A program made the translations under genes and the position numbers. 64,000 nt of DNA from Adineta ricciae (lineage: Eukaryota; Rotifera; Eurotatoria; Adinetida; Adinetidae), in the NCBI GenBank assembly GCA_905250025.1, contig CAJNOJ010000038.1, forward strand, positions 495,150-559,149, in the 5' to 3' direction. Positions 1 to 64,000 of this stretch are shown here, one piece after another (the first letter of the stretch is position 1; each line of letters begins with the position of its first letter). Under the pieces are notes generated by a model. That model made no database searches and was not told the DNA's origin. It saw only the letters and a program-made list of their open reading frames with translations.

Positions 1-407
1 GATAAGCTATTAATAGGAAGTAAGTTCAGAATATCAAAACGTAAACTTTGTGCTTTATCTTTACTTTTAATCGCTGAGTAACTGAATCAAAATGAAGTAG
101 AATGCTGTCGTTTGATAGATTCAATGTATAATCAGCACTTAATGGATCCTGACACAACGAAAAACAACTTAATAATAAAACTGATTCTATATCTTGCATA
201 TTCGTTACTTTGTCATTGTAAACCAAAGTCACTGACTTGATTTGATCGTCATTTTGCTTAAGCAACTTGATGACTTGATGTAGAGACATGCCTGAAAGAT
301 TGTATGACAATAGAACCCAATTGCTTCTTGCGATTTCACCTACCTAGAACAATCTCCCATTTGGTTGTATGAATCGAACGTTGTTGTGTTATTTCAACTT
401 CAAGCAT
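1..407 (-). CDS. PHAF1: PHAF1 (UPF0183/C16orf70 family), 5' part
   Basis: N-terminal part of phagophore assembly factor 1, a cytosolic protein linked to autophagy. The gene runs off the left edge. Exons on the minus strand: 407-344, 291-209, 148-65, and the start of a fourth at 6-1, separated by introns of 52, 60 and 58 bp. The spliced protein starts MLEVEITQQRSIHTTKWEIV and continues into GMSLHQVIKLLK, DPLSADYTLNLSND and FDSVTQRLK. This follows the family pattern of an N-terminal strand, a GMxL helix, PLSxDxxLNL and FDxxxQRLK. The second intron (208-149) is a multiple of three without a stop, so an unspliced reading wrongly inserts 20 residues in front of DPLSADY. The ATG at 407 gives the usual family N terminus. 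Family assignment is strong; the C-terminal portion is not visible. Confidence 0.85.
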
Positions 408-2698
408 TCTTGTTCTTTTTATTTCTGATGTTGAATTCGTTAAGATCTTATTGTTTTATAGAATAAAGAAAAAACAAAATAGCACGTGTGCTGCTGGATG
501 ACTTTATCTGAAAATATTCTATCGAATCAGATCAATGATAGATGTCGCGCGAGTCTTCTCTCCAATTCTCTATCCACTCTACATATTTTACTGGCCAACA
601 ATTAAATCAGAGTGCAGCAATTATATGCAACTAAATACTTTTTCTATCGAACTACTTGCTATTCATTGTAAAAGCTCCTTTCTTTCCTCTTTGAAATACT
701 CGGTAATCTAATGTGTCGAGTACGTCGATACAAACACTCGTAAAAATACAGCTTCGTTTATCATCACACAGGCGATCGGTAAAATCGTGTTTTTGCTATA
801 CCAGTAAACATATTATGATGAAGCTCATTTCAATTGAAACAATAATTTATAATTGAAATTTTGCATCTAGATAATCTGATGAATCGATATGTTTCCATCA
901 AATTGCAATGGACATCGATTCTTTCTTTGCATTAACATCATAAGCTAACGAAGATGTATATATCACATGTTTGCAAATAGTTTTGAGTACTAAACCATCC
1001 GTGTACTATCATCAATCAACTCTTGCTAGGGTATCTCATATGAATAATTCATATAGTATAATGAAATGAAAATTTTCATGTTGATTTCTAGATAAAACAT
1101 TGTGTATATACAAATGATCTGTCTGTCCATAGATTGGTCTCTCGCTATAGTTTTGTCCCAGTAGACTCATAACCTCCCGACGTATTCTCAATTGTTGATA
1201 GTAGAACTTAGTATTATTTCTCTATCAAACAGTTCATTTTTTGTTATTTTTTCATTCTTTTAACACATTTTCCACTAGGTATACATACGTATTCATACGC
1301 ATGCACATTCATTAGTAGCCCTATCAGTCTCTTTCACAATAGCGACAACCACTAAATAGGTTAGAAGAGCGGTCTGTCTAGACAGATGCGCACTCGTTCA
1401 TATGCACATCGACAAACCATCAACATTGGGTAGCCAGTCATTTCTTATGTATATTTAGTTCTTCTCTTTTCTCTTTTTCTTCGATGGTCTTATTTGATAA
1501 TTCTTCGTCAATTGACCAACAACCAATACTCCTCGGTCATTCTCTTGCGTGTGCACAAGCCAGACATCGATGCAAATGAACGAGAACGAGAGAAAAAAGA
1601 GAGAAAAGTTTTGAGTAATACAAAAAAAAAAGAAAGAAAGAAAAAAAAGAGACTGACGCCGACAAGACAAGCTGGTCAGTCGTTCGTTATGTAGTTCATG
1701 GTGAAGTGGGCATATGGAGGAAGCTGGTTATGTTATGTCTATGGATTGGTTTTGGCGAAAGGATATTCATGAAATGCCAAAGATGATTTAATTAACCAAA
1801 AGAAAAGGTATTGTTAAATGAAATTATCGATGCCTGATTGTCTATCAAGAGTCGAGTGATTTTCTCAACTAAAGATACGTTTTAGTGCAAGCTGAGATAT
1901 TCCAAAGAATGAAAACGGATTTTTATGAATGAAATTTCTTTGTTTTCTAGCCAAACAACGACTCACACCATCGTGTTCAATATTGGCTAACTCTCATCTT
2001 ATCACCTGATCAAGATAAACAATGGTAACAGCAGTCGTCTACAAATATTGATCATCAATCATGAAATTTGCACAAAAAACATATTTCTTTCTTATCAACA
2101 TTCTATCATAATGATAATTCTTATCGTAGAATCTTTACGTTCGTTTAATCTTTCTGTGGAATTCTGATTTCTTTTTGTTTGCTCTTTCTCTGTCTTGACT
2201 TTTATTGTACATGTTTGTGCGTGGAACTTGTCTTTTCTTCTCAAATCTGACGATGAACAGCGCGAGGTCCACAACAGTGATAATACATATATACAAAATC
2301 GGCGCTGTTGTTTATGTGTATGTGTGTTCATTATTTACTCTTATCAAATGTGTTTTCTTCTTCGTCTTTATGTTTGCTGTCATTAGCTTATCAATTTGGG
2401 TAGAAGATTATTTTAGAAAAAATAATGCTTTTTCGTTGTTTTATCTGCTGTAAATCGCTCATAACGTAACTTTACTTAGCTCACAAAGAAATTGTATCCA
2501 TATAAGTCAGAGTAGTGAATGAAAAAAGAAATTACCAAGTGATTGCTGTCAACATGTGTCTTAATAATATAAAAAACGTCAGTCATATTCAAATGTGAAT
2601 CTACACGGTTACCTCGGATACGTATGTACATAGACGTAGAATACAATGGAAAAGATGTGAGGGGCATTGACGGGTGCCATACATGTCGTGATGCTATA
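408..2698. other. intergenic, no gene seen
   Basis: About 2.3 kb of AT-rich sequence between PHAF1 and the hnRNP gene. Short open frames exist near 1455-1694 and 2095-2453, but they are low-complexity Lys/Phe-rich readings of homopurine and homopyrimidine stretches with no domain. The left end is the upstream region of PHAF1 and the right end the 3' flank of the hnRNP gene. Confidence 0.6.
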
Positions 2699-3998
2699 TT
2701 AAGGATAATCCCAATACCCATGATTATAGCTGGAAGTTGTATTTCCACAACGCATTGGACCACCACCGTATGACGATCCATAGTTTTGACCGAAATCTAT
2801 GGCAGATGGCCCAGCGAAGGCTCCAAAAGCTAAATAATTACGTATATATTCACATCGAAAATATATCATAAGATGATTATTTACGATTATTGAAATCGTC
2901 AACCGGTGCATCAAGTTTGTTCATAAATCCTGAGTCGTCAAATAGCGGCATATGACTTTCACAAGGTCTTCTAATGTTACTATAAGGTACTGGTCGATTA
3001 TAATAAGATCTATAGCTATTGCCACCAAAATTCGGTTCACCATTCCCAGAAACCATATCAAGATTCCTGTTTGATGAATAAGCAAACGAGTCACCATGGC
3101 GAGTTTCATTTAGATCAGCTGTAAATGGAGTTTGCTTTCTAGGTACTGCTTTCTCAACACTGACAATATTTCCTTTGATAACATGCTTTTTCTCCAAAAT
3201 AATTTTGTCTACTGGGTCATAACTATCAAAATGTCAAGAAATACACACTGAACAACTCTGACAACAAAAATCTTACTCGTCGAACTCCACAAACCCGAAG
3301 CCGCGTAGTTTCCCTTCACCTGTTTTCTTCAATTGAGCATCGATAATATTTCCATACTATAATTAAAAGATATTATAAACATCCGCTGGAAATCTGAGCA
3401 TACTTTTGCAAAGTATTCATTAAGATCATGCTCACTAATGGATGCATCGCGAATATTGCTTACGAATAATCGTTTGGACGTTATGGTTGTTTCTGATTTT
3501 TTCATTATCAGTTTTGGTATCGCTCGTTTTGCTACAATTTCACGCGAGTCAATCCGATGTGGACGAGCAGCCATAAACTGATCGACTGTTTTCGATGAAG
3601 TATAAGTAACATAACCAAACCCTAGTACAAGCGATCAAATCATTGGCCGAAAAAGTGAAGAACAACAATTCTGTACCTCGAGATCGACCTCGTCGATCAC
3701 GAACTATAAAGAAATCCTATATCGGAGAAAGATATTTAGCTTGTTTTCGATATTTGAACATCAGGATTGAAGATTCGTTTTAAAATAAAACTCAGTTACT
3801 TACCGAGACTTCTCCAAATTGTGACAAATAACTTAGACATGTTTCATGAGTAATTTTAAATGAAAGATTGTTAATAAAAATCTTCCGATGAGATTCGGGT
3901 TCTAAATGATTCGGACAACTGATTCTATCTGTCGCTTTTTGCACCAGTTCTTCATGGTTATCAACCAAAGCCTTGTTTAGCATTATTTCATTCGACAT
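2699..3998 (-). CDS. hnRNP A/B-type protein with two RRMs and a Gly/Tyr-rich tail
   Basis: Nuclear RNA-binding protein of the hnRNP A1/A2 (Drosophila Hrb) type, expected in pre-mRNA packaging, splicing and transport. Six exons: 3998-3804, 3716-3677, 3621-3404, 3356-3277, 3222-2885, 2829-2699; 333 codons. RRM1 has RNP2 KIFINNLSF and RNP1 RGFGYVTY; RRM2 has RNP2 RLFVSNIRD and RNP1 RGFGFVEF. Between and after them are the hallmarks ARPHRIDSREIVAKRAIPK and YDPVDKIILEKKH. The tail is rich in Gly, Asn, Tyr and Ser (NYGSSYGGGP) and ends GYWDYP. The ATG at 3998 is the first in frame; an AG just upstream could mark a leader intron. Which hnRNP A/B orthologue it is cannot be told from sequence alone. 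Confidence 0.88.
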
Positions 3999-4223
3999 AC
4001 TATTATCACTTTTTCTATCAACAATCGCTTGGTAATCTAAATAATTTGTATATCAAAAAATAATGATTAATTCTCTGAAGACATTTTCATAGCCGTGTTC
4101 AATTTAATAAGTAAACAAAAAATGACACATCTGTATCTGAAGTATAGGTTTTTATTAGACAATATTCTACTAGGGATATTTATGTATCTACAAATAAAAA
4201 ATAGAGACATTATTGCATTTTAA

Positions 4224-6691
4224 TTAATCTAGTCGTCCATGAGTATCATAATAGTCTATACAAGCCAAAAAATCAAGTAGTGTTATGTGTTTTATACGAT
4301 TATTATCAAGAAGAACGTCTGGTACTGTCGTTTCGTAGATAATGTAATTGATCGGTGATGAATTATTTGCATTGATTTCATTGTCACTATCGATTCGGTG
4401 GAGCTTCGGTTCACGTTTAAGTAGTGTTGCGCTAGAAATTTTAATCAAGTCAGCTATATCTTCTTTTTTGTACGTATGAAATTGACCATAGAGATAAAAT
4501 TCACATTTGTCAAAAAGAAGAGTTTCCTGCAAATACAAAAGATAAAACAGCTTTCGGTAGGTCGCTTTCCATTGACTTCTTACGTTTTGCTCATGTTTCA
4601 ATCGACTTGCATGTGATCCATTCGAAGTTGGTTCGATCTGTGAACCAGTTATTTCGTATTCACTTTCACTAATCCATTGTTTTTGTTTAATACATTCATC
4701 AATCCCTGATTGATAAAAAAAATCCAACTCAATGAAAGCAATCCGAAAATATGTCTCTTCATATTTACATTTTTCCGAAACGATCCATTTGCCCAGAACA
4801 ATCCCACGAAGATAATTTATCGTCCGAAAGGCAATGTTGTCCTGTTCACCACATGCAACAATATGTGTCACTAGAACAAAACGCAAAACTACCAAATCAA
4901 TAAATATGCCCGTTCAAACCATTATTTTCCACATTTCTCGCTGTTGTTACACATTTACGACCAAAGATCGTTTGCACAGATTTAATTAAAGATTCTTTCC
5001 GTGCTTTATCAAAACCAGTAAAAAAGAGAACGTTCGATGATGATGTTGTTCGAGCTCGACGTCGAGCAGGTGGAGCAATCGGTGCATCATTGTGTGAAGG
5101 TTTTGTACATTGAGTTTTTTCGAATAAAGATGAAAGCTTAAGATCGGCTGCAAGATCAATGGCACTTTTACCATTTTTATCTCTGAATTATTCAATCAAT
5201 ACGAAAAAGAAGATACATTCGTTTCAACATACTTTATATGTGGATCAGCACCATTTTCAAGTAAAAATTTAATAAGAAATTCGTTAACAGGTTCATTTAA
5301 AAGCGCTTCATGCAAAACAGTCATTCGTTCGCTACCACCCTGAACATTGATATTGGCATTATGTGCAAGTAATAACTTCATTAATGGAAGATCACACATC
5401 GAACTTGCCTGAAATGAAAAATTCTCGACTGGTTTTTTATTGAAAAGAAAAACTAGAGAACTCTACCTCATGCATTGGTGTCCAAGAATTGTGATCGATG
5501 GTATTGACTGAATGTCCTTCTTCAATCAGTTGTTTGACACGATTTGTATCCGCTTTTTTCACTGCTTGATGTAATAGTGATTCGCCTTTATCGTTGCGTA
5601 CGTCATGCGAAGACTTATTTGATGAAAGAGTTTTCTTACGAATAGCTGCTGGCTTTTCCTAAATAATCATCGAACAGTGTACAGCATGGCAAACAAATCA
5701 AGTCTTACATCGGTTTCTTCGTCTTTCTTAACCTTTTTCGCACTTTTATTTGGTTCATTTGATTTTGACTCATCTGCTGTTTGTTGAACTTTTCGTGTCA
5801 AACGGAGTGATTTGGCTTGTTTCTCATCACCATCGTTGCTTAGTTTCTTTCGAACAGGAGTCGTTCCTTTTTTTACTACAGTTGGACTGATGACTGATAA
5901 TGGCGCATCAATATCTTCAGTAGTTTTGGTCCGTTTCGGGGGAGATTCATTTTCTGGTGTTTTAATACTAACTGACCGTTTGGATGCGTTTGAACCACGA
6001 ACAGTCTTCCGACGAACAGCAGTCTCTTCAATTTCAGGTGTGGTAGATTGGTTTTCTTTCTCTTCCTCATCACTTTCGTTGTGGAGAATATTTAAATTCT
6101 TTTTCTTTATAATAATTTTCTTTTTCAAATCATTGACTGGTGCAATTTGATTAGTTTCACGAATTGTCGAGCGTAGTAGGTTCAAACATGTTAACACTCC
6201 TTCTTTTATTGCTTCCTTCTTCTGTTCAATGTGTTCTTTCGGTTCATTCGGTGAATCGCCTACAATCGTCAACAAATCGGATACAACATCTTCCATTAAA
6301 AAAGAAGGATTTTCCGTACTTAAATCATACAACGTGCGAAATGTTCGGTTGAGCAATGCCAAAACTTTATTGCATTTGATATTCGGTTGAATCAACGAGA
6401 GATAAGGTATTTTTCCACTGGAATATTGTTTTTCCGCACATGTGCTTAAACAGAATGAGCGTAGATCGAGTAAAGCTCACAAATTATCCGATATACATAC
6501 AGACAAACGATAGGTTCTAGACCATTGATCGTCACAATATCTCGCGGAAGTGTATTACTGCAACAAAAGAGATAGATTCAAAAGTTTAGCAAAGGAATTT
6601 ATGCATATCAAACTGACCATGATGTACACAAAAGTAGTTTGCAGCATTGTTCAGTACAGTTCAAAATTGATACGAGATCATTTTCATCCAT
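4224..6691 (-). CDS. BARD1: BARD1 (RING-ankyrin-BRCT, partner of BRCA1)
   Basis: BARD1 pairs with BRCA1 in a nuclear ubiquitin ligase that acts in homologous recombination. Nine exons: 6691-6618, 6557-6501, 6444-5709, 5658-5467, 5408-5233, 5182-4920, 4870-4769, 4705-4584, 4526-4224; 674 residues (human about 777). An N-terminal RING-like stretch is followed by a long Lys/Ser/Glu-rich linker, ankyrin repeats (GESLLHQAVKKADTNRVKQL, TPMHEASSMCDLPLMKLLL, TVLHEALLNEPVNEFLIKFL, DKNGKSAIDLA) and two C-terminal BRCT domains (VTHIVACGE, GKWIVSEKWIDECIKQKQW, LLFDKCEFYLYGQF, NYIIYET). This domain order is specific to BARD1. The first BRCT tryptophan only appears when intron 4768-4706 is removed, and intron 4583-4527 is in frame and stopless. 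The RING keeps C22, C25, C43 and C46 but has no Cys or His at the positions of the second zinc site (see findings). Confidence 0.88.
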
Positions 6692-7416
6692 AATAAACAG
6701 ACTTGAAATAGAATGTGTGATTCGAGATGTCAACGTAAAAATATGTATGTTGTATTGTTTGATATTAACAGATCTTCGTCTTTTCAAACGTAAAGAAAGA
6801 AACAAAAGAATTGTTTCAGCAAATACGATTTGTTTGTGACGTATTATTCAACGTAATCAAATAATCATATTGTGCGAGGAAAATGAGTCGAGCGCAGACT
6901 CAACACGAAGTTTCGCGATTAGGATAGCATTCCGTCGTCAAGCGGTAAATATTCAAAATTTTAATATTTGTCGAATTTGGGTGACATCTATCAGCTAAAA
7001 ATCACCGTATAAATAATGCTTTTTGAAAACTGCACAAGTTTTGCATAATTGTAATAGATCCTCAAATTCGTTTTACTGCACTTAATCAACAGTTTCTTTG
7101 AAGACATTTTGTCTTGCATCACGAATAACAAACGCTTGTTAATTAACGATGATAAACAGCTAATCATCACAACAGATTGTAACCGATCGATAAGCGTGTC
7201 AATATTCACTCTAAGAAAATGTTTAGTTCCGCTAATACACAACCAACCTGTCATTGTGTAAACTACATTCGAAATTCGAAGATCTTTCTTCTTGTTTTTT
7301 TTATTAAACACGAAACAGAAAGCTAACGGAATAGTCTATCTATACACATAGAGGAGGATGTCAAGGATTACTGTTCGAATAGAAAGAATTATAAGACAAA
7401 AGAGTTCATGATTAGA
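6692..7416. other. intergenic, upstream of BARD1
   Basis: About 0.7 kb holding the presumed BARD1 promoter. An open frame on the minus strand at 6991-7311 is Ile/Lys/Ser-rich, has no recognisable domain and no neighbouring exon in phase, so it is not called as a gene. Confidence 0.5.
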
Positions 7417-7687
7417 TTAGACGATCCAGACAAGTAATTGTTCAATAGAGGAAAGTCCGCGACGGATTTTTAGATTTGTCTGATTTTGACAGCGAACCAA
7501 TGTTGTTGTATGGTGATGGGAGACGTGTTTTTGTTCGGGTTTGTTTTGATTCATCGATGCAAAGGCACGTTGTCGACAAAGCTCGCAGGCAATAAATGGT
7601 CGTGTTCGTCTTTGTTTTGCGAATATGGGTGTTGAACAACGTGGACTTCGCGGAGAAGTCGCCGAAAAGTACGACGATGTCGAAACG
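7417..7687 (-). CDS. possible C-terminal exon of an unrecognised protein
   Basis: An open minus-strand stretch follows a good acceptor (a T-rich tract ending TTATAG, around 7688-7700) and ends in TAA at 7417. Its base composition is richer in C/G and in codons such as CGA and TCG than its surroundings, like real exons here. The product is Ser/Arg/His-rich with a CELC motif (IACELCRQRAF) and a further single Cys. No family is recognised and no upstream exon with a start could be fixed; 7700-8050 contains an ambiguous base (N at 7925). It may be a real last exon or chance. Confidence 0.3.
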
Positions 7688-7700
7688 GGATGAACTATAA

Positions 7701-8416
7701 GGAAAAAAATTCTAAAGTTAATGTATGTTTTCTTATTGATTTTTCTTTCCGACAACTTAAATCTAAACGATCAATTTGAAGTGCAGAGGAAAAGGGCGGA
7801 TTATTGTATCATCACTTGAAAGAAGAACAATCCGACAGGCAAACAGTGAACAATCTGTAAACAAAAGTCAATTCAAACTTTTGTTCATCGTGCAGGCGAG
7901 ACAGAAAACTTTTATTCAATTAGGNATGGATGTGATACGGAAATTACGTGCAATTATGTATCAATCTTTGATTTTCGTAGAGATAGCAAGAACAAACACA
8001 AGTTTTATGTCTGAATTGTGTGCACAGATTTTATATGAAATCATGATGTAAGGAAAGCGAAAGATAAAATTGCAGTAAAGAAAAATGTTGATGTCTGATA
8101 AACTCATTTTCAAGAAGATGCGGAATCGGTATATTAAAATCAGAGATGTCAACGTTCTGCTGATGATTAAATAGCAATTGCAAAGAAGGTCCCACAGACA
8201 TTGGCAGTTGAAATGGATTGAGTTTGTATGAATCTGATTGTTCGTTGATGTGAATGAAATATTATTATCAATATCAGCGATTATTTCATGTCTAAGCTCG
8301 TATTCTTTTCCTTTGCAAATAATGAAAAAAAAAGCGAATTTCTACCACGCAAATGAAGTATTACACGTTCGTATGTGATTCACTGTTTGATGAGAAATCC
8401 AAACATCTGCCAGTAC
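7701..8416. other. intergenic with one ambiguous base
   Basis: No supported gene. A plus-strand open frame at 7776-8051 runs through the N at 7925, is charged and domain-less, and is not called. The right end leads into the promoter of the EGF/mucin-like gene. Confidence 0.5.
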
Positions 8417-8425
8417 TATATAAAT
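8417..8425 (+). promoter_or_regulatory. TATA box of the EGF/mucin-like gene
   Basis: TATATAAAT lies about 54-62 bp upstream of the ATG at 8479, a spacing that fits a short 5' leader. It is the only gene here with such a clear TATA element so close to the start. Confidence 0.5.
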
Positions 8426-8478
8426 ATCCCTCATCGATGTTTCTTACTTTTTTGTCTAACTGATAATAAGCTCACAAC

Positions 8479-9244
8479 ATGATCAGAAGTATCTTAATCG
8501 TTCTTTTCATTATTTATTCAATCAACTCGAATCCAGTAGAACGTGATGGTAACAAGAAATCTTTTCGAAACAGAGATATCAATTGTTTCATTTCATAGGA
8601 AACGAAGTATGTGAATTGAAAGGTTTTTTTGTAACTAAGAATAAGTACGGTTGGGCAAAGCGCGGAAATCAAATCATATGCACCTGCCCAGATGGACAAT
8701 ATACAATTGATAAACCTTGCCGTTTGTTATCTAGTTTTTCTCTCTCTCTCGTTTCACTTTGAATCATATTTTGCTGTGAATAGGTATATGCGATAGAGAA
8801 GATATTTGCGGGGAAAACTCGTTGTGTTCAGAAGAATTAGCAATTTCGGAACCGACAGCACGGTTTATTTGTTTCTGTGCCTCAGGTGGTTATTTACTTG
8901 GAGAGAAGTGTCCAGCTGTCACTGGAACTACAACTATAACTCCAACTACGATCGCACCTGTAACAACCACAACAAGCATTGTACAAGCAACAACTACAAC
9001 CACGGCTGTCGATTTAACTACAACGACAACAACAACTACACAGACGACAACATCAACAACTACGCAGACAATCACGATAACTACACAGACGACGACAACA
9101 TCAACAACTACACAGACAACGACAAATACCAGCACAGAAACGAGTACAACTCCAGGATGTGCACCTCGATCGAGTAGTTCCCGTCCGTTCATGCAACCAA
9201 CTATTATAATATTATTAAACCTAATTTATTTTTTCACAAAATGA
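8479..9244 (+). CDS. small secreted, probably GPI-anchored EGF-like protein with Thr-rich stalk
   Basis: Three exons (8479-8548, 8599-8721, 8784-9244) encode 217 residues. The N terminus is a signal peptide (MIRSILIVLFIIYSINS). Next come two short Cys-rich segments; the second, CDREDICGENSLC followed by ICFCASGGYLLGEKC, has the spacing of an EGF-like module. About 75 residues of nearly uninterrupted Thr with Val/Ile/Gln follow, which looks like an O-glycosylated mucin stalk. A single Cys, a Ser/Arg spacer and a hydrophobic C-terminal tail (PTIIILLNLIYFFTK) end the protein, as in GPI-anchored proteins. It is therefore expected on the cell surface or in the cuticle/mucus. The function and any named orthologue are unknown. 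Confidence 0.7.
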
Positions 9245-9676
9245 AAGTCTATATAAAAATTGTTGAATAAATGACACTGAAAGATCCTAAATTACGACAG
9301 ACGATGTTCATAAAACTATTTCAGATAAAGTTCGTATGTCTGATTGCTGAAAGAGATCCTGATGTATGAGACATTGTACTCAGTGATAAACCAAAAGCTT
9401 CCCTCAAAATTAAACGCTTGTTTCTTTATGACACGTCAGCAATGAGCGATTAAAGTGACTTATATTTAAAGCAAAAAATTACTGCTCATCGTTGCCAGGT
9501 CCAAATAAAAGTGAATATGTTTTAAGATAAAACAATGCTTAGTATGGATGATATCATCATGTTTATCTGTACATCATGTTTAATAGGAAAAATGAGGAGA
9601 AATAAGTTAAAAATTTATACAACTGTTCACACAAAAATGACCACAAAGCTGAAGTAAAACCATGCAGAAATTGCTT
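9245..9676. other. intergenic between convergent genes
   Basis: About 430 bp between the 3' ends of the EGF/mucin-like gene and the USP gene. An AATAAA-like signal (gaataaatg, near 9265) follows the former. Nothing else seen. Confidence 0.5.
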
Positions 9677-12668
9677 TCAGAAAATACATGGTGGTCCACG
9701 ATCCGGACTTTGATCTTTACATCCTGTATTTCGTAAATAAGGTTCATTGACATCCGACATATCACCTGATCTCGATGATCGACCACGACGTTTCTGCTCC
9801 TAGAAGATTACGGAATTGTATATGATCTCCTCTTAGAATTAAAACCTACCTGTACGTAAAGTTGATTATCACGGTCGACCAATGTTTGTAGATATGGCAC
9901 AATCGGTAGTTGGGCTGTATCTGATTCATTTTCTAGACAAAAGTATTTATTTATTCATTGAATCATCTATATCCATTTGCACGAAAACCTATACCTTGAG
10001 TTTGCTTTTCGAATATCAACACATAAGGAGTGGCGGATGGGAAACGTTGAAAATGTGCACAAACACTTTCGTATGATAAATGTTCCACATGTGTATCATT
10101 GAATAGCCACCATCCGAGATGATTATTTGTGTTATTTTTATCCGTGAAATCATCATTATTAAACATAACAAATGCATAGTAATGTCCGCTATTCATCGAT
10201 AGACCATGATGAACAACAATTGCTTTCAAGCGATAGGTTACCGACGTTTCATTAATAGTTAGTAATTGAATAAATTCTGGTAATGTCGTGTGATCAAGAC
10301 ATTTCTCATATTTACCTGTCAAACGATTATGTACAAAACGTTTCAGCAATAAAACAAGATAATTCGGATGTGAAGTTAGAAACATTCGACGTGAACCATC
10401 CTCCTTTTTTTCACATTTATCACATGCTAATTGATTTTCATTGATCAGAGGTTCCCATGCGAATGAATGGTCAATAAGTGCCTGTAAATCGAATTTTTTC
10501 TCTTGGTCATTCTTTATTAATGATTGTTCATTGAAACCGATCGATAAGTCGTAGAAAAGATCTTCCGATTTCGTCATTGTTAAACAATTTGAACATTTAC
10601 TAACATGTACACATGTGCCCATAAGATGCTGTTTAACCAGATCGAGGTTTGAGCTAAAGAGAAAGCGTATCCATTAATATCAATGTTAAGTAACGCTCGC
10701 CTTGAACGGATAAATGATTACGTACTCGTTCTGGGCCGTTCGGTTCGCTTCTTCATGCAGTGTGTCCAAGAGATGTCGGAGAAATTCTTGACAGTCTTGC
10801 TGTTGATTACGTTCGAAGTATGATGGTTTGGCTTGAAGCCAAAACCGTTCCGGTCGGTAATGTGGCCTCTAGAAAAGTTCACATTCTTAAGCATCAAAAC
10901 TCATTTAGTGTTCTGTACTTGAGAAAGTGTGAGAAAGCCAAATAAACTTTGTAAAGATTTCAGTAGTTCATTGTTCGATGATAGAATATCACAACTAAGA
11001 ACACATTGCCGAAATCTAGGAATAGAAAACCGTTAGAACAAAACACAAGTTGTGACTTAGAGAAAGATCTTACTTTGTACAAGCATATAGTGCTTGCATG
11101 ATTGCATTCAAATAACAAGTATTTCCAATGTTGATCAATCCAACTTTATCATGTAGACGAATTGTCATTTCGTTAGAATAGTTCTCGATTGAAGACGATT
11201 TGCATTTCATTAGTTGAACATTCTTTGCATAAACAGGATTCAACTTTGGAAGGCTCTGCAAGGAAAAAAGGTTATTAAAACGACAAATCAAGAGAAACAT
11301 ATGTTTTACTTGGAGGAGATTGTTTAGTAGCTCATTGTTCAAAAGATTATCTTCATTATTTAATAAACTTTTCAAGCCGTATCGCACACTTTCAACAAGA
11401 TTATTCATTTCAACATTATCGATCAAAAAATTTGGATTGTTGATAACCAATTGAAGAATTTCATTTTGTAAAGTACTGGCAAACTAAGATAAAAAAGAGA
11501 TTACAGAAATAAAATCAGTGATAAATAGGCATTCGCTTACTGTTTGTAAATGAAATGGCTGATTAACGAATATCCAGCATAAGGCTGGTATGACGTTCTG
11601 ATACGATGAAGGATTACCCAGCATTGATATCAGCTAAGAAAAGAAATTGATAGAAATGACGATTGAGTTGAAACTTTCGAACTTACATCGGAAATAATGG
11701 ATGATGATGCTGATTGTGCTACTAACATTTCTCGTTCACGTTTGAATAACAGTTTCCAAATCGAAACGAGCCATTGCGATGGTTTAGTTGTTAAACATGG
11801 CCATCGAAACACTCGTGCTAAACGATTGAGACAAAGAACCAGTCGATCGTCATCGATCGTCTGAATAGAAAAACAATAAATCGAAATATTTCTAAGAAAT
11901 TTAAAAGCATTTCCGTACCAAAATAAACGAATCAAGCAGATTTTCGTTTGGACATTCTTGTAATAGATCAATAATGTTCGCTAATGCTGTTGAAGGCTCA
12001 GTTGTAACCGTTGAATCCGCTAGACATGTCAGTAAACCACTCGTAACACCATTAACGATATCATTTAATAACTGACTAGATTGTTTGTTATTATCATAAC
12101 ATAATCTTTCAATAGTTGATGATAATTGTTTACAAAATGCTTCAACTTGCTCGATAGAATGATCCAATGTGCGCAAACGGAAGAGTACGAGTTCTACTAG
12201 TTTAATGTAGAATATCGTTCGTTGTCCGTCGGTTAATTGACGATTTTTGGTTATTGATAAAAGAATAAAATGTAATGCTTCATTATTTAACTCATGCCTC
12301 TCGAAAATAGCTCGTTCTAAGAAGGGTCGACCGATTTCGATTGGTAGACGATCACTTAACAATTGAACAAATGAAATCGACAGATCAATTTGTGAATCAG
12401 TAATTAGATGCTCAGCAATGGAGCAAAGACAGTCAGAACTATGACAACATTCCAAACAGACACGACAAAACTGTAAACTTTCGAGATCTGCTTTGGTAGA
12501 TGTCAATTGACGAACATAGTTTATGATATGATAACAAGGACGATCAGTTATTGCCAATGTTGTCGAGCAAGGAGTTTGAAGGTAGGTTGGACGTATAAGC
12601 TCGAATAATTGTTGTTTCTTCAGAAGTGGATGATCACTTTTGATGATGCCAGAAATGATTTGATCCAT
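9677..12668 (-). CDS. ubiquitin carboxyl-terminal hydrolase, USP35/USP38 type
   Basis: Cysteine protease that removes ubiquitin from proteins. Ten exons: 12668-11919, 11860-11687, 11633-11541, 11483-11310, 11255-11074, 11015-10919, 10868-10726, 10653-9995, 9932-9850, 9799-9677; 825 residues (human USP38 about 1040). The first ~400 residues are helical and repeat-like, beginning MDQIISGIIKSDHPLLKK as in USP35/38. The catalytic domain has the Cys box GLINIGNTCYLNAIMQALY (nucleophile about C444), a QQQDCQEFLRHLLDTLHEE motif, zinc-finger-like CSNC and CDKC pairs, the His box MNSGHYYAFVMFNN, and WWLFNDTHV supplying the third catalytic residue. All catalytic positions are intact, so an active enzyme is expected. 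The ATG at 12668 matches the family start. USP35 versus USP38 cannot be separated here. Confidence 0.87.
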
Positions 12669-14944
12669 AATATGGCTATGAATTGACGAAAACAAGAGTA
12701 TGACAAAGTAATGAAACTGCTAGATGAGACAAGAGCGAGAAGGAGAAGATTATTCAACAGCTGATTGATTTGAGAAAAGGATTTGCTAGTTCGACCGTCC
12801 ATTTAACAACGAACAGTTAGAGGGCGCTATAGGAAAGCGAACAAGCTGGTTCAAAAAAGAAAACGGCGTTCTGTACTTCTATCGTACATCTGCAAGTTGT
12901 CACGATGATTTGAATTAGCCAGGTACTCGTACATACGAAGTCATGTTTATGTCAAATTTGTTGATCTCAATTAGGCGTCTCTGCTCTTTTTCAACGAGTT
13001 CAACGAAGTGTTTAGATCGTTTCTTTCCGTTCAATAACATTGTTTTGAGTAGAACCGATAGAATCAAGTTCAAGAGAATGTATATATCTGCTCGAACAAA
13101 GTTAGGGTTCAGTTAGCGATGCGATTTTACATTGAACATGGGTCCGTGTAGAATTACTGACATTAGAAAAATTCATTTTTCATGCGCATATGACACCTGA
13201 TATAAATTATTGTATCAATTGATTTCTTGCATAACGTTTAAAGATTCAATACATATGTCTATTGTCTTCATCTGACTGTGCCGGAAATTTCAACAAGTAA
13301 TGATTGGTCTTAATAACTTGTCTGCGTGTTGACGTAGTCGATAACATTTGACCTTAGGTATGATACATTGATTTGCAGCTGACGTGAACATTTGTAAAAA
13401 GTATTTCAAATAATTAATCAACTCAAGAAAAAGAACGGAGACCTTTTTATTTCTAGATGAAATTGAGAACGACGTTGTCGATCACATTAGACATATAATC
13501 AATCTCGAAGTTAATATTTAGTACAATTAAATCGGAAATAGAGTATAATTGTACATGAACATGCACGCTTCAACTTTGCATGATGGTCAACCTTTTCTTC
13601 TTCTTCTTCTTCTGCGGAAGATCAGATGCTCTCATGTTGGAGAACTACTGTGTATTAAACGTCAATCGACAGTTTCATTAAATTCTTCTACGTGCTGATG
13701 ATGGTGTTCTTTGTGTACTTGTAAAGATGAAGAGAACATTTGAACTTAAGCATCATCATAAACATCCTTTATGTCAATCATTTCGACGTGCAATTTTAAT
13801 GTTGATATCAAAGAAAGGTTTGTCACATCGAGCATGTGTGTTGTTGATGTCATCTCTTTTCTCTTCATTCAATCAGATTGATTTATAGGTCTCCACATTG
13901 GATATTAATGAAGTCAAAACAAAAAATGATTTGGATCTTGAACTTTGAGAGAGAGAGAAAAAAATAGCCACATGGTTTCTTTTCTCTTTAGGCAAAACAG
14001 CTTTCAATCGTATTGAATCATTCACTCGTTAGTTCAAGAGTTCTTATCACGAACAAATGATTTGATGTACTCAAAGATGTTCGTTTTCTGTAGGATAAAA
14101 TGTCAAAAAAAGAGAGAATCATATTGTACACTTAACGACAGCTGCTGTCGACATATTGTCATCTTTACTATCAGTAGTGACCTTCGAATTCGAATTTTAT
14201 CATTCGAGTGAAGGTGATAACGATTGATGTTTTCATTTATCGTCATGTAATAATTATAGAGCATTTATGCAGATTGTTATGCTTATAAATATGAACGATA
14301 GTTTCGATTAGACCCTTAAGTGTGTCTACGAATGTGAATACACATGTAGTGATATTATTGTTTATGTCTCGTTCTGTCTACATAGCTATAAGCATAACAT
14401 ATCATCATTTGTTGGTTCAATTTTTAAACATTACATGGTTCGTTGAATGATACGAGTTGCTGAACTCATAACAAAATCTACTGTTAATCTTTTCTCTTCA
14501 CTCATTGTTCGGATTTCGAGCTTGGACTAAGATTAAATACAAATCATATGCTTCTTCTTTGAATTGCTGATACGTCGCGACATGATGTTTCTCTTTCTAT
14601 TGTATTTGACGCGTCATGTCGTCGATCTAAGGTCTTAGAATACGTGTGTGGGATGATGTATAGAGTAATCAACACCAGTAAAGTCAATTTGGCCATGTAC
14701 GATGATGAGCACGCACACACACATACACATATATCTACTACTACTACTACTTCTTCTTCTTCTTCTTCGTGCGGGAGCACTGTCGGGGTCAACAATTTTC
14801 TTTGACTTGCGTCCTTCTTTCTTCTGCGTACGATGAACTGGCAATGTGTCTGCATATCACTTCATGTCTTGACAGCATTGGTTCAGCTACTCAGTGATTC
14901 TTGTTTACATACAAACTGTTCGTCTTCTTTTTCTGTCTCTCTAG
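12669..14944. other. intergenic, shared upstream region of USP and TNK2-like genes
   Basis: About 2.3 kb between two divergent genes. It holds simple TTC/CTT and CTA runs (about 13593-13613 and 14736-14768) and a GA-rich tract near 13947, but no open frame with coding character. An AG directly before the TNK2-like ATG suggests that a non-coding first exon of that gene lies in this stretch. Confidence 0.5.
14736..14768. repeat. compound trinucleotide microsatellite
   Basis: A short (CTA)n run passes directly into (CTT)n; the minus strand would read as poly-Ser and poly-Glu, which explains the spurious low-complexity open frames over it. Confidence 0.8.
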
Positions 14945-17900
14945 ATGTTAATGACCGGCACAAAAGAAACGGTGATTAAGCATGATCATCATCTTTTTCA
15001 CCTATATCAATTCCTTCAGCAAATAGAACTCAACGAATATTACACATTGATTGTCGAAAAGCTCAAGGTAAGAGATAGAAAAGAGAGAAAGGGAAGAAAA
15101 AAACGAAATGAATGGAGAAAATGACGGGCAATTGAAATCAATCAATAGCAGTTCTTTTCATTTTTTTCGATCAACAAAAAAAACAGAAGTGCTTGAATGA
15201 AATCGAAAGAACTCTGAGGCACAGACTTTCTTGACGACGATGTCGAAGTGGATCAAAAATAAAGATGAGACAAACCATATACATTCCATGCGAAAGGTAA
15301 TTGAATACAAATAAACTTCAGTCAAATCAACAGTCTTTTTTTTTGCATTCGACTTCTTTCAAGTTATGATGAGAAATCATCGACAGACTAATCTACTTTC
15401 TCTTTCTCTCTTGTGCTCAATTAGAAGCTCTACATATAGCACGTTGTTTATAGTAGGAATTTACTTCAAGAAGACGATAATTCATTTCGCACATGTCCTC
15501 CATTCACATGAGATCGATTATTAATGGATAAAACCTCAATTGCAGACTTCCCCTGTCATTTATATTTAATAGACATATTTATCTCTCTGTTGACCTTGAT
15601 AATTTTGAAAATTGAGTTTAAGTTCGATTACTTTTCTATTTGAATTCATGCATGTAGATGTCTTATTTCTCTGCACACTTCTACGAAGCCAGTCTGACTA
15701 GAAAGAAGACTCGCTGTCGCAAACATACACACGCGTTCATGCTCCAGCTGTATGATGTAACGAGAACTGACCGCAAAATTGCGCAAGCGCATGATACACG
15801 AACATTTATTAGTATTCTTCATGATGAACAGTTCAGTGAAATGCAAACAAGCTCTCTTGCTTTCTGTCTGTCTGCCTATTTGTTCCTTAAGTATAATTGA
15901 TGTTTTGTTTTCATTTTCATTCTGCAGGTGTATAGTATAGCTGACTTGCGGTATGTCAATGAAACCGATCTTCTCTCATTGGGCATGTCTAAACCACAAT
16001 TTCGAAAAATGAAACGACATTTGCCACCAGCGTCGAATTCAACTTCAAATAGCAATTCAATGATAACAAGTACATTGAGCAAACTTCTAGTACGAGTAAG
16101 TGTTAGTGACAAACTTAAATGTTAAAAAGTGTCGACTAATTGATGTTCGTCGGTAAACTGATATATGTTCAGTTACAATCATTTTTTCCTTTCTTTCGCT
16201 ACTGCTTTTCTTTCCTCGTTCATGCCGTTATCTTGTTCTTCTTGTCCTCTTCTCTGACCAGCATCGCATTACTTCTTCAACGGCCGTTCGGAACTCACTC
16301 TCTAGAGAGAAAAAGAAGAAGAAGAAGAAGAAAAAGCGGAATTTCTCTTCGATTATCTTAGGCAACAGCAGTAGTAGCGGTCAGATGCAATGGAAAACAG
16401 GTGGTTATTTCTACGTTTACCTAAAGTTCAACGTCATTGTTTCTAATTCTATATCAACATATTAAGATCAATCTCTCTTTGATACGTGTCTATTTATTAG
16501 AAACTAACATTTCGTTCGTCGACATCCAATCTCTCTCGAAGCACGCATGAATTGAACAGTTATCATGAACAACAGGGTTCTTCAATAACACCACTGAATC
16601 AACAAACATCGATGGGGCAAAATCAGCAACAAAAGAATATTATTTCTCAACAGAATATTCAATTAATTGAACAAATTGGTGAAGGAGAATTCGGCACTGG
16701 TGATAAGAATCTCATCTGACTTTACTTCCGATTTTTAACATTCATTTTTCTTTGTAGTTTTCAAAGCATTTTGGAAAAGCAAACAGAATGAATTAGTAAG
16801 CACAATCAAATAAACTTTTCTTCCAAAGAAAATCAATATTTTCTTTAGTTAACCGTCGCTGTGAAACGTTTACATAAATTTGAACAAGCATTTGGTCTTG
16901 ATGACCTACTAAAAGAAATCTGTGTCCTACAAGATACCGAACACGCACATATCGTTCAATTCTTTGGCATTGTTATCCAAGCAGATGGGTTATTTATGTT
17001 GGTAAGTCACAAATTGATATTTTGTAAAATAAACAACAAGATAAGATTACGTTTAGGTAACTGAATACGCTCATTCACGATCGTTGTATGAGTGTTTATT
17101 ATTAAAAAACGCTAAGTGTGAATACACAATCGAAATTCTATTAGAATTTCTTCGACAAATCTCCACGGCGATGAATTATTTAGAAAAGAAATATCTCATT
17201 CATCGAGATTTAGCCAGTCGAAACATCTTGGTCTTCAGTAAAACACTGGTAAAATTTTCAATTCAATTCGATCCTTTCTTACTCCAGTTATGTTTCAGGT
17301 TAAACTTTCCGATTTCGGTCTTTCGCGTCTGTGTTGTTCAGAAACTGATTATTACAAAACATCATGGAAGGATACATTACGATTGCCGATAGCATGGATG
17401 AGCCCAGAAGCAATTAATTTCCTACGATTCACAAGCGCATCGGATATGTTTTCTTTTGGTGTATGTATGTGGGAATGCTTTAGCTACGGTGAAATGCCAT
17501 GGCAAGGAATGACAAGTGCTGAAGTAAATATTTCTTTTCTTTTGTATTCGATTTAGTTAATCATAAGACAAGGAGAAGATTGGTTAGTTCTTTTGTATTA
17601 TTTTAAAGGGTATCAATCACTTCGAAGAATATGACATATCACGTAGATGATTTTTTGACATTTAAATAAATCATTGATCAACAAATCCTTTGTTTGACAA
17701 TACGTTTAGAAGAAAACGTAAACCTATTCTTTGGAACAATTTCGATCTCTCTAGAGAATTGTTCTAAACCAGAAATAAAGAGATAAAAGACAATATATCC
17801 TCTTTTCTATTGATCAGATTGTCAATGCTATCGACGCACCCAATTATCAACGATTACCCCGTCCTTCTTACGCTACAACAGAGTTATATCAAATAATGCT

Positions 17901-20900
17901 TCATTGTTGGAAGCATGAACCCTCTGAACGACCTACATTTGCACAATTAGAAAAAACTCTACGCGAAGTATAGAAATAATGATTTGTTTGCCATGTCTCC
18001 TTCTGAACTAATGTTTCATTCTAGATTGAAATCAAAAAAGTTCGATGGAAAGATACCAATGGCAAACCAACCAATTTACCCGACGGTTTTCTTTCCGTAG
18101 AATCCTGTCTGCTTGGACCATTGACAATTCTCGATCGCTGGTATGTGTGTGCATCAAATTTCGACAGCTTAATACATACGATAAAGAAAAGAAGAAGAAG
18201 AAGAAGAAAAAATGAGAGAAATGGTTGAAAGGCAAAGCAACGGTAGTATATATATATATATACACACACACTCGTGCTCGGAATTCATCGTTACATAAAC
18301 ACGCTCTTTATTTCTTTCTGGTGTGTGTATGCATGCAAACAGGCCGGGGTCATTTGTTTTATGATGCGACGCGCTACCTGTTACACACTTTCATTGATTG
18401 TTCGATCAATCGATCGTTTTTGCAACCTTGAGTCGCCATGTTGATAATCGTGAGAGAAAAAAAATTGGCAAAGAAAAGATTCAATTTCTCAATTACTGAT
18501 GAACATTGCTCCTGCTTCACGTACACATATATGTATTCTTCTCTTCCATTCGTTCTCTTCATTTTTTTTCGTTTCGTTCATTTAGACAACATCTTTTTTC
18601 TTCTTCTTCTTCTTCTCCTCTCGTTCTTCATTCTTCCATCTGTTCTAGTCTTAACGTTCCCATATCATCGTCATCGGTCAATAATTTTCTCCAGTGCGTA
18701 TCTGCAGACGGTCAAGTCGGTTTCGTTAATAATAGTGATGTTGAGCCATTACATGTTATTTCAATATCAAAACCACTGATTTCGACACCTAATCATCCTA
18801 ATTCAACGTCATTCACAATGAGTAATTTATTTCATCGCAAAACAGGTTGATTACTTCGATCATTGATTCACCATTGTTATGTGTGCATTTGCTTGTAGAC
18901 ACGAAAAAGAATGTTGGAAAAACAAAAGGCAAACAATTATCAAAAGATATGATTGGTCTGCCTCAAGCTGATTTCATTCATGCATTTCATATTGGAGTAT
19001 CAGGTATTTTGACAAAAAAATAAAAAGAAAATGATTGTGAAGATATGGAATGAAATATTTCTTTAGGTGAAACATTTGGTGATGTGACTTGTCTTGCTGG
19101 AGTGGAGAAAACCGATTTAATTAAGATACCTATTGAAAGAAGTCCATCGACTGTTAATGGTAATTGTTCAAATATCGGCATAGGCTGCATACTTGACTTT
19201 CCCTCTTGTTTCTTTCTATTTCATTGTAAAGAATTTGAATCAAATTATAAACAGCCTATTCTTACTCCTGAACAGCAAGAAGAAGAAGAAGAAGTAGCGA
19301 TACTTTCTGTTGAACAGCGAACGGTGAGTCGGTTATAGATCGTTTAGTTTTATACAAACGATTCATCTTATTTTAGGAGGAAATCGCACCTTCATCATTA
19401 CTGGATGAAGTATTACAAGCGTTTACAGAAATTTATTCTGAACCTGATACACCTCCACGTTTAACAGTAGATCATACTTCAATAAAACCACCACCAAAAC
19501 CTGAACGAAGTGAACCAACCTCTCCAAAATCTCCGACGATTGATGTAAGTAACGATTTCTAACTTTGTGCAACACGTTCTACAGCGTACGAGTTTCAGCA
19601 GGAACTTTGACTCTTTCTCTCCTTGTTGAACCCTCTTATTATTATTCTAAGAGGAACAAAGTTTAATTTAGTTATAAAACAAGGTCAATATGTTTTCGTA
19701 AGTTTATGCTCTCGAGTAGAATATTGTTCTTGTCTCTCTCAACAAGTATATGTATGCAGAAGAAAATGGCGCAACACTAACAAATGAATGATTAGTTCAT
19801 TCTTGAAATCGAATGTGAAAATGGAAAGACGCGAAAGTGTTGTGTCAATTTGTGCTTGATTGAATCTGACAAATCTATCGTAAAACATATTAGTATCGAT
19901 AACTATTCCACATGTGTGCTTGACGATCACACATATGAGATTAATAATTGTGTAGTAAACAGATCAGACTGATGATGAAAGATATACGAAGCGTGATGGA
20001 ATTAGTTCGTAAATATATGACAATCTTTGGTTTTTTTTAGTTGAAATTATCAGCAGTGCCTTTGACAAAAATCGACTTTAATCAATCTCCATTGGAAATC
20101 GTGACAGGTATTTTGAAAAGAACGAATTCAATTGAATGCGATTGTTCGTTGATTACAGATTCGAACAGTCGATCACCTATTCATACTCGTCTACCATCTA
20201 AATCTCCATTAAAAAAATCGAATGAAGAAACTTGTCGATTCACACGTGAACTCGAACAACGTCTACAAAATGGTTTGTGCATTTCATCTCTCGTCTGCTC
20301 GTTCTAATTCATTCCATTTAGGTGACATAAGCGAAGAAGCAAAACATGCTTACAATCTATTAGTAAATGGTCATACAGACAGTTCATCATTAATACACGA
20401 ACAAGATTCACACTCAACAAGCAATGGTGATTTATCGTCAAATAATCACGAACCATCAAATGATATTGTCCATCATACAAAACAATCACCTACACAGCCG
20501 CATGCACCTATAGCATTATTTGGCTCATCATCTTCATCATCATCGACGAGTATATCAACAAGTTCAGCTAGTAATCATACACAATCAAATACATCATCAT
20601 CATCTAATCAACAAAAATCTGACCGACATTCGCATTATTCATCAACATCAACTGATAATGATATTAGTATTGATCTAAAAACGCAAACAGAATTATCTCC
20701 ATTGAAGTGAATACCTCGTTTTCTTCGCAAAACGCCTTTCTAACTTTGCTTTTTCAGACTTCTTCGAAATAATTGTAATCCAACTCATTTCATGTCGAAA
20801 TCCATACGTCAACAAACATCAACAAATGAAATCAATTCATCAAATCATTCGCCTGTCTCATCAGCATCGAATACATTAAGTAACTTATCGTCCACATCGC

Positions 20901-21187
20901 CCGTATTCGATCATCACAGTGCTCTGCCAGTAGCTTCACATTCATCTTCATCATCCAATCTCGACGATAATCGTTCCTTGTCGAGTTTATACTCTCGTTC
21001 ATTGTCAACGACCAAAAGTGAACAACAATCGATCACCGGACAGCCTTTACCACCTCCACCAGATCTCTCGAGTTTAGGCAGTAAACTAACAACAGCAACA
21101 ATGACCCATACATTGAAAATACCTGCGCCATTGACGTCGTCGAATACATTTCGATCGAAAAGTAATATCAGAGTTGATCAAATCTGA
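14945..21187 (+). CDS. ACK/TNK2-like non-receptor tyrosine kinase
   Basis: Cytosolic tyrosine kinase of the ACK (TNK1/TNK2) family. Eighteen exons: 14945-15067, 15928-16095, 16362-16400, 16501-16699, 16758-16795, 16849-17001, 17057-17248, 17299-17523, 17818-17967, 18025-18140, 18649-18845, 18899-19003, 19067-19159, 19232-19323, 19377-19544, 20041-20272, 20322-20706, 20758-21187; 1034 residues. The N terminus is the SAM-like ACK domain (FLQQIELNEYYTLIVEKLK, then LSLGMSKPQFRKMKRHLPP). Kinase motifs: glycine loop IGEGEFGTVFKA, lysine VAVKRL, catalytic loop HRDLASRN, DFGLSRL, APE-equivalent SPEAINF and SFGVCMWECFSYGEMPWQG. A weak SH3-like segment (GPLTILDR to DGQVGFVNNSDVEPL) follows, then PQADFIHAFHIG, which resembles the post-SH3 part of ACK. 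The last ~350 residues are Ser/Thr/Pro-rich and disordered. No CRIB or UBA domain was recognised. The donor of intron 2 is ambiguous. Confidence 0.82.
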
Positions 21188-23559
21188 CAGATCGATTAAT
21201 TGTCTTTATTTTAGAACGATTCAATCTGTTTACTTGATTGCTCTATTCTCGAATGTTCGATCTCCTAGTCAAAAAGCGAATTTCTCTTTAGTTTTCGTCG
21301 TGTTTATTATTTGCTGATCGAACCGTCCTTGGCATCGTCGCCTGAATTTGTCTTGACAATGACATCAAACTCTATTTTTTATTTCCTTCTGTGCGTGTTC
21401 ACTATTTTCTTTTCTTTCAACGAACAGTGTGTCATATGCATTCGCTGTTATTGTCTTCGCTTACTAAATTAATCAATGATATCGTTCAAAATAAAGATCT
21501 CTTTATCTCTGTTTTCTTTCTCTTTTTTTTTTCATCTATGTCTATAAATAATAATATATACTGTCATTCGTTTTTTTTGTCTCTTCTCTCCTGTTCTTTG
21601 GTTATGGTTTGATGAAAGGATAAAATACATGTTTATTATTCTTATGAATGAGATAAACGAAATTTACCTGATGCATACAATCGAAAAGGATATTTTTTGT
21701 GAAATCGATCTCGAACAATGACGTCTTCGAGTATACCTCGTCTTATTCATCATTGCTTGCACTTCAATACACAACAATTACGCACAAGTATTCATCATGT
21801 GTATAGTACGTAGGTGGATTGATTACGAACTAATTGGCTTGAAATTATATCCTTTCTTTAATGGAATTCATATTCTTTGCAAGAAAAGTTATTTCTGTCA
21901 AGAGGGAAGAGAAAGAAATCTTAGTTTGAACTGATGCAAAAAACGAGATAATAATAAATGCCTCGACATCTTGAAAAATCGTAAATAAGTATTAACTATG
22001 ATTGAATTTATATGATTTCCTCTATTTGAAATTTGAAAATGCAATTACTAATCAGTAATTCTATTGGGATTCTACTTAATCAAAAAGATTTCATCCAGAG
22101 AATATTTAGTATTTTCTTCTCTGCTTTAGTTGGATATTTGTCCATGCTCCGATTCCATTGACATTTGCCTATGTTGTCTTCCGCTTGATTTACTCTGCTG
22201 CTGTTTACCATGTTGTCGTCCACCTCGGTAAGACTGATTCATCGACTTTTGTCTATATCTATGAGATTCTTTGTTTAGTGAACGTGTTGTCTATGTTCCT
22301 GCCGGTCAACCGATGTATTCAAATGATACGCATGGGTTTATCACACGACAACCTGTCGTGCGCTATTAATCGAAGGGACTCATCGATATTTAGTTTCTCA
22401 TCCCGAAGTGAATAAATGACAGAAGAGGAGAATTCTACTCTTTGTTTTTATCCTTACAGAAACTTTAATCAGGCTGAGTGATGTTGTCTAAAATACATCA
22501 AATCGACAATTATATTATCGTATATGGAATATTTCCCTATTGAAATCATCAATTTTAGATCATCAGATCTGAATTTTCTTTTGGCAATAATGATAGGAAA
22601 CTCTCCGAGGATTATGAATAGCAAAAGACGAGCGAGTTTACAGCGTTCTCTTTCTGCTTTTTTTCAAAATTATTAATCGTGCAACATTGAAATTGCTTGG
22701 CATCGAGATGATTATTCGAAAGAATTTCAATCACATTATCATATTTGACACAAAACAAGAAGAACAAGAAGAAAAAGAAGAAAGATGTTAGGAGAAATAC
22801 TTATTCCATTTCTTTTTTCCCACTAATGACTGGAAGTTTTCTATTGGCTTCGGAAAGTAAACCAATGGAAATGAATCTGTCGTTCTTGATTCGAAATACA
22901 ATGTGTCAATAACGAAAGAATCCAACAATTTAGCTGGAAGAAAGAAACTGCATGTAGATTTGATTTTCATTTTTCGAAGAATTCATCAGCTTATGTTCTA
23001 AAATGATTATTTCGACTCGTGACTGTGCATTCGTGTGTATCCCTAGCGGCCATTCCACTCTTTCTTTTCCTTCCTATCTCTGACTGGATGAGAATCATCT
23101 TGCATTTAGTTGCTCACTCCGTTCTTTGCCTACTACTATTTTTCTACAACTGCTGTTTCTTCTTCTTCTTCTTCATCGACAGCGGCATCGTCTTCGACAT
23201 TCTCGACTTTCTCTCCATCTTCTTCCCCTTCTTCGTCTTTTCTTCGCTCGCTCGGTTTGTCTGTCTTCTCTCTCTCTCCTTCTCTCCACCTGAATCGGCA
23301 TCGGGGCTCTGCTTCTGCGTGTGTCGTCGACCAGAAATAAGCTTCTTCTATAGCTGCTACTGCTGCCGCTTCTACTATTGCGACAAACAACGACAAGAAT
23401 CTTGGTCGTTTTGTCGCGTTTATGCAACATATATCACTAACATACGCATGTTGATCTAGTAGTTTTCTATTTAACAATGATGATGACCCAACGTCCACCT
23501 CCATCTATTTATTCAGTTTCATATTATCGAACAAAACCAACTTTTCCTGTCTTGTCTGT
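21188..23559. other. intergenic, TNK2-like to CaMKII
   Basis: About 2.4 kb. Apart from the possible minus-strand exon at 22126-22290 there are only low-complexity open frames, for example Ser/Phe-rich readings of pyrimidine runs at 23019-23504. Its right part is expected to hold the CaMKII promoter and leader. Confidence 0.5.
22126..22290 (-). CDS. possible last exon of a Gln/Arg/Gly-rich protein
   Basis: After a plausible acceptor (…ACATAG at 22291) the minus strand stays open to TAA at 22126 and reads TTRSLNKESHRYRQKSMNQ, then an Arg/Gly/Gln/His-rich segment (YRGGRQHGKQQQ) ending HGQISN. Codon use resembles neighbouring exons. No in-phase upstream exon was found, so this may be a fragment or chance. 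Confidence 0.22.
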   Translation of the reverse strand, partial: TTRSLNKESHRYRQKSMNQSYRGGRQHGKQQQSKSSGRQHRQMSMESEHGQISN

Positions 23560-29192
<5,633 letters not shown>

Positions 29193-30129
29193 ATTTGAAC
29201 AGAAACATATATGGTAGTATGTGATGACTAATTCATTCTTTTTATAGACAAAAAATTTCTGATCACGAGTTATTTTATCATATGTTGAACACCCTTCTTC
29301 TCTTTGGAGTATTTCATTCCTTTTCAATGTTGTCTCAGTTCTCTACCTCAATATTTTGTGTGCTTATGTTTGACACTAAGGATTCGATTGTTTTCTTTTT
29401 TTTTTGTGAAATTGACTCTCCTTTTCTTCTCTTAAGGGCGAGCGCGTATCTACTATTCATTCGAAAGATTTTCTTTCTAATTGACAATATATATATGTAT
29501 ACACGTATAGGAAAAAGTATTTCATTTTGATTTGTTTATTTTTCCGTTGATTGATCAATACATGTATGTTGTTGTTGTTGTTGCTCATACCCTTCTTTTC
29601 TCCATTTCTTTTGTTTTGGCTTATTATTTGTCCTCTTTTATTCTTTCGTTGGATCGGTGATGATAAAGACGTTTTCTTTTTCTGTCAACAAATAAATTTC
29701 AAAAAGATTTTGACGAGATGTCTTTGTGTTTTCTAATTGAAAATGACAACGTAAGAAGGGAACTTCCGACGTTAAGTTTCTGACATTTTGACATGTACTT
29801 CAGAAATATTGAATGAGATTGAAAGAGGAAAATTAATTGATATTTGATGAAGACGAAAATAGGAATAGGAAGAGAACCTCAATGACAGCTGTTTTCCAAG
29901 TGTTGCTTAGCTTTACGGGCAACATCTGTTTAAAAAAATAAGTCTTAAGAAGAAATAAAAAATACGAAAGTCTATTATAATGATTTTTCATTTGTCGTTT
30001 AACCACCAATCTGGATGGTTTCAAAGGTGAATGGGAGAGCAACGGGCATCTGCTCTTATCTGTTCTTTATAAACAGCGTTAACATTCGAATGAGACTCTG
30101 TTTTATTCATTCGTTTCTTTTAGATAGCA
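29193..30129. other. intergenic, CaMKII to PLBD
   Basis: About 0.9 kb of T-rich 3' flank and upstream DNA. Open frames here are Phe/Leu-rich readings of T-rich tracts and are not called. The segment just before 30130 is the presumed PLBD promoter. Confidence 0.5.
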
Positions 30130-32292
30130 ATGTTTGCAAAGTGTTTCGTCTTCGTTGCACTTTTTCTCCTCACATCAGCTAATGATGATCCATCTTTTCA
30201 ACGATATCGAGGTCATATTGTGAAGAAAAATGGCAAATACGAAATTGTCACAGCTTTAGCACGCGATTACAAAGAGCCTAATCCAAACGTTGACAATGTC
30301 TTAGCCAGTGGATTTTGGGATCAAACTTACAATATTACTGGTTGGTCGGTATTAGAAATCAAAACTTTGGAAAATCAGACCAATTTCGATCAAGCCTATT
30401 CAGCTGGATTACTCGAAGGACAATTGACACGAGGTTTGATTTAGTTTTGGTAAATTCGATCGATATCGATTCGTTCTTTTCCGATAGATTTGACCTGGAT
30501 GCAATGGCAGAACAACATCAATGATATTTGTGCTAATAAAACAAAATTTTGTAACTATTTGAAAGAATTTCTCAGTATACAACTCGATTGGATGTATACG
30601 CAAATTGAAAGTTATCCTGATGATGAGTATTGGCATCAAGTACGTGCAACTAACGATGTTTTTTTTTCTTTAGCTGTGCGTGTTTATTTAGGTTGATTTG
30701 CTTCTTATTCAACTAAATGGTCTTATCGATGGACATTACAATACGCCCCGTGAACCAAGACGTCGACTTGATGATCCACTTGGATTTCTGTAAGGCAATT
30801 ATAATTAGTGGGTTCGCGTTAATATTGGTTGTTTTCTTTAGATTATTTCAAGTGGTAGAATCTGTTGGCGATTTAGCTGAACGGTTTGGTATTCCAGATG
30901 TTGAACGGCACGATAGTTGCTCTGCGTTGATTAAAGTAAATAAAGCCTGCAAATGCATACTAATCATAGATTGCATGTTCATCTGTTCTAGATTTTACCA
31001 GGCAATTCGGATGTCTTCGTTTCCCATGCTGATTGGAGTCACTTTAAATCAATGTTAAAAGTCATCAAACGTTACAACATGCCATTAAAACGTTCAATTG
31101 ATGCCGCAAGTAAGTCGACAGGATTTAAGATCTTAATCTATATTGTTTGTTAACTCTAGGTGCAACAGTTCCAGGTGCTGAAATCATATTCTCATCGTAT
31201 CCTGGTACACTTCACTCTGTCGGTTAGTTCTTCTAATCACTGATAAGTATCATTTCGAAACATTGTGTTCATGCTAGATGATTTTTACATGACACGTCCA
31301 GCGAGTTTGACTGTCATTGAAACGACAATTGTTAATTTTAATGAGAATCTACATCACAATATCATTCCCATTTCGGTACCTGAATGGATTCGCGTGGTCG
31401 TATCAAATCGACTATCGAATAACGGGCAAGAATGGATTGATAAATTCTTTTCTTTCAATGATGGAACATACAATAACGAATGGATGATTACAGATTTCAA
31501 GCGATTCACACCGGGACAGAAACCCCAAGCTGGGTAAAGTTATGCTTCAAAGGCGAATAGTTTGTTTCATAGCTTTTCTGTTTCTAGATTTCTAATGGTG
31601 GCTGAACAAATGGTAACAGATTTCGAGTATGTAGATATGACTGATAAATTGAATGCCGATACTTACTGGGCGTCGTACAATAATGTTTATTTTCCTGACT
31701 TCCGAAATTTGTCCGGTGAAGAAGCGATGGTTCAGAAGAAAGGACCAGAACTATACTCATGGCATGATTCTTCCCGTGCCAAAATCTTTCGACGCGATCA
31801 AAACAAGGTTGTTGATCTTCCATCGATGATCAAGATGATGCGGTATTCGAATAGGAAACAATTCGTGTTGCATCGAAATAAAAATTCTTCTCATTTCAGA
31901 TATAATGATTTTAAAAACGATAATTTGTCGGCTTGTAACTGCACTCCACCATACTCATCAGAACTGACAATCGCTGCTCGATGCGATTTGAATCCAGTCG
32001 ACGGAAAGTATCCCGATGAACCGCTAGGACATCGTCCCCACGGCGCCACCGATGCTAAAGTAAGTATAGATGTTCCATTCTAGTAGCAATTTTTACTGTT
32101 TGCTATGCGTTCCAGATTGCAAGTTATGCATTGATGCAAAATTTCACACTTGTCGCCGTTGCTGGTCCAACATCTGACCAACAACCGCCATTTGTCTGGA
32201 GTGAATCTGACTTCAACACGAAGTTTTCACATATTGGTCAGCCAGATAAATGGAACTTTACAGCATTCACACCAACATGGATGTTATCATGA
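30130..32292 (+). CDS. phospholipase B-like protein (PLBD/lamina ancestor family)
   Basis: Lysosomal or secreted Ntn-hydrolase-fold protein. Ten exons: 30130-30433, 30488-30639, 30692-30789, 30842-30935, 30992-31109, 31160-31222, 31278-31533, 31588-31842, 31900-32059, 32116-32292; 558 residues, the usual size. A signal peptide (MFAKCFVFVALFLLTSA) starts it. Diagnostic blocks are SAGLLEGQLTR, DLLLIQLNGLIDG, DSCSALIKILPGNSDVFVSH (the Cys is the expected new N-terminal nucleophile after self-cleavage), SSYPGTLHSVDDFY, EWIRVVVSNRL, WMITDFKRF, LMVAEQMVTDFEYVDMT, YWASYNNVYFPDFRNLSG and the C-terminal AARCDLNP and PHGATDAKIASY. Several N-glycosylation sequons are present. All family landmarks are intact, so it should be functional; PLBD1 versus PLBD2 is not resolved. 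AATAAA-like sequences follow the stop near 32330 and 32370. Confidence 0.9.
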
Positions 32293-32986
32293 AATGACTC
32301 TGTGATATACAACGTAAATGATTTATCAAATAAACGTGCTTTCAATCATATTCGTCCTTTTTTTATATTGAATAAATTTTACTAGCTAACTCTCGTTTGT
32401 TTTTACTCTTTACTTAGTGATTCTTGTCTAAAGGGTGTATTACCATACAATGAAGTCATGCTTGTCTTTTTTGAAAAGAAAGCCTTCAATTTGAATCGAA
32501 TTGTGATGAGCATACTTAATAATCTACATAAAAAACACGCGAAGATTTCCATAAATTTACCATTTCCGAGCCGATGTTTCGAGTATGCATCACTTAATCC
32601 GTAATGGAGAATAAATTTGATTTTGTACACTTCACAACGTTCGTTTCAGCGACACATAAGAGACTCTTGAAAACGTCTCTTCACGCCCTCTATCGCTCGT
32701 ACGAAAATAATCCGGTAAAGCGACGATCTTTGTCTCAAAATTTGTCTAAATCAGCATGGAGTTTACTTTCAATATTTGAGTGAAAAGCAAGACTTCGCGA
32801 ATTTAACCAGAGTCAGTTACTAGGTGATACCTCAGCCATATTTGAAAAGTAGAAAAAGAGAAATAAACAGTCTTCGTTGTCGTCGATCAACACTGTGTTT
32901 CCAGAGTGACTGAAGTATCTATGACAATCAGACTTGCTACGAATTCCTTCATTTTCTTCTCATTATTCGTTTATTCTTTCAGAGAT
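32293..32986. other. intergenic, PLBD to CFAP20
   Basis: About 0.7 kb. A minus-strand open frame at 32403-32630 shows no domain and no partner exon. TTTCAG just before the CFAP20 ATG suggests a non-coding first exon of CFAP20 within this stretch. Confidence 0.5.
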
Positions 32987-33769
32987 ATGTTCAAAAATAC
33001 GTTTCAAAGTGGCTTTCTTTCCATATTGTACAGCATCGGTAGTAAACCCCTACAGATCTGGGACAAGAAAGTACGATAAGATCAAAAAGCAAAACTTAGG
33101 TTTATCATCTTTCGTTTCGGTTTAGGTACGTAATGGACATATCAAAAGAATAACAGATAATGAAATTCAATCGCTCGTTTTGGAAATAGTTGGCACAAAT
33201 GTGAGTACCACATATATCACATGTCCAGCTGATCCAAAAAAAACTCTTGGCATTAAATTACCGTTTCTTGTTATGATTATCAAAAATCTAAAGAAATACT
33301 TCACATTCGAAGTTCAAGTAGGCGTTTTTCTTCATAGAATCGTTCGGCTTTTCGAATGCTAATCGTAGGTTCTGGATGATCGAAATGTTCGTCGTCGATT
33401 CCGAGCGAGTAATTACCAATCAACTACGCGTGTAAAACCATTTATCTGTACAATGCCAATGCGCTTGGATGATGGTTGGAATCAGATTCAATTCAATCTA
33501 TCGGACTTTACTCGACGTGCCTATGGTACTAATTATATCGAAACGCTTCGGGTTCAAGTCAGTACTTCCCCTTTAGAAAGATTTCTTCGATGAAAATCGT
33601 TTCTAGATTCATGCTAATTGTCGTATTCGACGTGTTTACTTCTCGGATCGACTCTATTCTGAAGATGAATTACCGCCGGAATTCAAATTATATCTACCGG
33701 TAAGATACGAACGTTGCACCAAGCTTGTTTTTCGTAACAATCTTTCTTCTCTAGGTTCAAAAGAAATAA
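32987..33769 (+). CDS. CFAP20: CFAP20 (BUG22), cilium/flagellum-associated protein 20
   Basis: Axonemal protein at the inner junction of doublet microtubules, needed for normal ciliary beating. Five exons: 32987-33070, 33126-33317, 33369-33557, 33607-33699, 33755-33769; 190 residues (human 193). The protein is extremely conserved: [100 protein letters not shown] and YLPVQKK at the end. One extra Glu occurs in [10 protein letters not shown] relative to the usual form. The last exon encodes only four residues plus the stop. Splice sites are all GT-AG. Confidence 0.97.
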
Positions 33770-34408
33770 TCAATTTGATCATATACATTTCATTACGTTC
33801 TTTTTTCTTAGTTCTATTTTTCTTCGACAAACACAAAAATAAAATCTATACAGAAACAAGATTCCTAACGATTTCTAATGATCAATTAGATGTATATGAT
33901 GGCTTTTGCTAGGAGGATAATTGTTTACAGCGAGTATATTCTTCACGAGGGCTCGTACCTATATTCGTAATGGAAAAAAACAAACTTTTTCCATTACATC
34001 GCATTTCCTGTTATGTTAAAAGAGATTAGAAATATTTGTTTTTTTACGTCAGAGACGTTTCTTTCGCGCTTCGAAATGAGAAGTATTAGAATGGTAGCCA
34101 CCTAAGCAGAAGTAATGGAATCTTTCAGGATGCTCTAGAAAGTGTTCCTCTGTAAATCCTCAAAGTCATTCACACAAAATGCAAGCGAGTTTCCATGAAC
34201 CGTTTTGAAACTCTATTCAAATTACTGCCACAGGTTGCGGTCACATATTTCTATTGAAATTCCATGGAAGTATAAAACAAAACTAACTATCGAATACAAT
34301 AGTTAATGTAAGAAAAAGGTGGAACAGTTTTGAATTCGAAAAAAAATGATCATATTAGTAGGAAAAAATTACAAAAAAACAAACATATGTTAGTTGTCTT
34401 TGGAAATC
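33770..34408. other. intergenic between convergent CFAP20 and CTR1
   Basis: About 640 bp with no open frame of coding character; it contains the 3' flanks of both neighbours. Confidence 0.5.
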
Positions 34409-35678
34409 TTAATGACAATGATCGTTATAATCGATAGCAGATGAACGACGCCAGCCGAAAAGAAAGTGTCCCATGCCAGCACCAAGAACAACGGCGAAAA
34501 ATAAATACGTATTGAATGTCATCGCTACCAACATCAACCCATAGCTAAGAGTCATTTGAAGAATATGTAACAATGTCTGAACGATGTGTGCCATACTGAA
34601 TAAACGACCCCTAAACATGAAAAACATTCCAATAGAAGAGAAGATCGAGATCAAATGAAAGAATGCTAATCATAATAAGGAATCGATTCTCACCGTATGG
34701 TTTCATGATTTCGAAGTACATGATGTTCGTCGTCCGAGAGACTAAGCAATCGCAAAGGAAAAACAATCATATTTATAAAGCAAATAAATAGCAAGCATTG
34801 CAAAGCATTTTTAATTTGTATGCGAAGTGTGATAAGTATACTCACATAGTTTGTGTACGATTTTGACTCGGAGAACACGTTTCACACAATTCACGTCTCG
34901 CTAGACTATCTCGGACAGATTTTAATCCTTCGTATAGTACAGCAACGAGAAACACAGCGAACCATGAGCCAACAAATGCTTGATGAAGAAGAAAAAGTTG
35001 TTTTTACAAACAAAGTTTGATAGGAAATACCTACCACCGACTGTTTTTGTGCTCCATTGATCGAAGAGGATTTGCTCAGTGTAGCCGCCATGAAAGGTCA
35101 TCTTTTAGAAAACAAAATTCTTAGCAAACAATATGTTCCGTTATTTGAATCATCATCGAACGATAGGAGTGTCTTTTTAAATATGACCTCGATTACTCGT
35201 AAAAACAAAGGCAAATACTCACGGCCATCATCATCATATCTTTCATATTATGAACTCCATGGCCAGTCGACATGGAATTGGTGTCAGACATTTGTTCCAT
35301 CATATGATGATCGTGGTTCATCACAGAACTAGTTGTAGATGCCATTGCTGCATGATCATGGACATGATCCATGTTGAGTTCTAAAATAACAAAAGAATTA
35401 AATCTCTCTCTCTATTCAGTCGTTATCAATCGTTCTTTCAGTTATCTTCAAAAAGAAAATGATGTAAGTAAAGCAAAAAAAGAAGACGAAAGAACTAACA
35501 CACAAAAGAAGATATCGGTTAACGAATGACATATCAAACCTGATGATGATGATGATGATGATGATGGTTGTTTTCTATTTTTATTGTCACTTTTTGAATA
35601 AAGTTTTAAATAGATAAGGACAAAAAACAAAACGAGGATAATATAAATCTTTCGACGGTAATCCCGACAAAATTGCAT
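34409..35678 (-). CDS. high-affinity copper transporter, CTR1 type
   Basis: Plasma-membrane or vesicular copper(I) importer. Exons: 35678-35540 (upstream coding exon), 35380-35223, 35101-35035, 34978-34846, 34741-34694, 34610-34409; 248 residues if all are joined. The extracellular domain is His/Met-rich (MDHVHDHAAM, NHDHHMMEQM, MKDMMMM). The first CTR helix follows (AFVGSWFAVFLVAVLYEGLK), then helix 2 with the copper-filter MLVAM (LSYGLMLVAMTFNTY) and helix 3 with GAGMG packing (VVLGAGMGHFLFGW). The C terminus ends in HCH, the typical copper-handling motif. The CTR core could start at ATG 35372, but an upstream exon (MQFCRDYRRK plus a hydrophobic helix and poly-Ser) splices in frame to it through a strong acceptor. 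The (TGA)n run at 35541 encodes the poly-Ser. Confidence 0.87.
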
Positions 35679-36722
35679 ACATAGAAATCAAAATGTTATC
35701 ATTCATTAGGTAAATATTCCTTGCAGTAATCGATTTGAATTCATGGTGAATGAAACACTCAAAACGAATGATATTAACCAATGGCGAATATGTCGCTCGA
35801 TGACAGTCGATTTCACCGTACCTACGTAGTCGTTAATATCGGGGTTATTTTTTTCTTGCTGGTACAAAGCTGCGTTTATTGTGTACAACATTTACCTTCA
35901 TCATATTTCACAAATATTTAAGGTTTCCAATAACCTTCGAGATGTAGCAAGAGAGTATTTTCCGACAAAAATGGTGTTGATGATACCGTTTAATGAAATT
36001 GTCTGAACAGGCATTGACAAATTAATTTTACTTATTGTGAAAATTTCCTCTTCTGAAAATAACGTTCTGGCAAGTCATTAAATGATTGTTGCATGACTTG
36101 ACAATAATCTTATTTAGAAATATTCCGGATTCATTCGAATAGACTTTCCTTTCACAATGAGTTAACTGGCAAAATCAAGTGCTTTTCTATTTGATTTGGC
36201 TGCTCTTTTTTCTATTATTTCTCTAAGAAGATTTGAATAAACGAACTAAAATATTTATGATCTTTCTTTCTTTCTTGATTATGTGCAACACACCGGTTGA
36301 GTTATGTTGGGTGTCGTCGGCATCGGAAGTAGCTGATGGTAAACATTTGTATATATATGCTGATGAATATGATATGGAAAAAAAAGTTTCTGGAAAATGA
36401 GAAAATGGCAGGTCTCTACCGAGAGACACTGGCTCCTTTCTTTTTCTCGTCTATCCAAATCAATTTTTTCCTCATACAAAAGGAAAACGTTGGGTAAAGC
36501 TGCCGAAAAAAGAGAGAAATGGGAGGTGAAAGAAAAAACTTAGACAACATTTACAGAATGAGATCGAGATATATGTGTATAGAAAAATTCAAGTAAAATA
36601 GAGAAAAATTAATAAGAAAAAAAAAACACTGTAAGTTGTTTTTTCGAGATGAATTTATTAGATTACTTTTTTTCTCTTTTGTGGACGTGTTTAGTTTGGA
36701 GCAACTAGCAAAAATAAAAACA
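35679..36722. other. intergenic, divergent CTR1 and K2P promoters
   Basis: About 1 kb between divergently transcribed genes. Open frames at 35587-35891 and 36223-36479 on the minus strand have no domain and no phase partners. No gene called. Confidence 0.5.
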
Positions 36723-38551
36723 ATGTCACAATATCAGAACCCTGTAGACGACTACAATGATTCGCGACGAAATCAGTTTGAGAGCGAGGGTGGGCATGTA
36801 TATTCGAATAATCATTCTGGTCGGGAGTTAGACGAAGTCGAAATGTCCAAAAGTCGAAGATTTGTCAAGCAAACAGCGAAATTTCTCGTCTCACAGGTTG
36901 GGCTCGTCGGTCTTGTTGTTGTATATGCAATCGCCGGGGGATTTCTATTCGAATTACTCGAGCAACATCAAGAAAAATTGAATTGTCAGGAAGCTCAAGG
37001 TGAAATCGCCGTGCAATTAACGAAACTTAAACAAAAAATCGTCTCCTATGTGCAATACAACACTTCAGTAACTTCACCACCGCCTTCGCCAACATCCGTT
37101 CCAACGTTAACATACGTTCTCGAACGAGACAATCAAACCGTAGCGTATGAAAAGATCGCGACAATGTTATACAGTTACCGAGATTTTATTATATCCATTG
37201 GATCAGAATATCGGTACTATGGAGATGACTGTTCGTCTACCAAATGGACACTTCCGAATGCATTATTGTTCGCAATCACGATTATTACTACAATTGGCTA
37301 TGGAAACATTACGTAAGAATGATTAAATTCAGAGAAAACAGAGTAGTATTTTTTTTTGTTTTTAGACCCGTAACATGTGAGAGACATTACTCTTGAACGC
37401 TCGGTATTCTTTTATCAAAAAAGAATTTTTGTATTTTATAGGGGAGGGTCAAATCTGTTGCATATGTTATGCAACAATCGGTAAGATAATCGGAACGTCA
37501 TGTTTTTCTTCTCAATACGAAACGATCTGTTTAGGCATTCCAATTTTTCTCCTATGTATCGCGAATATTAGCGGTGTGTTGGGAGAAATGTTCCGGTTTG
37601 TATATGGAAGAATATGTTGTGGCGCTTGCTATATGATCAAGAGGCGTCGCGCACAAGCACGAAAAGCGAAAGCAGAAGAAAATCGGGTAAATAATATGGA
37701 TGGCAATGGTACGAAAAGTAATGGATGGGATGCAGATGACAATATAAACGAATCATCAGAAAAGAAAGGACAGTCGAAGACTTTGGAAAATGAAGCTGGT
37801 GATGTGGACGAATCGTTGGATGATCAACGTGTGACAGTGCCATTGACGATCACGATGTTAATCATTGCCGTATATATCTTTGTCGGATCGGTGATTTTTC
37901 ATAATTTCGAACAATGGACTATGACTCAAGCTGGATATTTCTGTTTTATTACATTGTGTAAGAATATTGAATGAATAGAATTTCTTAACAAGTCTAGTTC
38001 TTCTCTTTTAGCAACAATCGGATTTGGTGACTTTGTAAGTCTCCGTTTTCATTGCATCAAACATTCCTAATGATATGATTTTTAACGGTATTGAACTACG
38101 ATTTTTGCTTTAGGTTCCTGGTCAACAAAAAGGTGATCCTGTTTACAAGCTGATTCTCGGTTCGGTCTACGTACTTTTCGGTATGGCAATTTTAGCCATG
38201 TGTTTTGATTTGATGCAAGAAGAAATCGTGGCTAAATTCCGTTGGATTGGCCGTAAACTTGGTATTCTGGACAAAGAAGGAGATGAATCGAGTACGTCAA
38301 ACGACAAGTCAGTGAATAGTGATAGTACAACACGCCCAACAACTGCTGTATCGACGAGAGCATCAACGCCAGCGGCGAATAGAAATGGGAAAATGTCTGA
38401 CGATGATAATGAAAGTGGCTGGCAAAGGCAATATTCTAGTGGAGGACGCAAACTTAGTCCTCGAAATAATCATGCTCGTGTTCATCCAATGGAAACAGAT
38501 TCAAACGAAGGTACACTTCATCAACGAGCAGCGGCGACAAAATTTAATTAA
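36723..38551 (+). CDS. two-pore-domain (K2P) potassium channel
   Basis: Leak-type potassium channel with four membrane helices and two pore loops. Six exons: 36723-37312, 37366-37376, 37442-37480, 37535-37957, 38012-38034, 38114-38551; 507 residues. TM1 is VGLVGLVVVYAIAGGFLFEL. A long extracellular cap with N-glycosylation sites follows, then pore 1 with the filter TIGYGN. TM2 is ATIGIPIFLLCIANISGVLG. A charged cytoplasmic loop leads to TM3 (ITMLIIAVYIFVGSVIFHNF), pore 2 with TIGFGD and TM4 (VYVLFGMAILAMCFDLM). The C-terminal tail is hydrophilic and Ser/Thr-rich. The TIGYGN/TIGFGD pair and the GxP motif of TM2 are standard K2P features; the subfamily is not resolved. Exon 2 is only 11 nt and codes for the residues just after filter 1. 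Confidence 0.92.
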
Positions 38552-39031
38552 CAATACCATTTTCCGAAAGTTCTTTTTCATTTTTCTCTCCAGTCTATCA
38601 CCTTATATTCATACAAATATATATTTATACGCATATACATACATGACATGTTTTTCTCATTGCTTCACTTTATCTTATGTGAAATAAAATCTTCATTCCC
38701 TCGATGTACTTTTTGATTACTTCGTAGGTCACTTGGACGAAACAATCAACGAATCGAATATGTTCTATATTTATTTCGACTTAGTGGGCTGCACCCAAGA
38801 AACATGGCCTGCCTTTCGACTTTGTACTTTTTTAAAGACGAAGTAGTCAAATTGTAGTATAGACAAGTGCAGTAACTCCGTTGACGTTCTTCACGTTGAA
38901 TAATATACTTTATTCAGGCAAGTCAAATCAACGGACGATCGATTCTGTGTAAAATATCAATTCATTTGTTGAAAGAGAACGAAATAGTTTATTTGAACAA
39001 CATACAAAACTAAAAACAGTTTATTCTTTTG
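38552..39031. other. intergenic between convergent K2P and PSPH
   Basis: About 480 bp containing the 3' flanks (AATAAA near 38683 after the K2P gene). Nothing else supported. Confidence 0.5.
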
Positions 39032-39802
39032 TTAATTTGCTTCTATTTCCGTCGAATATTTGCGTTCGTGAAAAGACCGACGATGTGGGACTGTGCTGAT
39101 GAGATTATTTCTAAGTTCATCCGTAAGTACATAAAAGGAATTGACAAACCATGGAGCATTATCTCGAACTAATTCTCGTACAACATTGCCGCCAAAGCCG
39201 ATAAAGCCGTCAGCGTTGGCTTCCATATCGGTTGCACCGTCACCGATCATAATTAACCGTTGGTAGCCAAACTTCGCTTTCAAATATTCTATAGCACGAC
39301 CTTTACCACCGGAATCCGACGTCATTTCTTCTTCATCGAAACCAGCATAAGATCCATCTTCATTGAACAACAATTGATTGGCAAAGACATTTGTCAGTGG
39401 GATATTTAATGATTTTGCTACTGGATCAACAATTGAATGAAAACCACCTGTTATTAAATACACCGGAATGTTTCGCTCATGTAATAAAGCAATCAATTCA
39501 GCGATACCATCGGTTAATTCTGATGGATGATTTGTAACAAACTGTTCTAAGCGTTGACGTGTTGGTTGGATCAAATTGAGACGTGCTTGTAATGCGGTAC
39601 GAAAACTCATATTTCCACCCATAGCATTTCGTGTAATGGCTTCGACTAAAGCACCAACTTGTTGAAATTTCGCTAGTTCATCTATAGCTTCATCCACACA
39701 CACTGTTGAGTCAACATCGAAACAAACACAATCGGCTGTTAGCCATAATTGACGAATTTGATCATGTTGATTCGTGTTTGATTCAGACAAGCCTTTTGTC
39801 AT
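39032..39802 (-). CDS. PSPH: phosphoserine phosphatase
   Basis: Last enzyme of serine synthesis; removes phosphate from phosphoserine (HAD superfamily, cytosolic). It is one of only two intronless genes here: 256 residues from ATG 39802 (human 225). Motif I is CFDVDSTVC with the nucleophile Asp and the acid/base Asp. Substrate and family motifs include EAITRNAMGGNMSFRTAL, motif II YLITGGF, the Lys of motif III in GGKGRAIEYL and motif IV MIGDGATDMEA. The C terminus WFVNSFYVL is also typical. A GTG-initiated longer reading (to 39823) is less likely than the ATG. The ~25-residue C-terminal extension (STVPHRRSFHERK onward) goes beyond the human length. Confidence 0.95.
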   Translation of the reverse strand: MTKGLSESNTNQHDQIRQLWLTADCVCFDVDSTVCVDEAIDELAKFQQVGALVEAITRNAMGGNMSFRTALQARLNLIQPTRQRLEQFVTNHPSELTDGIAELIALLHERNIPVYLITGGFHSIVDPVAKSLNIPLTNVFANQLLFNEDGSYAGFDEEEMTSDSGGKGRAIEYLKAKFGYQRLIMIGDGATDMEANADGFIGFGGNVVRELVRDNAPWFVNSFYVLTDELRNNLISTVPHRRSFHERKYSTEIEAN

Positions 39803-40416
39803 TCTCGAATATGGGTAACGCACACTGATCTACGCAGCACAAGACACACACACGCGATAATATTCGTACTTCTTATATTTGTGCTCCTATCGCATCACTT
39901 CTCTACGGGTACTATTGAGTGGGTGATTAAGAGACGAACGCGAAACTGATAACATGGGTAACAGATGTACGCAGCACGCATTCGAAGCATGATCCACAAT
40001 GTAGAATACGAATGATAACGAATGTGGTTAGAGAAATAATGGTTCGATCTTTATGAGAGAAACATGTTTTGATGATTGTTTGCATGATAGCGAAATGACG
40101 AAGCGAAATAGAACCAGTACGACCTTCGTACTATCGCTGTTGCATCAGCTATTATTAACTAGATTTTCGATTTATCTGTCAAGGACATTTGTACGATAAT
40201 GAATCTTCACTGAAAGTACAAGCCCAAATGAAACGTATTTTGTTTCACGGAGGCACTTTTTCTCCATCGGGTCTAATAGAATATGAAGAAGAAAAGATTT
40301 TCGTTCTGTAGGCGAACCCTTGATAATTACAAATAACTTTATCAAATGTATCTGACACGTGGTTGTAAGGAACGACGTTCGAAAATTGAACGTTTGAATC
40401 TATTCAATTTGAAATC
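39803..40416. other. intergenic between divergent PSPH and MSH5
   Basis: About 610 bp separate the two start codons, so both promoters must lie here, possibly shared. No coding exon was recognised, although a short upstream MSH5 exon cannot be excluded. Confidence 0.5.
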
Positions 40417-43400
40417 ATGTTACATGATGATTATTCATCGGTAACATCTGATTTAGATACTCATACTGATCAGGTAGTCGGCATCGGATGAAATTTCTCA
40501 TGAGATTTTTTTATTTATTTTCCAAGATTTACCTAAGCGTCGTGTTCGCACATAGTAAACTTGGTGCGGCATTCTATGATTCATCATCAGCTATCATTTA
40601 TTTCATTCCCGATGTTGAAGAAACATCGCGATTCGATATTACTCAACAGAGTAGACACTTTTTCCATTGAGAATATACTTCGGATGAGTTGAATTATTTA
40701 GTTTTAACGGATATTCAACCGTCAATGGTCATTTGTTCAGCGAAAACGAGTGATGAATTTTATAAAGCATTAAATGATCATCTTAATATTCAAACAAGTA
40801 AATTTCAAGAAAGGAAATCGAATTTTTCTCGAATGATTTCACTAATTCTAGTTGACGAAAATCAAACAATTACGAATGCAAAACTACAATTGGTTCCACA
40901 AGCTTATTTTCGTAATTATAAACATTAAATTATATTTCGAATTATTTCTGTTGGATAGATAAAGACACTGTTGAACGGACGATTCTAACATTAAAATCAC
41001 TCTATCCATTGTCATGTGATACTGACGAGAAAAAGCGAACGTACATTTCAGCGAAAATGCCGTTTAATATTCCGAATACAGTACACTTGAAAGCTTCTAT
41101 GATCATACTTTTTTTTTATCGAAAAAGTTATTTCTAGTTAAGTGCCATCGGTGGTCTCTTACCGGTTATCGAAGAGCGATGTCCAGTTCTATCATACGAA
41201 TTTGATTTTCTCACAGGAAATATTCTGGCTTTACGTCCATATGATCTGTCAGTATAAAACAGCTTGTCGATCATGGGAAAATGTACTTTTCATTCATTAG
41301 AAATGCTTTCATGATTGTTCATCCATTCACATTTCGGTAAGAAAGACTAATTGATTCGTTACTCATCTTTTTCTTCTCATCATCTTTGGCAAGAGCATTG
41401 GAAATTTTCAATCCTACTGTTCATCCATCGATATACAAAGCAAATACTGCAAATAACCTTCGAGAAGTGAATAGTCTCTTTGGTAATTAACGAAAAGACT
41501 CTTTTCATTTAATATTTCGTGTTCTTTTTTGAAGCCTTTCTTAAACGATGTGTGTCATCAGTTGGTAGTCGAAAGTTAAGGTGATTTATTCTTGATCATC
41601 TCTTGAGTTATCAAAAGATTACGTATAGATCTTGGTGCTTGAAGCCGTGTCGTTCACCAGACGTGTTAGAACGTCGTTATGATGTCATAGAATTCTTTCT
41701 CAATCCAAATCAACATGAACTAATGCGAATGTTACGTGAACAATTGAAATCGATTGTGAATATTCCCGTAAGTTGATCATTCATGAATCAATGTCGATTG
41801 ATATATTTATATATTAGGCTTTATTGCGAAAAGTGTTTGATCAAAATACTAAAATCACCATATGGAAACAGATAATTGAAGTATGAATAGTAACTTGAGG
41901 AAATGAACAGTGTAGCACAGATTTGTTTTAGTCTTTACGAACAATACTTCGAATTCGAATGGCATTAGTATCATTTCGAATGAATACTTCCTTTTTCAAT
42001 GATCTCTGCACAAAACTGACGGATGATTTACCAAAACTGTTAAATATTATTGAGACAAGTGTAATCTATCTCGAATTGAATGTATTCAGCGGAAAGTCTA
42101 TCGTTTTAATTGATATAGATTGATTTACAACGAAGTGTTCGCGATAATCGTATCGTTTTCATTGATCCAACCGATCCTGATCTGGAACAATGTGCGTACA
42201 AACCACTAACAACTCCTTTATTATTTGTGTTTCATTTCTAGTACGTCAAGATCTCGTTCAATTAAATATCAAACTTCGTCAACAAACTGAATATGCAAAT
42301 AACCTGCTATTACACTGTGGAATAGACTCCAATTACGCGTTAACGCAAGTAATTTTTGAACCCAAATATATAGTATCGAAAATCTGAACTTAGGACAGTG
42401 CGACATTGCTAATAAAAGGTGAAAAATTTGATCATGACGATCTGATTTGGAATGATCGACAAGGACAGACATGGCGATGGTAAGTGTAAATTATCGAAGC
42501 AATATTTTGATAGACTAATTTGACTCTATTCATTTTAGTCGTACTTGTGAGATGAACATGACGATCCAAGAAGCAGAAGAAAAACGAAAACAATTGTTAG
42601 CAAAAGAATTCAATATTCAACGGAATCTGTCATTGGTATGAATAAGAAATATTCGTTTGAGTAAAAATTGAGACAAGAATACAATGTTTTCAAGGCTCTT
42701 CGCGATGGTACAGAGTTGTTCGTTGATGCAACAGAACTGTGCTCACAGCTTGATTGGTAAAAACGGTGGTTTATACACTGAGTTTCCTGCATATTAAATT
42801 TAGTTTGCTGTCATTTGCTTTGATTGCCTATGAACAGAATAACTATACACGGCCTGAGTTATTAGAAAATAATCAAATCGAAATTGTTGATGGAAGGTTT
42901 GACTTCTGTTTATAACTACTTCAGATAATGATTGAATCCGATTTTAGACATCCATTATTACCAGCAAGTACGGTTGTTCCGAACAGTTATATAAGCGATG
43001 CGCATCCCGATAAGACGAACATTCATATTCTAACTGGATTTAACTGTTCTGGGAAAACAGTTTATATAAAACAAGTAAGTATACCGGGACTCATTGAATC
43101 TTATTCATCTTGTATTCAGACTGGATTGCTTATCTACATGGCACAAATCGGTAGAGTATTGAGCATCATCTAGCAATGTGATCAATAGTCTTTTTTTAAA
43201 TTAATCAAGGATGTTTTGTACCAGCTAGTAAGATAAGACTTGGTTTAATGGACAAATTATTCGTAAAGATTCACACAGGTACGCATCAGTCGTCGTCTTG
43301 TAGATGAATTGTACAGTAATTTAGATACACATTTAACAATGGGCGTATCGAACTTCTTGCGTGATCTATTTGAGACATCGTTTGCTGTCGCTGGTGCAAC

Positions 43401-44103
43401 GGGTCGATCGTTGGTATTAATCGACGAGTTTGGTATTGGTACAAATGAAGTATGAAGAACTTGTCTTGGTAATAATCGATCGACGTCTAATAGATTGATG
43501 GGACATCGTTATTGGCCTCGTTGATAACGATTTGGTCGAAAGCGGAGCAAGCATGTCCACATGTTGTTATTGCTACGCATTTTCATGATCTTATTCAACA
43601 ACGTTTGATCTCTACGAGTTCAAAAATTCAATGCAAAGTAGAGTTTGATTGCAGAACAGCAAATCTGATAGCGAGCATTTTATTAGACGATGGAAACGAT
43701 GTACGATGATGACGGCAAACTTGTCTATTTATATCGCGTGATCGATGGTCTGTGTACTCGCAGTCAAGCATTTAGTGCTGCATTAACTGCTGGCTTACCG
43801 GAAACTGTTGTTCATCGCGCAAATGAAGTGAAACTCAGTCTGTACATTTTCATTTCATCACTATTCTGTTTGTTTAGTTACTCGGTAAAATTGAAAATAA
43901 TCAAATACTTCATCCGATTCGAAACTTTGCTGATATGGAAGAGTAATGAGATGTTTCGGGCTTGATTTGTCTTTTGTATAAAATTATTTAGAATGGCTGA
44001 TCTTGTTCAACGAGCAGTACAAGTTAATATAAACGACACCGACCAAATTACACTTTTCTTCCAACATTTAAATCATATCATCACTCAGTGTAGTAAAGAA
44101 TGA
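40417..44103 (+). CDS. MSH5: MSH5, meiotic MutS homologue
   Basis: MSH5 joins MSH4 in MutS-gamma, which stabilises crossover intermediates in meiosis; it does not repair mismatches. All 25 exons are in phase with GT-AG sites; first 40417-40473, last 43992-44103; 818 residues (human 834). Landmarks: SKLGAAFYDSSSAIIYFIPD near the N terminus, LSAIGGLLPVIEERCPVLSY, RCVSSVGSRKLRSWCLKPCR (core/lever region), RHPLLPASTVVPNSY, Walker A at 578-585 (GFNCSGKT), QTGLLIYMAQIGCFVPASK, TMGVSNFLRDL, Walker B with signature SLVLIDEFGIGTNEIDG, CPHVVIATHFHDL and the C-terminal AFSAALTAGLPETVVHRANE. Walker A departs from the usual GPNSSGKS form at the Pro but keeps GKT. No stop or frameshift interrupts it. The start is the first ATG in phase. 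Confidence 0.93.
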
Positions 44104-44554
44104 AGAATTAATGCAATAGCTCATTGTTTTATTCGATACTTTATTAAAAATAAATAAATCATGTTCACATAATTGGTTCATTAGATTTAACTTCTTTTAA
44201 AAGTTGATTTAATTAATGTTACCTTCGTATGTCAGAGCTAATCCTTATAATGACCTTGAAAAAACAGTCAGCGACATGCGAAGTCATTATACAAATCGTC
44301 TTACTACTGTAAGATGAGCTGGCAAAGTCAGTTTTATATTAAATGTCTGAAGATAGTAGATAGACATACAGAAACATGTTCAAGGTAATTTATTTAACAA
44401 AAGAAACAAGAAAAAAGTTGACAAAGAATTTTTTCATCAATATGGTTGACAATATAAAACAGAATTACTTGGCAAACAGTTATTCTACTAAGAGGATTGA
44501 AATAATCCAATCTTCTTAGTGTTTGAATGACGAAAACACGTGATCAAATGATAG
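44104..44554. other. intergenic between convergent MSH5 and EF-hand gene
   Basis: About 450 bp; AATAAA-type signals near 44150 follow MSH5. Nothing else seen. Confidence 0.5.
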
Positions 44555-45223
44555 TTAGTACGTGTACGGTGCACCTGTTTGAGGCGCTTCTGCACTCATT
44601 TCTCTCGCCATACGTGAGCAAGCAGTGATATACTCGTTGAAATCTAACGCACCTGTTTGATTAATATCGAAGTTTCGAAACGCTGACTCAGCATCCCGCT
44701 CTAACGCTTCCCATGTCATGTTCAGCAGAGATGCTACATAGAGCTTACGAAAACCTTCGCGATCAATAACACCATATGAATTTGTATAAGATAAAAATTC
44801 ATGTCGCAATCGCTCAATATCTTGAACTGACCAGCCCGTTAAATTTGCAAGAAATGCATCGTTTTCATAGTATGAAGCAGGATTATTACCAGTGGGTAAA
44901 GATAATGGTGGCGGGACACTATAACGAGGCATGAAAGGTGCACTGGGAAATGCAGGATAATAAGAAGCTTGCGCTTGTGAAAAAGGCGATCGATATGGCG
45001 CAGATTGCTGTGGTGCCATTGGTTGCTGAACCACTTGTGGCTGCATCATCGGTTGCTGAACTATTTGTGGTTGTATCACCGGCTGCTGAACCATTTGTGG
45101 TTGCTGTTGCACATACTGGGGTTGTTGTTGCACAGCAGGTTGTTGTTGAAAAGGTGCATAAACTGCACCTTGTTGTGGGACTGCTTGAACTGTGCCTTGG
45201 CTCTTTTTGAGTACGTTACCCAT
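44555..45223 (-). CDS. EF-hand protein with Gln/Pro-rich N terminus
   Basis: Intronless, 222 residues. It starts MGNVLKKSQG, so Gly2 could be myristoylated, although position 6 is Lys rather than the preferred Ser/Thr. Residues ~20-85 are Gln/Pro/Val-rich with repeated units such as QQPQMVQQPVIQPQIVQQP. The C-terminal ~110 residues are helical and calmodulin-like (GWSVQDIERLRHEFLSYTN, YGVIDREGFRKLYVASLL) and contain one canonical loop, DINQTGALDFNE, with Asp1, Asn3, Thr5, Asp9 and Glu12. The spacing recalls neuronal calcium sensor proteins, but only one clear calcium loop is present. Likely a membrane-associated calcium sensor; exact family uncertain. Confidence 0.78.
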   Translation of the reverse strand: MGNVLKKSQGTVQAVPQQGAVYAPFQQQPAVQQQPQYVQQQPQMVQQPVIQPQIVQQPMMQPQVVQQPMAPQQSAPYRSPFSQAQASYYPAFPSAPFMPRYSVPPPLSLPTGNNPASYYENDAFLANLTGWSVQDIERLRHEFLSYTNSYGVIDREGFRKLYVASLLNMTWEALERDAESAFRNFDINQTGALDFNEYITACSRMAREMSAEAPQTGAPYTY

Positions 45224-46254
45224 AATCGTATTGTCTCTGTTTATATATGTGTAAAAATGTCTATGTAAATAATTGTTCTTTTTTCAGATCGAAATATGTT
45301 CGACACAAGTTAGGTATCCATTTAACAGGCTAGATGCAGTTTCTTTGGTTAAATCATGGTCGATACAAAACAAATGACAATGAAATATTCGAATAATGAT
45401 AACATATCTATACTGCATGCAAGGCAAAAATTAGTCAGGTGAGACCATCTAAAAATAACCTTGTATCCTTTTCTTTCATCTTTCGTTCGTTGCTTTTGTA
45501 TTTCTATCCGACGCGTTCAGCCGCATAAAACGTATCAAATCAATCGGTGACAAGGTACTTTTCGTAAGAAAACGTACGTCTTACGAATAGAAATATACGG
45601 CAATCATGAACAGTTTTTTTGCAACTCGAGAAAAGTATGAAATAAGTTTCCTAGGAAATATTCGAGTACTCTCCAAACATGCCATCAGTTTCGTTCATTA
45701 TACATCAGTACAAATAGAAAAGTTTATTGTGAACAGCTCATTATAAGACATCGCACTCGAATTGTTCGATCTAATTACAGGGCATCAGGAAATTTTGAAG
45801 GTTCTTGTTTCCATCAATAGAACACATGACATAAACTCATATGAATTATGCAACCAAGTTGAATGAGTTTCCTTTGATTGCGTGAATAGGTCTTGATGAC
45901 AACTAAAGCAGTCCAAGCAATCCTGAATGCTCTGAAGTTTGAGCGACAATGGGCAAAGTTTTCCAACTCAAATAAATGAATATCTGATTAAAAAGATCTT
46001 TTCATGTGCTACTCGATTCTATCATTCATCTTCCTCTACAACTATCTTTGTAACCCGAAGAACGACGAGCTGTACTGTCGTCGTAGAAAGAGAAAAGAGT
46101 TTCAAAATAGACACGAAGGGAAGCGTATATGTCAAAAAAGAAAGACAGAATGGAGTGCATGAAAAATGATGAAAAGAAAGAGGATTACGCGTGTCTAAGA
46201 GCTATCCAATCATCGCATCTCTAAGATTACATCAAGCTCTGTCATTATTATCAA
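45224..46254. other. intergenic between divergent EF-hand and HPRT genes
   Basis: About 1 kb. A plus-strand open frame at 45939-46169 has no domain. No gene called; both promoters should lie here. Confidence 0.5.
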
Positions 46255-47176
46255 ATGGCTGAAATGAAATCAACGGTTGAGAATCGAATTCAGACCGATC
46301 CACTTGTCATATCGGACTCGTTCGAAGGATATTCACTAACTTATTTCAAGTAAACAAGTATATATTTTCTCATTTGAAAGTATCGGATATTTTTTTAGCT
46401 TACCGTTGCATTATCGCGATGATTTACAGTCTGTTCTCATTCCGTATGGGTTTGTTCAAGATCGTATTGAAGCGTTAGCTAATCAAATATTCGCCGATTG
46501 GCATATTAATCTTCCAGAACAATTGAGTAATTTAATTATTTACATCTAAGCGTTAATAACAAACGTTTTGTTTTCGTCCTTCTAGTTTGTCTATGTGTAT
46601 TAAAAGGCGGTTATCGTTTTTTTTCAGATTTAATTTCCAAAATTCAACTAAACAATCGGTATCTCTCTGTAGGTCAATAACCGTTTATCATTTCTTGTTT
46701 TTTTTCTTCTAGTCTTCATAATTGTCGCAGTTTACCAATGAGTCTAGAATTCATTCGTACACGAAATCAGCCGAATGATCAACTTGAAATTATTGGTTTA
46801 AGCGATTTACATCGTTTGAAAAATCGAAATATTCTGATTATCCAAGACATTATCGATACGGGTAGCCGCGTGGATATATTGAAACAGAAATTAGAACACT
46901 TCCAACCGAAATCTATGCATGTAGTGTCTTTATTTATGAAAAGGCAGTCTGATAAAGCTTGTATTTTCAAACCAGATTATTGTGGTTTTGAAATACCTGA
47001 TCATTTCGTTGTTGGTTATGCATTAGTAAGAAGACAAAAAGCTTGAATTGACTGGTAACATTCGTTATCTTTTGTAGGATCATAATGAATATTTTCGTGA
47101 TTTGGAACATGTTTGTATTTTGAAGGAATCAGTCATGTCAAAATATAAAATCATCGATAAACGTTTTACCGAATGA
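46255..47176 (+). CDS. HPRT1: hypoxanthine-guanine phosphoribosyltransferase
   Basis: Purine salvage enzyme that converts hypoxanthine or guanine plus PRPP to IMP or GMP in the cytosol. Five exons: 46255-46349, 46399-46526, 46586-46658, 46713-47025, 47078-47176; 235 residues (human 218). Motifs: SLTYFNLPLHYRDDL, VLIPYGFVQDRIEALA, ICLCVLKGGYRFFSDL (PPi loop with LKGG), the PRPP loop ILIIQDIIDTGSRV, and PDHFVVGYALDHNEYFRDLE with the base-binding Asp. The acidic pair of the PRPP loop normally reads Glu-Asp; here it is Gln-Asp. Everything else expected for catalysis is present. The N terminus is somewhat longer than in the human protein. Confidence 0.93.
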
Positions 47177-47350
47177 GCCAATGTCTTCGTTTAACTTTCT
47201 AATAAATGTCAAGTGAATTTCAAATCAATTTTTCGTTCTCGTAAGATGTGTTTTTCTTTCATTACTCAATCGATATAGCGAGTCGATTGACACGCTTGGT
47301 AGCTCCCAGGTTATTTTGTACACGTGTTGTGCATTTGTCTAGCTGTAAAA

Positions 47351-49283
47351 ATGAAAGTTGGACGCGAGTTTTTGATATGGGTGTTTGTATTGAATTTAAT
47401 CAAACTTTCATCATCGAAATTCTTCAATTTAACAATGACGATGCCAACTTTAAATAAATCGATCGTAAGGTTCCTACTGATGAGAGAAAATAACGACGAG
47501 ATGTGTTTTTAGAACAATCAGTCTGTTTATATCGCCTTGAAACTGCCAACTGATGAGGAACTATATATAGGTTTGCTAATATTTCTCTTTCGTGGAAGAT
47601 CGCGTTGTGATTATTGCATCTTTAGTTGATTTTCATCCAATAATTAATATTCAACGGGCGAAATTCATAAGCACGTACCTCTGTTCGAAACCTTATCATA
47701 CCGAGGCAAATTTCTGGTTTGTACTTTCAGAACAATTGATAAATAGAATATTTGGAAATCTATAAACTAGGCTGGACACACGAGCCTGTGAATCTGTAGA
47801 TCAATCAGTGTTAATCTACGAATGGTATGAGAGTGTTCCTGTCGTACAATGGCCGAAAGGTTATTTTCTGTTTGATTTTCTGATTGACATTCTGTGAAGT
47901 CGATTTAGACGCTGGTCTTCGCGTTGGAACCAATACTCCATATCGATATGTTGTTGTCAATGTTCACTATCGATCGAGTGACTCGAACGATATCTACGCT
48001 GAGCGAATCACTTTGACACGTCAAAAGTATGAAAGCGTGGAGTAAACGTCTTTGTCGAGTTCTTCATTTATTGTTAGACCAAAGTACGAGATAGGAATGT
48101 ATGATATTATGACAAAAGCATTGAATATTCAAAGTAAATGCAAATTTGGTAACAAATTATCTTTGTGACAATGGTGTTTTAGAGGATCGTGTTGATTTTT
48201 CTTGTCAATATGATTCATCTGAGATGAAAATATTTTCCACATTATTTTCCTCGAATTTTCAAGGTATATTTATTCAACTCCATGTTCGGTAACAATTACT
48301 GGCTAAGAAACTAATTTAGGTAGTGCTGTTTCATTGTATCGCGTACGAAATAATCAAGTACAATCGATTATAAAAGGTATTTTACAAAGAAAGACATTCG
48401 ACGGTGATGCATTCTAATGATATAGGAAATCTTGCTTGGCCGCAAACATTCTATCAGTTATCAAATGTGGCAGATATCAAAGCGGAAGATTACTTGATTG
48501 GTTTGTGTGCATTTGAAAAGCCAATACAAGATCAAATGTTGAAGTATGTATTTCATTGAAACGTTTACCATGTATGATTTCTTCGATGTGTCAGATCTCG
48601 TTATTTCGTCTGCCAACTTACACTGATGTTTTATATCGAGCAAGGAGAGAAAATAACGGCAGAAGGATGTGAACATAACGATTTTTCAAGCATTATTCAA
48701 CGGTAGAATCACTTCGATACATTTTCTACTCTTTATCAGGAATATTTTTAGTTTTCTCCCAGTAAATGCTCATGATACCCCACAAACACTATTCGACATC
48801 AATCCAATGTATCCTAAACTACCACCTAACGAATGGATGCAAAGCCAGCTGAACAAAACACTCTTATCATCACAGTCCTCTGACAATGATACGCAAACTA
48901 TCTACCTGATCTATGCGAATCAGCATCGTTACGACCAATTGATCATTCTCATACACAATCATCCGTTAATATCTATATTTATCATTTGGTTAATCTTGTT
49001 GGTGATTGGATTGGTAGTATTAATGTATGTTATCCATCGAGCACGTCGGATTATCGTATATTCATCGTCGCACATTGCTCGTCCAACATCGGTTACTGTT
49101 GGTGGTGATACAAGTTCTCTGAGTGGATGGTTAACTAAACGGCGATTTCAACAGTATGGAGATGATGATAGTACTGCCAACGTACCATTGACGAGTAAAC
49201 ATCGATGGGCATCCGATACTGAAGGAAGTGATTTATCCGATACAGAAGTTTTTAATGCTAAGAGGGTTGCCCAAAAAAGTTAA
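47351..49283 (+). CDS. PHM-like type I membrane protein lacking most copper ligands
   Basis: Related to the copper type II monooxygenase fold of peptidylglycine alpha-hydroxylating monooxygenase. Eleven exons: 47351-47464, 47513-47570, 47626-47716, 47771-47859, 47909-48026, 48078-48148, 48183-48263, 48320-48376, 48426-48543, 48595-48702, 48752-49283; 478 residues. Signal peptide, then SVYIALKLPTDEELYIVDFH, WLDTRAC, DAGLRVGTNTPYRYVVVNVH, EIGMYDIM, SLYRVRNNQ, WPQTFYQLSNVADIKAEDYL and the Cys of FVCQL follow PHM in order. One membrane helix near the C terminus (IFIIWLILLVIGLVVLMYVI) precedes a cytoplasmic tail. Of the six PHM copper ligands only the His of NVHY remains; the others are Lys, Phe, Ser, Asn and Val. 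The lyase (PAL) domain is absent. It is thus probably not a monooxygenase. Function unknown. Confidence 0.8.
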
Positions 49284-49520
49284 GTTTCACACTTGAAATC
49301 AACCAAAGAACATTTCTATGAGTTCGTTTTCAATAAATAAATCATTTTACTCAGATCACAAATAAATATCTATAAGAGAAACATTCGTACGAATTCATCC
49401 ATCAGCACACAATGAAAGGCGACCTCTACTCATTTAAGTTGCCAGGTGATTCCATTTGAATCATCTGAATGTATGGTGCTTCGCATTTAACAAAATTTCC
49501 TTCTATAAAGAACAAGTACA

Positions 49521-51363
49521 ATGACTTATCGAGATATTAGCCGTATGTGAAATGAACTCTTCTTTCAAATGTACAGCACTTTTGTTTTTTGCGAACGCTT
49601 AGATCTATGTGAAATGACGCGCGTTCTTTCATACCCACGTTTGATCTCGATGGAAAATTTTCGTCAACCGAATTTTCGTCTCGTGGCTGAATTAATGGCT
49701 TGGCTTGTTAAACAGTATGATAATTCATCTTTCCCTCTCGCCTCATTAATCTTGAATTATTTCTAATATAGATACGACCCATTGAGTGAAGTTCCAACTG
49801 AGATTGAACGTGAACAAGATCGTGTTCTATTTATTCGTACTGTTGCTCAGATAATTGTAAGAATGTCATGACTTACGCACGGAAGTAGCTCTTTTCTTCT
49901 TATTTGATTCTAGGCTACTAAAGCACATGTTAAATTAAACACAAAAAAGCTTTATCAAGCAGATGGCTATGCGGTCAAAGAGATTCTAAAAGTGATCACA
50001 CCGCTCTATAAAGCTTTAAGAGATAGTGAGAGTAAAGAATTAGATGATGAAGATGATCTTGATCATCGATATCGTTATGCAATGAATGATGACGTAAGTG
50101 AAGTTGAATACGAGTTCAACCTCATTTAAAAATTCTCAATTTGTAGATTGGAATATTGAAAACTGCTCGTTCGCTATGTTCAACTATTACTCAGAAAGGT
50201 GCTAATCTACATGAACTACTAGGGAAAGAAGTGGAAGCACGAGTGCGTAGATATCTCTATGTCTATATGTTCTAACAAATTTTACATGTAGGAATCTCGT
50301 CAAGGTGTGAAGAATCGGGAGGCGGTGTTAACCGATGTCCGAGATGGTATTAAGGAAGCTGAAAATGCAGCAAAAGTATGTTTGTTTTCTATCGCACTAA
50401 TGAAAAGAAGATGGATTTGTTTTCTCCATAGACTGAAGTGGGAAAATACGATAAACTAGTCGCGAATGTTCAAATCGATGAAGTAGCACTCGATGAAAAG
50501 ATCGCGAAACGCTTAGAAGAAAAAGATCGTCATCAACGTCGACTGGACATGCTAAAGAGCGTCAGGTAATTAAATCACAATCGAAGACTGCCTTCATAAA
50601 CATTATCTTCGGGTCCTTTTTCGTAGACCGTCATTCATGAATGACTTCGAAAAATTAGAAACGGATCTCAATGGTCTATATGAAGATTATGTATTGAAAT
50701 ATCGAATATTGTCGTATCTGGAAAAGGAACTAGAGGGACATTTTCGAAATCAACGGGAAAAAGTTCAAGTAAGTGAGAACATTCAAAGGATCAATCTGGC
50801 GAAAATTTCTCTTTTACGAATACGAATAGGAAGTATCACGGCACTATATGCAAGCGATTAACTCACAAATGACTGAGCAAGATCAGCAAAGATTTAGTCG
50901 ACAATTACAAGAGCATAATGACGACATCGGTGTCCAAAGTGATGAGGAAGATTCGGACGAAGATGAGTAAGATTGAATTGGACTAAGCACAACAAAGAAA
51001 GATTAATCTTCTCTTGAATCTAGTGATGATGAAGATGAGGACGATGAGGACGAGGGACAAGACGATGATGGTATGGATCAAGCGCCGACATCCCATGGAA
51101 ACAAACTCAGTATTCAAAATACGACTTGACTTCTCTTCTGATGATAAATACTCTTGTATTCATTTTTAGCAAATGGTAAAGGGTATGGTGGTATGACAGG
51201 TGATTTAAGTGATGATGACCAGGAAGCACCACGTGGTGGACGAGGTCGAGGCGGTGGACATCCTGGTATGGATGATGAGGATGATGAGGATGTACGAGGT
51301 AGACGAAAACAACAACGAAGACAACAACGCGCAACTTTTGATGATGACGATGAGAATTTCTAA
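49521..51363 (+). CDS. CLUAP1: CLUAP1 / IFT38, intraflagellar transport B protein (copy 1)
   Basis: Component of the IFT-B train that builds cilia. Eleven exons: 49521-49542, 49603-49714, 49772-49856, 49914-50093, 50147-50242, 50292-50375, 50432-50565, 50627-50768, 50830-50966, 51024-51070, 51170-51363; 410 residues (human 413). The calponin-homology-like N domain shows [58 protein letters not shown] and [21 protein letters not shown] central coiled coil contains [18 protein letters not shown] and [14 protein letters not shown]. The C terminus is very acidic (Asp/Glu runs) with an Arg/Gly-rich patch and ends DDDDENF, as in the family. The first exon encodes only seven residues. It stands 303 bp upstream of the ODAD1-like gene on the same strand. 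Confidence 0.93.
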
Positions 51364-51666
51364 TCTAATGTCTTTCATATAATCAATCACTAATGCACTT
51401 ATAATGCTTGTCTTTTCAGTGCTTGTTTTTTTTAATAAAAATAACAACTCTTCATTCTTCGACTAGTGTTTATAAACCTTTAAGGTATAACGATAAGTGG
51501 AAAAGATTGAAATTGATCGTGATTGGTACATTTTTCTCCAAGGTAAGTCAATGAGTTTCTTTTTACAATGTAAGCGTATCCTGTGGAGGAATTGCCATCA
51601 CGGCATCATTAAAAATGTCGACAACGAGAAACAGTGTTATTCTGTTTCATTGAGAACAACTAACAA

Positions 51667-53924
51667 ATGGCAGGTCGACAAGCAACTGAAGATTCTGATG
51701 AAGAATTTCAAGAGATTCAATATGCGAAATTACAAAATAATTACCGACATGCACGAGAAGATCAAAGAGAATATACCATCGAAAAAAAAGATCAACTACG
51801 AGTTCAAAGGTAGGATCTAGATGCATTTCAATTAAATATCTGAAAGGGTCCGTTTTTTTCGACTATAGAAAAACACTCGAACAATTGACAAGAGAACGTG
51901 ATGAACTCGAAAAAGCATTTCGACTAGCTGAAAGTCTTGAGAATCAAAAACGTGATGAAGAGAAAACAAGGAAATTACAAGATTTGGTTCAAATGAAGGG
52001 TGAACCATCGATTTTGCCATGAAATTCTTCTTCTCATACAGTATTTTAGATCAATTACAAAGTGATATACAAAATGAAAAAACTATTTCAACAGAATTGG
52101 ATGTTCAAATACGTGAATGGGAGAAGAAAATTCGTCAAAAACAAACCGAAGTTGGCGGTGCTCATGCTGCAGTTAACTTCAATGCTAATGTTCAAAAACA
52201 GGGACGCGTATTTGAGAACCGATTGGATACAGTGAGTGAATATTTATGCGAATAGACTATTCAGGAAAGATTTGATTTTCTAGGCATTAAAACGCTTTAA
52301 TTCATTACTCTCATCGAATGGTTTATTACGTTCGGAAATTGATAGTCTACGCAATGAACGAGAACGTTATGAAAATTTATCACAGAAATCCGAAAACGAA
52401 CTTCGCAAGCTCCGGGCTCAATTAGTCGAATGTATTGAAAAATCAGTCACTTCATACGAACAACGGTTAGATTGAGAAATAGTCATGAATCTCAATGGAT
52501 TTGTTCTTGTTCTATTTTTAGAAAAGATGCTAACTCGAAAGCAATTATTCTTCAAAGTAAACCAATACTGAATGAGATAAACTAATACAATCTCTTGTTT
52601 GTAGACAAAGCTGAATCGGACAAATTTACTGCTGAAGCTGAAATGAGAGAACTTGAACGCCAGATATCCCACGATCGTAAACTACGTGATTTTATGAAAC
52701 TTAAAGCACAAGAGCGACACGAAGACGAAGAACTTGTTACGTATCGTAAACAAAAAGGTTTGTGTGTTATCTCCGCATTGATTTTGCCAATCGAAAACAT
52801 TTCCTTTCAGCCGCAGAAATAGCTGAGAAACGTCGCAAAGAAAAAGAAGAACATTCTGTTGAAGCATATGAGACAAATTTCCAACAAATTCAAAGAATCA
52901 GTGGTGAACCTGATCTACAGAAACTCGTGGATAAATTTATCGAAGGTAAAAATCTTTATTTACTCAATGAAATTTCAATTGATTTTTTTGACTTCACTTC
53001 TAGTTGAAGATAAGAATTTTGCTTTGTTTAACTATGTTAATGAGCTAAATAATCAAATCGAAACTTTACATGAAGATATTGCTAATGTGAAACAAGAAAT
53101 TCGTGATTTTGAAAGTCAAGGCGTTGCATTGCAAGATCGACAAAAGAGACAAGTCGAAGAGATCGAGAGAAAACGTGCGCAAGCGACGATTTTAGCGGAT
53201 GAATATGAAGAAAAACATCGAGCAGCAAAAAAGCTTCTCGATGATTGCCGAGACGGTAAGTTCGAGACCTTATCATCTTTATCTCAAACGCATTTCTATT
53301 AGGTATCGGTTCATTATTCAAAAAGATTGGCTGTGATCGTGGACAAATCGATCATCTCCTACAAAGTCACGAAGGTGTCACTGAGGACAATATGATCAAA
53401 TATTTAGGAATCATCGAAGAACGAACAAATGAATTATTAACAGCACAAGCAACTATCATTGCTAAAGTAAAGCGAAGTAAATTTGCGTTGTATTGTAAAG
53501 AGGATTCGTAATTTAGGAGCAAAATATGTCTCTACGTGAACGTGCACCAAATCTGATTGGAGATGGACCATCGGGACCACCACCGAATGTTCCTATTCAT
53601 CTTCCGAACACGTAAGTGATGTCTTTTCTTGCTTGTTTGTTTTTTTGTAGAAGATTTTTTCGATTTGGTTCAAATAGAGATGATCGTCGTGATTTTGACG
53701 ATCGAGATGGCAAAACGGAAGAAGAACTGAAACCATTGACACGTGAAGAACTAAAACAGCGTGCTATCGATCATGTTAGAAACCTTGAAAAACGAGCATT
53801 ACAGCAAGAACAAAGCAAATATTCCGATATAGCACCAACGTCACGCGAGAAAACTACAAGTGGAACAACAAGAGCCGGCAACAGTGCGGGCGCCGACAAG
53901 TTACCAACGAATCGCACACGTTGA
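51667..53924 (+). CDS. outer dynein arm docking complex coiled-coil protein, ODAD1/CCDC63-like (copy 1)
   Basis: Coiled-coil protein of the DC2 type that anchors outer dynein arms to doublet microtubules of motile cilia. Eleven exons: 51667-51809, 51869-51999, 52050-52231, 52284-52465, 52522-52556, 52605-52757, 52811-52945, 53004-53255, 53303-53466, 53517-53611, 53651-53924; 581 residues. Most of the protein is predicted coiled coil. Family-like blocks are YAKLQNNYRHAREDQREYTI, GGAHAAVNFNANVQKQGRVF, ENRLDTALKRFNSLL, LRSEIDSLRNERERYE and LVDKFIEVEDKNFALFNYVN, then NELNNQIETLHEDI. The C terminus is disordered (ANNT/Ser/Thr/Arg-rich). The upstream segment before ATG 51667 contains a probable non-coding exon and leader intron (donor near 51541, acceptor near 51655). 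CCDC63 and ODAD1 cannot be separated here. Confidence 0.85.
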
Positions 53925-54463
53925 ACAACGACAGTGAATAAACTAAGAAATCTATCTATATACATATATATATCCATGTTTGTCTGTTATTGTGTTCGAA
54001 ATAATTCAAATAACGTTTATCATTATTCATAATAAATAAGAGAATTTCAAATGTCTTTCATTTAATAGATGCTATAGCCTGTAAAAGAACATCTCAGCTG
54101 ATGTTTTCGGTAAGAAAAAAAATGCAACATATAAAATCCTATTTACACTTTGTTTTAAATCGGATCGATATATTTGCATACTAGACGTAGACAAACGTTC
54201 TCTATCGAAATATTATGTATTCAATGTTTGTTCAATAGCTTAATCATATCTAACGAAACAAACTTTCGTTGTGAGTTTTGTTATACATATAAAGTCAATG
54301 AGGTGATTTGAACCAACATATCATATTGGTAGCCTTCGATAAAAGTTCAAAAGTATCATGTATCATAGATTTATGTAAAGTGATCGGTGAAAAATCTTTT
54401 TTCAGAGAAAACTATCGAATATGAGCGTATTTTCTTTCTAAAAATTTACAAGTAGTCAGTAAT
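53925..54463. other. intergenic between convergent ODAD1-like and D8C genes (copy 1)
   Basis: About 540 bp, closely matched by 61669-62208, with AATAAATAAG (near 54030) as a likely poly(A) signal of the ODAD1-like gene. No gene. Confidence 0.6.
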
Positions 54464-55466
54464 CTAGCCAGTAGGAACTGATGATGTGGTGCAATACCGT
54501 GCGCTACAAAACACACTAGGCTTTAGGAGATAGATATAAAAACCACCAATACAATAGTTGACTTCTGCTGTATAGTTCGAAAAACAGGTGAATATTCCAC
54601 TACTAAAACACATTGTTCCGTTGCTACTGGTACCTAAAGTCGTTGGTAACGTGCCATTGAACCAAATTTGTAAAAACGCACTACACTTATATTGTTGAAC
54701 TGGTGTCTGTACTACGATATCACCACTACTACCTACGAATCTTATCCAAGCACCATGATTACTTGCGTTGAATATAGGTCCATTATCACATCCATATGAT
54801 TGTCCTGTATAAGCGACATTACGTGTTGGGTCATCAATCGATGTATATGACGTACAAGGTGGTCCACTTTGACTCCCTATCAGTACATTACTTGTTACCA
54901 GTGACGCGAATGTTGTCGATGCTAAAAAATATGGAAACTTTCTTTTTATGACAAACTTTTTCATTTAAATACGCTAAGATCAGACACAAACTTACTAGTA
55001 TTCACATTCAAAAGTCCCAGTGTTGTTACTCTCGGTGAATGTTTGATTGTACCAAGTATAACACCTAGAATAATCGCAACAGCTATGATAATCAAAATGG
55101 CAATGATAAATGTTATGATCAATGCTCTCAAAGTGCACAATGGTTCCGCATAATCATCTGCCCATCTAAATTATATTTGCTGCACTAGTGTTTCAACGAG
55201 ATTTTGTCGTACTTATCATAGAAATTGTCGGCGGAGGACATATACTCATTGTCGTGATTAAAACTAAATTCGTTGGACTCTTTCGATGATCCATGCATTG
55301 ATTTAGAACTTTCGAATGCTTGTGGAGTACCAGTTGAGGGCGGACAATTGAATTGAACCTTTTTGATTGTCTTCTTATTTAAATTCGACTGAAGGATTTG
55401 TCTGCTAGGAAGAAACTGTAAATCATCTGGATACTGGTTTTTCCATGCAACTGCAATTGAATTCAT
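54464..55466 (-). CDS. type II membrane protein with uromodulin-like D8C domain (copy 1)
   Basis: Three exons: 55466-55213, 55165-54996, 54921-54464; 293 residues. The first ~95 residues are hydrophilic and probably cytoplasmic. One membrane helix follows (ALIITFIIAILIIVAVAIIL), then an extracellular domain with about 8 Cys. Its blocks CTSYTSIDDPTRNVAY, YGCDNGPIF, GAWIRFVGSSGDIVV, IWFNGTLPTTLG, YCIGGFYIYLLKP and CSARYC follow the D8C pattern of uromodulin and GP2 (C-x-Y-x-x-L-x-DxxR, GxWxRFxGxxG, WxNGxxP, C-xGxYxYxL, YC). It ends soon after the domain, with no ZP domain. A surface adhesion or lectin-like role is inferred only. A nearly identical copy lies at 62209-63193. Confidence 0.75.
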
Positions 55467-57563
55467 CGTGTGATCTAAGCAAAGAAGTTTCAGCTTATAA
55501 CTAAATTAAGAAATTTTTTGTTATTGAAATTGATTTCTAAGATTTCATGAAAAAAAACAAAAACATACAAAGAAAACTTTTCATTGCATGGAATATGTGC
55601 ATAACAAAATTGAATTCCAATCAACATGGATGAAAAAGAATAGAGAAATTGTAAGTTATTCTAAGGGATTATGTTGACACTCAAACATTCTTTGACATGG
55701 ATCGATATTTTTCAGAATACTTAGTGTTTGAATACGAATTTTATTTATTCTGATTAAATAAATCATATAATTCACACTGGTCATCAAAGAAGTTCGATAT
55801 CAAGAGAAAGTTCATTTTCTCTTCTTCATCAATTACGATTGATAGAAACGATCATTTTTCACAATGATTTGCAACGCAAGAAAATCGGTCTGTTAAACGT
55901 GTCAAAAAAAGCGAGTTAATCTTATTGGTAAACGGATGTTCATAAATCATCGAAATACTATTCCCATTGTCATTTGTCTTCAGTCTATTGTCGTTTGTTT
56001 CATTGTTTCTGATCATAAGTGATGTTATTACTCACACACACACACACACCGTGTTGATAGATATAAAAGTCTCGTCACTTCATCAATTATCATTCCTTCA
56101 TGTTTTGCTGGCATCGTATGTATTTATTCCCTTGTTGAAGATTCTTCACATTAACGCGTTCAACGAAACGAGAATAAATTGGTTTAAAGCTTGCTCTTTT
56201 CTCATCCATCTGTTCTTCTTTGCGTGTGCCTAACGTCTGCTCATTAACTATTCATATTGGAATTGAGATGTGACTGATGCTTGCATTTTCTTCTTCTCTG
56301 CCGCTCAAGTCTCGATTTTATCTCAAGAGACGAGATCGTTTCTTGTCTCGTCGCGTTCTCTCATACAACTTAATATGAATTTCGATGATTCTTCACAAAG
56401 AAGAAGGAAAACGAATGAAATTCCAAGGTACTCGACAGTTGCATGTTTAGACATACGAATACGAGAGATCAATTAATTGACGTTCCATCATGTTCGTCTT
56501 CTTCTCTTGATGATGATCGACAGTATCGATGTCGACATGCAATGTTCTTCCGAGTATGTATTCATACGAAGATGAATTATTTGACCGCGAGAATATCTCT
56601 TTGTTTCGACAATATGTCTTTAATTTGATATCGAGGAACAACAAGCATATTTTTCTTCGCTTGTTTCTTCTACTGATAATTTTCTTTGTAACGCCTCTTT
56701 TTTTTGTTCTTTTCTTCTTGATGAACAGTTGTTCCACAGATTAGGTTACATGGTACAGACGCGCGTGCGATGAACATACGGTTTGAGATATCAACCTCGA
56801 TGTATGTCGTCTTGTCAATTGTTTTCAACACATGACCTTTTCTAATCAGTGAAATAAAATAGAAAACTAAAATCGAACAAAGCGACAATGTTATCGGAAA
56901 TATTCAGATTTGTTTCTTTGCCTTCCAAACGTGTTCATGCAGAAATCCATTTCTGCTTTCATTCATCTCCTGTCTTTTTTCTAACTATAATGTCCTCTGG
57001 GCTCTCTAACACATTGTATACACCAATAGAAACCCTATCCGTATGTGTACACGCGCGAGCAAACGAACGATGGTAGTACGTCTATCGTGCGGCTAATTGA
57101 AAAATTAATGAAGCAGATATTTTCAAGCAACCACCTCCTTCGCCTAGCTGAATCCACGAGATAGATGAGACATCAACATCAACAACACACTCCGCAAGCA
57201 GCACCATCTTCAATCACCGCTCAACTGTATTCATCGACTTGTCCGTATGGCAAAGTAAAAAAAAAAGTAACAATCATTGACCAATAAGTATCTCACGTTC
57301 TTTGATGTGTCCCTTTTTCTTCTTGTCCAGCATGATAAAAGTTAACCTGCTGCGTTTTTAATTATAGATTCTGATATGTATTGAAATCAAACTGAGAAAT
57401 GTCGATCCGAGATTTCCGTTGATTAGCAGTATTGATTTTTCACGTTTCCTGCACACACACAATCATCGTTTTCTCTCGGAACGAGTAAAACACTAGACAA
57501 ATGCTGAGAGGTGATTTCTGGCTTGTTGCTATTTGTAAGCCGATTAGACTTAGTCGGCATGTA
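55467..57563. other. intergenic up to the sequence break
   Basis: The first 810 bp are shared with 63194-64000; the rest is unique in this window. A CA microsatellite lies at about 56034-56049 and is longer than in the second copy, shifting any open frame across it, which argues that the frame at 55967-56233 is not coding. A possible short first exon begins at ATG 57165 (MRHQHQQHTPQAAPSS…) and ends at a GTAAAA donor near 57255, but its continuation would be cut by the break at 57564, so it is not called as a gene. Confidence 0.5.
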
Positions 57564-57564
57564 N
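57564..57564. other. ambiguous base at a probable assembly join
   Basis: A single N separates unique intergenic sequence from a segment that begins in the middle of a CLUAP1 exon. No natural boundary (terminal repeat, target-site duplication, tail) is visible at the join. Confidence 0.75.
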
Positions 57565-59099
57565 CTATTTATTCGTACTGTTGCTCAGATAATTGTAAGA
57601 ATGTCATGACTTACGCACGGAAGTAGCTCTTTTCTTCTTATTTGATTCTAGGCTACTAAAGCACATGTTAAATTAAACACAAAAAAGCTTTATCAAGCAG
57701 ATGGCTATGCGGTCAAAGAGATTCTAAAAGTGATCACACCGCTCTATAAAGCTTTAAGAGATAGTGAGAGTAAAGAATTAGATGACGAAGACGATCTTGA
57801 TCATCGATATCGTTATGCAATGAATGACGACGTAAGTGAAGTTGAAGACAAGTTCGAACTCATTTGAAGATTCTCAATTTGTAGATTGGAACATTGAAAA
57901 CTGCTCGTTCGCTATGTTCAACTATTACTCAGAAAGGTGCTAATCTACATGAACTATTAGGGAAAGAAGTGGAAGCACGAGTGTGTAGATATCTCTATGT
58001 CCATATGTTCTAACGAATTTTTCATGTAGGAATCTCGTCAAGATGTGAAGAATCGGGAGACGGTGCTAACCGATGTCCGAGATGGTATTAAGGAAGCTGA
58101 AAGTGCAGCAAAAGTATGTTTGTTTTCTATCGCATTAAAGAAAAGAAGATGGATTTTGTTTTCTTCATAGATTGAAGTGGCGAAATACGATAAACTAGTC
58201 GCGAATGTTCAAATCGATGAAGTAGCGCTCGATGAGAAGATCGCGAAACGCTTAGAAGAAAAAGATCGTCATCAACGTCGACTGGACATGCTGAAGAGTG
58301 TCAGGTAGTTGAAACACAATCGAAAGCTGCTTTCATAAACATTATCATCGGGCTCTTTTTCACAGACCGTCATTCATGAATGACTTCGAAAAATTCGAAA
58401 CGGAACTCAATGGTCTATATGCAGATTATGTATTGAAATATCGAATCTTATCGTATTTGGAAAAGGAACTAGAGGGACATTTTCGAAATCAACGGGAAAA
58501 GGTTCAAGTAAGTGAGAACGTTCAAACGAACAATCTGGCGAAAATTTCTTTTTTACGAATACGAATAGGAAGTATCACGACACTATATGCAAGCGATTAA
58601 CTCACAGATGACTGAGCAAGATCAACAAAGATTTAGTCGACAATTACAAGAGCATAATGACGACATCGGTGTCCAAAGTGATGAGGAAGATTCGGACGAA
58701 GATGAGTAAGATTGAATTGGAATAAGCACAACAAAGAAAGATTGATCGTCTCTTGGATTTAGTGATGACGAAGATAATGATGACGATGAGGATGAGGAAC
58801 AAGACGATGATGGTATGAATCAAGCACCAACATCCTATGGAAAAAAATTCGGTACTCAGAATACGATTTGACTTGTCTCCTGATGATAAATACTCTTGTA
58901 TTCATTTTTAGCAAATGGTAATGGATATGGTGGCATGACAGGTGATTTAAGCGATGATGACCAGGAAGCACCACGTGGTGGACGAGGCCGAGGCGGTGGA
59001 CATCCTGGTATAGATGATGATGAGAATGTACGAGGTAGACAAAAACAACAACGAAGACAACAACGCGCAACCTTAGATGATGACGATGAGAATTTCTAA
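57565..59099 (+). CDS. CLUAP1: CLUAP1 / IFT38 copy 2, 5'-truncated by the break
   Basis: Exons matching copy 1: 57565-57594 (end of exon 3), 57652-57831, 57885-57980, 58030-58113, 58171-58304, 58366-58507, 58569-58705, 58763-58812, 58912-59099. The first two exons and most of the third are missing because the sequence starts at the N. The remainder is open and correctly spliced. Differences from copy 1 include Leu to Phe, Asp to Glu and Glu to Ala in exon 8, Gly to Asp in exon 6 (SRQDVKNRE) and length changes in the acidic tail. Nothing suggests decay apart from the break itself. Confidence 0.88.
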
Positions 59100-59403
59100 T
59101 CTAATGTCTTTCATATAATCAATCACTAATGCACTTATAATGCTTGTCTTTTCAGTGCTTGTTTTTTTTTAATAAAAATAACAACTCTTCATTCTTCGAC
59201 TAGTGTTTATAAACCTTTAAGGTATAACGATAAGTGGAAACGATTGAAATTGATCGTGATTGGTACATTTTTCTCCAAGGTAAGTCAATGAGTTTCTTTT
59301 TACAATGTAAGCGTATCCTGTGGAGGAATTGCCATCACGGCATCATTAAAAATGTCGACAACCAGAAACAGTATTATTCTGTTTCATTGAGAACAACTAA
59401 CAA

Positions 59404-61668
59404 ATGGCAGGTCGACAAGCAGCTGAAGATTCTGATGAAGAATTTCAAGAGATTCAATATACGAAATTACAAAATAATTACCGGCATGCACGAGAAGATC
59501 AAAGAGAATATACCATCGAAAAAAAAGATCAACTGCGAGTTCAAAGGTGGGATCGAGATGCATTCCAATTAAATATCTGAGAAGATCTGTTTTTTTTTCG
59601 ACTACAGAAAAACGCTCGAACAATTGACAAGGGAACGTGATGAACTCGAAAAAACATTTCGACTAGCGGAAAGTCTTGAGAATCAAAAACGTGATGAAGA
59701 GAAAACAAGAAAATTACAAAATTTAGTTCAAACGAAGGGTGAACCAGCGACTCCGATATGAACTTCTTCTTCTTCTCATACGGTATTTTAGATCAATTAC
59801 AAAGTGATATACAAAATGAAAAAACTATTTCAACAGAATTGGATGTTGAAATACGTGAATGGGAGAAGAAAATTCGTCAAAAACAAAGCGAAGTTGGCGG
59901 TGCTCATGCCGCAGTTAACTTCAATGCTAACGTTCAAAAACAAGAACGCGTATTTGAGAATCGATTGGATACAGTGAGTGAATATTTATGCGAATGGACT
60001 ATTTAGGAAAGATTTGATTTTCTAGGCATTAAAACGCTTCAATTCATTACTCTCATCGAATGGTTTATTACGTTCGGAAATTGATAGTCTACGCAATGAA
60101 CGAGAACGTTATGAAAATTTATCACAGAAATCCGAAATCGAACTTCGCAAGCTCCGGGCTCAATTAGTCGAATGTATTGAAAAATCAGTCACTTCATACG
60201 AACAACGGTTAAATTGAGAAATAGTCATGAGTCTCAACGAATTTGTTCTTGTTCTATTTTTAGAAAAGATGCTAACTCGAAAGCAATTATTCTTCAAAGT
60301 AAACCAATAGTAAATGAGATAAACCAATAAAATCTCTTGCTTGTAGACAAAGCTGAATCGGACAAATTTACTGCTGAAGCTGAAATGAGAGAACTTGAAC
60401 GCCAGATATCCCACGATCGTAAACTACGTGATTTTATGAAACTTAAAGCACAAGAGCGACACGAAGACGAAGAACTTGTTACGTATCGCAAACAAAAAGG
60501 TTAGTGTGTTATCTGCACATTGATTTTGCCAATCGAAAACTTTTCCTTTCAGCGGCAGAAATAGCTGAGAAACGTCGCAAAGAAAAAGAAGAACATTCTG
60601 TTGAAGCATATGAGACACATTTCCAACAAATTCAAAGAATCAGTGGTGAACCTGATCTTCAGAAACTCGTGGATAAATTTATCGAAGGTGAAAATCTTTG
60701 TTTACTCAATGAAATTTCAATTCACTTTTTTTGGCTTCAATTCTAGTCGAAGATAAGAATTTTGCTTTGTTTAACTATGTTAATGAACTAAACAATCAAA
60801 TCGAAACTTTGCACGAAGACATTGCTGATGTGAAACAAGAGATTCGGGATTTTGAAAGTCAAGGCGTTGCACTGCAAGATCGACAAAAGAGAAAAGTCGA
60901 AGAGATCGAGAGAAAACGTGCGCAAGCGACGATTTTAGCTGATGAATATGAAGACAAACATCAAGCAACAAAAAAGCTTCTCGATGATTGCCGGGACGGT
61001 AAGTTCGAGACTTTATCATCTTTATCTCGAACGCATTTCTATTAGGTATCGGTTCATTATTCAAAAAGATTGGCTGTGATCGTGGACAAATCGATCATCT
61101 CCTACAAAGTCACGAAGGTGTCACTGAGGACAATATGATCAAATATTTAGGGATCATCGAAGAACGAACAAATGAATTATTAACAGCACAAGCAACTATC
61201 ATTGCTAAAGTAAAGCGAAGTAAATTTACGTTGAATTGGTAAAATTATTGGTAATTTAGGAGCAAAATATGTCCCTACGTGAACGTGCACCAAATCTAAT
61301 TGGAGATGGACCATCAGGACCGCCACCGAATGTTCCTATTCACCTTCCGAACACGTAAGTGATGTCTTTTCTTGTTTGTTTGTTTCTTTTGTAGAAGATT
61401 TTTTCGATTTGGTTCATATAGAGATGATCGTCGTGATTTTGACGATCGAGATGGCAAAACGGAAGAAGAACTGAAACCGTTAACACGTGAAGAACTAAAA
61501 CAGCGTGCTATCGATCATATTAGAAACCTTGAAAAACGAGCAGTACAGCAAGAACAAAGCAAGTATTCCGATATAGTGCCAACGTCACGCGAGAAAACTA
61601 CAAGCGGAACGACAAGAGCCGGCAACAGTGCGGGCGCCGACAAGTTACCAACGAATCGCACACGTTGA
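59404..61668 (+). CDS. ODAD1/CCDC63-like docking complex protein (copy 2)
   Basis: Complete second copy with the same eleven exons: 59404-59546, 59608-59738, 59792-59973, 60026-60207, 60264-60298, 60347-60499, 60553-60687, 60747-60998, 61046-61209, 61260-61354, 61395-61668. Every exon has the same length as in copy 1, giving 581 residues. Substitutions are scattered and mostly conservative (for example Ala to Thr in LEKTFRLAES, Met to Thr in LVQTKD, Asn to Tyr in FGSYRDD). All GT-AG sites are intact. Role as for copy 1. Confidence 0.85.
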
Positions 61669-62208
61669 ACGAAGACAGTGAATAAACTAAGAAATCTATC
61701 TATATACATATATATCCGTGTTTGTCTGTTATTATCTTCGAAATAATTCAAATAACGTTTATCATTATTCACAACAAATAAGAGAATTTCAAATGTCTTT
61801 CATTTAATAGATGCTAAAGCCTGTAAAAGAACATCTCAACTGATATTTTCGGTAAGAAAAAAAAATGCAACATATAAAATCCTATTTGCACTTTGTTTTA
61901 AATCGGATGGATTTTTATTTGTATACTAGACGTAGACAGACGTTCTCTACCGAAATATGATGTATTCAATGTTTGTTCAATAGCTTAATCATATCTAAAG
62001 AAACAAACTTTCGTTGTGAGTTTTGTCATACATATAGAGTCAATGATGTGATTTGAACCAACGTATCATATTGGTAGCCTTCTATAAAAGTTCAAAAGTA
62101 TCATGTATCATAGATTTATGTAAAGTGATCGATGAAGATTCGTTTTTCAGAGAAATCTATCGAATATGGGTGTATTTTATTTCTGAAAATTCATAAGTAG
62201 TCAGTAAT
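61669..62208. other. intergenic (copy 2)
   Basis: Counterpart of 53925-54463 with scattered substitutions and small indels; no gene. Confidence 0.6.
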
Positions 62209-63193
62209 CTAGCCAACAGGAGCTGATAACGTGGTGCAATACCGTGCGCTACAAATCGCACTAGGCTTTAGGAAATAGATATAAAAACCACCAATACAAT
62301 AGTTGACTTCTGTTACATAATTAAAAAGACAGACGAATACGTCACTACTATAACAAATTGTTCCGTTGCTACTGGCACCTAAAGTCGTTGGTAACGTGCC
62401 ATTGAACCAAATTTGTGAAAACGCGTTGCACCTATATTGTTGAACTGGTGTCTGTGCTACAATATCGCCACCGCTACCTACGAATCTTATCCAAGCACCA
62501 CGATTACTTGTGTTAAATATAGGTCCATTGTCACATCCATATGATTGTCCTGCATAAGCGACATTACGTGTTGGATCATCAATCGATGTATACGATGTAC
62601 AAGGTGGTCCACTTTGACTTCCTATGAATACATTACTTGTTACCAGTGGCGCGAATGTTATCGATGCTAAAAAATATGGAAACTTTCTTTTTTCTGACAA
62701 TCCTTTTCGTTTAAATAATCAGAGACAAACTTACTAGTATTGCCATTCAGAAGTCCCATTGTTGTTACTCTCGATGAAGGTTTGATTGTACCAATTATAA
62801 CACCTAGAGTAATCGCAACAGCTACAATGATCAAAATGGCAATGATAAATGTTATGATCAATGCTCTCAAAGTGCACAATGGTTCCGCATAATCAGCTGC
62901 CCATCTGAATTATATTTGCTGCAGTAGTGTTTCAACGAGATTTTGTCTTACTTATCATAGAAATTGTCGGCGGAGGGCATATACTCATTGTCGTTATTAA
63001 AACTAAATTCGTTAGACTCTTTCGGTGATTCAGAACTTTCGAATGCTTGTGGAGTACTAGTTGAGGACGGACAATTGAATTGAACTTTTTTGATTGTCTT
63101 TTTATTTAAATTCGACTGAAAGAATTGTCTACTAGGAAGAAACTGTAAATCATCTGGATACTGGCTTTTCCATGTAACTGCAATTGAATTCAT
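62209..63193 (-). CDS. type II membrane protein with uromodulin-like D8C domain (copy 2)
   Basis: Three exons: 63193-62952, 62904-62735, 62666-62209; 289 residues. It differs from copy 1 by a 12-nt in-frame deletion in exon 1 (loss of a Ser-Met-His-Gly-like segment before SPKESNEF) and by many amino acid changes in the extracellular domain, notably around the fifth to seventh Cys (CYSSDVFVCLFNYVTEVNYC against CFSSGIFTCFSNYTAEVNYC). All Cys positions are kept. The extracellular part appears more variable than the neighbouring coiled-coil gene. Confidence 0.75.
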
Positions 63194-64000
63194 CGTATGA
63201 TCGAAACAAAGAAGTTTCAGCTTATAACAAGATCAAGAAATTTTTTGTTATTGAAATCGATTTCTAAGACTTCATGAAAAGAACAAAAACATACGAAGAA
63301 AACTTTTCATTGCATGGAATATGTGCATAACAAAATTGAATTCCAATCAACAAGGATGAAAAGAAAAGACAAATTGTAAGTTATTCTAACGGATTATGTT
63401 GACACTCAAACATTCTTTGACATGGATCGATATTTTTCAGAATACTTAATGTTTGAATACGAATTTTATTTATTCTGATTAAATAAATCATTTAATTCAC
63501 ACTGGTCATCAAAGAAGTTCGATATCAAGCGAAAGTTCATTTTCTCTTCTTCATCAATTACGATCGATAGAAATGATCATTTTTCACAATGCTTTGCAAC
63601 GCAAGAAAATCGGTCTGTTAAACGTGTCAAAAAAATGCGAGTTAATCTTATTGGTAAACGGATGTTCATAAATCATCGGAATACTATTCCCATTGTCATT
63701 TGTCTTCAGTCTATTGTCGTTTGTTTCATTGTTTCTGATCATAAGTGATGTTATTACTCACACACACACACACCGTGTTGATAGATATAAAAGTCTCGTC
63801 ACTTCATCAATTATCATTCCTTCATGTTTTGCTGGCATCGTATGTATTTATTCCCTTGTTGAAGATTCTTCACATTAATGCGTTCAACGAAACGAGAATA
63901 AATTGGTTTAAAGCTTGCTCTTTTCTCATCCATCTGTTCTTCTTTGCGTGTGCCTAACGTCTGCTCATTAACTATTCATATTGGAATTGAGATGTGACTG
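63194..64000. other. intergenic (copy 2), to window end
   Basis: Counterpart of 55467-56276. The CA repeat near 63757-63772 is shorter by about one unit than in copy 1. No gene. Confidence 0.6.

Follow-up and report, generated by a model that had tools for sequence, protein, structure and literature searches.

Gene structure and family assignment

The analyzed window, a 64,000-nucleotide stretch of the Adineta ricciae genome (C38:495150–559149; the genome comprises 130 Mb in 1033 contigs), contains a PHM-like gene on the forward strand. The features of the gene and its surroundings are as follows.

46738–47046, +: upstream neighbor, HPRT-like last coding exon; related places at C115, C90, and C26
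47351–49283, +: whole gene, PHM-like, PAL-less, single-pass membrane protein of 473 aa
47351–47464, 47513–47570, 47626–47716, 47771–47859, 47909–48026, 48078–48133, +: exons 1–6
48183–48263, 48320–48376, 48426–48543, 48595–48702, 48752–49283, +: exons 7–11
47351–47416, +: signal-peptide-like N-terminus, residues 1–22, read from the sequence
47661–47666, +: Lys70-Phe71, replacing the CuH ligands His107-His108
47965–47967, +: His137, corresponding to His172 (CuH), the sole retained ligand
48248–48256, +: Ser198-Ser199-Asn200, replacing His242-Thr243-His244 (CuM)
48608–48610, +: Val266, replacing Met314 (CuM); Ile in the C115 copy
48966–49034, +: membrane span, approximately residues 369–391 (Kyte-Doolittle 3.32 over 19 residues)
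49038–49256, +: inner-tail stretch, residues 393–465, protein-identical in the window and C115 copies
49332–49337, +: AATAAA polyadenylation-like signal, read from the alignment and conserved in C115
49569–50093, +: downstream neighbor, CLUAP1/IFT38-like gene (matched stretches); related places at C115, C90, and C26

The gene is divided into 11 exons by ten GT..AG introns of 48–56 bases and has no stop codon or frameshift, in agreement with the first-pass annotation of this DNA, which had described it as intact over eleven exons. The encoded protein consists of a signal-peptide-like start, a PHM region extending to approximately residue 289, a stalk, the membrane span, and an inner tail of 81 residues (393–473). 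When a spliced aligner written for this analysis was given rat PHM alone as input, the nine introns of the PHM domain were recovered with zero frameshifts and zero stops. The predicted end of intron 4 in this alignment was 47908; with this acceptor, the local alignment to PHM became gap-free and the PF01082 score, previously 29.8 bits against a cut-off of 30, reached 38.9 bits. For intron 10, the predicted end was 48751, a later AG common to the window and C115 copies, which was chosen because C115 lacks the earlier one. With the acceptors of introns 4 and 10 corrected, the protein has 473 aa, compared with 480 in the naive model. A retrocopy origin was ruled out because the introns occupy the positions found in the PHM family.

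The gene belongs to the copper type II ascorbate-dependent monooxygenases (PF01082/PF03712). Residues 24–292 of the 480-aa model matched rat PHM with an E-value of 5e−26, and a profile search with the corrected model exceeded both Pfam cut-offs (PF01082, 38.9 bits; PF03712, 27.8 bits against a cut-off of 23), which bears out the PHM-family relationship behind the fold proposed in the first-pass annotation. The corresponding scores were 29.8 and 27.8 bits for the 480-aa model and 41.8 and 28.1 bits for the C115 copy. The reported absence of a PAL domain was also upheld: only about 79 residues separate the PHM region from the membrane span, and a Pfam search of the protein returned no other family at E-values of 1 or below. 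For comparison, the PAL stretch of the C55 copy matches PAL 3fvz at 6.6e−25. In the stalk of the window gene, no PAL remnant could be shown, as 211, 724, and 1220 of 2000 shuffles reached the scores obtained.

Loss of copper ligands and remodeling of the PHM domain

In the numbering of rat PHM, the window copy has the substitutions H107K, H108F, H242S, H244N, and M314V, and only H172 is kept; the corresponding residues of the window protein are K70, F71, S198, N200, V266, and H137, respectively. The positions scored as copper ligands agree with those given in the accessible part of PMC6123673. Alignment to rat PHM thus reproduced the earlier reading of the sequence, in which five of the six ligands were lost, with Lys70 and Phe71 at the His pair of CuA, Ser and Asn at the HTH pair of CuB, Val at the CuB Met, and the third CuA His alone remaining. 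The same reading had described a gap-free alignment over each ligand region; this is correct at the ligands themselves, but four residues are missing shortly before the former Met. The C115 copy shows the same five ligand losses, with Ile at M314. In a ligand survey for which 14 of 28 candidate sequences were modeled (the window and 13 loci; C359 was left out because of its poor model), one of six ligands was present in the window copy, and all six were present in each of the 11 other well-modeled copies in this genome.

Of the His residues within the PHM-like domain, only H61 and H137 are common to both copies, and as these form neither an HH nor an HxH pair, relocation of the ligands to other positions was ruled out at the sequence level. 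The same scarcity of His makes it highly improbable that the protein remains enzymatic with a different metal or through a new site formed by other residues, even though one CuH His is kept and the two copies share five Met residues in the PHM region in addition to Met29 and Met31.

R240, N316, and Y318, which we take to be substrate-holding residues of PHM, have changed to Leu, Gln, and Thr, respectively, in the window and C115 copies alike, and D312 and E313 are also replaced; a search of the open-licence literature found no paper on the substrate-holding role of the first three. Meanwhile, Q272 and the WPQ.FY segment, the latter already noted as WPQTFY, are kept in the window copy. These retained residues, together with a topology suitable for a receptor, would fit a decoy or receptor whose PHM pocket binds peptides, glycine-extended or otherwise, but does not hydroxylate them, as had been suggested when the sequence was first read. 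However, the replaced pocket residues argue against this, as do copper-free PHM crystals, which contained no bound peptide: according to the accessible part of PMC6123673, no peptide was present in apo or CuH-mutant crystals, the authors propose a requirement for both coppers, and substrate binding in solution is seen in CuH mutants that carry the two coppers. The changed pocket residues and the peptide-free apo crystals therefore make peptide binding of the amidation type unlikely, and we regard a decoy or receptor role as improbable.

In each copy, the protein has six Cys residues and no others, at positions 77, 94, 183, 249, 267, and 286; these correspond to C114, C131, C227, C293, C315, and C334 of PHM, which presumably pair as three of the five PHM disulfides; the structural Cys are thus unchanged, as first proposed. 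The absence of C81, C126, and C186 was rejected as a mark of the window gene, since eight copies of the peptidylglycine alpha-amidating monooxygenase (PAM) type lack them too. Rat PHM, with Met314 restored to the wild-type residue, and the 11 six-ligand copies agree at 47 residues; 24 of these, including every one of the five Cys, are retained in the window copy, and 23 have been lost. Ligands were lost in five of six cases and other invariant residues in 18 of 41 (Fisher p = 0.085); when the nearest eight copies were used, the values were 5/6 and 38/82 (p = 0.091). This enrichment is not significant and does not prove targeted loss of the ligands; the copper site was lost within a wider remodeling that included the DEMCN.Y strand.

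Relationship to PAM-type genes

A midpoint-rooted tree was built from 14 PHM domains, and the program warned of long-branch joins. In this tree, the window copy formed a ten-member group with C115, C12, C49, C55, C107, C319, C333, C299a, and C299b (support 100/98), and rat PHM, C98, C94, and C371 fell outside this group. The inner order of the group was not settled in the tree with rat PHM; in the tree without it, the window/C115 pair joined C12 at 92/96, with a deeper fork at 44/41. The stem of the window/C115 pair measured 2.43 and 2.61 changes per column with and without rat PHM, respectively, whereas the other PAM-type branches measured 0.16–0.46 in the tree with rat PHM. After C115, the nearest copies by pairwise score were C12, C333, C319, and C49 (identity 34–38%), and identity was 29% with rat PHM and 24–27% with C98, C94, and C371.

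The downstream exons of the eight PAM-type genes were read from frames, unspliced. In C12, C49, C55, and C107, PHM is followed by PAL-like frames and a membrane span; in C319, C333, C299a, and C299b, the span lies within about 400 bases of PHM, leaving no room for PAL. All eight genes, four with and four without PAL, keep the six ligands. The first-pass annotation had proposed that the window gene gained its C-terminal membrane anchor, but because it groups with PAM-type genes that all read as membrane-spanning, such a gain is improbable. On the simplest reading, the anchor would be ancestral and PAL would have been lost, and this genome seems to hold a series of forms, from full PAM, through PHM with an anchor and no PAL, to the ligand-free form.

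Intron positions 76.0, 95.1, 153.1, 197.2, and 247.1 are exactly common to the window gene, C12, and C319, and three more introns are in phase with, and at most 4 residues away from, those of C319. Most of these positions are also common to soluble-looking PHM copies and therefore support membership of the PHM family rather than of the PAM group. Among the 14 modeled sequences, intron 266.1 is confined to the window copy and its C115 counterpart.

The window gene thus resembles membrane PAM in its PHM match over residues 24–292, in the Cys residues that presumably form three of five disulfides, and in having a signal-peptide-like start, one membrane span, and an inner tail; its nearest relatives by score are the PAM-type copies of this genome. 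It differs from PAM in lacking five of the six ligands, R240, N316, Y318, and PAL and in having the extra intron at 266. The architecture of PHM, short stalk, membrane span, and no PAL is, as read from frames, also that of C319/C333 (L025, L026) and of the tandem C299a/C299b (L028, L029); unlike the window gene, these keep all six ligands, with His and Lys, respectively, at R240. The stalk of C319 also differs in containing a remnant of the PAL start (0 of 2000 shuffles reached its score). The altered R240 in C299a/C299b possibly reflects an altered substrate. A further PHM-like locus, C359 (L033), could be modeled only with a frameshift and carries Phe where PHM has H242, which reflects either a misalignment or another degenerate copy.

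Locus history

The HPRT-like and CLUAP1-like genes flank the PHM-like gene on both C38 and C115, and at C90 and C26, matches to the two neighbors lie approximately 970 bases apart. At these ohnologous loci, spliced alignment and tblastn detected no trace of a PHM-like gene: the spliced scores were 76 and 59 at C90 (L053) and 56 and 81 at C26 (L054), compared with shuffled maxima of 104 and 83 (20 shuffles each), and tblastn gave one match, at E 5.9. The PHM-like gene was either lost from one half of the duplicated genome or arrived later in the other half. A second CLUAP1-like exon copy is present at 57646–57831 of the window (C38:552795–552980); the corresponding stretch next to the PHM-like gene lies about 7.7 kb upstream of it. 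The flanking-gene copies at C38, C115, C90, and C26 form two closer pairs, which fits the tetraploid layout that the accessible part of PMC5916493 reports for bdelloid rotifers. Comparison of the window and C115 copies showed 94 differences over 1419 coding bases, a divergence greater than the values given there for homologous copies in Adineta (1.4% and ~4%) and far smaller than that for ohnologues (24.9%).

Constraint on the protein and its inner tail

C115 carries a collinear copy of the window gene with no stop codon, frameshift, or broken splice site under the chosen model. A Nei-Gojobori count between these two copies of one genome gave 43.5 synonymous and 50.5 nonsynonymous differences (dS 0.158, dN 0.047) and a dN/dS ratio of 0.296, with a bootstrap range of 0.20–0.46 computed before the correction of intron 4. 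By region, the ratio was 0.22 in the PHM domain, 0.62 in the stalk, 1.19 in the membrane span (on seven changes), and 0.042 in the tail (394–466). As controls, the HPRT-like last exon of the same C38/C115 pair gave 0.20 (dS 0.168), and the six-ligand PHM domains gave 0.117 (C107/C55), 0.136 (C319/C333), 0.074 (C98/C94), and 0.30 (tandem C299a/C299b), so that the PHM-domain value of the window gene is higher than those of three of the four six-ligand pairs.

Residues 393–465 form the longest protein stretch unchanged between the two copies (73 residues). This stretch, which was picked post hoc, contains 0 nonsynonymous and 7 synonymous changes against about 50 and 36 elsewhere (p = 0.0034), and an unchanged run of this length occurred in 158 of 20,000 random placements of 49 changes. 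The end of the tail is variable: five of the eight residues at 466–473 differ between the copies, and the last seven residues carry four nonsynonymous and no synonymous changes. The tail had no match in this genome outside the window and C115 copies at E-values up to 5. When it was compared with the tails of PAM-type genes, its scores were reached by 35 (C12), 67 (C49), 1363 (C107), 1710 (C55), and 843 (C319) of 2000 shuffles, and hhalign gave a probability of 0.8%. Homology with PAM-type tails, hinted at in two of five cases by the shuffles and not borne out by the profile and genome searches, is no more than suggestive.

These data bear on whether the gene is a slowly decaying paralogue, which has lost its enzymatic role and is moving under weak constraint, with its frame still open, towards a pseudogene. 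The very long stem, the lack of specific targeting of the ligands, the missing gene at C90 and C26, the high ratios in the stalk and, on few changes, in the span, and the variable tail end speak for such a gene; however, both copies are free of disabling changes under the chosen model, the upper bootstrap bound of dN/dS is 0.46, the six Cys are kept, and 73 residues of the tail are unchanged, and we consider continuing decay unlikely. A recent decay product, the outcome that would have overturned the first interpretation, is likewise disfavored by the shared ligand losses and the dN/dS of 0.30, on the basis of two copies in one genome. Together with the identity of residues 393–465, these observations favor a constrained pseudoenzyme candidate over recent decay: catalytic residues have been lost and the protein is under constraint, the two copies of this genome differing in the manner of a protein subject to purifying selection, consistent with the conserved intact gene originally proposed.

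Possible function of the ligand-free copy

On this evidence, it is likely that the window gene is a pseudoenzyme descended from PAM and that its product probably works as something other than the amidating enzyme. Loss of catalytic residues is a common outcome of gene duplication, so the finding is moderately surprising in itself; its value lies in the conserved tail and in the series within one genome from full PAM to the ligand-free form. Judging from sequence, the PHM-type luminal module would enter the secretory route and would neither hold two coppers nor hydroxylate, serving instead as the folded passive or binding part of a type I membrane protein. The accessible part of PMC6123673 describes an apo-PHM structure near that of the holoenzyme and greater flexibility in PHM without copper.

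The selected function may reside mainly in the conserved inner tail, in sorting, anchoring, or signaling, a reading to which we give somewhat less than even weight. It is drawn by analogy with PAM, which is present in cilia and whose cytosolic region is required for trafficking and dispensable for catalysis, according to the accessible part of PMC6529398. A copy without the chemistry but with the fold and the tail would constitute a natural separation-of-function experiment. More tentatively still, the gene could represent a PAM-derived, copper-free membrane pseudoenzyme, possibly the first described, in which the trafficking or signaling half was kept, the catalytic half became passive, and selection acts mainly on the tail. 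In the open-licence literature, as represented by titles and the beginnings of abstracts, no PHM or PAM copy without copper ligands appeared among the matches listed. MOXD2 (DBH-like), a member of the copper monooxygenase family, has been lost or inactivated in some lineages, as stated in the accessible part of PMC4830563, whereas the window gene has been kept open.
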